A stretch of DNA of 64,000 nt, taken from the NCBI GenBank assembly GCA_001692895.1, contig KV748200.1:751343-815342 (forward strand). Reading direction: 5' to 3'. Shown here piece after piece: positions 1 through 64,000 of this stretch. Positions within the stretch are counted from its first letter, which is position 1; each line of letters opens with the position of its first letter. The DNA comes from Cenococcum geophilum 1.58 (lineage: Eukaryota; Ascomycota; Dothideomycetes; Gloniales; Gloniaceae). Made by a program: the position numbers and the translations under genes. The notes under the pieces were generated by a model. It saw nothing but the letters and a program-made list of their open reading frames with translations, did not search any database and had not been told where the DNA came from.

Positions 1-2458
1 ATGCGTCTCCCTTACTTTTAATGTCTGTGACATCCCCGAATGCCTGCATTAGCTTTTCCAGCTTCCCCTTTTCAGTTCCCAGATTCTCAGCAACAGTCTT
101 CAGCTCATTAAAGGCTCTCTCACGGTCCCGTTTCTCCTCCTCCCAGAGCCTTTGGAGGTCATCCCTCTCTTTCTCAAACCGATCTGCCCTCTTTCTCTCC
201 TCGTCAGCCAGCGTGGTTGCCTGTGCGTGCTTCTCGCTCCAGTCCCCGTGCAGATCATCTGTGGCACTCTTGTGCTGTGAAAGCATAAGTTCACGCTGAT
301 CATCCCAGCCTTTGTGCAAGCTGTCTCGTTCTTCCTCATGACCTTTTATAAGGTTCTCGCGCTCGATTCTCCACGCTTCTCTGCCTTCGCGCTCGGTCTT
401 CAACGCCTCGTCGAGATCATTTTGAACACCGGCCAGCTTGGTCTCGATCTCCTTCCGGACTTTCTCAAAGCTGTCTTCCAGATCTTGTTTCTGTCTTTGG
501 AAATCTGCTCGAAGAGCTTCCTTTTCATTACTGGATTCTTCTGCGGCTTGCGCTCTTTGCTTCTCGGCAGAGATTTCTTGTTCTTTCAGTCGATTCTCGG
601 CAGAGGCTTCTTGTTCTTCGAGTTTCGTCTTAGCAGAAGCTTCTTGTTCTTCGAGTTTCGTCTTAGCAGAAGCTTCATGTTCTTCGAGTCGAGTCTGGGC
701 AGAAGCTTCTTGTTCTTCGAGTTTCGTTTTGGCAGAAGCTTCTTGTTCTTCGAGTTTCGTCTTAGCAGAAGCTTCTTGTTCTCTAAGTCGAGTTTCGGCA
801 GAGGCTTCCTGTTCTTTAAGCTTCGTGTCGGCAGAGGTCTCTTGCTCTTTAAGCTTCTTGTCGAACTCAACTGCAAGGGCCATTTTGTCCGTTTCGAATG
901 TCTCATGTGCTTTCGCTTTCCAATTCTCGAACTCCTGCGTCAAGCGCTCTTTTTCTTCGGTGACGCTCTTGTCTAGATCGATCTTTTCCTGCTCTAAAAT
1001 CGCCTTCTGAGATTCTAGTACCTCATTCGCAGCTTCGAGAGCCTTTTTGTCTTCCTCAAGCTTGGCGATCTGCCCAGTGAGTTTGGCGACCTGTTCTCCG
1101 AGTTCTTTCTCGTGCTCCTCTCGATTGCCTATCTCCAACCGTAGCTTGGTAGTCTCTGATGAATGGCTCTTCTTGAGTTCTTCCAGCTCCTTCGACACTT
1201 GGTCAATATGATTATCTTTGCGTTTGATCATGTCTGCCTGTTCAACTTCTGCTTTCCGAATGAGCTCCTCACGCTCGCCTAGCTGACCGTGCGTCTCTTT
1301 GTACCGAGACAGCAAGCGGTGAAGGTGGGGTATCGCCGAAGCTACCTGGGAGAATAGTTCTGTGGAATCGTCATCTATTGCTGGAGCGTTTTCCATCCCG
1401 GGCGGGACTGGAGGAAATTCACTTGGATTACTGCCTCTCGATGTAATGGAATTATGTCTCTGTGTTGATGGGCTGGTCCCAAAGGGGCCAAATGAGGTAC
1501 CAAATGATCCATAATGTTGGTATGGTGTCGAAGGGTGATGAGGTTGCATTGCATATGGGTTCCCATTAGGATATCCATTTGGCTGAGTCATACCGTAGAA
1601 ATTGAAAGGGGGAGCGCTTGACTGAGACTGAGAATAGTGTCTTTGGTGATACCCTGTAGGGGGCGGTGATGCGAAGTGTTCTGATGGAGCACCTGGATAA
1701 TGCGGAGATTGCGACCGAGAATGCAGCGAAAGCGGCGTACCTGGCACGCCCTGAACTTGCGCTGTAGCCATCGATGGATTCACTCTTGCAGACTGTAGCT
1801 CATCCAGCAGAGCCCCGATAGGCTCTGGCTGGATGCGCTCCGAAAGCTGCGGACTACTTGTGGGTGGGGTTGGAGCCGCAAGTATTGGCTCTTGAATGGC
1901 GTCGTGTTCGTCTGACTCTTCCACGTCGTCCTGCGAACCAGAAATAATTGATAGTCCCTTCGCAGGTGGATCGCCTGATTCCTCAGTAGTCTTTTCTGAA
2001 TCACTAGTGCTTGATGACCCTCTCGTAGGCTCTTTTTCGAGTGTGTCCTGCGATTCTGCTGTTGAGTCTTGCTCGGGAGTATTTGATGAATCGTCTTGTG
2101 ACTTTTTCTCTGGCTCCTGTTTATGTTCTGCAGCAGGTTCTCCTCCTTCTGTGGCGCTCTGTGGGTTTGGCGTACTTGGTGACTCAGGAGGGGGCTTGTC
2201 TGAATCGTTATTTTCGTCTTCTACGGACGGATTAGAAGATATGGCGTCGTCTGTTTCTTCTTTATGTACTTGTGAAGGTACAGATGCGTTGGAGGGTGCG
2301 GGGCTGGGTGGCTGGCCGTTTTCTTGACCGGAGAGATGCGAGTCGGGCGCGGAGTCGGATTCAGGATTGGCTGTCTCGGGGGGTGGTGAAGGCAGTTCTG
2401 AATCTTTAGATTGCTTTCTGGCGGCGGCCCTTCTGGTCTTTTTGGCCTTTTGATTCAT
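1..2458 (-). CDS. Low-complexity and coiled-coil protein, C-terminus beyond the window
   Basis: I do not recognise a named family. The frame is open for 819 codons from the ATG at 2458 to base 1, with no stop, so the C-terminus lies outside the window. The first ~240 residues are acidic, Ser/Pro/Glu-rich and probably disordered. Residues ~240-360 are Pro/Tyr/His/Gln-rich. From ~370 onward the chain is a long Glu/Lys/Gln-rich coiled coil. Inside the coil is a run of 11-residue units (consensus KLEEQEASAKT) encoded by near-identical 33-bp DNA repeats at about 560-860. There is no signal peptide or membrane segment. A cytoskeletal or scaffold role would be a guess. It is divergent from RAD17 across 1.26 kb. 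Confidence 0.75.
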   Translation of the reverse strand, partial: MNQKAKKTRRAAARKQSKDSELPSPPPETANPESDSAPDSHLSGQENGQPPSPAPSNASVPSQVHKEETDDAISSNPSVEDENNDSDKPPPESPSTPNPQSATEGGEPAAEHKQEPEKKSQDDSSNTPEQDSTAESQDTLEKEPTRGSSSTSDSEKTTEESGDPPAKGLSIISGSQDDVEESDEHDAIQEPILAAPTPPTSSPQLSERIQPEPIGALLDELQSARVNPSMATAQVQGVPGTPLSLHSRSQSPHYPGAPSEHFASPPPTGYHQRHYSQSQSSAPPFNFYGMTQPNGYPNGNPYAMQPHHPSTPYQHYGSFGTSFGPFGTSPSTQRHNSITSRGSNPSEFPPVPPGMENAPAIDDDSTELFSQVASAIPHLHRLLSRYKETHGQLGEREELIRKAEVEQADMIKRKDNHIDQVSKELEELKKSHSSETTKLRLEIGNREEHEKELGEQVAKLTGQIAKLEEDKKALEAANEVLESQKAILEQEKIDLDKSVTEEKERLTQEFENWKAKAHETFETDKMALAVEFDKKLKEQETSADTKLKEQEASAETRLREQEASAKTKLEEQEASAKTKLEEQEASAQTRLEEHEASAKTKLEEQEASAKTKLEEQEASAENRLKEQEISAEKQRAQAAEESSNEKEALRADFQRQKQDLEDSFEKVRKEIETKLAGVQNDLDEALKTEREGREAWRIERENLIKGHEEERDSLHKGWDDQRELMLSQHKSATDDLHGDWSEKHAQATTLADEERKRADRFEKERDDLQRLWEEEKRDRERAFNELKTVAENLGTEKGKLEKLMQAFGDVTDIKSKGDA
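560..862 (-). repeat. 33-bp tandem repeat coding 11-residue coiled-coil units
   Basis: Eight to nine tandem 33-bp units lie in frame in the coiled-coil gene. Each unit encodes a Glu/Gln/Ala/Ser/Lys block in which EEQEASA recurs. Units differ mostly by synonymous changes or by Lys/Arg and Asp/Glu swaps. An 11-residue (hendecad) period suits a coiled coil with slight right-handed supercoiling. Confidence 0.8.
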
Positions 2459-3719
2459 GACTGCTACGTTTCGCAACCGTGTTCGTTTATAGAGGACAGA
2501 AGAACGTAGGGCCCCTTATCAGTAATGTTTGTTAAGAAAAGAGAGTGGTGATATGCTACAATGTAAGGCAGGAGGGTTTGCTTGCGTGGCAGCACAGGAT
2601 ATTACCTTTTAATTTTTGGCACAGACGGACGACTGGGACATGATATGCGGTTTGCTGTGAATGGGGAAGGCCAAAGCCTTGCACTGAACAGACACGATGA
2701 GTCGATATGGAAGCTCCAATGGGATGCTGCCAGAAAACAATGGCGGCAGTCTAAAATAGTGCGCTGATACATGTGTTCCAATTAGAGCAGCCTGGATCAA
2801 TCTTACATGCCCGGACGCATGCATAGAAAGCGATGGGACTAAGGGATTTGTTACCCCGGCCAACTGGCAAACCGGTAATTGCTGCCATGTTGTTTCGCAA
2901 AGGCGGTGCAACGCGCGGCGCAGGGCGGAAGGAGAGACAAAAGGACACAATCAGACGATGGTGGCAGAGAGAGTGGCAGGGAGAGTGGCAAGGAGAGAGT
3001 GGCAGAGACGGAGACAGAGCAATGCAGTGGCGATCAAAGCCCGACGGAGAGTTTACAAGAGAACGGAAAGTAAACAGTTGGCCAAATGCAGAGTCGTCGG
3101 CGGCTCCATGTGAGGCTCGACGTCAGACCCATGCACACGCTGGCATGCGTGGAACTGCTGGGTTGGTGTGCGAGCGAGAGCGCGAGAGAGGGAGCCATTC
3201 GGCGTGCGTTGTGCCTATTCCTGGTCGCACTGCTTCATGGTCCAGCAGTCCTCGTACACATGGTGAGGCTGCAATGGCGCGCCACCGTGTTTGCTGGTCA
3301 TATAGGCACAAGTCGCAGACAGTCATAGGGAGTTGCTGGCTCATCGGCGGGATTGCCCTCGCTGGATGGGGGCCTGGTTGGGACGTTGGGCGCGTCTGGG
3401 GGGCCTAGTACCACCGAAAGAAGAGGGGCACGCGAGCAATGGAGCAAAGCACGGGCACTCGACCCACTCGTGCCACTTTCACCACCACCACTCTTCGAAT
3501 CTCCCGCCTGCCTAGCCCGGGCCGTCGGCTTCCGCGTACATTCCAGAACACGACTGCCGACTTCCAAGCGTGCAAAGCTTCCCATGCCTCCGTTTCTTGC
3601 TACTTCCACTCGTTCCTCCACGCCTCACCCAAGCCACCCTTGTCTTCGCGCGCCTCACTACGCTGAAGGGGCTTCGATGATGATCCCTTGGCTAGACTCT
3701 TTCTTGAATGTGATGCGGC
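2459..3719. other. Divergent intergenic region, coiled-coil gene / RAD17
   Basis: No coding signal is seen. Around 2955-3015 there is purine-rich, imperfectly repeated sequence (GGCAGGGAGAGT-like units). From 3450 to 3720 the + strand is C/T-rich, as is common just upstream of fungal start codons. This region must hold the promoters of both flanking genes. Confidence 0.6.
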
Positions 3720-6431
3720 ATGGGGAAGCCGCGGGCCGCTCGCAAGCAGCCCATCGTTCTGTCCTCCGACGATGAAGACGTCACTCTCCAGCCCTCTCCC
3801 AAACGCCCAAAGCAACGCACCCTGACCTCTCAAGCCACGTCCAAACCCCGGAATAGTGGCTGCGGTGACGCCGGACCGCTATTGAGACTACAGGCTAACC
3901 GCTCGCGCTCTCCCAAACCCCAGTCATCTTCCTCGCTGCCGACCCCTGCCACAATCCAGGAGACATCGTCACCTGGCAGACTTGCCAGGCCTTCGCAGAG
4001 CAAACTCTCGCCTTCCAAACCAAAGCCAAAGTGGAAACCCATATCCTCCTTCTTCAATGCTGCCACACAGCGTCAGCAAACCCAGCCTTCTGCTAGCCCC
4101 GAAAAGCCGATAAGTAGTATCCCAGCGGAGGAAGAGGATTTCATCCAGGACTCTTCTCTCGACGAAGAGCTAGCTAGGATACCTGATTCGAAGACCGAGC
4201 CTGCCACTGCCTTGGCCTTGCGGAAACGGGGCCGCAGCACGCTGGGAGATGGGGTTGGAGCGGGCGCTGATGCTCCCCCAAGTGGAAGCCAGAAGTTCCT
4301 CAAGACCTTGAATGGCGCGCGCGGAGCTCCCCCGAGTTCCCAGGTCACGAACTTTGAATTTGCCGATCAGAGGCCTTGGACGGAGAAATACGGACCCACA
4401 AATCTTGATGAATTGGCGGTGCACAAGAAAAAAGTTGCTGACGTTCGTGGGTGGTTGGATGAAGTTTTTGCTGGTAGAGAGCGCAAGAGACTCCTCTTAC
4501 TCAAGGGTCCTGCTGGAAGCGGGAAAACCACAGCAATGTCTCTCCTTTCAAAAGAGCTCGGATTTGAAGTTCATGAATGGAAGAACCCTACGACCGCCGT
4601 CTACTCTTCTGAAGGATTCGTTTCCATAGCTGCCCAATTTGAGGACTTCATTGGGAGAACTGGTAAATTTGGAAGTCTTGATTTCGGGGAGCCGAAGCGA
4701 AACCCGCAAGTCGCTACCGACCCGAAATCACAGAACAGAGAGAAGCAAATCATCTTGGTAGAAGAGTTCCCGAACACGTTCGCCCGTTCATCTTCGGTCG
4801 GACAAACGTTTCGAACTACAATCCAGCAATTCCTAGCAGCGAACACGCCGTCCATGGGAACTTTTTTCACCACTCAGAAGGAATCTAGCGAACCGATAAC
4901 CCCAATCATTATGATTATCTCAGAAACCCTGCTTTCCACCAGCACGGCCGCGGCCGATAGCTTTACAGCTCATCGTCTCCTCGGCGCCGAAATTTTGAGC
5001 CACCCCGGCGTTACTGTGATTGAATTCAACCCAATTGCGCCAACCCTGATGGCGAAAGCTCTAGAGCTTGTTGTGCTCAAGGAGGCGCGAAAAAGCGGTA
5101 GACGAAGGACTGCGGGGCCTCAGGTCATCAAAAGGCTTTCGGAAACAGGTGATATTCGTAGTGCTGTTTCTTCACTTGAATTTCTTTGTGTTCGTGGCGA
5201 CGAGGACGACGGCTGGGGCACAAAAGTTGCTTTTACAAAACCCAAAAAGGGTGTTCGTGAAATACCACTCACTAGAATGGAGCAGGAATCTCTTGAAAGT
5301 GTAACACAGCGTGAGAGCACATTGGGTATTTTCCACGCCGTGGGAAAAGTTGTCTACAATAAACGCGAGCCTGCTTCAGGTTCAAATCAATCTCTACCGC
5401 AACCACCTAACTACTTTCCGGAACACCGACGACCTAAAGTATCTGAAGTACAAGTCGATACATTGATAGACGAGCTTGGAACTGATACCCAGACGTTCAT
5501 TGCCGCCTTGCACGAAAACTATCTCCTGTCTTGCGAAGGGCCGACTGGAGAAGATACCATGGACTCTATTAACGGCTCCATCGATGCCCTTTCGGATTCC
5601 GACCTCCTCTCACCGGACCGATTCAATACGGGTGGAACAGGGAGGCGGATGTTTCAGGGCACCAGCGCCGACAACTTGCGCCAAGATGAAATGAGCTTTC
5701 AGGTCAGCGTCCGTGGGCTTCTCTTCAGCTTGCCATCTCCGGTGAAGAGAATTGCCCCTCCGTCAGGCACGACGAATGGAAAGAGGAAAGGTGGGAGCAA
5801 GGGCGGTGCCTTCCAGATGTTTTACCCGACTTCGCTTAGGATTTGGCGACAGCGAGAGGAGATCGAGGGCATTCTTGGCCTGTGGACTACACGGGCACAA
5901 AATGGTGACCTTTTCACCCCTGCCGTTACAACAGCTGCAAGGAAGGAAAATAAGCCTGGCAGCGTGGAGTCGTGGAGGAGGAACAACCCGTTTTCCCAAT
6001 CTCCTAAGAAAGCACCTGCTTCGACTGCGTCGACTGACAATGCGCGTGAGGACACTGCTCCAGTGGTTCTCGGAAGTGGCAGTTCAGCACGCTATGAGAT
6101 GTTGCTCGAACGTCTTCCGTACGTTGCCTCCATCCTTCGGCACCGACTATCTACAATGGCTATGCCCACTTTGCGAGAAATCGAGAAAGTCGTTTCCTTC
6201 ACCGGCATTGGAGGGCCGAGTGACGAATTCCCTGACGAGGACGACCCTGCTCCAGAGTTCGATCAATGGAGCACTGACCGTCCAGCAAGCCAGCATAGCC
6301 CCGGAGAGCGACGAAAGACCGGGAAATTTATTGCAGACGTTAAGCAAGATCACGAAGCGACCAGGTTGCCTGGAATAGTTGAGAAGGAAGTAGCCAAACT
6401 CGTTCTTAGTGATGACGATATTGAGGATTAG
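3720..6431 (+). CDS. rad17: Checkpoint clamp loader Rad17 (Rad24 homologue)
   Basis: This is the RFC1-like large subunit of the alternative clamp loader. With RFC2-5 it loads the 9-1-1 clamp at stalled forks and DNA breaks in the nucleus. The 903-residue protein is encoded by one uninterrupted exon from the ATG at 3720. The basic, Ser/Pro-rich N-terminus carries an RFC1-like/PIP-like patch (KPISSFFN, ~residue 100). The AAA+ core starts at the conserved RPWTEKYGP block (~218). Walker A is GPAGSGKT (263-270) and the Walker B region is ILVEEFPN (~343-350), with the acidic pair typical of Rad17. A sensor-2-like region follows around IEFNPIAP (~435). The C-terminal half is poorly conserved and ends in an acidic LSDDDIED tail. 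It converges on TFIIF beta downstream. Confidence 0.93.
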   Translation: MGKPRAARKQPIVLSSDDEDVTLQPSPKRPKQRTLTSQATSKPRNSGCGDAGPLLRLQANRSRSPKPQSSSSLPTPATIQETSSPGRLARPSQSKLSPSKPKPKWKPISSFFNAATQRQQTQPSASPEKPISSIPAEEEDFIQDSSLDEELARIPDSKTEPATALALRKRGRSTLGDGVGAGADAPPSGSQKFLKTLNGARGAPPSSQVTNFEFADQRPWTEKYGPTNLDELAVHKKKVADVRGWLDEVFAGRERKRLLLLKGPAGSGKTTAMSLLSKELGFEVHEWKNPTTAVYSSEGFVSIAAQFEDFIGRTGKFGSLDFGEPKRNPQVATDPKSQNREKQIILVEEFPNTFARSSSVGQTFRTTIQQFLAANTPSMGTFFTTQKESSEPITPIIMIISETLLSTSTAAADSFTAHRLLGAEILSHPGVTVIEFNPIAPTLMAKALELVVLKEARKSGRRRTAGPQVIKRLSETGDIRSAVSSLEFLCVRGDEDDGWGTKVAFTKPKKGVREIPLTRMEQESLESVTQRESTLGIFHAVGKVVYNKREPASGSNQSLPQPPNYFPEHRRPKVSEVQVDTLIDELGTDTQTFIAALHENYLLSCEGPTGEDTMDSINGSIDALSDSDLLSPDRFNTGGTGRRMFQGTSADNLRQDEMSFQVSVRGLLFSLPSPVKRIAPPSGTTNGKRKGGSKGGAFQMFYPTSLRIWRQREEIEGILGLWTTRAQNGDLFTPAVTTAARKENKPGSVESWRRNNPFSQSPKKAPASTASTDNAREDTAPVVLGSGSSARYEMLLERLPYVASILRHRLSTMAMPTLREIEKVVSFTGIGGPSDEFPDEDDPAPEFDQWSTDRPASQHSPGERRKTGKFIADVKQDHEATRLPGIVEKEVAKLVLSDDDIED

Positions 6432-7217
6432 CAGGCATATTTGCCATGAATTCATTCATTCTGGCGTTGAGACAGCGGAAATGACGCCTCATGAAACATG
6501 CGAAGATGGTATTGATTCTCCACCATGTATGACTTGTTATTATTGTAAAGAGCTACGGTTAAGAGTATTGGACTGGTGGCCAATAATTAAGGCTTGGTAA
6601 TAACTGCTTCTGGATCTGTTTAATAGATTAGGACATTACAATCATCGCGGTAGTGGCAATGTAATATTGCAATACAAATGTAAAGACCTTTTTTCGTACA
6701 GAACTTTGCAGTCGAGAATATGTATGGAAGTCTTCCTCCACTTGACATAACTTCATTTTGAAATGAATGTAGTGCCTCGGAACACTGTAGAGTTGTTCAC
6801 AACTTGGTTTATTTTGAGAAAACTAACAAAAGTACGGATCTCACAGGACCCTAGAGTAGGCACGGCGTATAAGGTATTGCGCCGTTACATGAGTTTGAAC
6901 TATATTAAAAGTGGTACTCCTAACGTGTAGTTTGGATAAAACCCTTTGGGGCGTTAGACCATCACGGACTGGACTATAAGTTTACCGGTTTTTTCATTAC
7001 CGTTCAAACTGTATCTAGTATACATAGGGATCTAAAATAACCCCCTTGAATTTAAAAGCCTCTTCTTTGGTGGAGGACCTTTTGAGAGTATCAGACCGCT
7101 GGGCCTAACGCCAGTCCGGGATAAATGCAGCAGATTCGTCTTTCCGGAGCACCAATGCACCAACGCCACGCTGATGCAGAATCTCAAAGAACCAAAAAAA
7201 CACTTTCAGAAACGAAC
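6432..7217. other. Convergent intergenic region
   Basis: Moderately AT-rich sequence between the 3' ends of RAD17 and TFIIF beta, presumably both 3' UTRs. No further gene, RNA gene or clear repeat was seen. Confidence 0.6.
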
Positions 7218-8436
7218 TTAGACAACGTCTTCCATTTCGAGGTTATCATCCTCTTCATCAACAACTTGATCGTCGTCCGGTTCACCATCAGCCTCCGGCG
7301 GTTTACCATGTACGGTGTACGAATGCTTGCTATACTCTGCATGACGCTTCCAGCAAGAGGCGAAAGAGCCTGACTTGACCAGGTCAGCAATGTCGGAGAG
7401 GGTCTCCTTGAGATAGGCTTCCGGCTGCCGTGTCTTTTGTTTAATCTCTCGCATAGGCCAGTATTCGAACTCGTCGAAAAGTTTGTGCAACATGTCTATG
7501 AGCTCATTCTTAGGAATACGCGCAGCTTTGTTCTCTTGCCGGACCTTGGTTGCGACTCCGGTTCGCTGAAATTGGATTGTTAGCATATTGTAGTAGTGGG
7601 TGGGGGCAGAAGGGAAATACGTACGATAAATCCTTTGAATGCGTTCTGGGCTTTGTCAAGGTTGGTATGGTCCACCTTTCCCTCTGCTATTATTGTGGTG
7701 GCATTTTCTCCTTGTATCGCTTTTTGTGTTCGTTTGTCCATGAAATTCTTAAAATCTGCATTTGGGACTGGAATACAGCTGAATTCGCGCTTAGCCGGGC
7801 CTATTAACGTGGTATGTTCTGTGCGTGCGAATGTTAGGACGCCGACCAAGTAGGTAAAAAGGCCATTGACATACTCGGTATAGCCTTCCTAACCCTGCCC
7901 CTCTGTTTCTGTACCCTGTATGACCCCGATCTAGGGTCTTGCGCAGTGACAGCCCCGTGGTCGGCTCTTGATCGACCATAAGCATTCGGCTTGTAGCCTG
8001 GCAGATCCTTTTCGGTAAACACAAAGGTATTCTCAGGCTGTGAATTAGTCGCTTGAATGCTGTATTCCCGCGGTAAATGCTGCACATTTTGCCGCTCTTG
8101 ATTGAGGATTAACCTCATATCCTGCTTGTAGACAAGTTAGCTGTGGCCATTCCACGGATAAAATTGGTCCAAGCCTACTCTACTATTACCATGAGCATCA
8201 TCCCACATTGCAATCTTGCCAACCTCTATTTCCTCGTCATCGCCGGCTGTTGCAAGAGACTCCCATAGCCACTTTGGCACACGAGTTAACCAGATGTCTG
8301 CTGTGTGTCTCGGCGGCATGTTGAGCTCGCCGGTGTCCTCGTACAGATCATCATCCATAAAGCCACCGGGCGTGAAGGATTCTGGGTCCTGTTTGATTTG
8401 GGGCTCGATTTCCATCTTGACTCCATTCATTGCCAT
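7218..8436 (-). CDS. tfg2: Transcription initiation factor TFIIF subunit beta (Tfg2)
   Basis: RAP30/Tfg2-type subunit of TFIIF, which helps RNA polymerase II join the preinitiation complex and select start sites. Inferred exons are 8436-8179, 8121-7875, 7818-7625 and 7565-7218, giving 348 residues. The introns of 56-59 bp have GTAGGC, GTATGT and GTACGT donors, and branch-point-like CTAAC precedes the acceptors. The N-terminal dimerisation region contains DIWLTRVPKWLWE. The middle has LIGPAKREFSCIP. The C-terminal winged helix begins around ARIPKNELIDMLHKLFDEF and includes YWPMREIKQKTRQPEAYLKE, a hallmark of the family. The tail is acidic. A second in-frame ATG at 8430 is an alternative start. 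It shares a 370-bp divergent promoter with CSN4. Confidence 0.92.
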
Positions 8437-8806
8437 GGCGAGTTGTCTGGCTGGCTGCGCGGAGAAGATAGGAGAGCTACTGGATGCGGGTGGCAGTGTT
8501 GTAGCGAAGTAAGTCGGAGTGCGCAGAGTTTCTATGCAGTTTGGCGGTGCTTGCGGTGCGGTGAAGAGGGTGATACGCAGTGACGGGAGGAGGGGGAGTG
8601 TCTTTGGTGAAGATGAGCCGCAAGCGTCTGGCGGCAGGTTCACAGGCTCGTGACGCTCTGACCTCCTGCACCAAGGACGTTCTACTACCGCCGCTATCGA
8701 TAAGCCCTGCATCAACGCCCTGACGCTCAATTGCTGCCTTCGGAAACTTGCATCTAACAACACCAACTTCTCCCTTCAACCCACCTACCCCCCACTCACT
8801 CTCATC
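8437..8806. promoter_or_regulatory. Bidirectional promoter TFIIF beta / CSN4
   Basis: 370 bp between two divergent start codons. There is no coding potential consistent with either neighbour. The CSN4 side is C/T-rich directly before its ATG. Both 5' UTRs and core promoters must lie here. Confidence 0.6.
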
Positions 8807-10121
8807 ATGCCTCTCGCCTCAGCAGATGTTGTCGAAGCCTTGAAACAGCTCGAATCCTCCTCTGCAGCGGAGAAATCCACGCGCTACAATGACCTTCTCT
8901 CCAAGATCCTCACAGCTTCTTCTCCAGATACCCTGTCACCAAACCTAATTGCTTATGTTGAGTCTCTTCTCGGTGATTCTCTAGGTATAGTGGCATCGCG
9001 ACCTCTTCTCGCCTCTTTCGTAGAGCAATTCCGCAATGTCCAGGACGCCGAAGTTAAAGTCGAAGTGGGGCAGCGCGTATTAGTGCTGTTACAGCCAAAA
9101 GTAGTCTCATACGAGGAGCAGGATACTCAGATCAAAGAGATTCTCGCAGATGCCTTTGAGATTCAAGAGGACTTTCGCAGCTCTGCCAAAACCCTGCAGA
9201 CGATAACGCTTGACTCGTCGCAGCGCGCTGTGTCGGACGATGACAAGGCGAAAGTCTGGATCAGGATCGTGCGGTGCTACCTGGAGGAGGACGACCCAAC
9301 GAGCGCTACGAGCTACCTTAACCGTGTTAAGAACGTGCTGTATGGCGTTCGCGACAAGGAAACAAAACTTCAGTTTCAGCTCAGTCAAGCCAGGATTCTG
9401 GACTCCCAGCGGAGCTTTCTCGATGCCAGCCAGGCATATCACGGGATAAGTTTTGAGGCAGTCATCGACGAGGAAGAGCGGCTGCGTGCCCTTTCCGCCG
9501 CCATGGTCTGCGCTGTCCTTGCACCCGCAGGACCTCAGCGAGCCAGGACTTTAGCAAAGCTCTACAAAGATGAGCGTGCCTCCCAGGTGGAAGAGTTTGG
9601 AATTCTGGAGAAAATTTTCCTTGACAGACTACTGTCACCTGTAGAGGTAAAAGCATTTTCAGAGAAACTGTCACCACATCAACTAGCTAAGACATCGGAC
9701 GGTTCTACCGTGCTGGACAAAGCTGTATTAGAACACAATCTGCTTGGTGCATCTAAGCTTTACAACAACATTGGAATTGACCAGTTGGGGGTATTGCTCG
9801 GTGTTGATGCCGATAAAGCTGAAAGTTATGCTGCGCAGATGATTGAGCAAGGGAGGTTGGCTGGTTATATTGACCAAATCGACCGTCTAATCTTCTTTGA
9901 GGGCGAGGGGAGTGGAGAGAGGAAGACGGGCCACGCCGATAGAGTTGTAGGAAAGGAGTTGAGGAAGTGGGATACTAATGTGCAGGGTCTGGCGGAGGAG
10001 GTGGAGAAGGTGACTACTATGATACAGAATCAGCACCCAGTGAGTAGACAAGGTTTTATATTGACTCTGACAGCTTGCTGATTGCTTGCAGGACTTCTAC
10101 GCAACCCACATGGTTCATTGA
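8807..10121 (+). CDS. csn4: COP9 signalosome complex subunit 4
   Basis: PCI-domain subunit of the COP9 signalosome, which removes Nedd8 from cullins and so controls SCF ubiquitin ligases; in Aspergillus the complex is needed for fruiting-body development and light response (csnD). Exon 1 is 8807-10039 and exon 2 is 10092-10121, giving 420 residues. The single 52-bp intron starts GTGAGT and ends TTGCAG. Splicing replaces a premature read-through end with the conserved [11 protein letters not shown]-type C-terminus. TPR-like helices fill most of the protein. The PCI winged helix (~315-375) contains [16 protein letters not shown] and [16 protein letters not shown]. Confidence 0.95.
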
Positions 10122-10427
10122 AGTAAAGCAGTCCTGGTCGTTGTTTCAAATCATAGCGATAGGCGTCTGGATGGGATGAAAGGGTCACGTCAATCTTTCA
10201 TGGACTGACCTTATAGGGGTGCATATTGGAGCCTTGGTTCAAGATAAATGCCCTGGGAGATGGAGACCCAACTCTCCAGAAGAGATAATAAATCTTGTTC
10301 CAAAAGTCCAATTGGAAGTTGACGATACATGAGACGTATGATACATCCGAATTTGATACAATAATCCCGAACGCTTAGCTGTTCCGGAGGAAGCCCTTTC
10401 AAGGGTGATCTAATGAGTCTAAGCTTT
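10122..10427. other. Convergent intergenic region
   Basis: 306 bp between the 3' ends of CSN4 and the bL21m gene. Nothing coding or repeated was seen. Confidence 0.6.
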
Positions 10428-11141
10428 TTATACCTTCTCATCCACATGCTCCACTCCCTTAACGTCCAGCTCCGTAATCCTTAGCACTGTGAACCGGTGC
10501 TTACTTTTGACCTTCCTTATATGCCTCATCCTCCTCTTTGTCTTCTCCTTTACTCGCATCGGCTCACTCTCTGTTCCCAATACTGTTGCCCTGCAGACAA
10601 ACAACCTCTCATCTAAATAAAACGTCGTTCCTGGCCCGTCGCGCGTTCCTTTAATTGCTGCGGGTGCACGGAGTGTGTAATCCCGCGAGCCGATATGGGT
10701 TGCTCGGTTCAGACGCAGTGTGTCGCCGGGTTGAACATTGGGCATGCGGAAAGGGAGTCGGAGAGTGTCACCCGCAGTGAGGAGGTATGGCCGGCCGTGG
10801 ATATGAGCGGTAAGATAGTAAGGGGGTTGAGAGCGCAGGAGAGGGAGGAGGGTTTTGATTGTTTTGGGAAGCGGTGTTGAGGGTGACAATGGTTTAGCGA
10901 TTGTCGGGGTTGGGAGTTTCGGCGTTGATTGGCTGGGTGGAGATGGGATTTGTGAGACGGATTGAGAGTCTTTTGCTGCTGTTGAAGAGTTTGCTTTTGA
11001 GTTAACCAGTGATTCGGGAATTGGTGATGGTTCTGCGGCACTAGGGATGGTGGAGAGGCGAGCATAGAATGGCAGGAGGAAGGTCGGAGGGAGGACTCCT
11101 CGGGTCTCGACAAGGGAGCGGCGGAAGGATTGAGCGAACAT
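10428..11141 (-). CDS. mrpL49: Mitochondrial large-subunit ribosomal protein bL21m
   Basis: Component of the mitoribosomal large subunit (yeast MRPL49, bacterial L21). The 237-residue protein is encoded by one exon. I chose the ATG at 11141 because it begins an Arg/Ser-rich amphipathic presequence (MFAQSFRRSLVETRG) suited to mitochondrial import; a longer frame from 11225 is open but adds a Thr-rich leader. A low-complexity Ser/Pro/Lys linker (~40-105) precedes the L21 fold (~120-237), seen as YYLTAHIHGRPYLLTAGDTL, QPGDTLRLNR and a basic KEKTKRRMRHIRKVKSKHR stretch followed by TVLRITEL. It is divergent from NSA2, another ribosome-related gene, with 223 bp between start codons. Confidence 0.88.
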   Translation of the reverse strand: MFAQSFRRSLVETRGVLPPTFLLPFYARLSTIPSAAEPSPIPESLVNSKANSSTAAKDSQSVSQIPSPPSQSTPKLPTPTIAKPLSPSTPLPKTIKTLLPLLRSQPPYYLTAHIHGRPYLLTAGDTLRLPFRMPNVQPGDTLRLNRATHIGSRDYTLRAPAAIKGTRDGPGTTFYLDERLFVCRATVLGTESEPMRVKEKTKRRMRHIRKVKSKHRFTVLRITELDVKGVEHVDEKV

Positions 11142-11364
11142 TACGGACAGTGTTACCCTGAAGAGGGCTAATTGGGGTGTGGAGGTTTCGGTGACGGTGG
11201 TGGTGGTTTGATGCTCAGCACGCAAAACCTCGAATTTGACGGATTAAGTTTAGCGCTGGGACGGTCGCCAAGATTTCGAAGATTCGCATTTTCGACATCC
11301 GCCGCCGCCAACCCCCACCGTTCACCGTCCATCGTGCGTAAACTGGACCTTTTAATCCGCAAAA
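11142..11364. promoter_or_regulatory. Bidirectional promoter bL21m / NSA2
   Basis: A 223-bp gap between the divergent ATGs of a mitochondrial ribosomal protein and a cytosolic ribosome-assembly factor. This arrangement could allow shared growth-linked control. No specific site is claimed. Confidence 0.5.
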
Positions 11365-12488
11365 ATGCCTCAGAACGAGTATATTGAGCGCTGGCAGAAG
11401 CTACATGGCAAGCGGTTAGTACTCCTCTCTCTGTCTGGCCACACTCGCTAATGATTTTCGCTGCAGCTTCGACTACGAAGGTATGTTTCAACCGGCATAG
11501 TGCTTCCTATGCTTCACACTGCTTATCCCTTCCCATAGAGCGTAAGCGCAAACGGATCGCTCGTGAAGGCCATAAAGCCTCTGAAAATGCTAAAAATCTA
11601 CGTGGCCTACGGGCCAAGTTGTACCAGCAGAAGCGACACAAGGAAAAGATACAGATGAAGAAGACCATCCGCGCGCACGAAGAACGCAATGTCAAATCCT
11701 CTGAAGCTGCTGAGCCATCCTCGACGCCCTTGCCTCAGTACCTGCTAGACAGGTCATCCGAGAAGAATGCGAAAGCGCTGTCGAGCGCTATTAAGCAAAA
11801 GCGGTCGGAGAAAGCAGCACGATTTAGTGTGCCGCTGCCGAAAGTCAAAGGAATTTCGGAAGAAGAGATGTTCTCTGTAGTAAAGACCGGGAAGAAAACG
11901 GCAAAGAAAAGCTGGAAGCGGGTAATCACGAAACCGACATTTGTTGGACCAGATTTTACTAGGAGACCTGTGAAGTACGAGGTAATTGAGCAACGCGCAA
12001 TCCGGATGAGCAATCAAGTACTAAATAGTGGCTTAGCGTTTTATCCGGCCCATGGGATTGCGCTATAAGAAGGCAAACGTAACTCACCCAGAGTTAGCCG
12101 TGACGGTGCAATTGCCGATTATATGTAAGGCTCTACATTCTCGTCTAATTACTAGTTTCCATTTTTTTTACTAAAATTGAATGAACAGCGGTAAAAAAGA
12201 ATCCTCAGCAAGCGCTTTACACACAATTGGGGGTCTTGACACGGGGAACGGTAAGCAAATTGTGAAGTGAAATACCGCTCTGTCTGACAAAAATCCACGC
12301 AGATTATCGAAGTAAATGTGAGTGAGCTAGGACTTGTCACAGCAGGTGGAAAGGTTGTCTGGGGTCGCTACGCTCAGATAACAAATAACCCGGAAAATGA
12401 TGGGTGCATCAACGCGTAAGTTACGCCGCCAATAAAAGCCGTGAACTAAAGATATTCGCTAATACCTCTCAGTGTTTTACTTGTTTAA
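11365..12488 (+). CDS. nsa2: Ribosome biogenesis protein NSA2
   Basis: Nucleolar pre-60S assembly factor needed for 27S pre-rRNA processing. Seven exons are inferred: 11365-11414, 11467-11480, 11539-11981, 12037-12124, 12189-12250, 12303-12415 and 12473-12488. They encode 261 residues, the usual NSA2 length. The second exon is only 14 bp. The N-terminus is [20 protein letters not shown]. Basic helices follow ([30 protein letters not shown]). The eS8-like C-terminal barrel contains [28 protein letters not shown] and [19 protein letters not shown], ending NAVLLV. Six introns in 1.1 kb is dense for a fungus, but every junction has GT/AG ends and restores the conserved frame. Confidence 0.95.
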
Positions 12489-13131
12489 GAATTCTGTGAA
12501 ATTTCACAAGCATTGTAAGGCGTATGGCGTTGGTGTTTTGATAGTCTTCAGTAATGCCGATAGAATGACGGGCTCGAGGAGAAATGAAGGTGCCTGCTAT
12601 CGGAGTTTTGTGAACGTCATGCAGGGTTCAGTAGATGTTCTAAGCTGCCCCTTTCGGTCATCTTCATTTGCAATACAAAGCATAAGAGTAGAAGAGTGAA
12701 TAACCTTAAGGTTTTCAAAATGACAAGCTAAAGCCTGATATTTGTTTTCCTTAAGGATTCATCTATTTATATAATATACCCTATTATTCTATTAATTGGA
12801 CTCTCTATTTATATTTTTACTCTATAATTAAAGCCAAAGTATAAATTTACTAAAGTAACTAGTAGGCTTATATAGAATAAGGGCTACAGAGGTATTAATT
12901 AGTAGTAATATTAAATATTAATTTTTATACTAAAGCTACTACCTTTTACTTAAGAGTACCTTAAGAAGAGGCCTAGTCCTATCATTTAGAAAGATAAGAC
13001 TCTAACTTACGCCTACTAATATTAATTAACTATATATAATATATAGAACGTTTAACGCCTTCTTTGGAATAGTAACTTTTATAATTTAAATATAATTAAG
13101 CCTTACTAGCCGTATATAAAGAGGGTTATTA
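12489..13131. other. AT-rich island, RIP-like, left of the satellite
   Basis: From ~12700 the sequence becomes strongly AT-rich with TATA, TTAATTA and TAATATTA strings, stop codons in all frames and no gene. The sharp change from the normal composition of NSA2 suggests old repeat DNA mutated by RIP. I cannot name the original element. Confidence 0.65.
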
Positions 13132-15494
13132 TTGACCCGAGGTACGAGTGGTCTATATATTCGGGTTGGGGGTCCTGGAATTCAAACTCCCGCCAAGCCA
13201 GCTTCTGATTGGTTAGAAAGCCAGCTTCTCATTGGTTAGAAAAAAAGTTGCGCGCGGTAAGTTGTGGCAGAATCCATGCGACGAACTTCAAAACACCGAA
13301 AGCTCTGCAAGGGCTCTGCACCAAGCTCTACCGCCTTGCAAAGCTCCATACGAAGCTCCGTACGAAGCCCTACCAAAAGCTCTACCAAAGGCTTTGCAAC
13401 ACCTCTACCCACCCAGTGTACTGGCCACGCAGTGAAATAGAACACGAAGTGTGCAGGGGGGTCCAAGGGGTCTCCCCTTAAGGCTCTACTCGAAGCTCTG
13501 CTTAATGCCCTATACGAAGCTCTAAAGCTCCACTAACACGCAGCACTAATATACTAGGAAGTCTCATAATTGTCTCTACGAACATCTCTACAAACACCTC
13601 TACGACGGCTCTACAATTGCCCGTACAATCATCCGTACAAACGGCTCTACAAACGGCTCTACAAACGTCTACACGATCGCCCGTACGAACGCCCATACAA
13701 TCAATCAGTTAAACGTCTATACGATCAATCGGTCAAACGCCTATACAATCAATCAGACGCCCGTATAAACGTCTCTACGAACGTCTACAATCGCCCATAC
13801 AATCGTCCGTACGAACGCCTATACAAAGCTCTACTCGAAGCTCTACTCGAAGCTCTATTAAAGCTCTGCATGGAGCTCTACTAAAGCTCTACAAAAGCTC
13901 TACACGAACCTCCGTACGAAGCTCTGCAAAAGCTCTACTAAAAGCTCTACCAAAGCCTCTACCAAAGCCTCTGCAAGAGCTCTGCCCACGCAGTAAATGG
14001 AGCACGCAGTGCGCAGGGGGGGGTCCAAGGGGGTCTCCCCCTTGAGCTTAAAACTCTACTTGAAGCTCTACTCGAAGCTTAATACGGAGCTCTAAAGCTC
14101 TACTAACACGCAGCACTGATATACTAGGAAGGCTCTATAATCGTCTACACGAACGACTCTACAAACGGCTCTACGAACGTCTGCACAATCGCCCGTACGA
14201 ACGCCCATACAATCAATCAATCAAACACCCATACAATCGATCAATCAAACGCCATACGAACGATCAATCAAACGTCCATGCAATTGGCCTATACAATTGT
14301 CTCTACAAACGTCTCTGCAGTTAATCGCCCGTGCGAACGCCTGCATGTGGCTCTGCACAAGGCTCTGCACCAAAGCCTCTACCACTCTCACGAAGCTCTA
14401 CCAAAGCTCCGCATCGACACCTACCAAAGCTCTACACGAAGCTCTACACGAAGCTCTACCGAGGCTTTGCACCAAGCTCTACCAAAGCTCTGGACAAAGC
14501 TCTACCATATCAAGCTCTGAACACGAAGCTCTACCAAAGTTCTGCACGAAGCTCTACCGAAGCTCTACACGCAAGAAGCTCCACCAAAGCTCTGCACGGA
14601 AGCTCTACCGAAGCTCTGCGCACAGAGCTCTGTAAAAGCTCTACCAAACGCTCTACCAAAGCCTCTGCAAGAGCCCTACCCTACGCGGTAGATAGAGCAC
14701 GCAGTGCGCCAGGGGGGGGGGGGGGGTCCAAGGGGGTCTCCCCCTTGAGCTCAAAGCTCTACTCAAAACTCTACTTGAAGCTTAATACGGAGCTCTAAAG
14801 CTCTACTAACATGCAGCACTGATATACTAGGAAGGCTCTATAACGGCTCTACAAACGTCCGCACGATCGCCCGTACGAACGCCCATATAATTAGTCGATT
14901 AATCGATCAATTGCTCACATAAACGCCTATACGATCAATCAACCAATCAACTAAATGCCCGTACGAACGTCTCTACGAACGGCTCTACAAATGGCTCTAT
15001 GCACGGCTTTACGCACAGCTCTACAAACGTCCATACAATTGATCAATCATCAATTGCCCATACGAACGCCCGTACGAACGATCAATTAAACGCCTATACA
15101 ATTGCCTATACAATCGTCTCTACAAATATCTCTGCAATTAATCGCCAGAACAAACGGCTGCACGTCTACACGTCTGCACGTCTGCACGTGGCCTCTGCGC
15201 AAGGCTCTGCACGAAGCTCCGCACGAGGCTCTACCAAAGCTCTGCACGAGGCTCTACCAAAGCTCTGCACGAGGCTCTACCAAAGCCCTACACAAGACTC
15301 TATTAAAGCTCTGCACAAGGCTCTGCACAAGGCTCCGCCTAAAGCTTACCCCTACTGCGAAGCATGACGGAGGCATAGGATTTACGAAACGAATCCATAC
15401 CTACTAGTATATGTTAATTAAGCTCTATACAATAAGGCTCTAAATTAAAGCTTTGGGTTAATTAATCGGCTTATTAATTATAAACTCGGGTCAA
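13132..15494. repeat. Complex satellite of GCTCTAC-type short units with a higher-order period
   Basis: About 2.2 kb is built from imperfect 10-12 bp units around GCTCTAC, GCTCTGC, AAACGGCTCTAC and GAACGCCCATAC, interspersed with AATCAATCAATCAAACGCC-like blocks. A ~150-bp anchor block recurs three times. It carries a G-run, GTCCAAGG(G)GGTCTCCCC, and CAGCACTGATATACTAGGAAG. The CAGCACT of the anchor falls at 13541, 14111 and 14814, giving higher-order periods of 570 and 703 bp. The satellite lacks stops in several frames because its unit lacks them, so long open frames here are not evidence of genes. AT-rich islands flank it. TTGACCCGAG at 13132-13141 occurs inverted at 15485-15494 and may mark the edges. 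Confidence 0.85.
13196..13241. repeat. Two-copy 23-bp direct repeat with CCAAT-type core
   Basis: AGCCAGCTTCTGATTGGTTA and its continuation is repeated immediately with one change (GATTGG to CATTGG). Both copies contain ATTGG, the reverse complement of the CCAAT box. It lies at the left shoulder of the satellite. Confidence 0.7.
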
Positions 15495-16023
15495 AATTTT
15501 CGTTGGGGGGTACCAACGATCCGCATGTTATATAATAAAGCGCCGTAGAATAGGAAGGTTATAATAGAAGACTAATAGGCAATATAAAGAGATCTTGAGT
15601 AGTAGAGAATTTAGGCTTAGATTGAGCGGATTATTAGGCATATCTAGAAGGTTATTAGGCTTAAAGGAGGCAACGGGTATAGGGAGGGTGCTATAGAGGC
15701 ACTAAGACGCACCTAAAGCGGGAGAGGACGAATGAGAGGATGTCTAGATTTGGAAGGCGGTGAGCTAAGGCGGTGAATTTCTTGGCGGCAAAGACTTTTG
15801 CAACCTCCGTACCTGGCTGCGCTTTGCGTCGCAGATGGGTGACGGATTCGAGGGACTAGAGAAGTATCACATCATCTAGGCTCGCGCCAGCTGAACGGCC
15901 AAAAAAAGCTAATGTGTCCCACAGCTGGGTCGTGGTCGACCCTTATTTAATACGACGGATTAGCAAAGCGATATAAAATCCGCATAACAGGTTAATGAAT
16001 CAACCAAGCTAACACAACCCATC
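15495..16023. other. Right satellite flank and putative promoter
   Basis: AT-rich decayed sequence to ~15700, then near-normal composition leading to the gene at 16024. I see no recognisable coding remnant. The last ~100 bp includes TTATTTAATACG, which could serve as a promoter element for the downstream gene. Confidence 0.5.
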
Positions 16024-17673
16024 ATGGCCATTGACCCCACTGCCCTCGTGGCACTAATAATCTCCATCGTAGCCCTCGTTATCGCCGTCTTCCAACTCCT
16101 TGCTCAAATTGTCGGCACAATTGAGGGCTACCGGCATTGTCAGGAGTCTGTACTTGGGAAATGGTCTAAGCACAGGAAGCGCGACTGGAGCTGGACCCAG
16201 TTCCGATATGGCACGTTGTTCAAAACTCCCGAAATCACGCTTGGACCATGCCACAATCAGCCAAAGGGTGTGCTCGGGTTGTATGGCAACGACCAGTCAA
16301 GGAAAGAGACATATTGCGATATAGCTGCGGATAAGAAGAACACCGAGGAACAGAGCACCGAACTTGTTTGCTGGGTCCCGCTCCTAAATGCTCTCCACGA
16401 TGGGGCGGCACCAATGGCTGGGGTACTCTTCAAGGATGGCCATCAGAGAGAGCCACAAGGCAAAGGACAAGGTCCATCCTGGCCTTGTATCCGCTTGCGA
16501 CAACGATCGTGGGACTTAATGCCACCTGACGTAGTGCGGCCGTTTGCAACAACTACTGCATCGGACATTGCAATACTTGCGTGTCGCATGGGTGTTAAGT
16601 GGAAGGATTTTAGGCCCACTGACGGAATCATGGAAGGAGAAGGGGAAGGTCATATCTTCTCTTCCACGAGGGTACGTGGATTGGGTACGGTGTTAAGCTA
16701 CGCGAGGCTGTTTGGGAGCGATGATAAAGAAGCGTCACCGAGGGATCCCGAGGGCGGCGACCCCGGCCAAGAGATAGTCTGTCCAAAACTCCGTTTCGTC
16801 TGGACGCCGGCAGCGGACAAGCTTTGGTTCGGAATCGTTCCTGGCAATCCAGACTTGAAGTTGCCAGACTACCGCATCGGCACCACTGAGGAGATCTTCG
16901 CCGCACTCTGGAAGATCGACCCGGAGGGCAAGGCAGTCGAGAGCTTCGAAAATATGCAGAAATTTCAAGCAGGCTATCTGCATGGATTCTGTGACATCGT
17001 TCCAATGGTCGCAGCTTGGCTTCGCCAGCCTGAGACGAACCTCAACTGGTACCCACGTCCGCTCAAAAACGCCTTTGGCCTCACCTGGACTTTCGCTGCT
17101 CATCATACTTTCATACGCAAGCTTAAAAAGTATAACTGCGACCGCGAGCAGCGAGGTAAAGTTGAAACTCGAGCGAAGTGGGTTGAACAACAATATAATC
17201 AACTTCAGGGCGTGTGGGGAAAAGACTGGGATTCTATCAGCCAAAACCCGGATGCGCGAAAACCGGAGTTCTACGATGCTCTCGAAGATGTATACAATAA
17301 AACAACGGAATACTTTCAGTCCATCAAAGATACGCTAAATTACATGGATCTCGTCACCGCGCATCTCAGAGAAGCGCCTCGGTCGTATCCAGATGCTGAA
17401 AGGGCGATACAGGACAACAGGGCGGAGGAGCCTACTTGTTCCGACAGCAAGCGGTGGCGAGGACAGGCGATGGTTTACTACTGGGAATACATACCCGACT
17501 ACAGAAGCTATATGGGACGTAAAGGTTGTGGTGACGAGGATTTGGTAGATGCGGCATGGATTATGTTGATCTTCCGGGCGTTCCTTTGGATGAGAGCACA
17601 CATTCCTAAGGAAGATGTTACTATTCTTCCCTCACTGTATCATGGGAGCCGGTTGCCTATTTATATCAGCTAA
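16024..17673 (+). CDS. Uncharacterised fungal protein with N-terminal membrane anchor
   Basis: The 549-residue protein is encoded by one exon. Residues ~5-31 form one hydrophobic helix (DPTALVALIISIVALVIAVF) followed by GTIEGYRHCQESVLGKW. This layout (short DPTALVAL-type anchor, then a Tyr-Arg-Cys and Gly-x-Trp motif, then a long Trp-rich soluble part) resembles a family in filamentous ascomycetes sometimes annotated as modin-like; that assignment is from memory and tentative. No catalytic motif is evident. The soluble part contains FVWTPAADKLWFGIVPGNPD and a C-terminal helical region with AMVYYWEYIPDYRSYMGRK. It sits alone between satellite DNA and MPS1, so it may be an accessory gene. Confidence 0.7.
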   Translation: MAIDPTALVALIISIVALVIAVFQLLAQIVGTIEGYRHCQESVLGKWSKHRKRDWSWTQFRYGTLFKTPEITLGPCHNQPKGVLGLYGNDQSRKETYCDIAADKKNTEEQSTELVCWVPLLNALHDGAAPMAGVLFKDGHQREPQGKGQGPSWPCIRLRQRSWDLMPPDVVRPFATTTASDIAILACRMGVKWKDFRPTDGIMEGEGEGHIFSSTRVRGLGTVLSYARLFGSDDKEASPRDPEGGDPGQEIVCPKLRFVWTPAADKLWFGIVPGNPDLKLPDYRIGTTEEIFAALWKIDPEGKAVESFENMQKFQAGYLHGFCDIVPMVAAWLRQPETNLNWYPRPLKNAFGLTWTFAAHHTFIRKLKKYNCDREQRGKVETRAKWVEQQYNQLQGVWGKDWDSISQNPDARKPEFYDALEDVYNKTTEYFQSIKDTLNYMDLVTAHLREAPRSYPDAERAIQDNRAEEPTCSDSKRWRGQAMVYYWEYIPDYRSYMGRKGCGDEDLVDAAWIMLIFRAFLWMRAHIPKEDVTILPSLYHGSRLPIYIS

Positions 17674-18468
17674 AGCCGGGCGTCTAAATTAACGTGTATG
17701 TACATTTGTGTTAGTGTAACTATTTGTTTTGTCATTGCTATTTTATAACCTTCCATCTGAGAACAAATATTTGAATTAATCTATGCATTACTCCCTCCAA
17801 GCTTCGCAACTAGTGATGAATAACATCGATGCCTAGAAACTAAGCTCAGGTCCACACTACTTGTATATAGTATCTTGGCTAGGCGGGAAGAACACGACGC
17901 AGATTTGTCACATACGATGCCTTTTCATGAAGCTCTAGATAGTTACGGAGTACTAGACAGCGCATCAGAATAGAGGTAGAGGGTGGCTGAAAGCCTTTTA
18001 ATCTTAGTATCCTTTCTACTATTTCCACATCAAGTCTGATAGCCTAAGTAGACAAGCCCAGTGCACCAGAAGATAGAAGAACGAGAGTCCGTTTCAGATG
18101 AAGCTTCTCATTCACCCAAAGCCTCCCCACCAGCGGAGTAAGTTAAAACCAAAGAGAGAAGTATATACAAAAGTCTTAACCAAAGGCCACTGGGGTGGTG
18201 GATATCTATACAGTACGCCGTGTATTTACTCAATTCACCACTTTCCAACTCATAACTATGACACTCGTATCCAAAAAAAGTTCTCGAGCGGATGATGAGG
18301 GCGGCACCGGGCGCCTTGCTAATCAACGATTGCTAAACGCTCACTGCTGTAAAAAAGAAAGAGAACCAAAATAGAACGAAAGGAAATAGGGAAAGGGTTT
18401 TGAGAGTACCAAAAAAGGACCCGTTGAATGAGGGAATCGTTGAGGAAGATGTTAAAAGTACTCCCGTG
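17674..18468. other. Intergenic region
   Basis: 795 bp between the 3' end of the membrane-anchored gene and the 3' end of MPS1. Nothing coding, repeated or structured was recognised. Confidence 0.55.
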
Positions 18469-20322
18469 TTAACCAACCTCCATGAGGTCTCTAATCTTAG
18501 CATAAAAACTCGCGGGATATTGTCTTATCTCTTCATCGGTTGGCGGATCTTTCTTCGAATCCCTAAATCGGTCTGCCACGCGCTGTATAATTTGGCCTAA
18601 TAGCTCTTGCGGAATCCGCAGATCGTCACCACCATCAGGGTACAAGAACGGGTCTCTTTCGTCGAGAAGTTGTGGGATGGTAGGGCGACGCGCTGGGTCG
18701 CGTGTTAGACAGTGACGGAGTGTTGATATAAGGCCTGGAGGCACTCTAACACCGCCAACGCCAAGGGCGGGGAATTCAATGGCAACAGATGGATTGACGA
18801 TGGCCATGACGCGGTGGATCTGGCCTGCGATGTGCGCGAAGGGAGGGCGGCCATAAACCATTTTATACAAAATGCAGCCGAGGCTCCATACATCAGACGG
18901 TTTACCTAACTTCATCATCTTCCCTAGGCTCGCAGCGCCGGGGTGCCCTCGCATCCCTGCATTGGTGTCTTCTAAGGATTCTGGGGACATGTAGTTAGGC
19001 GTTCCAACGTGGCTGTCGCGGTGCACGTTGACAGTGTTATCAATGTCAATTGCGTTGGCAATGCCAAAATCGATGAGTTTTAGACGGCCGGAAACCAGGA
19101 GAAAGTTGGCTGGCTTGAGATCAGAATGCACTATATCATACTCGTGCACCGAGGCAACGCATTCTAGCATCTCTTTCCAGTAATAGCGAGTAAAGGAGAG
19201 ATCCAGGCGTGACCCTTCAGGATCAAGCTTCATGCGGAGAGTGCGTTCGAGGTCCGATTCGCCAATCTCCATTAACTATTGTGCCGGTTAGATTTGCCAC
19301 TCTCTATCGTGGAATGCCACGAGCAGGCCTTCAACGGCTCATAGCAAGCTGTTGTATCGTAAAATGTGGGATTCACCTACCACGCTCAATATTTGCCTCG
19401 ACTCATCCACCTCGCAATCATATAACCTGACCACCCTCTCCACGTCGTCCAGCTTCCTCAATAGGTCAATCTCGCCTTTATATCCACGTACAGCACATTC
19501 ATCAGCGTCCTCCAATTTTACTCTTTTCAAAGCAAATAGTCTCCCATTTTCCGCCATGACGCGATAAACGTCCGAACTTCCACCCTTGCCAAGTCTGCCC
19601 ATATTTGAATATGGTTTGCCGTTCACTAGAATGTGACTTCGTTTCTTTTTTTGTCTAGTGGTAGATGCNCCTGCCGCAGCCGTTGCAGTTTCTAAGACGG
19701 ACATTTTAGGAGGCGGAGGCGGGGCAGGCCTGTGAGGTGTATTCGCACTCATTGATGCTAGTGGTATAGGCTTGTCTTCTCGTTGTACTGGAGATCTTTG
19801 CGCGGTTGACCGCCCTAGTGTCCCGACCTTCATTATGGAGTCTGCTTTCATAGAATCTGCCCTTATAATGGACATAGGAAGGTTTTCTTGGTCCTGTGAT
19901 GGTGGATGGTCTTCCTCTCCTTGCGGTGTTCTCCTGATTCTCCTCATCGGCGCACCTCGAAGTGGCACCCGCTTGATTCGCAGGGACGGTGCCGGCGTTG
20001 TAGTATCTTGTACCGGGGTGTTCGAGCCTGACCCATTGCGAGAGATACGCAACTTTGGTTTGCGTGTTTGCTTCTCTGGTGAATTGACCTCGTTCTGCGC
20101 CAACAATGCCGTTGTCAAGGCGCTTAGTTTCATCGGTTGCGGGATTTCGTCGTCGGAGCTGTCGCCAATGTTGATGTTCTGCATCATCGGCGCGTCCGCA
20201 GAAAAGCCGTGAGATTGTCCTAGTACGGAAAGCGGAGAGTCTCGTCTTTGCAGCGACCGGGTGGAGGGTTGCCGAGTCCTGCCATTGTAGGAGCCCAATG
20301 GCGTGGGGGAAACTGTTGCCAT
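18469..20322 (-). CDS. mps1: Mps1/TTK-type dual-specificity kinase
   Basis: Kinetochore kinase that starts the spindle assembly checkpoint and, in yeast, supports spindle-pole duplication (S. pombe Mph1). Exon 1 is 20322-19381, exon 2 is 19275-18469, and the 105-bp intron begins GTAGGT; the product is 582 residues. The N-terminal ~220 residues are disordered. The kinase domain follows: glycine loop GRLGKGGSSDV (~243-252), Lys266 in FALKRVKL, catalytic loop HSDLKPANF (~364-372), DFGIA (~383) and VGTPNYMSPES. HSD instead of HRD is a known Mps1 hallmark, as is the LMEIGESDLE hinge. An ambiguous base at 19669 makes one residue unknown. The N-terminal region is short compared with yeast Mps1. Confidence 0.92.
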
Positions 20323-20761
20323 GGAGGCTAAATGCTATATGTATCGCGGAAGACGGGAGTATCGAATGTCGACTGTGCTGTTAGCTTTCTATACATGTAG
20401 GGCGCAGACTGGCGGCGTATCGATGCTGTGGAAGCGATGGTGTCGCGGTTTGCGCGTGTTGGAGATGCGACATGGTTTGGTGGTTGCCCCATGAAACGGG
20501 CAACATGTAAACAAAGAAGAAATTCTTAACCACGACGCTCATACTTTTCCTCCTTTCTGCGTAGGCCCTGTTGAAACGCCCTAAGACGTGAAACCTATAG
20601 TTTCTAACTGTGCCAATACTATCTAAACAGTTAAAAGCACACCAAAGGATGAATATTCTGCCAACATTCCGTCTTGGCATACCAAACCACTAAACCACAC
20701 ACCTTACGCCATCCCATGCTCTTATCTTAATACATATGCGGAGTACAAAGCGACATAAGTG
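20323..20761. other. Intergenic region, MPS1 promoter and PTC7 3' end
   Basis: 439 bp that must contain the MPS1 promoter and the phosphatase 3' UTR. No other feature was seen. Confidence 0.5.
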
Positions 20762-22180
20762 TTAAGACATACTATCTTCAGTGACCACAGCAACAACAGC
20801 TGCAATATCGTCTGGCTTTCCACCATGCCAATTTTCATCTGGATAATATTTCTGTACTTCCTTGGCGAATGGCCCATCTCTTCTAGTATCTAGGCTTGCT
20901 TCCTTTGCTCCTTTCGTGATAGCAAGAGCTAGCTTGGCTTGGAGCGAATTGGAGTCCGCCTTGTGGCTGCCATCAGCTTGCGTGAGCATCTGCAAATCCT
21001 CGCTCACTTCAAGTACTTGATCCTTCTCGGCCCATGCACCTAGCTTAGCCATTGATCTACTAACAATGGTGAGAGCATCTTGCGGGCTGAGGTTGTCCCA
21101 GACCCCGTCTGTCGCAAAAATTAAAACATCGCCATGTCGAACTTGGTGGTTGGTTATATTGGCGTCCTTGGGTAGGTCCGCAAGAGCACTTGTTCCTCCG
21201 AATACCTCCATCTGCACAAGCATACGTCGGGGTATCTTGGAGAGCTGATACGGTGTGTTGAAAGCATGTGTCTGTGGGTGCGAGAAGTGCCGCACAGCAT
21301 TAAGGCCAAGGTGCATGAAACCAGAGTCTCCTAGACTGTATTGTATTAGAACGGAAATAGCGGAATTGGCGAAAATATTAGGTATGCCTTACTTAGCGAC
21401 TTCTACAAGGCCATTGGGCTCTGCTAGAGCTACGCATGCCGTGCTGCCCCCGCCAATTATTGCTTTATCCTGCATGACCTCATCATAACCGGCTTGAAGC
21501 AAGTCTTTGGGATGCAATAGGCCAGGCTTAGAATCTCCTGGGAAGGCTCTTGCTGCGCACGCCATGTACTCGCAAAGACCATGAGCAAAGTCAGCAGGAT
21601 CTATGCCCGATTCAGACCATCCCCCAACGCCGTCTGCGACCCCAAACGCGAGCGCGCCGGAGTCTCCAACCTGACTAACAAAGAAGGCATCCTGGCCGCT
21701 TTTAGGCCTGGCCCGTTTACCCTCCCGCTGCTTGCATTTTATTATATCTGTGGGCTTACCATTCAGCTGCCTGAGGGGGTGGTGGGTATAGAGGTTATGT
21801 TCTGGGTTGAGACGATGGCCTTTCGCCGAGTATGATGCAGCTAGGTAGTAAGAGTAGTGAGGAGTGGCGCTCCAGGCCTGGGAGTTAGAATGGAATAGGT
21901 GGAGGGCGGTGGAGGTAGCTGGGCAGCTATTGTAATTTACTAGGCAGGCTGGGAGGGATAAAGGAGGCTTCGGGGAGTTGGAGTGATAAAGGCGGGGAGC
22001 AGAGGCTGCTGCGAGTAATGATGTTGTCGAAAGGTAGAGGAGTAGTAAACCGGAGGCTGCAGGCAGATGCAAGTCTGCGCGAGGTAGAAGCCGATTACAT
22101 AGCCCCAATGCGCCGGCAACGGCGAAGCCCATGGCCGTGGCCAAAGCCCAGGATAGAGGATCAAGCGTTAATGGAGTCAA
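20762..22180 (-). CDS. ptc7: PP2C-family protein phosphatase, PTC7/azr1 type
   Basis: Mn/Mg-dependent Ser/Thr phosphatase; yeast Ptc7 acts in mitochondria, where it dephosphorylates the CoQ biosynthesis protein Coq7, and the S. pombe homologue is azr1. Exon 1 is 22180-21393, exon 2 is 21335-20762, and the 57-bp intron begins GTAAGG; the product is 453 residues. Splicing recreates the conserved VANLGDSGFM core. Metal-binding and catalytic motifs are GQDAFF, FGVADGVGGWSESG, FATDGVWDNL and KPDDIAAVVAVV. The ~130-residue N-terminus holds two hydrophobic stretches (around LATAMGFAVAGALGL and LLLLYLSTTSLLAAA), suggesting organelle targeting or a membrane anchor. It is divergent from PRP4. Confidence 0.9.
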
Positions 22181-22507
22181 AACAAGATGAACAGAAAGGG
22201 CGTCGAAGAGGCGGCATGACGATGAGAGGAGAGGTAAAGAGCAAGGCGTAGGAGGCTAGGGATGAAGAAGAAGAAGAAAAAGAAGAAGGATAGAAATGTG
22301 CTTCCTGAACTATCCATGAGGGTCGAGGTTTCGGCGAGATACGTAGACGGCTAAACTTCGTCAGCCTTACCTTCTGCAAACCCCCTCCCCCATCTTGACA
22401 TCCCTTCGATTCCGGCGCTGCACTCCATCCGTTCTCGCCACACCCGCTGACTATTTGCTTGTTATTTTCTGGTTGCTTGCTGTACATTCCATCGACTTTG
22501 GCCCAAG
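22181..22507. promoter_or_regulatory. Bidirectional promoter PTC7 / PRP4
   Basis: 327 bp between divergent start codons. It includes an AGAAGAAGAAGAAAAAGAAGAA purine tract near 22265-22290. Confidence 0.5.
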
Positions 22508-24297
22508 ATGATGCACCCGGCAAGACAGGCCTATGTGGAGGAGGAACTGCAAGAGGTAAGAGCAAATTCATCATGCCCATCCATGGCAATTCAGTATTCA
22601 CAGAAGTTTTTTTAGAGAGTGTGCTCTCCCTTGCAGCCACCCGCAGCCACAAGACGTATCGTTTAACCGCGCAAACATATGCTGATGGACATGGTGGGTT
22701 TTAGGATATAGATATGGGAGGCATCGATCTAGCCAATGTTCGTAAGTTGAGCTCTTTCATGTTTCCCAATTTTCTTTCTGAGAGTGAAATCTGACTGCAA
22801 GTCATAGCTATTGATCGTGACTACCTCATGCCATCGGGCGCCGCTGGGGTTTCCGCCGAAAAAGCCTCCGCCATTCTCTCTCAGTTCTCCCGAAAACGGC
22901 GCGCTGCCGCCATAGCTGTCCCGACTGCTGATGCACATGTTAGAACGCGTCTGCGCCAGCTCGGTGAACCCATCACCCTATTTGGGGAAGGGCCTGGAGA
23001 TCGAAGGGACAGATTACGAGAGCTTCTTACGCTTCAAGCTGAAGCTGCCGAGGCCGAAGATGGTGAGGGAGATATTCAAATGGGCGATGCCCGCACAGGC
23101 GGAGATGAGGAGGAAGGTGATGACCAGGAGGAATTCTACACGACAGGCACAGCCGAGCTACTGCAGGCAAGGAAGGAAATAGCCCGGTATTCGCTACCGC
23201 GGGCGCAAACCCGGATAGCATTTCAGAAGGTTGAGGCTACGATTCAAAGACGAGCGCATGTAAGGCATCGCAAAGGTATCAAAGAACGACTACAAGGCTT
23301 CGATCTATATGGATCGCAAATTGCAGCAGATCGACCAGTTGGCATCGCAAGATTCTCACCAAATGGCGAGCTCATAGCAGCCGGCAACTGGGCGGGTGGG
23401 ATTAAATTGCTAGACGTACCAAATCTTGATGAAAAGGTGGCCTATCGTGGTCACGCTGACCGCGTAACTGGAATTGCTTGGGCTCCCGGAGCGACCCTTC
23501 CTGACAGCACCGTTTCAACATCCTCAGTGAATTTCGCGTCCGGCGGCGGAGGTGGCAATGTTCAGCTATGGTCATTGGACCAAAACACACCAGTGTCCAC
23601 GCTTTCCGGACACAGTGAGCGTGTCTGCAGGGTAGAATTCCATCCGTCAGGTCACTACCTCGCGTCTGCATCTGAGGATACCACCTGGCGTCTCTGGGAC
23701 GTCAACACCTCCACAGAACTGCTGATGCAAGAAGGCCATGCTAGAGAGGTTTACACTGTCAGCTTCAATACTGATGGATCCCTGCTCGCTAGTGCTGGAC
23801 TAGACAGCATTGGACGGATATGGGACCTTCGCACTGGACGAATGGTAATGTTACTGGATAGCCACATCAAGCCCATATATGCTTTGGACTGGAGTGTTGA
23901 TGGTTACCGCATCCTTTCTGGCTCTGGCGATGGTTTTGCAAAGTGCTGGGACCTTCGCGCAATGCGAGAAATGACATCGATCGGCGCTAATACAGGAGGG
24001 GTGACGGATCTGAGGTGGTTCAAGGGGACAGATGGCCCGGCTAGCGGACAGCTCCTGCAGAGGGACGAGAAGGGAGAGGTACAGCCGAAAAAGGCGGGGT
24101 CATTTTTCGTCTCCTGTGGATTCGACAAGAACGTCAAAATATTCTCTGCGGATGACTGGGCGCTCTGCAAAACCCTGAGTGGCCATGTAGGGAACGTGCT
24201 TAGTACGGACGTTACAAGCGATGGGAAATGGATTTGCAGCAGCGGCCATGATCGAACCGTGAAGCTGTGGGCTAGGGATGATCAAGAGGGGGTGTGA
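22508..24297 (+). CDS. prp4: U4/U6 small nuclear ribonucleoprotein Prp4
   Basis: WD40 component of the U4/U6 and tri-snRNP that contacts Prp3 during spliceosome assembly. Inferred exons are 22508-22555, 22705-22741 and 22808-24297, giving 524 residues. The first two short exons supply MMHPARQAYVEEELQE and DIDMGGIDLANV ahead of the long exon; without them the protein would start at an internal Met at 22828. An SFM/PRP4 motif lies at ~70-95 (VRTRLRQLGEPITLFGEG), followed by an acidic stretch and then about seven WD repeats from ~190 to the end, ending in DRTVKLWARDDQEGV. The start could equally be the second Met at 22511. Confidence 0.92.
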
Positions 24298-24809
24298 GCA
24301 TTAGGAGATACTGATTCAAGATCATGGGAACAGCAGTCCATTCGTGTCGAAGCACGCCATCAAAAGTGTTGAGGAGGTTTTTTGCCTCAGAGTCTGTCAC
24401 AGGTTCGCTCTTGCATTGCTCTAATATGAACAAGTTGATGATATGCAGATCTGCCCACAGCACTGCTTCAACAATCTTACAGCTCGCGTGAGTACCGGTA
24501 GCAACGTGGCTATGGCAAGAGCGCCATACCGATTTACAGTCCAAAAATCATTTTCGAGTTAGGAGACATGGTTTCTCTTCAGCCTTGATATCTTGATATG
24601 CATCCTCATTGCTCGAAATTCAAACCGCAATTCCGCTGTCTTTTACTTGTTGACCCTTGGCTTTCTTTCGATCCAAAATGCTACGCACATGTATACGTGA
24701 CCGCACACTACGGAGTGGAGAAGTTCAGGCATTTCGCAAAACTACTTCAACGCCTTGCTTCAAGAGAAGCCTTGGGATACTTCCCGGGAACTTTAACCGT
24801 CCGGGTATC

Positions 24810-24825
24810 ATGACTCATGAGTCAT
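24810..24825. promoter_or_regulatory. 16-bp palindrome of two overlapping Gcn4/AP-1-type sites
   Basis: ATGACTCATGAGTCAT is a perfect palindrome holding TGACTCA and its mirror TGAGTCA, the consensus bound by Gcn4/CpcA-type bZIP factors. It lies in the gene-free region ~0.5 kb past PRP4 and ~3.1 kb before the bZIP gene. Function is inferred from the motif only. Confidence 0.45.
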
Positions 24826-26659
24826 AATCCAAGACTGCGAGATCCACTCCCTCCCACTCTGCGTATCCCCTCCGCTTTCGGATCCCCTCCACTTTCGGAT
24901 CTTTGATTAGCTTCTGGAAAACCAGATAGCACTCCAAATAAAAAGCTGACAGTGAAGTCTTAGTTGTAGACGATCAGGATCAACATTTAATGGGGAATTT
25001 GGTTAGATTCAGTAATCCTTAGTTGAGAAGATAGGCGATTTATATACTAACGAATCGGCGCTATGTTTAGTGTTCTTATGAGCAACCGCGAGTCCTAAAA
25101 TTGGCCTTCGGCCTTTATTGGGGACGATCAAAACCTGTCGCGCACTGATAGCAACTCTATCAACACGCCGACTGGAAGAGAGAGCTTCAACGGAATAGTT
25201 CAGGAGGCGAGTTACTGTTTCATCAAGCGTGCCAGTCGGACTGCCTCCCGCTTACTCACCGTCAAATCCCAATTTAGGAGAGTAAAACAGGGCCATGGAG
25301 GGTTGGAAAACAATGCAACTCAACAGTCAAAGATGAAGATTGAGTCATCGGAAGGAAAACGTGGACTTCGGCGCCCAATATCTGGAAATTTCCACAGAGT
25401 TTTGGTAGGTAGGAAGATGAAGCAAAGACCCACCTAAGCTGAAGCAAGTGGTTAAGCTGAAAGGCTTTGGGTCCAAAGTAGAGAAGGAATAAGCGGTGCC
25501 AACTGCTGGCGACAGCTTGGAGGAGCTGCAGCCTTACCTTTGCTGTCTATTCCTGGTCACATTAGCAAATTTTCAAGCGACGAAAGTTCGCCTTGCCGAT
25601 TGGGCTTCAACAGCATCAAGGCTGCATGGCAGCATTGTGGTTAGGGTTCGCATGAGGAGCTGCTATTGCTTTGTGTTCAGCAATAGGGTCGAAACGGCCA
25701 TGTCTCGGGGTAACTTTGGGCTGCTCGCTGGGATTGGGGAAATCGTCACCATCCAGACAGGCTTTTTCAGCTCCGCATCACCACGGCACCGAAGCACCGC
25801 AGCAACGCCCCGGGGCGAAAAGCCTTGGCGGGGATGATTAGCCCGACGTTGGTTCCAGATGCAGCGCAAGCAACCTCTCAGCTTTCAGCCAACTTTGTCT
25901 GGTTTTCCGCTGCAAGTTTCGCCGTGCCCCGTCCGGCCCGGCGCCGTGTGATTGTGTGCGATTGAAAGCGAGCCCGCATTTCCCCCTCTGTTATTCGCCG
26001 TCTCGTTAGCGACGTGCAAATCAGAAGGCAGCACTTCTCGCAAAATTCTACAATTTGCTGCGATAAGACGTGACAGGCGTGGGAGACTCCTCCGCAAACA
26101 GGAACGCGAACCTGATGCCGCAACCGTTTTACTGGAGAGGCACATGCCAGTCGCTCCTCACGCTTCCCTCGCGGCCACTTCACGGCCAGGCTTAGATGAC
26201 ACAGGGCCATTGAACAGTCGACAGTCAAGCAGGAGTGGGCCCATTGTGCGAAATAATGGTAGAGAGAGACCAGACGACCGCCATCCCGGGAGAAATGCTG
26301 CCGGAAATGCCTTGCTGCGCATCTTTCCAGTGTACCGGTACAACTGACTGGCACGACTTGGGATGTTGAGCGGCAGCGATGTGGCTGCGTGGATTGTCCC
26401 ACCAGCCATCTCGCCAAGCTGCCTCACGATAACTTGGTACGCCGTAGCAGATGACAGTAGTAACCTGGGGCAACATAGGGCAACTTAAGGGATGCTCCAT
26501 ATTGACCATCACGACAAGATCCTCTCTGTTGTTGCTGAGGCGGTGAAATGACTCGTGACAGTTGACACAGCCGGCTCCGCGAAGGCAAGAGGAAGCTCCT
26601 TGCGACGAGACGAGCGCGGCCGAGCAGGGAGTTACTCGTATAGTCATCGTGTCGTCTGA

Positions 26660-27115
26660 TTGCTCGTGCTGGTGCTCGTGCTGGTGCTCAATACTCATGC
26701 TCGCTCACGCAACAGTGCTGCCAAGACCAGCACGAGAGGCAAAGGGCAGGGTGCGAATGGTGTTGAGTGCGGGACGGAGCAAAGCGTTGCTCCCCAGGCT
26801 CGCCAGCAGGAGGGGTCGCCAGGTCTTTCTCGTCTGCGTTGCTCAGAAATTTTTACGCCGGCTCCTAAGCCAGAATAGCGCGGCCGAATCACGCATACCA
26901 TGGCATGAATGGCAATGGCCTCTGCGGGCCCGGCCCGCGCCTGTCCTGTCGGTCATTCTGCTGCACCGTGCAAGCAAGTCGCACCGGCAGAGCCAGAGGT
27001 TGCTGCTGGTTGCTGTTGTTGCTAGTGCTGCTGGTGTTGCTGGTACTGCTGGTACTGCTGGTGCTGGATGGTGTTGAATGGTGTTGGATGGTGTTGGATG
27101 GTGCTCTCGCTGGAC
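26660..27115. repeat. Triplet-rich low-complexity tracts
   Basis: Two imperfect microsatellite tracts: GCTGGTGCTCGT-type units near 26660-26700, and CTGCTGGT, CTGGTA and GTTGGATG units at ~27000-27115. The open frames they create (Leu/Val or Gln/His/Pro runs) are repeat artefacts. Confidence 0.7.
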
Positions 27116-27947
27116 TTGTTGCACCGAACCCCCGCCGCTTCATCAGGGTGAAGTGCGGAGAGCGTCACACGGCTCTGCTCTCCCAGGCGATGCTCAGGGC
27201 AAAAAACCCAGGGCGACAACGGCTCTGCTACCGGGCGTCATCTCATTTCGTCGCTCGACCGGCCGCCTGATGGCTGTGATCGGGGATCTGGGCGAGAGCG
27301 ACGAGAGCGTGAGCATGAGTGAGCGTGGAGAGGCAGAGGGCCCTTTGGCTGCTGAGCGGGAGAATAGTGGCCGACAAACAAGTCGCTTTGCGACATGGGC
27401 GACATGGATGGCTGCATGTCCCCCGTGCATGGGCAGGGGGGCATCTACAGCCAGTCGTCCGCGGTGGTCCCGCCCGCTTGCTGCATGAGTACCCGACACT
27501 CCTTGGGGCGCCGAATGGCAGGACGCGCTGCTTTGTATCGCGGGCACCCCACGGACATGGCACCCCAACCTTACTGGCACATTGTAGACTGGACGCTGCA
27601 AAGCCCTGCTCGCGCCGCACCCTCCATCGAAGACTCTTGTCGGCACACACATATCAGCCCAGCCCGCCCAGCACTGCGCTCCCACACCCACCTTTGCCAC
27701 TTCTCCAGCTTTTGTCCATCCCGTCGACCATCGCGACGGCCTCTTCACTTTTGCAGCTCCCAGAAAGACGCTTTTGCGCTCGGATTGACGCCGTGAGAGT
27801 CTACGACACCGGCTGCCGTCCCTCTTGTCCTTCACTGGGAACATCCCCGCCATCGCTCGATTGCCGAATCGAGCAATCCACACCGCCATTACTGCGCCTA
27901 CACCGGTAGTTGTGCTACAAGTATCCAACCTCTCCAGCCTCTCCGCC

Positions 27948-30030
27948 ATGGCCTACTCGCAGCAAATGGACTTCCATCGTCCTTCCTCCACCCTCTCCGT
28001 CGACCGCAAGCCGTCCACTTTCTCCTTCGACGACAACGTCACCTTAGATTCCAACATTCTGGACACGCCCAGCATCATGTCCCCCACCAACAGCACCCAG
28101 GGCATGTTTTCGCCGGACACGTCTCTCTGGGAGGACTTTCCTGCCGGGCCCTTTGCTGATCGAACTTCCACCAACAACAGCACCAACCCCTTCTTCGAGC
28201 AGAACAACAACCCCTTCACTCGCCTGCCGGCAACCCAAGCAGCAACATATGGCCAGCAGCCGTCAGCATGGCCGCTCTCCGACAGCTCGGGCTCTCGCAC
28301 GCCCACTGCGACGAAGCCATTGCACGCATTTGGTCAGGGTGATTTCGACTCGGGCCCCCCGTCATCCTTCATGCCTGTAGGCTCGCACTTGCCGTCAGCC
28401 TTTGGTGGCCTGCCGCTCCACAACAACGTGCGGCCCAGCTCCGTCTTCCCATCTGCCCAGCCCGAGCAGCCGCTGTCTCCGCATAACAACACCGAGTGGA
28501 TGGCGTTAACGGCACAGGAATTGGAGTCGCGGCCAGGGCCGAAGCGGATGAGGCCGAATACCCCCCCACGCTCGTTCTCTCCGCGACGTGACGGTATAAG
28601 GAAGAAGAATGCTCGATTCGACATCCCACCCGAGAGGAGCCTGCTCAACATAGATGTGCTCATCCAGAATTCCACGAATGATGACGAGATCAAGGAGCTC
28701 AAGCAACAGAAACGCCTACTCAGGAACAGACAGGCCGCGTACGTCCCTTTCCTTGGACTTTGGTTCTTTGGTCTTTTTTGGTCCATCGTGCCAGTTAGGT
28801 TTTCTATTGTCGATTTGCTAATATTAACGTAGACTCGATTCGCGGCAGCGAAAGAAGAAGCATACCGAAGAGCTTGAGGAAGAGAAGAAGCTGTGGACCG
28901 AGCGAGTAAGCGTTCTTGATGATGAGATTGCCAACATGCGGTTGCAGATCGAAGGTCTCCTAAGAGAGAAAGAGCAGTGGCATCATGAGCAGATGGAGAC
29001 CCGACAGATCATCGACCAACTGCAGTGGGATAAGGAAGAACTTGTCCGATCACACACGCTGGAGAGTGGTGAACTTCGCAAGAAGGTTTCTGTGTTGAGC
29101 GAGAAGCTTGATGCCAACAGCACTGCTATGTCTGTTGCACCCAGCTCTACCTTCACTGACTTCGCGTCAGACATGGACAATCTCAATATGGGCCCCAACG
29201 ATTGGGACAACTATATCTTCGTCAACGAGGTTAACGACTTCTGTATGGATGAGCCAACGCCATCAGCAGCTCAACAGAACCAACAGCGAGAAACCTCCCT
29301 GGTTGTCGCTCCAAGAAAGAAAGGTACTGAAGACAAGCCTGTCGCTTCGGGACTTCTCCTCATGCTCCTCCTGTGCGGCGCCTTTGTGGCAAGCAAGTCC
29401 TCTGGTTCCTCTGCTCCGCCCCTTCCTCGCATGCCAGACGACGTTCGTGCCGCATCCGCCACCGTTCTCGACAGCATTTTCAAAGACGCTGGCGTTGCAC
29501 CATCACCGTCTCAGCACCATTCTCTCATCGTCAACAGGATCGAGGCACTCGAACCCAGCTCATCCGGCGCCAATTGGCCCAAGCGCACTCTCTCAAATGC
29601 TGAGTTCGCTAGCCTCTCTCACGGTTCCGGTCCGAGTCTCGATCAGCTGCACTCCCACCTAGTCGCCCCAACCAAGGATCAAGAGAACGAGCAATTGTTC
29701 TCCATCAGTGCTTCGCAATACAACAGCCTCACTTCTACCGACTTCACACGACGAGGCTACAGTGTGCATAGCGATGACATGAACGACCCATTGTCACCGG
29801 GCTCACAGCCTTCTCAGCATCGTCGCAACCTCGCAGAGACGCTTGCCGCGATGCGTGAAGAGAGCAAAGGCGAGACTGCTGCCGAGGTGTACACACGAAG
29901 CCTGCTGTGGGAGCGCATTCCAAGCGAGGTGGTCCACGAGTTCAAGCGCATGGTCGAAGAGAGCGACCACGTCTCGACCAAGTCTAGCACGAGCGATGGA
30001 GAAGTGCACAAAGTTGAGGTGGGCGGCTGA
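27948..30030 (+). CDS. bZIP transcription factor with a hydrophobic, membrane-like segment
   Basis: Exon 1 is 27948-28738 and exon 2 is 28833-30030; the 94-bp intron begins GTACGT. The product is 662 residues. The intron falls inside the DNA-contact motif, and splicing rebuilds NRQAALDSRQRKKK (N-x7-R at ~260-268). A long leucine-zipper coiled coil follows (~275-350). The N-terminal ~250 residues are Ser/Pro/Asn-rich and activation-like. After the zipper, residues ~437-451 (GLLLMLLLCGAFVAS) are hydrophobic enough to span a membrane. The C-terminal 200 residues are soluble. The layout recalls membrane-tethered bZIP factors such as ATF6, but the lumenal part is short and no protease site is evident. 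I do not assign a specific fungal name. Confidence 0.85.
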
Positions 30031-31374
30031 GCTACGAGTTAGTCTTGCCGAACATGCAGCCAGTCTTCTCAAATCAAGTTGATGACGACAGGCTGACGAT
30101 ATCTATCTCTTTATCTGCATTGTATGGTTTCGCATGAGCTTCGGATATGTTCGCTTCACATTTATGGGTTTTAAAGGACAAATTTGCATTTGGGAGGGGT
30201 TTTCATTTCTCAGTCCACAAACGAGCTGCAACGGCTCGCTCTTTAGCTTTCCCAGGGCTCTTTCACTTCACCCGGATTTTGGAACGGGTCATTTTTGTTT
30301 TCGCACCAAATCAAGTCATGGGATATGGGACTACTCGAGCATAAAGGCGGCTGGGACTGCACCGGATGGGGGAACGTACATTCCAATTCTCATTTGTCAC
30401 TTTTTAAACCAAGCCCACTTTTTATAGCTGGAATTTGTTTCTTTAGTGTTGGATCTCAGATTTGGATTTACATGATGTTTTTCAATGCAGAGCGGAGCGA
30501 GCGAATCTGGATTCTCCTGTTGAGTTTTCTTTTTACTGAATCATCATGTTTACAGATTTTCATGTCTAGGATTACGAATGTACATGCGATGCTGGCCCAG
30601 CTGTGAGGCCGGCTGAACATACTGCACGACGGGTGAAGAGAGACCGAAGGAGGACAACACATGGCCTTCTATCATTAATTTTTCTTACGTCGATACGATG
30701 TTGCTTTCTTGGCTCGACGCCGGAGAGACGATGGGAAAGGGGAACGGGCCGGCTGTTTTTCACTATGTTGACCGGGGTGAACTGGGGAATTATTTTCCAT
30801 TGGAGAATATTTACCCGGACACCTCTAATACAAAGAGAGAGCAACCGTCTTGGATTGTATGTAGGCTCGCGGGAGCGGCGGAACTGTAGCTAAATCGGAA
30901 GCATCATCGTCAATCTTCACTATTACTGTTCATCGTCATCATCACTGTCCACCACTGTGCACCACCACCACCATAACGGATGTTGATAACTGTTCAATGA
31001 CATTTGCCGTGCAGGAGACCTGATTCTGCACAATGTTTCAATGGCTAACACGCACTGGATGGCATGCCAGAAGCTGGACAACGGCGTGGCACTAAATTTT
31101 TTTATTGAGTGTGGGTGACCAGCAGTTCGATCCTACGCCATGCAGCTCCTCCTGATACCGGCTCGTCAATCAGGACGCTGCGCCCGTCACCATCGCTAAA
31201 ATTATCCAAAACCCTCTCCAGATGACTCGATTTCCGATCCGATTCGAGCGAAAAGGGCAAAGACGACCATAAACACACCGGAAGCGCCATGCCCAAGACG
31301 AGGGTTCCGAGGCAGGGCCCGTGATCATGTCAGCACGTTAACATGACAACCGGGACGGCCATGAGGTTTGCGCG
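30031..31374. other. Convergent intergenic region
   Basis: 1.34 kb between the 3' ends of the bZIP and Sel1-protein genes. It contains CATCATCA and CACCACCACC triplet runs near 30905-30975. No gene or RNA was recognised. Confidence 0.55.
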
Positions 31375-33616
31375 TTACGGCTTAGGGTTGTACTTCTCTT
31401 TCCAAATCCTAGACGAAAAACAGCAGAAGCTCTGGTCAGCACACGGCAGACGGCAATTCCACACGAGACCCTTGACGGCAGGGGCGAGAATGAAAAGAGA
31501 AAGGGAAGAAGGAAAAAAAAACTGCTGGCCCAATGCGGTGCAGGCTGGATAACCGGTGTACAGGTAATCGGTGTCCGTCATCGGACGACTGAAATAGGCA
31601 TGCCACAAATGGCCTGCCACGTGTATGCATAAGAGATGGTGCGGGTAGGAAAAGAGTGGTCATGGCGTGGCTGTTGGTGGGCAGCTGCTGGCGGGTGGCG
31701 TCCTGATCCTCTGGCTCCCTGGCTCCGGTGGGGGTGGGGGCTGAAGTTCCCTCTGTTCTAGACGTGGGCCGTGCGGCGAGGCCCGCTCCCATTCCTCCCC
31801 GCCGTAAAGCGAGCCTTCACAGCTCGTGTTGCAACGGACCACTCGCAGCCTATCGTTTTGTCCTTCTCGCAACCTCATGAAACCACCACGATCGTGGAGT
31901 CAAAGAATGCTGCAGTTGAAGAAGCAGGAACCGACGTGCGCGTGGCGATACATTCCCACCTGGGCATGGCGTCGTGGGGAAAAGTGACGGCTTATATTGG
32001 ATGCGTATGTCTGGAGTCTTGCCGCTTGGTGGAGAATATGCTATGGCTCGCTGGTGGGGTTGCCGGAGCTATCCGTAGGCCAAGAGTACATCTCGATGGA
32101 ACAATGCAAATTGTGGGAATCGTCAGGAGAAAATGATGACTTACCAGGTGTTTCCAAGTGTCTTACTTCCCTTCTCCTCGGCAAGGCGTAGATACTGAGC
32201 TGCTTTGAACTGTGAGGCGATGAATATCGTTAGCCTGGTCCTGAATGATGCCCAACACATGAGGCTGTTGCCAATGCCTGTCTCACGTCTGACTCTGCAC
32301 TATGCGGAGGCAAGGAGTGCCAAAGAGCTGAAGTTCACGAGAAGCAGCGGACGGCTCTCTTCCCAGCCGGGCCATCTCAGTTCAGGGGCAACTGACCTTG
32401 TCTTTTTTACATCCAAAGCCTTCCAAATAACACCAGGCTACTTCATTCATCGCATCCGTATCGCCCAGGTTGGCTGCTGTCTCGTAATACTGTTTTGCTG
32501 CTACGGCATCTTTCTTCACTCCCCAGCCTTGCCGGAAACAGTTTGCCAGCTCGAAGATTGCAAGCACCAGCTCCCCTTTTGCAGCACCACCTTTCTTCAT
32601 GCCCGCCGAAAGCGCAAGTGACTCTACATCCGCGCTGTTAGACGCGGCATAAGACAGGTAGGTGATAGCCAGCTCCGGGTTCGGCGTGCACCCCCAACCG
32701 TGTCTGTCTCTGGAGTCAGTATGACATCCGTTCCAAGAACGTCCGCTGCTCCTGCCAGCTAGAACGCCGTTGAACAAAGCAAATACAGTTCTACTAACCT
32801 CAGCGCAAGCCCATAGAGAACCTGGCTCAGCGCATTGTTTGCGCCGTTCGGACTTGCTAATCTTCCAAACATGGCCGTTGACTGTTCGAGATCTAGACGG
32901 AATCTTAGCATCTCTGCGTTCGTTTGCCTAGGTGCGCGCTGTTGGCTTACCGCCAGCTTCATGCAACTTAATAGCTTGTTGGATGTTTTCCTGTCCACAA
33001 TGAATATCTCAGCACCTCTGAACTACTCTATGACCTCCAGCAAGCGGATCTAGAGACGTACATCACCGCCAGCATCGCTCACACTGACGCTCCTGCCTCG
33101 TCCTTGAGATCCAGCACTGCTGGCATCTACGTTTGCAGCAGCACTATTAGGTTGGCTGAGTGAATTGCCTTTTGCCAACAGTGTTGCTCGCTTCTCCCAC
33201 CGCGCCTCATCATCCTCGCTCTTTGCCACAGCGTTATCAATATCAGGCAGGTCCTGTGGAACGTTTATGGAGCTTGAGCTGGCTGATCGCGAGCCGAGAT
33301 GGAGGCGTTCGGAGAGCCTATGATCGCTCTTGGGCTTATGCTCTTCCGTGCCAGAGTGACCCTGGGAAGCATTGGAGTGACGGCGGAATCGACTGAGGCG
33401 CTTGTGCTGCTCTGGGGACTGTGTCTCTGGAGCTTGTTCCCGAGTTGGGTCGCCTGGGAAGGCTGGTGGTAATATCACCTCCTGGGTCGTTGTGGTTGTG
33501 CGCATAAAGGTGAACTCAGGCACATCGGGGGAAAGGGTCGGGTTGCCCAAAGTCGGCTGCGGCGCGGCATCCTCCTTAATTTTGTCTTTCTTTTTCAAGA
33601 GATCTTTGAGCGTCAT
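31375..33616 (-). CDS. Sel1-repeat protein, possibly Nif1-type cell-cycle regulator
   Basis: Six exons are inferred: 33616-33062, 32990-32951, 32892-32799, 32703-32397, 32209-32145 and 31408-31375, giving 364 residues. The N-terminus is MTLKDLLKKKDKIKED, with PEFTFMRTTTTTQE soon after, then a Ser-rich linker. Sel1/TPR-like repeats follow: ALSQVLYGLALRHGWGCTPN, FELANCFRQGWGVKKD and NEVAWCYLEGFGCKKD, ending in AAQYLRLAEEKGSKTLGNTW. I recall this layout from fungal proteins annotated as cell-cycle inhibitor Nif1; treat that as a suggestion. The last intron would be 736 bp and its GTAAGT donor reads as a stop (TGG TAA) if unspliced. The short product would end ...GNTW; the spliced one adds IWKEKYNPKP. 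Confidence 0.78.
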
Positions 33617-34370
33617 GCTGTAATGTCCTGGTCGGTTTTGAAGCGCGCTTGCACAAGGAGGGAATGAAGACGGCGGTTATGGCCCAGCCCTTTTTTACCT
33701 CTGTCCAACGGCGCGGCCGGGGAATGTGCTACCTAACTCTTAGTACGGCTCTGTATCTTCGTAGCTTTTCTGCAGGAGGGTAAGAATTCATTGAGAGCAG
33801 GTAAGTGAGGGCAATCGTAAATAGAAACGTAACGTCGGCGGTTGAGCCAAGAGCCGCCTGCGTTGCTCAGCCTCCATTGTGTTCCGTCACATCAGCCTAA
33901 TTAAACCACCCCCAATCCTACCCCTTTTGCCCTTGACTCGGCAGAGGACCTATTGGCTTTGCTTGCAATATTTAAACATTTGCGAATGTCTCCATTCCTT
34001 ACCATTTGTTTCACAAGCGTTGGGATTCAATAGCTGAAACCCTGTTTTCAGAATCATCATTATATTGAGTCGAACTACTCATACAGCGCTTGCTCCTTGC
34101 CACATGTTCTAAGGGGTTGATACCCCTTACTAATCCTATCTGCGCCCATGCTCATGCTACACACCGAGAGAAGGAATAAGAAATGCGTAGTATGACTGAA
34201 CCAATACTGGAAACCCGTGGGTATTAATAGAGGTCTCTACCCTCCTTAAACGCTATAAAAATCCAGAAAAAACAATCCAGGGTCGTAAAATTCTAGACCT
34301 TTTCCGAGGTCAAGGGCATCGTGGGAGTCTCGAGCTTCGGTGCTCAAGTCCAAACTTACAAACGATAATA
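33617..34370. other. Intergenic region
   Basis: 754 bp holding the Sel1-protein promoter and the 3' end of the CCCH gene. No other feature was seen. Confidence 0.5.
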
Positions 34371-36040
34371 TCAGAACTGGACGTAGTCCTGTTGTTGCGA
34401 AAGCTCGTGGCCTCTAGTGCCCTCAGCGCCTCGCAAGAAAACATCTTCGAGACCATCGGAATCAATATCATCACTGTCGATCTGGTCGAAGTCCTCCTCG
34501 TCGCTGGTTAAATCTGGGGATTTTTCTGCATCTGAAGCAGAAATGCTTTCAGCAGCTGCAGATTTGCGGATCTGGCCTGCTCGATCGACATGGGGGAGAC
34601 GGCAAGTCTCGTTTCGGCAAAAACCTTTATTAGCATAGTCAGGGCATTCGAATACATGACGATCAGCGCATTCAGCCCCTTTATCGCAGTAACCAAGGCG
34701 CGCAAATGTGCGGCAAACTGGCGCGGCAGGGTTAACGCGGACGTGGGCATATCGACACTTCTCGTTCGTACAGTTGCCGCGTAGGAAATGCACGCATGNT
34801 GGGACGCGGTGTGGGGTGGACTGATGGGAAAGATCACAACCATTACCAAAAGGGCATTCTCCTTTGAGCAAGTAGTCCTTGCAAATGGCAACCTTATGAG
34901 GATTATGTATGAAGCGACAATGAGGGCCTTTGGAACATGAACCTGTAGCTGTGTTAGTGGTTCTCCTCAGAGCTCGAAAACAGACGATGAGGACTGATCG
35001 ATATCAACGACTCTGCGGGAAGGAAAGGGGTTACCAGTTGTCGTGAACCTCAAACAAGGCTCATCTATTTTTTTGATTTCGTGTCTCCTGCTACCAGATT
35101 AGCCACACGAAACTTGCTGTAGCCACAACGCATACTTCTTAGCTTTGATAAGTCCAGCACGATAGAGATTTCCGTTCTTGCTCCTGAAGAATGTCACGCC
35201 ACCAATCTTAGCTTGCTTTGGCGTTGCATGTGCGGGGTTTGAGTCGCCTATATCATGAGATGCCTTGATTTTTGACAATGTTCCAGCATATTCCCACTCA
35301 CCGGAAACCCGTATGAGTTTACTACCTCCATCGGTGACTTGAAACCGTATACCATCGATCTGTATTTCATGAACTTTCGAGTCGCCATGTACCTGCGTGT
35401 TTCCAGCGGCGCTACGGTAGTATTGTGTTGAAGTATTCTGAAAATGCTTGCTCAGTTTTGCCTTCTCACGGAGATCACGTTCGTGCTGTTTCTGTTCCAA
35501 TGTTGCGGCCATGGATCGCGCTCGCTGTTGGCTTAGCTGATCATAGACAGAGGTATTTATGAGTTGCATATGTCTATCGCGTTTGGAAACCCAAGTCGGC
35601 GTGGAACCAGGTGTGTCAATTACTTCAGGCGCAGAAATGGTCTCCTTACAAGTAACCTTGGTTTCTTGAGCGGGAGGGGGGACACTGTTGATAACCAGCG
35701 TGCGGTGTCGATGCGCCGGAGGGACGGACTTGCCCGCGCGTCCTCGAGGGTATCCGTACGGCGTTCCATGATGAGGTGCCCATGATGGCCCTCCGCGTCC
35801 ACGTCCATATCCTTTGCCGCCTATTAGTGTCTTACTGCCTGTCAAAACCTCCGTAAGTTCGAGATCCGTACCGGGTGATGAGAAAATCTGGCCATGATGC
35901 GGAATTTGCTCCTGTTGCTTATGAAGATTAATGCGACCTAGATAGACATCAGGTCAGACGATCATCCTGAGACAGGTCTGCTTTTTCCACTCACCTGCGA
36001 GCGCAGCAATCTTAGCCTCTAGCTCGCGGTTATCCGCCAT
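34371..36040 (-). CDS. Nuclear-type protein with five tandem CCCH zinc fingers
   Basis: Exons are inferred at 36040-35995, 35937-35136, 35087-35035 and 34942-34371, giving 490 residues. The start is MADNRELEAKIAALAG. An Arg/Gly-rich stretch (~50-75, GGKGYGRGRGG) precedes a charged middle. The C-terminal third has five CCCH fingers, beginning SCSKGPHCRFIH, KDYLLKGECPFGNGCDLSH, VHFLRGNCTNEKCRYAH, FARLGYCDKGAECADRH and DYANKGFCRNETCRLPH, followed by an acidic tail. The finger array resembles the ZC3H3 family linked to mRNA export and polyadenylation. An ambiguous base at 34799 leaves one residue unknown just before a finger cysteine. The second intron is only 48 bp, with a neighbouring AG 3 bp away that would remain in frame. 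Confidence 0.85.
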
Positions 36041-36186
36041 TACGATTGTATGCTTTTCTCTCTGTTAGCACAAAAGCCACTTTTGCTAAGAGATACTCCT
36101 CTAGTACGTAGGCTGAAAGGTGGGTGAAAGGTTTAGAAAAGTTGGAGCGCTGTCACGCAAAGAAATGGAAGCCGTGCGGGTGGCTA
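36041..36186 (-). promoter_or_regulatory. Short promoter of the CCCH gene, cut off by a MITE
   Basis: Only ~146 bp separate the CCCH start codon from the transposon at 36187, so the element may contribute to or limit this promoter. Confidence 0.4.
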
Positions 36187-36605
36187 ACGTGTTCCACCAC
36201 CGAGCTGCGCACCCTACCGAGCTGCGCACCCCAAAAACCACCAAAAATCGGAAAAACTGCACCTTGATATCTTAACAATGGCTTAATAATAAATTCAAAT
36301 TTTTTATAATTAGCCTTTTATACTTATTTTAAACCTCTTATTAGATTTAAAAAGTATTCTATTAAATAGCTCTAAAGATATTATAATTTAGCTTAAGTTT
36401 AGCTTAAGATTATAGGCCAAAACCTAATATTTTAATAACGGCCAGGCTTATTACGCTAAAATTTTATTAAGAGTCTTAATATAGGTATAAAAGGCTAATT
36501 ATAAAATTTCGGAATTTATTATTAAGCCGTTGTCGAGATATCAAGGTGCAGTTTTTCCGATTTTTGGTGGTTTTTAGGGTGCGCAGCTCGGTTGGTGGAA
36601 CACGT
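36187..36605. mobile_element. MITE with ~95-bp terminal inverted repeats and TA target duplication
   Basis: A 419-bp element. The left end reads ACGTGTTCCACCACCGAGCT and the right end is its inverted copy. The similarity continues inward for about 95 bp, through CCACCAAAAATCGGAAAAAC and TGCACCTTGATATCT, to TTAATAATAAATTC. The left arm carries an extra ~17-bp duplication of CCGAGCTGCGCACC. TA lies directly outside both ends (36185-36186 and 36606-36607), as for Tc1/mariner-Fot1/pogo elements. The ~220-bp interior is AT-rich and noncoding, so any movement would depend on a transposase elsewhere. Arm differences are mostly C/T or G/A transitions. Confidence 0.9.
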
Positions 36606-36760
36606 TAAAGAGGCGCGCTTACAAAGACAATTTGAAATGCCCAACGCCAAGGTGGATTTACAATAGGTAATATAATATACAAGGGGAGCCAGCATTACCA
36701 AATATTATTACCACTACTGGAGAACTCTACATCACTCATGTTCAAAGGATTCGATTCTAT

Positions 36761-38511
36761 CTAGCTCAGCTCATACACTTTGGTCATCAACACTCCAAGA
36801 GGACCCAACTCGGTATCACTCGCTGTGAAGATTCTCTTTGGAATCTCATATTCCACCACCGGGGTCTTCTTCAATTCCCTGCCAAGCTCCATATTGAGGA
36901 TCTACAATTATCAGTTCGTTAATTGTGCCGGATCTAGGGTTAACATACCACCGTATAAGATTGATCTAGGAAATCTTCTAGGTTGTATGATCGCTTGGTA
37001 AATTGCTCTGAGATTATCTTGGCTAGTGTTGCCACGTTCGGGTGGTAATGAGACTGTAGGGTTTCTATTTCCCAAAGACTGCTCTCGATAGCGCCAGTCT
37101 GCATGGGATCCTCTTCTTCCATATCAAACGGGTCATCCATGCCTTCCTCCTCGAGATCTTTCCTTTCATCTGGATCTCGTATCTCTCGATGTATCATAAA
37201 AGTACACGTAGGATGCCGCTTGAACATATTGTAGATCCAAGGTACAACCGCTACTATTCCCGCAGGGGGCCCATGTAGTGCCAACCTGGACAATCGCTTA
37301 ATGAAACTCGCTACAAGTGCTGCAGGCAAATGAGTCGAAGACATAAAAGTTTCCAGCAGACGGAAGAAGCGAGACCTGTGCTTAGAGTGAAGGAGCCCTG
37401 CATTAAGCAACGAATAGAGCTTGTGGTAGAATGACGGATAATCCAGATTTTTCTCCTGTATTAGGTAGAAAAGACCAGAAAGGGCGAGTAAAGAGGTAGC
37501 ACCGCCAACGTCGAATGAATCAGTCAAGAAATCCATCAGCACCTCAACTTGCAGGAACCATGGCGCAATCTGACTGGTGAAAATTCCTAGTACTACCTTT
37601 CGCTGATCCTTGCTAAGATCAGACCGCAATGTCGCCAACCACGCTTCCTGTGCTTGGCGTTTGTGAGCTGTAACGGAATATAGTTGATGCTTTTGCTGGG
37701 CTGGACGCTGCCCATAGAAAGTTTCTAGAGCATCACTCGACTCGGGGGGTTTGTCCAATGTCGACAGTAGAGAGGTGCTGTTAGCTGTAATCAGCTCTTG
37801 AGTAGCGGAGTCATGATCACCTGTGAAGCATGCACTATAGTATATAAGTAAGAGTGCGCTGAAATTTGAGCACATGACTTACGCTATGCTTTGGAGCGTG
37901 TAAAATCGAAGATCGTCATATGTCTTCATGTATTTCTCTGCATATTCTTGTCGTATAGGATCATCCTCCGGAAGTAACAGGAGCACTTCCACAAGGCTTG
38001 CTAGCAACCCTTTTCTCCAGCTATACTCCCCCTCGCTTTTTGACTCTTGCTCAATCAAACGCATGAGCAGCGTGAATGCTATATTCTGCTTCGATGCGGT
38101 GTCACTCCGCAGGAAATCCACCAGGAGGATATCCACATACTCCTGATATCTCTCCTTGAGCCATTGAATGATGACAATTTCCGCCTCTGGTGTTCCCTTG
38201 CTTTTCACGAAACATCCCGCAGTCATAAGTCGGCAGAAAATCCTACATAGAGCGACAACGGTGAAGACAACGGTCTCTTCCTTAGCATCTTTTTGTTTAA
38301 TAGTTGATATCAAAGTTGTAATATTGTTATAATTTCGACGTGACTCGAGGATTTGCGTTTCGAGGAGCAATATCGCTGCTTGGGGATCGTCTTCCTTGGA
38401 TGTCGCTGTATTCTTTTTGCTCTTTGTCTTAAGCCGCGTCCTGTCCTCCAGCTTGCTCGACTCTCTCTTCCTCTTCTTGGTAGCGGTGGCTGCGGAACTC
38501 AAATGCGCCAT
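36761..38511 (-). CDS. noc4: Nucleolar complex protein 4 (Noc4/Utp19)
   Basis: Small-subunit processome protein that partners Nop14 in 40S ribosome assembly and export. Exons are inferred at 38511-37883, 37834-36949 and 36901-36761, giving 551 residues, close to the yeast length. The N-terminus is basic (ATKKRKRESSKLEDR). The CBF/Mak21-type domain is in the second half: SFYHKLYSLLNAGLL, RFFRLLETFMSSTHLPAALVASFIKRLSRLAL and AVVPWIYNMFKRHPTC, then SYNLEDFLDQSY. The last exon completes ELGRELKKTPVVEYEIPKRI. The first intron is only 48 bp. A longer start at 38544 is open but less likely. It is divergent from ATP4. Confidence 0.93.
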
Positions 38512-38683
38512 GGTGAGAAGTACGCGCCGGGATAATTGTTGCAAACCTCATTTTCACGATATATTATTTCTATCAAGGAAAAAAAGAGCCCGGCTTAGTA
38601 AAAGTCTTGGCGCAGACCTACAACCATCCCGAAAGCTCCTCAACCGATCAACCTCTCGCCCTTCTCCACTCTCATCCTCAGCC
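38512..38683. promoter_or_regulatory. Compact bidirectional promoter NOC4 / ATP4
   Basis: Only 172 bp separate the two divergent ATGs, the tightest shared promoter in the window. No specific site is claimed. Confidence 0.55.
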
Positions 38684-39592
38684 ATGGCTTCACGTCTCGC
38701 AAGGAGCGCGGTCGGTCAGTAGTTATCTAAAATTGCTTTGTCTATGCCATTGACCCTTCTGCTGACCTCTCACAGGTGCCTCCCGCCTCCGCCCAACTCT
38801 TCCTATCCGGACACTCCCATCTATCTCTGCTCAAGTCACATCAATCCGTTCCGCCTCCAATGTTCCCACACAAGACCCAAAGAAGAAGGCCCAGTCCGTC
38901 TTGGATTCGCTACCAGGCAACAGCCTGATCTCGAAAGCCGCCGTCCTCTCTGCCGGTGCCGGGTTGTCGGTTGCCGCGATCAGCAACGAGCTCTATGTTG
39001 TCAACGAGGAGTCCATTGTCATGCTCAGTCTCTTGACCATCTTCTGGGCTGTTGGTCACTACGGAGGCCCGATGTACAAGTCGTGGGCGGAGAGCCAAAC
39101 CAATAAGATCAAGGGCATTTTGAACGCCGCTCGAGAAGACCACACAGCGGCCGTTAAGCAGCGCATGGATAACGTCAAGGATCTTGGTGGCGTTATTGAC
39201 ATCACTAAGACACTCTTTGAAGTATCAAAGGTGCGAATTATTTAGCGCTTTGGCCGCAGGTATCCCATTGGATCGACATATACTAAAATTTTACTAGGAA
39301 ACCGCCCAGCTTGAGGCCAAAGCATATGAGTTGGAGCAAAAAACTGCTATCGCTCACGAGGCCCGAGCCGTTCTGGATTCATGGGTGCGGTACGAGGGGC
39401 AAGTGAAGCAAAGGCAACAGCGCGAGCTGGCAGAGGCTCTCATTGCCAAGATTGAGAAGGAACTCGAGAATCCGAAGGTTCTCAAGCAGATTCTCGATCA
39501 GAGCGTTGCTGATGTTGAAAGTAAGTCTGATATTTCATATCAGCGGTTGGACTGGCTAATTATATCTAGGAATTGTGTCGGCCAAGGCATAG
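38684..39592 (+). CDS. atp4: Mitochondrial F1Fo ATP synthase subunit 4 (b)
   Basis: Peripheral-stalk subunit b of ATP synthase in the inner mitochondrial membrane. Exons are inferred at 38684-38714, 38776-39230, 39298-39520 and 39570-39592, giving 243 residues (yeast Atp4 has 244 including the presequence). The presequence starts MASRLARSAVGASRLRPTLP. The matrix-entry region SVLDSLPGNSLISKAAVLSA is followed by hydrophobic segments (~75-115) and a long charged helix with RAVLDSWVRYEGQVKQRQQ and KELENPKVLKQILDQSVADV. The last exon adds only RIVSAKA. Confidence 0.95.
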
Positions 39593-39892
39593 TAGCCGCA
39601 AAACGTCCCTTTTCCACATCAATCAGCTGTGAAATAAACCTTGTGCAATATAGCCACTCTTGTTCAATAGATATCCGACTTCAGGCTACCGGTTTTCGTA
39701 GGGAAACTCTTTTTGCAAGATTCCGCCTTCGCTTCTCAATTATCAAACTCATCATTAAGGTTTAGCTTACCACTTCTGTAAAATGTACCCCATGTGCAGA
39801 ATTATCCAAAAGCCTGAAATAACCACCAAAACAAACCTTCATTCTAATACCTTAGATCATCCTTGTTAACCCAGGGAACCAATTCGGACTCT

Positions 39893-41321
39893 TCAATTCG
39901 GCGGAGAACTACCGTTCCGGTAGAGCCATAAACGGCTAAAGTCTTTGACCTTATGCGGGTTTTGCACACGACCAGATGCGAAGGCCGAATTGATTGAGGT
40001 AGTTGACACACATGAGATAGGGCTATTGATATCCTCGAGAATCGCCACATTCTCTTCTGCTTCTACACCACTGCTGTAAAAACTAGACCAGATACCCTCT
40101 CTTGCATGAGAATGCTTATCGCCTTGGGGGATATTGAGTTCCATCTCCATGAAGTCGTTCGTTTCGAGGACCCGCTGATTTGGCCCCAGTGGGAACATGT
40201 TATTTAGGTAGTGCTGATTTAACAGATGCCCCGTTCCAGGACGTGTAAAAACTCGGCCCATGTATCGGTTCTTCATACTCGTAAAGTTAAGAACGCCCCA
40301 ACGAGCAACGAAATCACCACTGTTGGCATAATGTTCAATGTAGTGGATGGCATTGTCCCTTAGTCTAGATCCACCACGTGCTTGGGCCGCTCTCATGGAT
40401 GCAAGATTCCTATGCGGGTTGTTGAAATGATTAGCGGCATTTCCGAAGGTGTATATTTCGAGCTGCTGGAGAAGGTCCTGTGGGACTAGTCACAATATTC
40501 GCGTCAACATACACGACCAAATGGATGACAGACGAGATACCAACCTTCATCAAGAAGCCAATCCAAAATTAAAGCGCCCTCAATTCCTCCTTGGCTATGC
40601 AGAATGAGGACAACCTTTCTGTATTTGTCATCGAGCAAAGCTTCTTTGATCAAGACGTACGAATTCCGTGTATCGTCCGTGGCATAACAGAAATTCCTTT
40701 CTATCATACATTGGAAGAGGTCGAATATAATGCCATTGGTCCGGTTATGGACTCCTTTCACTGGACGCCGGAACGTCAGAGCGAGTCTATTTATGTTGCT
40801 CTGCAGCCAATGGTGCCTACAGAAAGTACATCTTCAGTATTGATGGCTCAAGATAAAATTTTGAACCTAACATACCCAACAGAAACGCCATTCAAAAAGA
40901 GCCAGCATTCGTCCTCGTGCTTTCTATCAGAGCCGATATCAACATTTGATACAATGGAGTCCCCCGGCCCATTAAGTACCCTACCCACTGCGGCAGTGAA
41001 CGACAGTACTGCGACGACGTAGATAACGAACCAGCCCATAGGGAGTATGATGCAAAAAGGTAGTGAAATTAGGAAGATCAACTGCACGATGAACAGCAAT
41101 AGATGTAACCCCATGCAAATCAGGTTCTGGATTGATGGATAAAGTTCATCTAGTTCCCCTGATAACCACTGGTTTAGCGGTTGAATTATGCCAAAGACAA
41201 ACCCGATCTCTTGATATATCAACCATGCGTCGCTACCACAGAGGCGTAGTGGATTCCCCGTGTAAGGAAGCGGGACGGGCTCAGAACCGGCAATCTGAGA
41301 CGGGAGGAACGTGACAGCCAT
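39893..41321 (-). CDS. Membrane-associated alpha/beta-hydrolase-like fungal protein
   Basis: Exons are inferred at 41321-40876, 40816-40545 and 40485-39893, giving 436 residues. The N-terminal ~140 residues contain two adjacent hydrophobic segments (around LICMGLHLLLFIVQLIFLI and FCIILPMGWFVIYVVAVLSF). A soluble domain follows: WLFLNGVSVGHHWLQSN, GIIFDLFQCMIERNF, the nucleophile-elbow-like VVLILHSQGGIEG (~215) and LEIYTFGNAANHFNNPH. It ends VKDFSRLWLYRNG. The HSQGG elbow suggests a serine hydrolase or lipase fold, but substrate and remaining triad residues are not assigned. Similar proteins are widespread in filamentous fungi. Confidence 0.8.
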
Positions 41322-42263
41322 ATCGCAAATCCTAAGATGAATGGTAATGTAGAAGGCTAGTTAAGAATAAAACATGTATTGAAGTTGCACCCTCCAGTAC
41401 TTGGTTAAACACGTTTATTTATGTGCTGTGATATAAGGCAAACAGCCTAATGCTGCGAACGGCCTCCATTAAATGACCTAGCCTACATTTTCCTAGGCAG
41501 CTGCAGGGTGGCATTGTGGCTGATGCAGCTTGAGTCCTTCGGGCTATGATTGACCAAAAGCTGCTGCTTTCGATCCCTTGGAATCGGTAAGTCCGCATGA
41601 GAGAGAGGAGACTAAGGAGACATTCTTAGCAGCAGTGGAGATGCTTGCCAGCAACTCTGATCAAAGCTAAGCTGAGACGTTGCGGTGTGATGACCATGAC
41701 GCAAGACGCGATGGCCGGGCTGACGGGCTGAGGGACTGTTACACAATGTCTTGGTGTTGCTTTTGAATACGACAGGGATGTCCAATGGCATCTCCAAGAT
41801 TTCCAAGGCCACAACTAACCACAACCGCAGCGTTGTCGTCCAGCTGACTTATGATTCACAATCTTGATGAAGTCACATTCGATTTAGACACATGTACTGG
41901 TACTAATCCTACGATGCATCTAATTTGAACACCACCTCTTCTCATTATCATATGTTCCTCTGCGAATTATTTTGTCTTATCCCGCTTTTATGCAGAGAAA
42001 GACTTAACGCTATGCAGTAACACCTAGTGTCTATCACCAGCACCTCAGGTTTCCGAGCTACAGAAAAGCAAAATTATTCGCTCCATCCAATTCGGAATTT
42101 TAGTTGCATTTCTACTTTCTTGTTTTGAGTCGGTCCCTGCGGGTTCCTCCAACAGTCCTGAGAGACAACAATACATCAATGAGGCTGCTGAAGACATCCA
42201 GGCTTGTCAACGTATTCTTAAAATTTTGGTATATAGACAATTTATCTCATCGGGAGGATGCCT
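41322..42263. other. Intergenic region
   Basis: 942 bp between the hydrolase-like gene start and the acyltransferase 3' end. Nothing coding or repeated was recognised. Confidence 0.5.
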
Positions 42264-43976
42264 TCACAGTTTCGCCATCTTGTTCACGTCCAGCATCGTC
42301 TCAATCTTCTGTTTCCAGAGCTGAACGGCCTCCTCATCAATAGCATTTCCGTCAAATGAAACACCGAAACGTATGCCGTCGGACTCGGTTCCACTACCAA
42401 CCAAGAACTCGTTGTCCCTTGCTCTGACTCCCATTCGTATAGATCTAAAGTCTGCTGCAAAATCTGCTGCGTTTCCAACATTTTCCAGTTTGTGCATTCC
42501 AGGATGGAAGAAATGGGTGACCGAGCCCACCGAGCTCACACCGCATGTAGCACCAGACAAAATCATATTCGCAGGGTATGAGCCTTGGGGGTTAATGCCT
42601 GTCCGCCGCTCAGGAGGGAGCTTTGATTCCCCCCGTTCGATTGCTACAAGATAGCTATTAGCAATCAAGCGAGCCACACTACGGGGAGCTAGCCCGACGT
42701 TGAGCTCGGTCGACCGCAATCGTTTCTGGTAAGTACAGAGTTGTCGATGCGCCTGCCGGGCGATTAATTTGAACCTTCCTTCGATATCCAGATCTGACGC
42801 CAGAAACGGTAGCACGATGCCGTCGCTGAATGCAAGCATGCAAGAGTCTGACGGGCCACTGTAGCCGAAGAACGCTCTAGGATTGAGAGGGAAAGAAGCA
42901 ATGAAAGGACGACGTTCAGAGAGCGGGATATCAGGGTGACGCACTTCCTCCAGCTCCATCATGGTAAGTGCTACCAATGCAAAGCAACCAGCACCTATAC
43001 TAGCATTTGCCGCCCGCGTTAACTGAACAAAGCGGCTTGATGCCTTTCGGCTTAGAGAGGCGGTACACTGGAACGAATTTAAAAGGGGCTTTCGCTCAGG
43101 GGAGTAGTTGAAAATCTGAGAGTATGTCGGCGGCATCTCAACCGACGATGGCAATCTTTGTATTCGTCTAAGCGGGTTGGCAAACGTTGGAGGAAGAGGC
43201 CGTCGAACATGCCGCAAGATTCGCATGATAGCCCAGAACCAGCGCTGTCTAGCCAAACTACCAGAGACAGGAGGATAAAGATCCTCTTGAGCCGGTGGCA
43301 AGCGTGACGATACATTCTCACGGGTGAGAAGGAAGCTCAAATTTTTCTCCAATTCCGGTAACGGCGTGTTCAGAATTTGAATGAGATGGGACATCCAATG
43401 GAACATGGAAAGGCCGTCTGTGATCTCATGTGCCACCACAATAAGGAGGCGAAGACGAGAATTGCCATTTGGCAGCAGTTCCAGTGGTAATACAAAAAGT
43501 CTTGATAGGGATTCATCCGGACTGAGGACCCTGGCGGTATTTAAGCAATGACGGTACAGGTCATTTTCGTCGACGTTTTGATAGTAGTCATTAATGAAAA
43601 CAACAGACTTCGAAGCTCTCTGCAGCGCCTCCTGGCTGTCTCCTAAGAGCTCTACGGCAAAATGTCTCTGCGCGGAGTGCTGATTGCGAAGCACTCTTGC
43701 CAGCATAAGAACATGTTGAAGCCGCAAGCTAGCCCATGCAAGCAGAATCCTCCTACGAAACTCATCAGGATTCAACGCACTCCGAATCTCGAGAGTAAGA
43801 AGAGCGTTGACATCTGCTCGGCCTTCGTAGTCGGAGCCATCGGTGTTGAAAGATGACTCGACTAAGCCAAGCGGTCGTCTATAAGCCTGCTTACCATCAA
43901 TCTGGATCTCTTCCCAAGTATGATAGTTGTTAGCATATCTGGCAAGCCAATTAATTGACGCCTTGTGCTGCTCCAT
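42264..43976 (-). CDS. HxxxD-type CoA-dependent acyltransferase (condensation-like fold)
   Basis: The 570-residue protein is encoded by one exon. I chose the ATG at 43976 (MEQHKASINWLARYANNYHT); longer starts upstream are open but low in conservation signal. The central LLIVVAHEITDGLSMFHWM supplies the HxxxDG catalytic motif of chloramphenicol-acetyltransferase-like, BAHD and condensation-domain enzymes. A second part with ASIGAGCFALVALTMMELEE and FPLNPRAFF fits the C-terminal half of such a two-lobed enzyme. No partner biosynthetic genes lie nearby, so the substrate is unknown. A transferase acting on an alcohol or amine with an acyl-CoA is the general expectation. Confidence 0.75.
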   Translation of the reverse strand: MEQHKASINWLARYANNYHTWEEIQIDGKQAYRRPLGLVESSFNTDGSDYEGRADVNALLTLEIRSALNPDEFRRRILLAWASLRLQHVLMLARVLRNQHSAQRHFAVELLGDSQEALQRASKSVVFINDYYQNVDENDLYRHCLNTARVLSPDESLSRLFVLPLELLPNGNSRLRLLIVVAHEITDGLSMFHWMSHLIQILNTPLPELEKNLSFLLTRENVSSRLPPAQEDLYPPVSGSLARQRWFWAIMRILRHVRRPLPPTFANPLRRIQRLPSSVEMPPTYSQIFNYSPERKPLLNSFQCTASLSRKASSRFVQLTRAANASIGAGCFALVALTMMELEEVRHPDIPLSERRPFIASFPLNPRAFFGYSGPSDSCMLAFSDGIVLPFLASDLDIEGRFKLIARQAHRQLCTYQKRLRSTELNVGLAPRSVARLIANSYLVAIERGESKLPPERRTGINPQGSYPANMILSGATCGVSSVGSVTHFFHPGMHKLENVGNAADFAADFRSIRMGVRARDNEFLVGSGTESDGIRFGVSFDGNAIDEEAVQLWKQKIETMLDVNKMAKL

Positions 43977-44424
43977 GGCTTTGCAGCTTGCAAGTTGTAG
44001 GTTAGAGGTTGCCGGTTGGAAGCAACAGGAAGCGGTGAAGCGGTGAAGCGGTAATGCAGTCTGGCGGTATGAGTAAATTAGCGTTGCTGTAATTATTGCA
44101 GCTGTTGCTTTCTTCATACAATTGAATTGCACCAAGGCCGTGAATACTTCAGTCGTGCCAGATGGGTCTTCACAGCAGTTGGTAATCATTTTGAGAGATT
44201 TCGTGTTCCGCATTCAGCCATCTTATCCTTCGACTTTCATTAATGAAGTTACAGCAGTCGAGGAGCGAACTCGCTTTTCAAGTGCGGAGTGCTCATTCCA
44301 GCATTGGTCTATTTAATCGAATCCCCGACACTGCTCAGAAGGCGAACTTCAATGCATGGCACACATTATTTCCCACCCGAGAATCAAATCCTATCGTCTC
44401 TCGTAACATCAATCTAACATGCCA
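43977..44424. other. Intergenic region
   Basis: 448 bp holding the acyltransferase promoter and the eIF3d 3' end. A GAAGCGGTGAAGCGGTGAAG triple repeat lies near 44030-44050. Confidence 0.5.
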
Positions 44425-46263
44425 TCACTCCTCACCCTCTTCCTCTTGTATTGTCTCCCTTTCTTCAGCATCCTCCTCGAACGTATTTTCAGGCACCGAG
44501 TAGATTCGAAGGACTGACTTATTCGGGTCTTTCACCAGTACATACTTGCCTTCCTCCATTTTAAGGCACATGTCAACAATTGTACGGACGATGCCCCATC
44601 CGTTGGCAAGATTCAAGGCCATCTGATTTGCGAAATCTCGTGGCTTGTTCGTAAGAACACCAAGGATAACATGGTCGTTATTGTTCTTTGGGTTACTCCG
44701 AGAAACAAAACTGCAGTGAAGATTAGCGCTGTCCGACAAATGATTAAAAATGATTAAAAATTACACACCCTAGCTTCATAGTATCCGCCTTGGCCAGAAT
44801 GCTTTGAACGGCCCAGCGTGCTAATTTGCAACTGTTGTTCTTCATCTCTGTGGCTAGGACTGCACCTCGCTGGCTGGCCAATTTTGTCCGCCAGTCCAAA
44901 GCGCCTCCACTTCCTTGAGCTTTGTTATCAAATTCATTCAGTGCCTTGATAGTCATGAACTGGTCTTCTCCGTTGATGTTGTTCTTTACAACAGCATCAA
45001 GCTCTGTTCGCACGATTAAATGGAGAGGTTCCTCGTCCTTTTCGAGAGAAAGGTCAAATCGACGATACCTGTAGGCTTTAGACGCTGGAGGATCGGTCTC
45101 GACCTCTTCGTTGTAAAAAGGATGTTCGTGTGGCATATTTAGCTTAGACGTCTTAGATTCGACAACGACCTGAAGGGGGAACACATTGTTTATGTGCGTA
45201 GCTTCCATCATGAGTGCCCCTGGGCTATTGATAGAATCTTTGTTGCCCTCAGATATCTCCAAGGGGGCATCAGTGGCATTCTCGTTGACTGTGACCATGT
45301 CTAGGTTTGAGTTCTCCCGCTTGTCGATGAAAATTTTGTTGCCTCGGCGTGATATGACCAAATCCCAGGAATATACAGACTTGGTAGCACACATCAGCAT
45401 GGACAAAATGTTGTCCGTAGCAAAGATGGTTGCTTCATCTTTATCTGCCAGTTCCTGTATAATAGGGTCGCTTGATGTTGTAACGTTGTATGCCGCACGC
45501 TCTAACACATTGAGCTTCCGCTCGGATGTTTTCGCACCAGGCTGCTTGTCGTATGTCCGGTCATAGTAGTAGAGGAACCCGTAACTTTCGATATCTTCTC
45601 CCTCGCCAGTTTCTAGATTCAGCTTCGCGAGACGAGCGAAATCAATCTCTTGCAGGACTGCCCAATCCGGCTTGACGTTCACAGACGCATCCCGGTTGCG
45701 CTGCGGCTTGTCGTCTCTCCAACCAAACCTCCTCCCCCCGCGCCCGCCTCGGCCTCCGCGGTTGTCGTAGCCCTGCCCTCCCCGGCCACCTCCAACGCGC
45801 TGGAACGTCCCTCTACCACCGCGTTGCGTCTGAGCACCTCGCTGACCACGCCCACGGAAGACAGTTCCGCCCCCTCTTCCAAATCCTCGTGTTCTAGTAG
45901 ATGTACGGGTGTTGTCTACAACTGAAAAAGTTGCTTCCTCTTCTGCAACCTGTATAGCAAAAGGATTGTTCTGTGGGTTTGCGCCGTAGACTTGCTGATC
46001 TTCAAGGTTTTGGTTAGCTGTGTACAAATATTCAAAAACTGTGAGGGCCTCGTACCTCTGTAATTCCTGCCGCCGTACTGCTGTCGTCCTCCACGTTCTC
46101 GATCTTTGCCTTCTGTCCAATCCGCCATGCGACCTAGTTTGTCGGCCTTCGAGTATGGCGCATATGGCACGCCTTCGAGCATAGTCTCACTCGAAACTGG
46201 AGGACCCCAGCCGTCTGAGGCAGGTAAGGCGGACACAAGGCCCAAAAGAGAGGCGGGAGCCAT
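44425..46263 (-). CDS. eif3d: Translation initiation factor eIF3 subunit D
   Basis: eIF3 subunit that contacts mRNA near the 40S exit channel and in animals has cap-binding activity (S. pombe Moe1). Exons are inferred at 46263-46056, 45999-44769 and 44710-44425, giving 574 residues. The N-terminus has DGWGPP and [19 protein letters not shown]. An Arg/Gly-rich stretch (~95-150) is followed by the conserved domain: [72 protein letters not shown] and [18 protein letters not shown]. The tail is acidic. Introns are 56 and 58 bp. The gene is divergent from the uncharacterised gene at 46553. Confidence 0.95.
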
Positions 46264-46552
46264 GTTTGTTGTTATGATACGGTAAGAGGTGCGACTGGTT
46301 TATCGCCTTTGGACTGATTTTTGGAAGTGCGGCGGGAAATTCTTGGCGGTCGGAGTATCCCTGTCGAAAACGTCCCCACCGAAAAGTACGACCCATTATA
46401 GACATGACCACATAGATACACTATTTGATATTTCTTTTTATCCAATCCTCTTGTGTTCGACTGGCGCTCATCGCCAAGGCGTCTTGTCGAATGCATGATC
46501 ATGGCTGTTTTCGGAACCTGTTTCCTTTCCTCTATCGTATACTTGTATAAAC
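46264..46552. promoter_or_regulatory. Shared divergent promoter region, eIF3d / uncharacterised gene
   Basis: 289 bp between divergent start codons. No further feature was recognised. Confidence 0.45.
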
Positions 46553-48088
46553 ATGGAGATATTAGTCCATATCTCAGCTCCCACAACTCGCCAGGATGAT
46601 GATCATTTTCGAGCTCAGGCCCTTGCATATCTGGAATTTGAACCCTGCCGCACGGCCTCCGTAATAGAGAGCGAGGGCATTGATGAAAGGCGGGAAGAAT
46701 GCCTAGTTAATAGCACCCTGCAGGATATTTTCAGGACTTCAACCGCGAAAAATCTCGAGCCGTCGTCTTCACCCAGTTCTAAAAGGCCTTTGGACCCTGT
46801 ACACCCTGTTCAGCAGGCGGATAATGATCTATACGGCAGTTTTCCCTCTGTAATACCACTCTCGAATTGCAGTCAGGAGCAAACGTCTCTCAACGGTGGC
46901 TCCCAGACGGATCCTGGCAAGGCTAGTGTTCTACAATGTTCAAAAGATCCGATGGAACAATTGGAATTCATACAAACTCTACGGAAACCCCAACAGCGCC
47001 TCTCTGCCAGTGGGGCTCTCAGACCTTCGCCGAGGAGTAAGAGAAGACCGACCAATGCTGCGGAATTTGATTCAATCCTTTTCTACGAGGAATCTCAGCT
47101 TGCAGCTGCAGCCTTACAGAGCCAACTCCCGGATTCACCATCATTTTCTTTCGAGTCAGAACTAGCTCCCTCAAATGCCAATAGTGAATCTCCAGAGCCT
47201 CTCCATTTCTCGCCAGGAAATCCACTCACTCCAAGAATAGGGAAAGGTAATGAGAATAATTTCCAGAGCTTGAATACTTCTCCCAACCTATCCAACTCCT
47301 CAAAACAACCGGCAAGCTTTGGCCTCAACAGCTCTATCTCTACCACCCTTATGGACGAGCCAGATATGACACATTCCACACCCAACCCCCCCTGTGATGC
47401 TGGTTCGAGTCAATCATTAGAAAAGCAATTTATGATGGGCGAAGATGTCATTAGTCGCCCCACATCAATTAAGAGATCGCAGCTCGAACTTGGAATGGGA
47501 CACAAGCAAGATGCAGAACGTCAACCATCGTCCGGGGAGGATGTAATAGATCCAGAGATGAATGAATCATACCAGATTACCAAAGGCACCTCCAGTGGTG
47601 CCATGTCATTTTTGTCCATTCCCCTTGAGGTTCTCCCGCCCGGACCGCGAATATCTGATTTCACACCAACCTCATGGCCTTCCCAAAGTACAAAGGCGCT
47701 AGATATGTTAAAGGATGCACCGGAGAATGTCGGCCGATTTAAACCTTTATGGACTACTCGGAACGTAGCCATGGACGAACGTGGTCATTGGCAGATTGAG
47801 ACTGCGAATTGGAAGCAAAGGCTGCAGTATACATTTTGGTATGACCTAGCCAACTTTGTTCGCCGTGGGTATGCCGGCTGGGGGGTCACTCTGCATCGGG
47901 AACCACCAAATCCAGAGAATGAGAATAACGGCAATGGTGATGGACTTGGACAGGTACAGCTCTATTCCTGGGGAGAGCTGATCGAGCACACTTATCTGTT
48001 ACTCTGGCTCTATAGCAATGGCAAAGTTCGAGGATCTAGTTTGCAGTGGATAGATTCGGCAGATGCCGTTGTCGTGCAGATGCCTTAG
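46553..48088 (+). CDS. Uncharacterised fungal protein with a conserved-looking C-terminal domain
   Basis: The 511-residue protein is encoded by one exon; I do not recognise it. Residues ~50-370 are Ser/Pro/Asn-rich and probably disordered, with short basic clusters (PSPRSKRRPTNA). The last ~130 residues are compositionally folded and Trp/Tyr-rich: LKDAPENVGRFKPLWTTRNV, QRLQYTFWYDLANFVRRGYA and LYSWGELIEHTYLLLWLYSN. There is no signal peptide, membrane span or catalytic motif. It may be a nuclear or regulatory factor, but that is only inferred from composition. Confidence 0.7.
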   Translation: MEILVHISAPTTRQDDDHFRAQALAYLEFEPCRTASVIESEGIDERREECLVNSTLQDIFRTSTAKNLEPSSSPSSKRPLDPVHPVQQADNDLYGSFPSVIPLSNCSQEQTSLNGGSQTDPGKASVLQCSKDPMEQLEFIQTLRKPQQRLSASGALRPSPRSKRRPTNAAEFDSILFYEESQLAAAALQSQLPDSPSFSFESELAPSNANSESPEPLHFSPGNPLTPRIGKGNENNFQSLNTSPNLSNSSKQPASFGLNSSISTTLMDEPDMTHSTPNPPCDAGSSQSLEKQFMMGEDVISRPTSIKRSQLELGMGHKQDAERQPSSGEDVIDPEMNESYQITKGTSSGAMSFLSIPLEVLPPGPRISDFTPTSWPSQSTKALDMLKDAPENVGRFKPLWTTRNVAMDERGHWQIETANWKQRLQYTFWYDLANFVRRGYAGWGVTLHREPPNPENENNGNGDGLGQVQLYSWGELIEHTYLLLWLYSNGKVRGSSLQWIDSADAVVVQMP

Positions 48089-48433
48089 AATTATTATGCT
48101 CGGGAAATCACTTAGGAATTGTTCTTGCTCAAATTAGCACGTTCCTCTTAGGGGAATGGATTTAGTATTTAGAGGACCAAATATATTAAATAAAGACTAT
48201 CCATCTCATGTCTTGATAAATTCTTTGACTCGATGGTTGCGAATCGGTGTTGTGATCGCCGTACAGGCAGAAGCAAGCAAGGTTGAGACGAAGCGAGGCC
48301 CTCGCATAGTTCAGGGCGCAGGGCGCAGTTCACATGCTGCAGGTGCTTCAATAAGGTGAAACACCACCTATACACCTTTCCGTCCTTCTCTCCGTTACAG
48401 AAATGTGATCCATCTAGCACTTCAGCACCGAAA
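48089..48433. other. Intergenic region
   Basis: 345 bp between two head-to-tail genes. An in-frame ATG at 48356 could extend the downstream protein by 26 residues. Confidence 0.5.
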
Positions 48434-50697
48434 ATGTCTAAAGGCGAGCGCGAAGAAGCGAATCTCCTGTCCGAATCCGACGACTACAGAGACGACGAAC
48501 AGATTACTTCCCAGCAAGACGTCTATTCCGAAGATGGCGACCACTATGAAGACGGAAGGCCATCATCGGAGGTAGCCGAACGGGACTACAAGATTTTAGA
48601 TGAGGAGGACGAGAGGGAGCGACTGCTGGCTCGTGGAGGAGGCTCCGGGGGCTTCCCTCCCCTATTCAACCGCGGGGACACAAGCGGAGATAAAGTAAAG
48701 ATAGGAAAGCGGGAAAGGAGGAAGCTCAAAAGAGAGGCAAGACGAGATCGCAAGCATGGCCGTCCCGGGGAGGCCAGCGAGCTCATGTACGAAATGGAAG
48801 AGGGAGGTCGGCGTTCAGAGTCCGAGTCGTCAAGAAATTCTTCGGAATCAGACCAGCAGAGACTAAGAGTTGTCTTGGGGCAGAAAACTGTGAGTATTTT
48901 GGGCACAGTAACGTGGTCACTTCTAAGATGCAAGCAACAGTCACGTCGGGCCCGCATGTGGAGGCGTATCATCATACACATCGCCATCGTCATTCTCTTC
49001 ATCGGTATTCTAGCTGTAGCATATCGGGCTTCCAAACGCTCCCGTAGCAACAAAGCAGCGAATCGATTCTCCAATGGTACATCTACCTTCGCTGCTACCA
49101 CGATTCTTATCTCCCTCGACGGCTTCCGTGCCGATTTTCTCTATCGCGGCCTCACACCTACATTGAACAGATTCGTTCAAGAGGGTATATCGCCGAAGTA
49201 CATGCTGCCTAGCTTTCCTAGTGTGACTTTTCCAAACCACTATACCATGGTTACTGGCTTATACCCAGAAGCCCACGGCATTGTGGGGAATACTTTCTGG
49301 GATCCTAATCTAAAAAAAGAGTTCTATTACACTGATCCAAGCCGGAGCATGCAACCCCACTGGTGGGGAGGAGAACCTTTATGGGTAACTGCAGAGAAGC
49401 AAAACGTGCGGACTGCTGTACACATGTGGCCTGGATCAGAAGCTCACATTGGAGGCGTCGAGCCTGCGTATGTGGATAAATACAACGGCTCCGAGGTGCT
49501 GCCGTTGAAGGTCAATAGAATTCTCCAGCTCCTAGATTTGCCTGGCCCGGAAAATCCTGCTGCTAAGGCCAATTCACCGCGACCTCAACTCATAGCTGCT
49601 TATGTCCCTGTGGTGGATGCTGACGGCCACAAGTATGGTCCCAACAGCACCGAGATCCGTCAGACTATCAGTAATGTCGACACCATGTTGGGCGAGATTC
49701 TTTACGGCCTTCAAGAACGCAATCTGACGGACATTGTCAACGTTGTTGTGGTGTCAGACCACGGTATGGCCACAACTGACGTCGACAGATTGATTCAACT
49801 AGAAGATTTAGTGAACCCCGATGAACTGGAACATATTGACGGCTGGCCGCTTTATGGCTTGAGACCGAAGAATCCTGACGACCTAGGCAGGCTTTATCAG
49901 CAACTTCTTGGAAAGGCAAAAGATAATCCCAACATTGAGGTTTATCTCAGGGACAAAGACATGCCTGAGCGATATCATTTCTCCCAGAATCCCCGCATTG
50001 CCCCCTTATGGATAGTGCCTAAGACTGGATGGGCCATTGTAACAAAAGACGAATTTGACGTCGAAGAAGGAAAACGGAACGGAGATATCTACCATCCCAG
50101 GGGCCTGCATGGGTATGACTTTGAGCATCCACTCATGAGAGCCATCTTCGTTGCAAGGGGACCTGCGTTCCCCCACAAACCAGGTAGTCGTGTTGAACCT
50201 TTCCGTAAGTACATATTTCTTAAGTTCTACATGTGATTGTGTTGACATATCTTTTAGAAAATACCGAGTTGTATAACATTGTCTGCGATTCCGTTGGCGT
50301 CACCCCAAAACCTAACAACGGAACTCTTCGGCTCCCACTCAAACCTGTAGGTTTACATTCGGATCCCGAAGCGCCTGCCGAGGAGACGCCCTCCGACCCT
50401 GTGGAGTCTGCGGCGAGCGTTGTACCATCTTCTTCAAGTCCTCTGTCGTCTACTGCGAGCGCTGTCCCGTTGACTTCTAGCGCCGTCAACAGCTTTTCTT
50501 CAATATCGCCTTCAGCCACAGTTCTAACATCGTCCACTCCCACAGCATCCTCAATTCCTGATAACAAAGAGCAAAAGAAGCCCTGGTGGGAGTGGGTAAC
50601 TGATAAATTTGAAGAGGTCAAGGAATGGGTAGATGATCTTATTCATGCTCATGACGAGAAACCGGCAGATGGAGGACACCCAGGTTCAAAGGTTTAA
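48434..50697 (+). CDS. Type I phosphodiesterase / nucleotide pyrophosphatase (ENPP-like), type II membrane protein
   Basis: Alkaline-phosphatase-fold enzyme that hydrolyses nucleotide or phospholipid phosphodiesters outside the cytosol (yeast Npp1/Npp2). Exons are inferred at 48434-48889, 48941-50204 and 50258-50697, giving 719 residues. A ~150-residue charged cytosolic tail precedes one membrane span (IIIHIAIVILFIGILAVAYR). The catalytic domain has ISLDGFRADFL (metal-binding Asp), PSVTFPNHYTMVTGLYPEAH (Thr nucleophile), DADGHKYGP and VVVVSDHGM. A Ser/Thr-rich, likely O-glycosylated stretch and a Trp/Lys-rich tail follow. The first intron is 51 bp and stop-free, so retaining it would insert 17 residues just before the membrane span. 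Confidence 0.9.
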
Positions 50698-50975
50698 GGG
50701 TGTCAAAGGAGGCAAAAAGGCGTTTCGGTTATTTTAACCTGGTTTAGGTACTTTGCTGATACCCTGCGGTTCGCATTCATTGTCTCCCAGTAGATGTAAC
50801 TTTTTTGACTTTGGTTTGAAGGCGTTTTCACCTTAAGGTTTAAATCTCCTGAAATCTAGTAGTGGCTACGAATCTGTCGCCATACAGTTTAGCGTAATAT
50901 AGGGATGAGAGCCGAAGGCCTTGACATTGATAACGCTTCGCCAATCCTCTCCATGTGCTCGAATCTTCATTCGTC

Positions 50976-52060
50976 CTAGACATAATCCTTGGGTCTGCAA
51001 ATCTCCTTCCAGTTCAGCTCCACCAGGCCATGAGCGACTGGTATAGCCAAGACAACCCAGCTCGCAAAAGCAGTCTCGATAATCCAAGCTGCTAAGGCGC
51101 GGGCCCAGTGCTTCCTCCTTCCCCACACCATCACCTCAACTACTGTCAAGACTCCATTGCCGACAAAGAACAGACCGACCCTCTTCAACCCTTCGTTGGA
51201 TAGCAGCGGTGCCAGCGCATACATATGGAAAACAGCCATCAACACGAAAGAAGCGAAGATACCGGCGCTCCTTGCCGCTGCCTTCGGCAGACCGAGCCAG
51301 AGAACGGTTCTACAGATCGGGTTGTAGGCCAGGCTCTTACATGGAGCAGCAAAGGCATTGTGCCACGTCTCCGTCCAGAACCCCGCAAAGCTGTCCGCGA
51401 GATATATAGGGCCGAAGAAAGCCGGCGAGGACTTGTAGCGCAGCGCAAGCTGCATAGAGGTCCAGATGATGTATATTGCAAGCAGAATCTCGTAGGAGAG
51501 GATCGGCGGGATTTGAGGCAGGGTTTGGAGCATCGCAAAAGCCGCGGTGTGAAGCACCAACTGGAAGGGTTCAGAAAATGTTTCGAGCTGCGCAGGGATG
51601 CGAATATAATTGGGCGTGAAAGACTCGTAGCGCAGCTCCGTGAGAATGATCATGGCGTAGATCCAGTCCGGCGGCCTTGAACCCGAAGTATATGGAGGGA
51701 AATTATCCCGGCGGGCCAGGACATCAAGTAGCTTCATCGTCCCAGTACCAACTGAAAACCAAGAATCAGCATAACCTCCGCTCCCAAAATGCTGTATGTA
51801 TATATATTGATTGTACTTGCGAAGTTTAACAGGGCACGTGCAGCCCCACAGTGAATTGACGCAGCATATGGACTCAGCCAGAATAGAGCGAGTGTAGGAA
51901 CGGATAGGAATACAGAAAGAGCGTAGCGGTCTTTCACAAACGTGTATATAGTGAAGTAGAGCAGGAGAGCAGGTATTGAAATAATTGCCAAAGCCAGCGG
52001 AAATTCAGAGAGCATCTGTTGTAAGAATTCATCTCCTTGAATGCTAGAAGGAGCATCCAT
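50976..52060 (-). CDS. Wax-synthase-domain membrane acyltransferase
   Basis: Integral membrane protein of the fungal wax-synthase-like/MBOAT-related group; some members acetylate terpenoid or polyketide products, others are uncharacterised. Exons are inferred at 52060-51817 and 51751-50976, giving 339 residues. About eight hydrophobic helices are visible. The join rebuilds ALLNFAIGTGTMKLLDVLAR, typical of the family. The signature SFAGFWTETWHNAF (~205) contains the conserved His near the active site. The acceptor choice is inferred; an unspliced read would stop soon after LILGFQLVLGR. It is convergent with the phosphodiesterase gene, 278 bp apart. Confidence 0.82.
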
Positions 52061-52663
52061 TCTGGCTGGTGGTGTCTAGATGGTAGGTAAAGAGAGAGAT
52101 TCTAGGAAATACAGAATTCGAGGCAAGATTCGGTTGAGGGTTTTCACAGACGTGAACTGTCGTCTTGGTGTCGTAGCATGTCTTTCGGCGGATGTTACGG
52201 ATGGGATGCCTGAGGCCGCTTCAGGCCCCAATAAAAATATTGCCAAAAAGCAATTGGACAGCATTTCAGCGTGCTCAGCTCGCTTGAGGCATTTCGGCTG
52301 CTCACTACGAGACATGCAAACCACCTATTGAAACCATCCCGCAACAACCCTTATCCCCTTCCTCTGGCACGTCCTCGCTGTTCTAACTAATCAAATGGCT
52401 CAGATAAACACTGGACGAACGCCAATTTAAAGCTTCTAAAATACAGTGTAAAGCTTTAAAATTATCCCCTGCAAAATGTGTCCTATAGTTATCGATAAGG
52501 AAGCCAATAGAATTAATCGGGTCAAGTTAGGATACCTAGCTAAATAAACTATCTTTATTATACATTTAGCTAAATATTAAAGTAAGATATCTACTTTTAG
52601 CTAAGGATTATATTATAGGACCCCAGGTCTAGAATATAAAAGGGGATATTATATTAGCGTTAT
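52061..52663. other. Promoter region passing into AT-rich DNA
   Basis: The first ~300 bp has normal composition and should hold the wax-synthase-like promoter. From ~52420 the sequence turns AT-rich and RIP-like, marking the left edge of the accessory island. No gene was seen. Confidence 0.55.
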
Positions 52664-52997
52664 AGGCAAAACTCCTTAATACGATACCGGGCATATAACG
52701 ACACATTTGGTATTACGATCTACATGCCCTAATCAAGCCTTTTTGGTGTAACTAACGATAATCTGACTTTTGATGATATTGTTAAGCTCTACCACCAATA
52801 TCGGTATAACTAGTTGTATGAGAAGGGCGTATATCTGGCCCATAAGTAGGGAAATCTATAACCTTTAGGCTTTAAGATCCACTTTTTATTGAATTTTACT
52901 GCTTATTCACCCTATACGTGACTCTTGATATAACAATACCATTGGTATTACGATATATTTGGCGCCAAAACCCATATCATACTAAGGAGTTTTGCCT
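52664..52997. mobile_element. Small inverted-repeat element (probable MITE relic)
   Basis: 334 bp bounded by inverted repeats. The left end is AGGCAAAACTCCTTAATACG; the right end, read on the other strand, is AGGCAAAACTCCTTAGTATG. The two 24-25 bp arms differ only by C/T and A/G transitions, as RIP would produce. A TTGGTATTACGAT motif appears near both ends. A target duplication is not clear (TTAT against GTAT). The interior is AT-rich and noncoding. Confidence 0.6.
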
Positions 52998-53989
52998 GTA
53001 TCTATTAAGCTCGGGCCCCCGGAATTCGGTCGCCCCAGCCGAAGGCTAGGCTTGGCACCTCCTTATAAGCTCCTCGGGCTTGCAGCCCTCTTCCTCTCTT
53101 CATCGGTTCGTCTCTGCAGGCTATGCCTATAATCTTTACTATATCGTCCTCTCTTCCATCGACTCTCCTGTGACCCTTGCTCGGCTTGCCCACTCCCTAC
53201 CGTATACCCTGGCAATATGCTTCACATTACGTGCCTTATTATCCCTTCCGCTGGCGCGAGATGCGAACACCAGAATCAAAAGTACGCGTAAATTCACGGA
53301 GGTTTGATTCTACTGGTTCTATTGGCCAGCTCTTATCGATAATAGTAGAACGAAATATACCTGCTAAAGGGATAGTTCTACTAGGTCTATATAGTCTGTA
53401 CTATTATTAGCTAGCTAGCTTCTGAGAGCTCCTCGGGTAGTTCTAATATTCTAACTATAAGGTCTATAATACTACCTCCCTCCTCTTAATCTTCGTCTTT
53501 AAAGATATTTTATATCTCTAAGTTACTTATCTAAGGTGCCGTATTCCTTAATTTAATTTAATTTGGTCTTAATTATTCCTTTATAAATATTGGTATAGGT
53601 GAAAGCGATGCTGATTTCACTAGATGGGGTCCTCTTATTTTAGATCCCTTCTTCTAAAGGAAATACTTCCGGCTAAGCGCGTACTAAAGTTCGTGGCTGT
53701 AAAACTTATCCGCTTTCTAAACTTTATAAGGCCTTGTTTCTCCCTTAGACATCCTAATCTATTTTAGCTAGCTGTATCGTCGTTCGATGTCGGCGCCGCC
53801 TGCTTGTCCGGCAAGAAGGCCACGGTGCTGACCGCCCTCAAGCTGTCGGTGAACCAAGCTCTTTTACAGCGCGAACACAGAGTAGAGCAATACGTTTGAA
53901 GAGGTGCTTCCTCGATAATTAAACGGTTTTAGAGGATGAATCGCTTAGCATCATGGATAAACGCTTAAGTATAAGTTAAAAATAAAGAC
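52998..53989. other. Decayed repeat DNA downstream of the NLR
   Basis: Mixed composition. 53000-53300 is near-normal but has no recognisable protein, and 53400-53760 is AT-rich. 53765-53900 is a GC-rich patch with a short open frame (residues like FDVGAACLSGKKATVLTALK) that looks like a fragment of a coding sequence I cannot identify. Probably transposon or gene debris. Confidence 0.45.
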
Positions 53990-56900
53990 CTAACAGGATC
54001 TTAAAATCTGTATCACGGCCTTATGCCTTCGCTCTTCCGCTAGCTGTAGCGCAGTTAGTCCGAACTTCTCCTTCGCGTTGACATCCACCCCTTTCTCCAC
54101 CAGCAGCCTCGCCACCGCCTCGTCCCCTCGATTTACCGCTGTGTGCAGCACCGTCCATCCACCAGCATCCGTCGCGTTGATATCCGCCCCCAGCTCCACC
54201 AGCAGCCTTGCCACCGCCTCCGCCCCTTGCTCTACCGCCAGATGCAGCACCGTCCATCCACCAGCATCCCTCGCGTTAACATCCGCCCCTTTCTCCACCA
54301 GCAGCCTTACTGCCGCCTCGTCCCCTCGCTTTACCGCCAGATGCAGCGCCATCCATCCTTCCGCGCCCTTCGCGTTAATATCCGCCCCCAGCTCCACCAG
54401 CAGCTTTGCCACCGCCTCATGACCTCGCTCTGCCGCTAGCCGTAGCGCTGCCCGTCCACCTGCGTCCTTTATATTAATGCCCGCCCCCTTCTCTACTAGT
54501 AGCCTCGCCGCCGCCTCGTCCCCTCGCCCTGCCACTAGATGCAGCACCGTCCACCCACCAGCACCTCTCGCGTTGATATCCGCCCCCAGCTCCATTAGCA
54601 GCCTCACCGCCGCCTCGTCCCCCCGCTTTACCGCTAGATGCAGTACTGTCCATCCACCAGCATCCCTTACGTTAATATCCGCCCCCCTCTCTGCTAATAG
54701 ACTCGCCGCTACCTTATTCCCTTGCTTTACCGCTAGATACAGCGCCGTTAATCCACTAGCATCCCTCGCGTTAATATCCGCCCCCAGCTCCACTAGCAGC
54801 CTTACCGCCACCTCGTCCCCTCGCTCTGCCGCCAGATGTAGTACCGTCCATCCACCAGCATCCCTCGCGTTAACATCCGCTCCCCTCTCTACTAGCAGCC
54901 TCGCCACCGCCTCGTTCCCTTGCTTTACCGCCAGATACAGCACCGTCCATTCACTAGCATCCCTCGCGTTGATATCCGCCCCCAGCTCCACCAGCAGCCT
55001 CACCGCCGCCTCGTCCCCTCGTTCTACCGCCAGATGCAGCATCGTCCATCCACCAGCATCCCTCGCGTTGATATCCGCCCCTAGCTCCACTAGCAGCCTC
55101 GCCGCCGCCTCGTCCCCTTGCTTTACCGCTAGGTGCAGCATCGTCCATCCATTAACATCACTCGCGTTGATATCCGCCCCTAGCTCCACTAGCAGCCTCG
55201 CCGCCGCCTCGTCCCCTCGCTTTACCGCTAGATGTAGCGCTATCCATCCTTCCACCTTCTCTACTAGCAGCTTTACTACCGCCTCATGACCTCGCTCTGC
55301 CGCTAGATGTAGCGCCGTCCATCCGTCCATGACCTTCGCGTTGACGTCCGCCCCCTTCTCTACTAGTAGCCTCGCCGCTGCCTCGTCCCCTTGCTCTACC
55401 GCTAGATGTAGCGCCGTCCGTCCGGCCACTTGTAATAGTGTCTCTCCGGCGCTGTCTGGGCAATCAAAATCGTCGGTATAGTCCAGAAGAATCGTTAGGA
55501 TGTTATCGAATTTCGCATTATAGTTAGCGCATGCCCAATAAACTGGTAGCCGCCCTTCCCTATCTTTAATATGAGTATCTGCACCAGCCTCCAGCAATAG
55601 CCTAACAATGTTGACATTCCCGAATTGCACAGCTCCATGCAGTGGGGTTTCTCCATCAATTTTGAGCTGGTTAATATCCTCTGGTTTCATTCGAGAGAGT
55701 AGAATGCGTGCGATAGCTTCATTACTTTTCCATTCACCTGTGACCCGCAAAATAGTGTCCCTAGCAACATCGGAGCTCTGTTTATACCACGATAGTAGAT
55801 CCCTTAGTATTTCGACGGCTCCGCTCATTATGGCTGCGTGAACGTAGTACCGTAGACCCGGAGCTGATGAGACCAGAAAAGCGAGCCTTTGATGCTCACC
55901 TGCTGTCTCCACGAGAATACGGAAGAGATCATAGTCTCGTCGCTCAATTGCTTCCTCCAGCGCCGTCATTACTCTCCAGGATGTGCCAGCATCGGTAAGG
56001 TAAACCTGAGCCCCGCGTAGAACCAAATACTGACAAACCAGAACATGGCCTTTTCTAGCGGCCAGAACTAGTGGTGTCAATCGTCCTTTGGGTTGCGTGG
56101 TTACATCCACATCAATTCCCTGACGGATAAATGCTTTCACTGCATCAAGATCACCTTTGGCACATGCAGTGAAGATATCTGTCTTCGTTGTGGAAGGCGG
56201 GAACAAGGGCTGAGGGCTGGCACTATAGGAATGAAGGCGCTTGACGTGGACGTCCAGGGCTGATTGAGATGGAAACCCGATGCTGCGAGCATAGCACCCT
56301 TCATTCGGGCACTTGAATGGCCGTTCGTGCTCTTCGACGTGGGCATCTCGAGTTTGTCGATCCATAAATCCGAGAGCGAACATTTGGCATCGTGGCTTCG
56401 GGCATTTGAAATGAGGAACTCCATTGAGCCCAAGAAAAACTGTTTTTCTTTGATCATCCAGCCTTGCAAGGTCAATCAATTCGATGACCCTCCGAATGGC
56501 AGACGTTCGTTCTTCGAACGAGTCCTTTTGGCCGTTGTTGCGCCATTCTTGCAGGATTTTCCGGATCTGTTGCGCTGTCGGACTAGGCTGAGAGCCTAGA
56601 GTATTTGATCCAGTCTGTTGCATTACCTTATAGTCTCCAAGAAGGCAAATGACGGACCCGACAATGTTCTCAGAGAGTTCCACAGGGACATCGGCGGCGG
56701 GGTTTAGCACGGAGTCAACGTGGTGATGCCAAAACGCAGCCGCGTAATCTTGAAGGCTGTAATATCCAGAGAGAGCGAACTCTCGGATACTTCGCTCTCG
56801 AAGACCATGCTTAAATGGACCGGAGGTCAGGTATCGAGAGCAGAAAACAGCCATCTTGGCGTGCTCTTTGAAAAGGAAAATTCGACCGGTGTGAATAAGA

Positions 56901-59317
56901 TATCTACAAATACCATAAGCTCGTGTTCTGATAGTTGGATCTCTTGTAAAGAAGGGCAAATGACTTAGACGTGGCAACCTACTCTCCAGCAGTGTCGTGA
57001 ACAAGGCTTATAACAATTTCAGCCTCAGATGCTGTTCCCAAGTTGCACTGGTCGGCTTCGACAAGTGATCCGCAGAGGACCTTGCAACCGTCGACCCGGC
57101 GATTCTTAAAATTGCAACAGCCTTGCTCGAAATCGATACAGAATCGCGATTGAATCTCCCTCCACCGGAGAGGTCTGGCAGCGCAGGTTATCCAGCCCAG
57201 TATCCTTGCAGCAGCTTCTCTTCTCGGCTGAGCGGGACGTTCGAGAACCCGGACGACCACGCGCTCGTACCTGTCGACATCTTTTAGCTTTAGAGTGCCC
57301 ACCAATGGAATTAAAAGGGGCGCTGTACGCCGAATTTAGCCCGTCTGGAAAGTTTTCCGTTTTCAGTTCATCTGCGAGCTCGGCTTCTGATCCTTGGTGC
57401 ATGAGGTTGTCCAGCACCACCTTGGCGTAGAGGAACATCCCTGTGAGACAGTGTGAGTAAAGTGGGCATTTTAATGAACCCTTAAACATGTGGGAGAATG
57501 CCGTATTCACCTTTTGAGGCTGCTGTGACTCTCCTTATTATCTCCGCTTGATCATCACGGCTAAGAGAGAATCTTTCTCGTATCTCAGATGTTCTGGACA
57601 CTGTATAGTCCTGAATATCGCGAAGATGTGCATTAGTGGTGTCTAACTTAATGCCCGGGTATGTAGAAAGGTGTTGGTCAAGAACACCATCCCTCTGCCC
57701 GGCTAGGAACAACCGGATACAACCTCCCTCGGAGTGGGAAGTTGGTATAACGGAGTTCCCGAACCACTCAATGATACCCTTTGATTCTTCGTGCCTAGTA
57801 TTCTGGCCATCTCCACACTCGTCTAGGCCGTCAAGAACAATCAGGCAGCGGTGCTGGCTCTTCAAGCTTTCCTGGGCCAGTTCCTTGAGCGCAGAAAGGG
57901 TCATAAGCTCTGGTGTGCTAGTAGAACAGCATTTCTGATAGAAGTACTCTATCAATGTGTCGTCCTGATAGAGCAACTGAACTAGTAGGGCACGAAGCAT
58001 TCCACCCATGGATTTCTTGGTTTCTTCGTGGTGCTTGAAATAAAAGAACAGAAGAGGTGTCCTGGAAGCCGTTGTCTGGGATCTCAGGTGATCAATGATT
58101 CGTGACACAAGAATTGTTTTGCCTAGTTTCTTTGTCATTTTCCTGGACGAAAGACCGGATTCTCACCGCGCCTACTTACCAGCACCCGGCATGCCATGCA
58201 TATACAGTGTACTATATGACGGGTTTCGTGAGTCAAGCCAGTGCAAAAAGCTTGGGTCCTTCAGGATCCAATCTCCGGACGGAGAAAAGCGCTGTTCTGA
58301 AGCCCGGTGCTGATCCGCTTCATAGTCTGGAGGCCCTAGCTTCTCTGCTATAATGCGTCTTTGTAGACGCAGCGCTTCCTGCTGTTCTCTGGCCTCCTTT
58401 TCGGCCAACCTTTCCTGAATTTCGTACAATTGCTTCGATAGCTCTTGGAACCTGCTGTATAGTTGCTGCGAGAGCTCATTAAATCTGGTCACGTTGAATT
58501 GGCGGATGTCTTGAATCTCTGCAATGGCTGTCGTCAACTTCTCATCCGACAATAAGGTCCTGTGACGCTTGAGGCTGTCAAGAATTGGCTTGAAACTAGT
58601 TTCAAAGGTCTTCCAGGCAGACCTCAGGACCGTCTCCCAGGCTGCGTACAATTCGATTAGTGTTCACTATCCAGCTTGTGGTATTGGGGGTTCCAAGGAT
58701 GCCTAACCTGGTCTTGCAAATAAGTCAAGTGCCTTTCTGTGGAATTGAAGGATGTCGTAGAAGTACCGCTCGAGTACTTCCTTCACAGCAGGGCAATTTT
58801 TGAAGAGTTGGTCGTATTGCTGAAGGCCAGGAATGACCTCGCCGATTTCAACATAAGTGTCAAGCAAACGCTCAAGGACGTCGATTCTCGTGCCGGCCAC
58901 CTTGCACGGCCTGTCAGTTTCTCTTTTCAAGTCATTGACTGACTATTCTGAGTGCTCGTACCACAAGAGCGAGTTTTATGGGCCCCTATTTGAAACCTCA
59001 GCACGTTGGGAGCCTGCGGCTAGCTATCCCTCTACAAAGAGGGCATGAGCACTTACCCATACGAATGCCACGACTTCGTGGACGTTGAGAAACACTTTGA
59101 TGACTTGCTCTATCTGCTTCATTGCTTCGAGGAACTTAGAGACTTTCTTCAAATTTCGCAGCTTTTTCTCTAAACCAAAGCGATGCTGAATGTTTTGGAT
59201 TTCCGACTCCACATCTTCGAAACGGGTTGCCGAAAATTGACGTTTCTGCTCTTCCGTGAGGCTATCTCGAAACCGTTCTAAGGCTTTGTTGAAAGTATTC
59301 TCAGGCCCACTGGCCAT
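53990..59317 (-). CDS. NLR-type STAND protein: DUF7708-like - NACHT - C2H2 x2 - ankyrin repeats
   Basis: Fungal NOD-like receptor candidate, 1,621 residues. Eight exons are inferred: 59317-59057, 58985-58962 (24 bp), 58900-58708, 58641-58180, 58122-57511, 57440-57329, 57270-56983 and 56903-53990; all junctions keep frame. The N-terminal ~160 residues (VWGPIKLALV, then RLLDTYVEIGEVIPGLQQYD) match the DUF7708-type domain found before fungal NACHTs. A coiled coil follows. NACHT has Walker A GMPGAGKT (309-316) and Walker B LIVLDGLDEC (~407-416). A winged-helix-like stretch (ILGWITCAARPLRWREIQ) follows. Two C2H2-like fingers are at C818/C823/H839/H843 and C849/C854/H870/H875. Degenerate ankyrins (~890-1135) and 15 highly similar ones end the protein. 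Such proteins sense non-self or trigger heterokaryon incompatibility; no ligand is known here. Confidence 0.88.
54010..55440 (-). repeat. Coding array of 15 near-identical 99-bp ankyrin repeats
   Basis: Each unit encodes about 33 residues of the form DAGGWTVLHLAVERGDEAAA followed by RLLVELGADINAR. Alternation is concentrated at a few sites: VKRGD/VEQGD/AERGH/VKQGN, VEKGADVN/VELGADIN and the D/G-A-G/S/E positions. The second unit lacks the GADVNAK end and runs straight into the next unit. The last unit is degenerate (EKFGLTALQLAEERR). Many DNA differences are C/T changes at synonymous sites. Confidence 0.88.
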
Positions 59318-59757
59318 GTTGCTAGTTAGGAAATGCTAGCGATCATCGCTAATCTAGAATGAAACCTCCCAACGCTCCGAGTGGATGGATTGAGCACTTG
59401 TAGGGTCGATGAATCTATCCGACCCGACCGTCTCGCATATGGATGAATGATAAGACAAAGGAGAGAGGATTTGGGTTTGATGTTGGGTTTAAGAGCTGAG
59501 TAGAGAGAATAAATCACGGTATTACGCCTCTGGCAAGAGTTTTTATGGAGATGTTGGCAGGCTGACACGGCCTCCAAGCGGGGCGGCCTTCAAGGCTAAC
59601 AAGCATTCAGCCTCACTTGGCTCCAGGCACAATTTTCTCATATTAGAGCGCACATCGCTGATGAGAAGTGTTCGATTTTTCCAACCCTTTGCCTTGCGGT
59701 TCGAAATCACCACTACTGTGATCCTGTGAATTTTGTTTATTACCCAAATCGATTGAG
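59318..59757. promoter_or_regulatory. Divergent promoter region between NLR and SNF2 genes
   Basis: 440 bp between the two start codons. Composition is normal, unlike the AT-rich flanks of the island, so the pair looks spared from decay. No specific binding site is claimed. Confidence 0.55.
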
Positions 59758-62700
59758 ATGCTGACTCCATACAAACGGGGACAAGGCGATGCCGAAATTT
59801 CGGATGAGACCACGCCTACAAAGCGCCTCCTAGTCGGACTCGTTAGGCAGGGTCGCAGCGAGGGAGTGGAGTTTTCAAGTCTCGTGTGGGTGCTCATGAG
59901 GTGGATGAACCTCGGCAGATCGCATTTTATCAACAATTGCCCGCGCTGACTGCTTCAGTTCAGACCACGTTCCGAGTCCCTAGATGATTTCGAGATGACA
60001 GACGCCACAACATGGTCAGATACTTCTGAGAATATCTGTTATGGAGCTGTAGGTCAGCTCTCTGTTGCTGTTTGATCTAGCATCGTTATCAACTGGCCTA
60101 AGGATTTAAACCCTCAGTTTCCTTCCGGAATGAGCTAGCCCTCTTTAAAATTGGTTTTCATAAGTCGTAGTGCCTCGAGCCTCGACCCCGGAGATTGGAG
60201 TTGGGACATTTCTGACTTATCTCATTGGTGAGAGTTTCAGCTAACCTATAACATCTGCCGAAGTTGTGTTACGTTAAGGCTCAAGTCAGTTTCACTGAAG
60301 GATTTACCATCCAGTCATTACAATGGAACCGCTTCCACACATTCAAGCTTGTTGCCCGAGGAGAGTACTACCACTTATCCCAGATGAATGGGACGAGCAC
60401 TGAGGACATTGGCATGCTAGATCTTATTACGACCAGATATCTGCACTCCCTAGGGAAGTTCTCGGAATTATCATTCACTGCTGTCCTTTCTTCATCAAGT
60501 CTGAACACCATCCCTCGAAAGTCAAACCACAAGAAAACGATCGTCGATATTTCTGTCAATATCATCGGGCCAGAGAGGATTGCCGACGATGTCGGGGACA
60601 TTTTGGCAGACGATTCAGCGTATCTTCAGCATCCCTTCTTCTTGGAAACCGGAACCAGATACATAAACCCGCAATATTTCTATTCGAGAAACGAGAACAC
60701 GGACCTGAAACATCTCATCGGCCCTCCAACGATAGATTCAAAATCTGTGCGTGTTTCTGAAGGGGTTGAGAATCTGTTGGAATCTCTTGATGATCTGTCA
60801 CGCCTTGCAGTTCCCCTGGGGAGTCAAGCTGTCTCAGCAGCGGCTGGCGAGCGTCTCATTCTTACCCCGCTCAAGAGGTTCGGGCTCCCTGTCGCTGTCA
60901 AATGAAGTTTGCTCTTCTTTGTCCATCTAACCCATATTTATCTCATCAGGCACCAAGAAGACGGTCTCAAGTTCATTTTGAACAGAGAAAATCCAACTTT
61001 CTGTGACTCGGTCATCTCTGATCTTAAAGCTCTGATCGGTTCTCGGTTCGTGAACAAACTTCTAGTACCCTGGACGCTCTATTAATACCGACATGTTAGA
61101 TTCTTCCCTCATAACCGGTCATTGTGTCTTGGCGGCATCGTGGCTGACGTTATGGGTTTGGGGAAAACGTTGACAATGTTGAGCGCGGTGGTTTGTTCGA
61201 AGAATGCGGCGACGGAGTTCGCCAAAACTGACAGCTGCCGAACGAGAGCACGACCAACCAGGGCAACCTTAATTGTTGTCACATCTCGACGTAAGCCTCA
61301 CCCCATCCCTTCCTCGAACATCATGTTTTCTCCTTCTCTTATCTCGACGTTCAACAGGACTTACATCTTCACAGAGGTCTTGGATGTCTGGACATCTGAG
61401 ATTGAGAAGTAAGTGCTCGTCAACAATATCATAGGATAGACGCACCTGACATGCCACATTGGAGACACTTGAGACTAGACACGCTAAAAGTCGCTCTTTT
61501 CCATGGTGATAGCCGTGCTAAGACAACTGAGGCACTTGTAGACCATGATGTCGTGTTAACGACCTACCGGACCCTTGTGTTTGACTGGAAAGGACGTCGA
61601 GTCCTGCAAGCAATGGAATGGTTCCGAGTCGTATTGGATGAAGGTAAGCCTAGCAGCTCCTTAACAGCCAACAGAAAATGCCATTGTTATCTCCAAAATA
61701 CCCCCAAGATGGCCGGCTACTAACAGGAGACATAGCGCACTGGATCCGAAACCAGTCCTCCGAGCAATTCAAAGCGGCTGAGGACCTTCAGGCTGAGAGG
61801 AGATGGTGTCTTACGGGAACGCCCATTCAGAACCGCTTGGACGATCTACGATCACTTCTGAGATTTCTCCATTTTCAACCGTTTGCCACTCAAGAGTTTT
61901 TTGAAAAGCATATCGTTGAGCCACTTCGATCGGACTCCCATGACTCGTTTCGAAACCTGAGGCTCCTTCTCCGAATCACCTGCCTGCGTCGAAACGCGGC
62001 CTATCTCCATCTCCCCCCAGCAGAAACCGAAGAGGTTTCTATAACCCTTACACCTGAAGAGACAGTTGTGTATAAAAGGATCCTCGCAGATTGCCAGGCT
62101 GAGTTCGACAGGATGGTTAGCACCAACTCGGAAATCAAGAAGTATAATGTTCTTTTTGCCACAATCATGAAGCTTCGGCGGCTTTGCAATCACGGGACAT
62201 TGCAGGCCGCCACACCAAGCTGCTCCACGCCATTCGGAAAGAGGCGAAGATCAAGGAAGCAACAGATCTCTACTGATGGGGAGCTATGTTGCGAGTTCTG
62301 TGGCGGGGAAGATGAAGATACCGCCACCTTATTAGACAGCCTCGATATGTGCCCTGAATGCTCTCGCTGCCTAGGGAGTCAAGAACCCTCTTTGTCCCAA
62401 CCGCCAATGAACGGATCTTCTCCAGATTCCCCACCAAGCTCCCTAGCACCATGGGCGTCTGCAAGCCGAAGTTCTACTCCACAATCTCTTTCAATAATGT
62501 CTCCTAACTCCTCATTTGGGCTTCAGGCAGGGTACTCATCTAAACTTGTTGCTGTCACTGACAACATTCAAAAGTCACTTAACGACTCGAAAAGGTAAGC
62601 TGCCCTTATCTAAAGTCAATGTGAGAATTAGTCTGAGCAATTGTAGCCTTGTGTTCACATCCTGGCGGTCAACTCTGGATATACTTGTCAATATGCTCAC

Positions 62701-63259
62701 AGATAGGGGTATCCCATGCCTTCGGATCGACGGACGAGTTAGTTTCTCTGATCGGCTTGAGATCCTCTCGAAATTTCGCGGAGATCCCAACACGCCTGTC
62801 CTGCTCATGTCCATTGAAACTGGCGCGGTAGGGTATGGCAGTTGACCCATGCTCACGACTGCTTCACTTACTAACTGAGAGTCAGGCTCACCTTGACTGT
62901 TGCCAATCGCGTCCACATTGTCGAGCCCCAATGGAATCCGTCAGTGGAAGAACAGGCTATCGCGAGGGCACTCCGAATGGGCCAGACTCGGAATGTGACT
63001 GTCATCAAGTATGTCACAGAGAAGACCGTGGAGCAGGTATATTGGCTCTGCCCTTTCGTGAGCCTTCACTGACCCTACGCTTCTAGAACATCGTCATGCT
63101 CCAGAAAAAGAAGAGTCAACTGGCCAAAATTTCCTTGGACGGCATGGATGATAGCGCGACGGGGAGGCTCGACGTTCGTGAAGCCAGCCTATTTCGGACA
63201 GTAGACACTGACAACTATTGCAGGACTTAAAATTTGTTCTTGACACAGGAGTGCAATAA
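59758..63259 (+). CDS. SNF2-family ATPase/helicase, HLTF/Rad5-like, with Cys-rich insert
   Basis: Twelve exons are inferred: 59758-59841, 59959-60048, 60264-60877, 60950-61045, 61100-61290, 61375-61408, 61465-61643, 61736-62594, 62647-62832, 62886-63036, 63087-63173 and 63224-63259. They total 868 residues with no stop or frameshift. The N-terminal region (CYGALCYVKAQVSFTEGFTI) is of the HIRAN-proximal kind seen in fungal Rad5-like proteins. Helicase motifs: I DVMGLGKT (311-318), Ia VVTSRQVLDVW, II DEAH (428-431), III RRWCLTGTPIQNRLDDL, then SLVFTSWRSTLD, LLMSIETGAVGLTLT and VI EEQAIARALRMGQTRN. Between the lobes a CxxC pair (C615/C618, C635/C638/C641) replaces a full RING. A role in DNA translocation or chromatin remodelling is expected. 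It is divergent from the NLR. Confidence 0.87.
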
Positions 63260-63339
63260 TCGGCGCTCGACGACTTTTTCGAAAAGATGCGGCACAAGTA
63301 ACCACCGCCAGCAGGCAAAAACAATCAGCACATGAGGCT
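63260..63339. other. 3' flank of the SNF2 gene
   Basis: Short stretch between the helicase stop and the nuclease relic. It probably holds the 3' UTR, which may overlap the relic. Confidence 0.4.
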
Positions 63340-63690
63340 GAAGTCTGCAACTTATACTGTGCATCTCTTAAATCTTTCCCTGTTTGCTTTATCTCAATAT
63401 TTACGCCAATAGGTCGTCGTCGTAGAGGTGTGTAAAAGAGTATGGTTGATAGACATCTCTTTTTTGGATCGTCCTTCTGCTTGGATTAATTTATTGAGGT
63501 ATTCGGAAGGCCCAATGTAGATGGCAAAGTCGATCATCCCGGTGGGTAAGGGGGTATCTTCTCCCAGACGCGTTGTCAAGTGTACAGGATCAATTTTAGC
63601 GGTCGTGCTAGGGTCGGGCATGAGCGAATACAGCGATGCGAGAGGTATGTCAATAAACTGACTAGTTCCGATCATACACCTACAAGTGAA
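63340..63690 (-). pseudogene. Frameshifted fragment of a fungal PD-(D/E)XK nuclease-like gene
   Basis: On the minus strand one frame reads PTGMIDFAIYIGPSEYLNKL and then SINHTLL; the next frame continues TPLRRRPIGVNIEIKQTGKD and DLRDAQ. Together these resemble the motif series of the fungal PD-(D/E)XK nuclease-like family (VDFAIYI, NHT, PLR-RPI-VSIETK), with the E-x-K pair kept in NIEIK. The frame change lies near 63440, and similarity stops shortly after DAQ. An acceptor-like CTTGTAG precedes the 5' end. Upstream parts of the family's proteins are absent, so it is read as a truncated relic. Confidence 0.6.
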
Positions 63691-64000
63691 CAGTCAGCCG
63701 GGACTGCGTCAACCATACAGAGGCGAAGGAAGTGCCTTATCTCTTTGAATCTCCATAGGACTAAGCCAAGCACTCGGTCATGCACACTACCAGTGCTCTT
63801 ATCAATATCGAATATTGATTACTGAATTTTCAATATTGAATATTGAATGTCAATGTCAATGTCAATACGATATGTTCAATACTGAAAGATATTGAATATT
63901 GAAGATTTTTAGAGTTGAGGTGGTAAAAATGAGGCAAGATGTATTAGTAAATAACTCTCGGGCCTCCTTACAATACGTGCGCATTTAAAATTCATTAGGT
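63691..64000. other. Right-edge noncoding region with AATATTGA/TCAATG repeats
   Basis: From 63800 to 63910 the sequence is built from AATATTGAAT and TCAATG units. The rest shows no gene. Confidence 0.6.

What the first reader, a model, noticed from the sequence alone, without database searches (positions are those of the whole stretch)
53990..59317. Intact NLR with a repeat-built recognition domain
The sequence shows a full DUF7708-like/NACHT/C2H2/ankyrin protein with all eight inferred exons in frame. Its sensor end is 15 ankyrin units so alike that they must have been recently duplicated or homogenised. In fungi, high internal repeat identity is a known mark of NLRs evolving fast through repeat shuffling. 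This is a strong candidate for a non-self recognition or incompatibility receptor.
Basis: partly seen in the sequence, partly recalled or inferred. Interest (0 to 1): 0.78.

Follow-up and report, generated by a model that had tools for sequence, protein, structure and literature searches.

The report
Fungal immune-type receptor with ankyrin array
This is an intact fungal immune-type receptor gene whose repeated sensor varies mainly at likely binding positions, while the rest of the repeat carries marks like those of fungal anti-repeat mutation; it belongs to a known kind of gene and is a useful test case rather than a surprise.

Summary
The gene is real and intact: eight exons, minus strand, 59317-53990, seven GT-AG introns, 1621 aa. 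It encodes DUF7708, NACHT, a winged helix, a C2H2 pair that Pfam did not report, and ankyrin repeats ending in 15 similar units. It is an ordinary NACHT-ankyrin fungal NLR.

"So alike" is overstated. The 13 full units average 68% protein and 79% DNA identity, under the published 85% mark. Six of 12 other arrays compared average 76-88%. Still, 13 of 13 units are closest to their own array, and replacements concentrate at presumed binding positions, as in 11 of 12 other arrays.

New here: differences between units look RIP-like. Third-position transitions are 3.7 times commoner in CpA context, and codon bias is reversed outside the array. RIP-type changes make up 60% of synonymous framework differences but 3% of replacement differences at binding positions. 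Framework replacements are hit as often as silent sites. This bears on a question left open in 2007: whether RIP diversifies NLR repeats. Function is untested: no second strain, transcript or phenotype.

The parts
53990..59317 (-). whole gene, 8 exons, 1621 aa
59057..59317 (-). exon 1 (start codon at 59317)
58962..58985 (-). exon 2 (24 nt)
58708..58900 (-). exon 3
58180..58641 (-). exon 4
57511..58122 (-). exon 5
57329..57440 (-). exon 6
56983..57270 (-). exon 7
53990..56903 (-). exon 8 (C2H2 pair and all ankyrin repeats)
58520..59143 (-). DUF7708 domain, residues 59-200 (introns included in span)
   Evidence: Pfam PF24809, E 3.6e-12
57743..58210 (-). NACHT domain, residues 304-440, with GMPGAGKT and LIVLDGLDEC motifs (intron included in span)
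   Evidence: NACHT 39.9 bits; NPHP3_N 112.3 bits over residues 281-421; motifs read
56891..57221 (-). winged-helix domain, residues 572-655 (intron included in span)
   Evidence: PF22939
56231..56404 (-). tandem C2H2 zinc-finger-like pair, residues 818-875
   Evidence: ligand spacing, conservation in 6 aligned sequences; no Pfam match reported
53993..55423 (-). array of 15 ankyrin units (residues 1145-1621) with RIP-like variation between units
52661..53000 (.). about 340-bp high-copy genomic repeat in the AT-rich 3' flank (not part of the gene)

Best explanation
The gene encodes a fungal NLR (STAND) receptor. Its C-terminal ankyrin solenoid is the ligand-binding sensor, the NACHT-winged-helix part is the nucleotide-dependent switch, and the N-terminal DUF7708 plus helical region is the output module. 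The sensor evolves by exchange of units within its own array, with replacements kept mainly at binding positions. The array has also received RIP-like CpA-to-TpA mutations, at silent and replacement sites of the framework alike and seldom at binding positions, and its frame has stayed open. Shown here: gene structure, domains, within-array similarity, focusing of variation, mutation spectrum. Inferred: ligand binding, switch, output, exchange as the cause of similarity, RIP as the cause of the spectrum, and a role in non-self recognition.
For: Intact 8-exon frame and Pfam domains. Each of 13 full units has its nearest of the other 170 units compared in its own array; within 0.79, between 0.55. 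Entropy is higher at seven presumed binding positions than elsewhere, mean 1.39 against 0.58 bits, p 3.4e-4; 11 of 12 other arrays give p<0.05. Third-position transitions: 0.416 in CpA context against 0.060-0.141 in others, ratio 3.66 (column bootstrap 2.27-6.32). NTA 54 of 112 against other NNA 50 of 237 inside the array (OR 3.48), 33 of 93 against 226 of 410 in the rest of the gene (OR 0.45). Targets hit: 0 of 15 stop-making, 44 of 104 silent framework, 36 of 67 replacement framework, 3 of 20 replacement at binding positions. The genome has an open methyltransferase frame with the RID-type EQT triad and another with ENV (triads from PMC6709928, passages).
Against: No transcript, allele or phenotype data. 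pN/pS at binding positions is 0.88, not above 1. At composition level the CpA effect shows on the template strand only: T before A on the coding strand is 20 of 30 against 48 of 78, p 0.66. Framework replacement targets are hit no less than silent ones (36 of 67 against 44 of 104), so selection against RIP replacements in the framework is not seen. Units are related and differences are counted over pairs, so p-values are too small. The binding-position numbering is recalled from designed ankyrins. The gene was picked because it is intact, which weakens the zero-stop argument. Five of 12 other arrays show no codon-level CpA excess, two of them the reverse. Motif IV of the RID-like frame reads PCC, not PCQ.
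Confidence: 0.72

Rival explanations
1. The protein is a STAND scaffold with a housekeeping or developmental role; ankyrin variation is mere drift at permissive surface positions.
For: Binding-position pN/pS is 0.88, compatible with relaxed constraint. Four of the six neighbouring frames scanned match housekeeping-type families (eIF3 subunit, phosphodiesterase, MBOAT, SNF2-related), two match nothing; no second NLR was seen beside it.
Against: The genome shows 86 NACHT and 215 Ank_2 matches (lower bounds, not all candidates scored), as in expanded recognition repertoires. Units resemble their own array.
Confidence: 0.2
2. The CpA bias leaked in from the RIP-marked flank downstream and was not caused by recognition of the array itself.
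For: The flank 52500-53999 is AT-rich with raised TpA/ApT and holds a high-copy repeat. Unit 15, next to the flank, has 2 of 3 scored silent sites hit.
Against: No gradient: the bin nearest the flank, 54000-54249, has TA/(CA+TG) 0.27, bins further in 0.44-0.81, and bins in the rest of the gene 0.05-0.57. Of silent sites classed unambiguously, units 13, 14 and 5 have none of 9, 7 and 8 hit, units 1 and 8 three of four each. Some other arrays elsewhere in the genome show the bias too.
Confidence: 0.12
3. The gene is a young pseudogene being degraded by RIP.
For: RIP-like changes are present, also at framework replacement sites; unit 2 is 8 residues short.
Against: No stop or frameshift in 1621 codons and intact Walker-type motifs. 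Framework pN/pS between units is 0.43, bootstrap 0.35-0.53.
Confidence: 0.05
4. Unit number and order are partly an assembly artefact.
For: Short-read assemblies of NLR arrays with high internal conservation were unreliable in Podospora anserina (PMC12222747, passages). How this genome was sequenced is unknown.
Against: Units are 64-91% identical in DNA and no two are identical, so they should assemble more easily than such arrays; the frame stays open.
Confidence: 0.1

Closest known systems
[quoted passage not shown]
   Same: NACHT plus tandem similar ankyrin units; variable positions mostly on the concave helix and hairpin/loop surface
   Different: N-terminal domain is DUF7708 here; units are under 85% identical here; polymorphism among strains was shown there and is not testable here
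HET-D/HET-E (HNWD) incompatibility NLRs of P. anserina, PMC1805685 (passages; section 13)
   Same: NACHT NLR with homogenised sensor repeats; possible RIP input into the repeats was raised there
   Different: WD40 not ankyrin, HET domain not DUF7708; repeats there undergo exchange between family members, here 13 of 13 units are closest to their own array; the silent RIP signal there rested on few sites (8 of 9 CpA mutated)
C2H2-containing NLRs of Sordariales, PMC12258605 (passages; section 14)
   Same: NACHT-type NLRs with C2H2 fingers exist (34 NLRs with C2H2)
   Different: There, only 16 zinc fingers lay next to canonical repeats, all treble-clef; here a C2H2 pair sits between winged helix and ankyrin repeats
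Tuber melanosporum NACHT-ANK family with 3-bp mini-exons (mentioned in PMC9815663, passage)
   Same: NACHT-ankyrin NLRs with a diversified sensor
   Different: No mini-exons here; the whole array lies in one exon

Membership tests
Fungal NLR (STAND) proteins | NACHT or NB-ARC domain with nucleotide-binding motifs | tested here: met
   PF05729 39.9 bits against cut-off 26.7; NPHP3_N 112.3 bits against 24.8; GMPGAGKT and LIVLDGLDEC in the sequence
Fungal NLR (STAND) proteins | C-terminal superstructure-forming repeats | tested here: met
   Ankyrin matches; single-sequence model of residues 1040-1621, mean pLDDT 73.7, pTM 0.42, mostly helix pairs; best PDB matches are ankyrins, TM-score by query 0.39 for the first
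Fungal NLR (STAND) proteins | N-terminal effector or signalling domain | tested here: inconclusive
   DUF7708 matched, but its activity is unknown; no paper of the library holds DUF7708 together with 'fung'
High-internal-conservation NLRs (Dyrka et al. 2014) | repeats over 85% identical over at least 100 aa | tested here: not met
   Mean 68%; best run of 3 units 83%, of 5 units 76%; their own procedure was not rerun
Heterokaryon incompatibility genes | allelic polymorphism causing cell death on fusion | not testable with these tools
   No other strain and no phenotype available
RIP-affected sequence | C-to-T changes biased to CpA in repeated DNA | tested here: met
   Ratio 3.66 at third positions, bootstrap 2.27-6.32; reversed codon bias outside the array; composition effect on one strand only; direction of change inferred, not observed
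RIP-affected sequence | RID-type methyltransferase in the genome | tested here: inconclusive
   730-aa frame with EQT triad, Pfam DNA_methylase 111.4 bits; motif IV reads PCC; no tree was made
C2H2 zinc fingers | two Cys and two His at C2H2 spacing | tested here: met
   C-x4-C-x15-H-x3-H and C-x4-C-x15-H-x4-H; 7 of 8 ligands invariant in 6 sequences, the eighth in the same column in 5
C2H2 zinc fingers | recognised by family models or fold | tested here: inconclusive
   No C2H2 model reported by Pfam at E<=10; structure model too poor, mean pLDDT 41.5

The most novel reading that the evidence does not exclude
RIP acts on living NLR arrays as a brake and a clock rather than as a source of new specificities. 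It scatters CpA-to-TpA changes through the framework of the units, lowering identity between them and so limiting unequal exchange, while diversity at binding positions comes from other mutations filtered by selection. This array would be one that has drifted out of the high-identity exchange phase.
Probability: 0.22. Interest if true: 0.65.

Novelty: new member of a known kind. Interest (0 to 1): 0.42.

Why it matters
Paoletti et al. (2007, PMC1805685; section 13 read) asked how far RIP feeds diversity into NLR repeats and said that their silent targets were too few for convincing statistics. This genome offers many ankyrin arrays; 13 were compared here. They allow the CpA load and the replacement pattern at binding positions to be separated, and in the window array the two hardly overlap. 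I did not search for every later answer to that question; the two searches on RIP with NLRs or arrays listed no paper whose title or abstract claims one.

Tried and rejected
Coronavirus spike matches to the N-terminal part (60 of 90 rows shown, best E 0.0088; Pfam CoV_S2 21.5 bits against cut-off 40) are taken as chance coiled-coil resemblance. No solved relative of DUF7708 was seen in the rows shown. Rfam reported nothing in the window at gathering thresholds. The single-sequence model of the winged-helix/C2H2 region was too poor to use. The ankyrin model supports the fold class only. A link between array identity and CpA ratio over 13 arrays was not significant (Spearman 0.34, p 0.25). Comparison between strains could not be done. 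The fungus was not identified: 177 Mb resembles the 178 Mb of Cenococcum geophilum (PMC5023957, passages), which is no proof. RIP is not mentioned under that name in that paper (no hits for 'rip' or 'repeat-induced').

Rows dropped: units 2 and 15 (shortened) are left out of the 13-unit statistics. Other arrays: units with stops or N, units matched over fewer than 20 model positions, and arrays of fewer than six units were dropped. The first array extraction (used for arrays other than the window) read only one strand of the loci and was replaced. In one search the same procedure applied to the window contig takes in 16 units, with older ones, at 59% protein identity and ratio 2.97; I use the 13 hand-placed units instead. 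Odds: the novel case was lowered from 0.25 to 0.22 on checking, because framework replacement sites are hit as often as silent ones.
Full report
WHAT WAS CHECKED. The window lies in a 177-Mb genome of 162 contigs. That it is a fungus is inferred from its introns and gene content. The gene model was rebuilt by hand from donor and acceptor sites. Eight exons on the minus strand give 1621 aa without internal stop; all seven introns are GT-AG and 57-79 nt long. Junctions at residues 87, 95, 159, 313 and 651 lie inside continuous Pfam matches. The other two (residues 517 and 555) rest on frame and splice sites only.

ARCHITECTURE. Pfam gives DUF7708 (residues 59-200), NPHP3_N (281-421), NACHT (304-440), a winged helix (572-655) and ankyrin repeats. 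A C2H2 pair at 818-875 was not reported by Pfam at E<=10. It is nevertheless conserved: in an alignment of the window with five other loci of this genome, 7 of 8 metal ligands are invariant and the eighth is in the same column in five of six. A search with one such stretch found 11 places, 8 of them at E<=2.1e-11, counting the query's own locus and the window. At one of the eight, on C59, an ankyrin match lies about 0.8 kb downstream on the same strand. In Sordariales, C2H2 fingers were not reported next to canonical repeats (PMC12258605, section 14), so the arrangement is uncommon or overlooked.

FAMILY CONTEXT. The best-scoring other locus for the first 1141 residues (C99) is 31% identical over residues 96-525 and 44% over 514-628; no close duplicate appeared among the 40 of 408 candidates scored. 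The genome shows 86 NACHT matches (88 of 162 candidates scored), 215 Ank_2 (150 of 1373 scored) and 29 DUF7708 (51 of 51 scored). By my reading of the two tables, 5 of the 29 DUF7708 matches lie within 3 kb of a listed NACHT match on the same strand; the window's own DUF7708, split by introns, is not among the 29. Of six neighbouring frames scanned, four match eIF3 subunit, phosphodiesterase, MBOAT and SNF2-related families, and two match nothing.

HOW ALIKE THE UNITS ARE. The 15 units are 13 full, one of 25 aa and one of 23 aa. The 13 full units average 68% identity in protein (39-91%) and 78.5% in DNA (64-91%). The published mark for high internal conservation is over 85% over at least 100 aa, reached by 10% of ankyrin repeats of fungal NLRs (PMC4986451, passages); the best run of three units here averages 83%. 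Twelve other arrays with six or more usable units were taken from loci that the NACHT, NLR-protein and array-DNA searches had brought in; they are not a random sample, the model that found the units was built from the window, and loci may hold parts of arrays. Six of the twelve (C11, C13, C17, C18, C2, C4) average 76-88% protein identity, so the window array is not exceptional. Among 171 units of 13 arrays, the nearest other unit lies in the same array for 13 of 13 window units and 155 of 158 others. Identity does not fall with distance along the array (means 0.76-0.82). This fits exchange within genes, followed by divergence.

WHERE THE VARIATION SITS. I took as binding positions the seven that are varied in designed ankyrins (unit numbering 2, 10, 11, 23, 30, 32, 33). 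This set is recalled; passages of two papers (PMC6590788, PMC8683736) confirm that surface positions are randomised but do not give the numbers. Entropy is 1.39 bits there against 0.58 elsewhere (Mann-Whitney p 3.4e-4); 4 of the 7 most variable positions belong to the set (p 0.023). Of 12 other arrays, 11 give p<0.05 and one (C18) does not; several have units of 34-35 residues, which were cut to 33 in register. Dyrka et al. reported a similar surface for Podospora ankyrin units. pN/pS between units is 0.88 at these positions (bootstrap 0.59-1.23) and 0.43 elsewhere (0.35-0.53). So the surface is relaxed or diversifying; positive selection is not shown.

RIP-LIKE SIGNATURE. 80% of differences between units are transitions. 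At third codon positions, C/T differences (both strands) occur in 0.416 of CpA-context comparisons and in 0.106, 0.141 and 0.060 for CpC, CpG and CpT; ratio 3.66, column bootstrap 2.27-6.32. By strand the figures are 0.427 against 0.157-0.182 on the coding strand (no CpT comparison available) and 0.413 against 0.060-0.133 on the other. In codon terms, NTA makes up 54 of 112 NTA+NTG codons in the array against 50 of 237 for other NNA, and 33 of 93 against 226 of 410 in the rest of the gene, the reverse. The coding-strand counterpart at composition level is not significant (20 of 30 against 48 of 78). In the 12 other arrays the third-position ratio is above 1 in all 12 (1.17-3.27). By codon composition five (C11, C110, C2, C3 minus, C9) show the template-strand excess at p<0.05 and two more (C13, C17) the coding-strand one; five (C16, C18, C29, C3 plus, C4) show neither, and C3 plus and C4 lean the other way at p<0.05 (uncorrected). 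RIP in N. crassa needs copies over 80% identical and over 400 bp if linked (as cited in PMC1805685). A 99-nt unit is far shorter; the 1.4-kb array laid on itself one unit out of step would meet the length and nearly the identity, which is inference. Dinucleotide bins of the array reach TA/(CA+TG) 0.81, but the bin nearest the RIP-marked flank has 0.27 and bins in the rest of the gene 0.05-0.57, so the bins overlap. Hits per unit at silent sites range from none of 7-9 (units 5, 13, 14) to 3 of 4 (units 1, 8); unit 15, next to the flank, has 2 of 3.

MACHINERY. A methyltransferase search gave four matches in three places: a 730-aa open frame on C58 with the EQT triad of RID proteins and motif IV reading PCC (L066); a frame on C13 with ENV and one unreadable base (L067); and a broken piece on C110 with four stops. 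The triads come from PMC6709928 (passages). Whether RIP is active now is not known.

RIP AGAINST RECOGNITION DIVERSITY. Counted over pairs of units, RIP-type changes are 202 of 339 synonymous framework differences, 126 of 746 replacement framework differences, 10 of 48 synonymous and 18 of 525 replacement differences at binding positions. Counted by target, 44 of 104 silent framework, 36 of 67 replacement framework, 2 of 7 silent and 3 of 20 replacement targets at binding positions, and 0 of 15 stop-making targets are hit (a TA facing both CA and TG counts under both). Leaving out such ambiguous sites, over all 15 units, 29 of 96 silent and 17 of 72 replacement targets are hit. Naive Fisher tests: binding against framework replacements p 0.002, stop against silent p 0.0009, framework replacement against silent p 0.16. 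So RIP-type change is not kept out of framework replacements, but is rare at binding positions, partly because these hold few targets. All 15 stop-making targets lie at binding positions, in line with the tryptophan at position 2 (10 units) and CAA at position 11 (5 units). Units are not independent and the gene was chosen for being intact, so the zero is only suggestive.

HOW IT PROBABLY WORKS. A ligand is bound along the ankyrin surface, the NACHT-winged-helix switch opens, and the DUF7708/helical N-terminus is clustered to give the output, possibly cell death. These steps are inferred from the NLR class. Which ligand, and whether self/non-self or another microbe, is unknown.

VERDICT. A well-preserved, ordinary NACHT-ankyrin NLR. 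The value lies in the RIP-like and recognition signals, which can be told apart here.

Noticed in passing
window 52661-53000: About 340-bp element; 47 further matches listed in the genome, best 94% identical (40 of 3312 candidates scored); probably a short transposable element or solo terminal repeat.
   Followed up: partly
window 12001-16000: Second stretch of the window with RIP-like dinucleotide indices (TpA/ApT 1.40 and 1.29).
   Followed up: no
L066 329-2521: RID-like methyltransferase frame with EQT triad but PCC instead of PCQ in motif IV.
   Followed up: partly
L067 1-3192: Methyltransferase frame with ENV triad, DIM-2-like by motif only (recalled name); runs off the fetched stretch and holds one N.
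   Followed up: no
L017, L026, L013, L029, L031: Tandem C2H2 stretch in loci brought in by the NLR search; Pfam did not report it in the window protein. May deserve its own family model.
   Followed up: partly
window 55249-55250 (unit 2/3 junction): Unit 2 is 8 residues (24 nt, in frame) shorter than the others, at the stretch that would form the hairpin to unit 3.
   Followed up: no
window 42264-44213: 649-aa open frame on the minus strand without Pfam match at E<=0.001.
   Followed up: no
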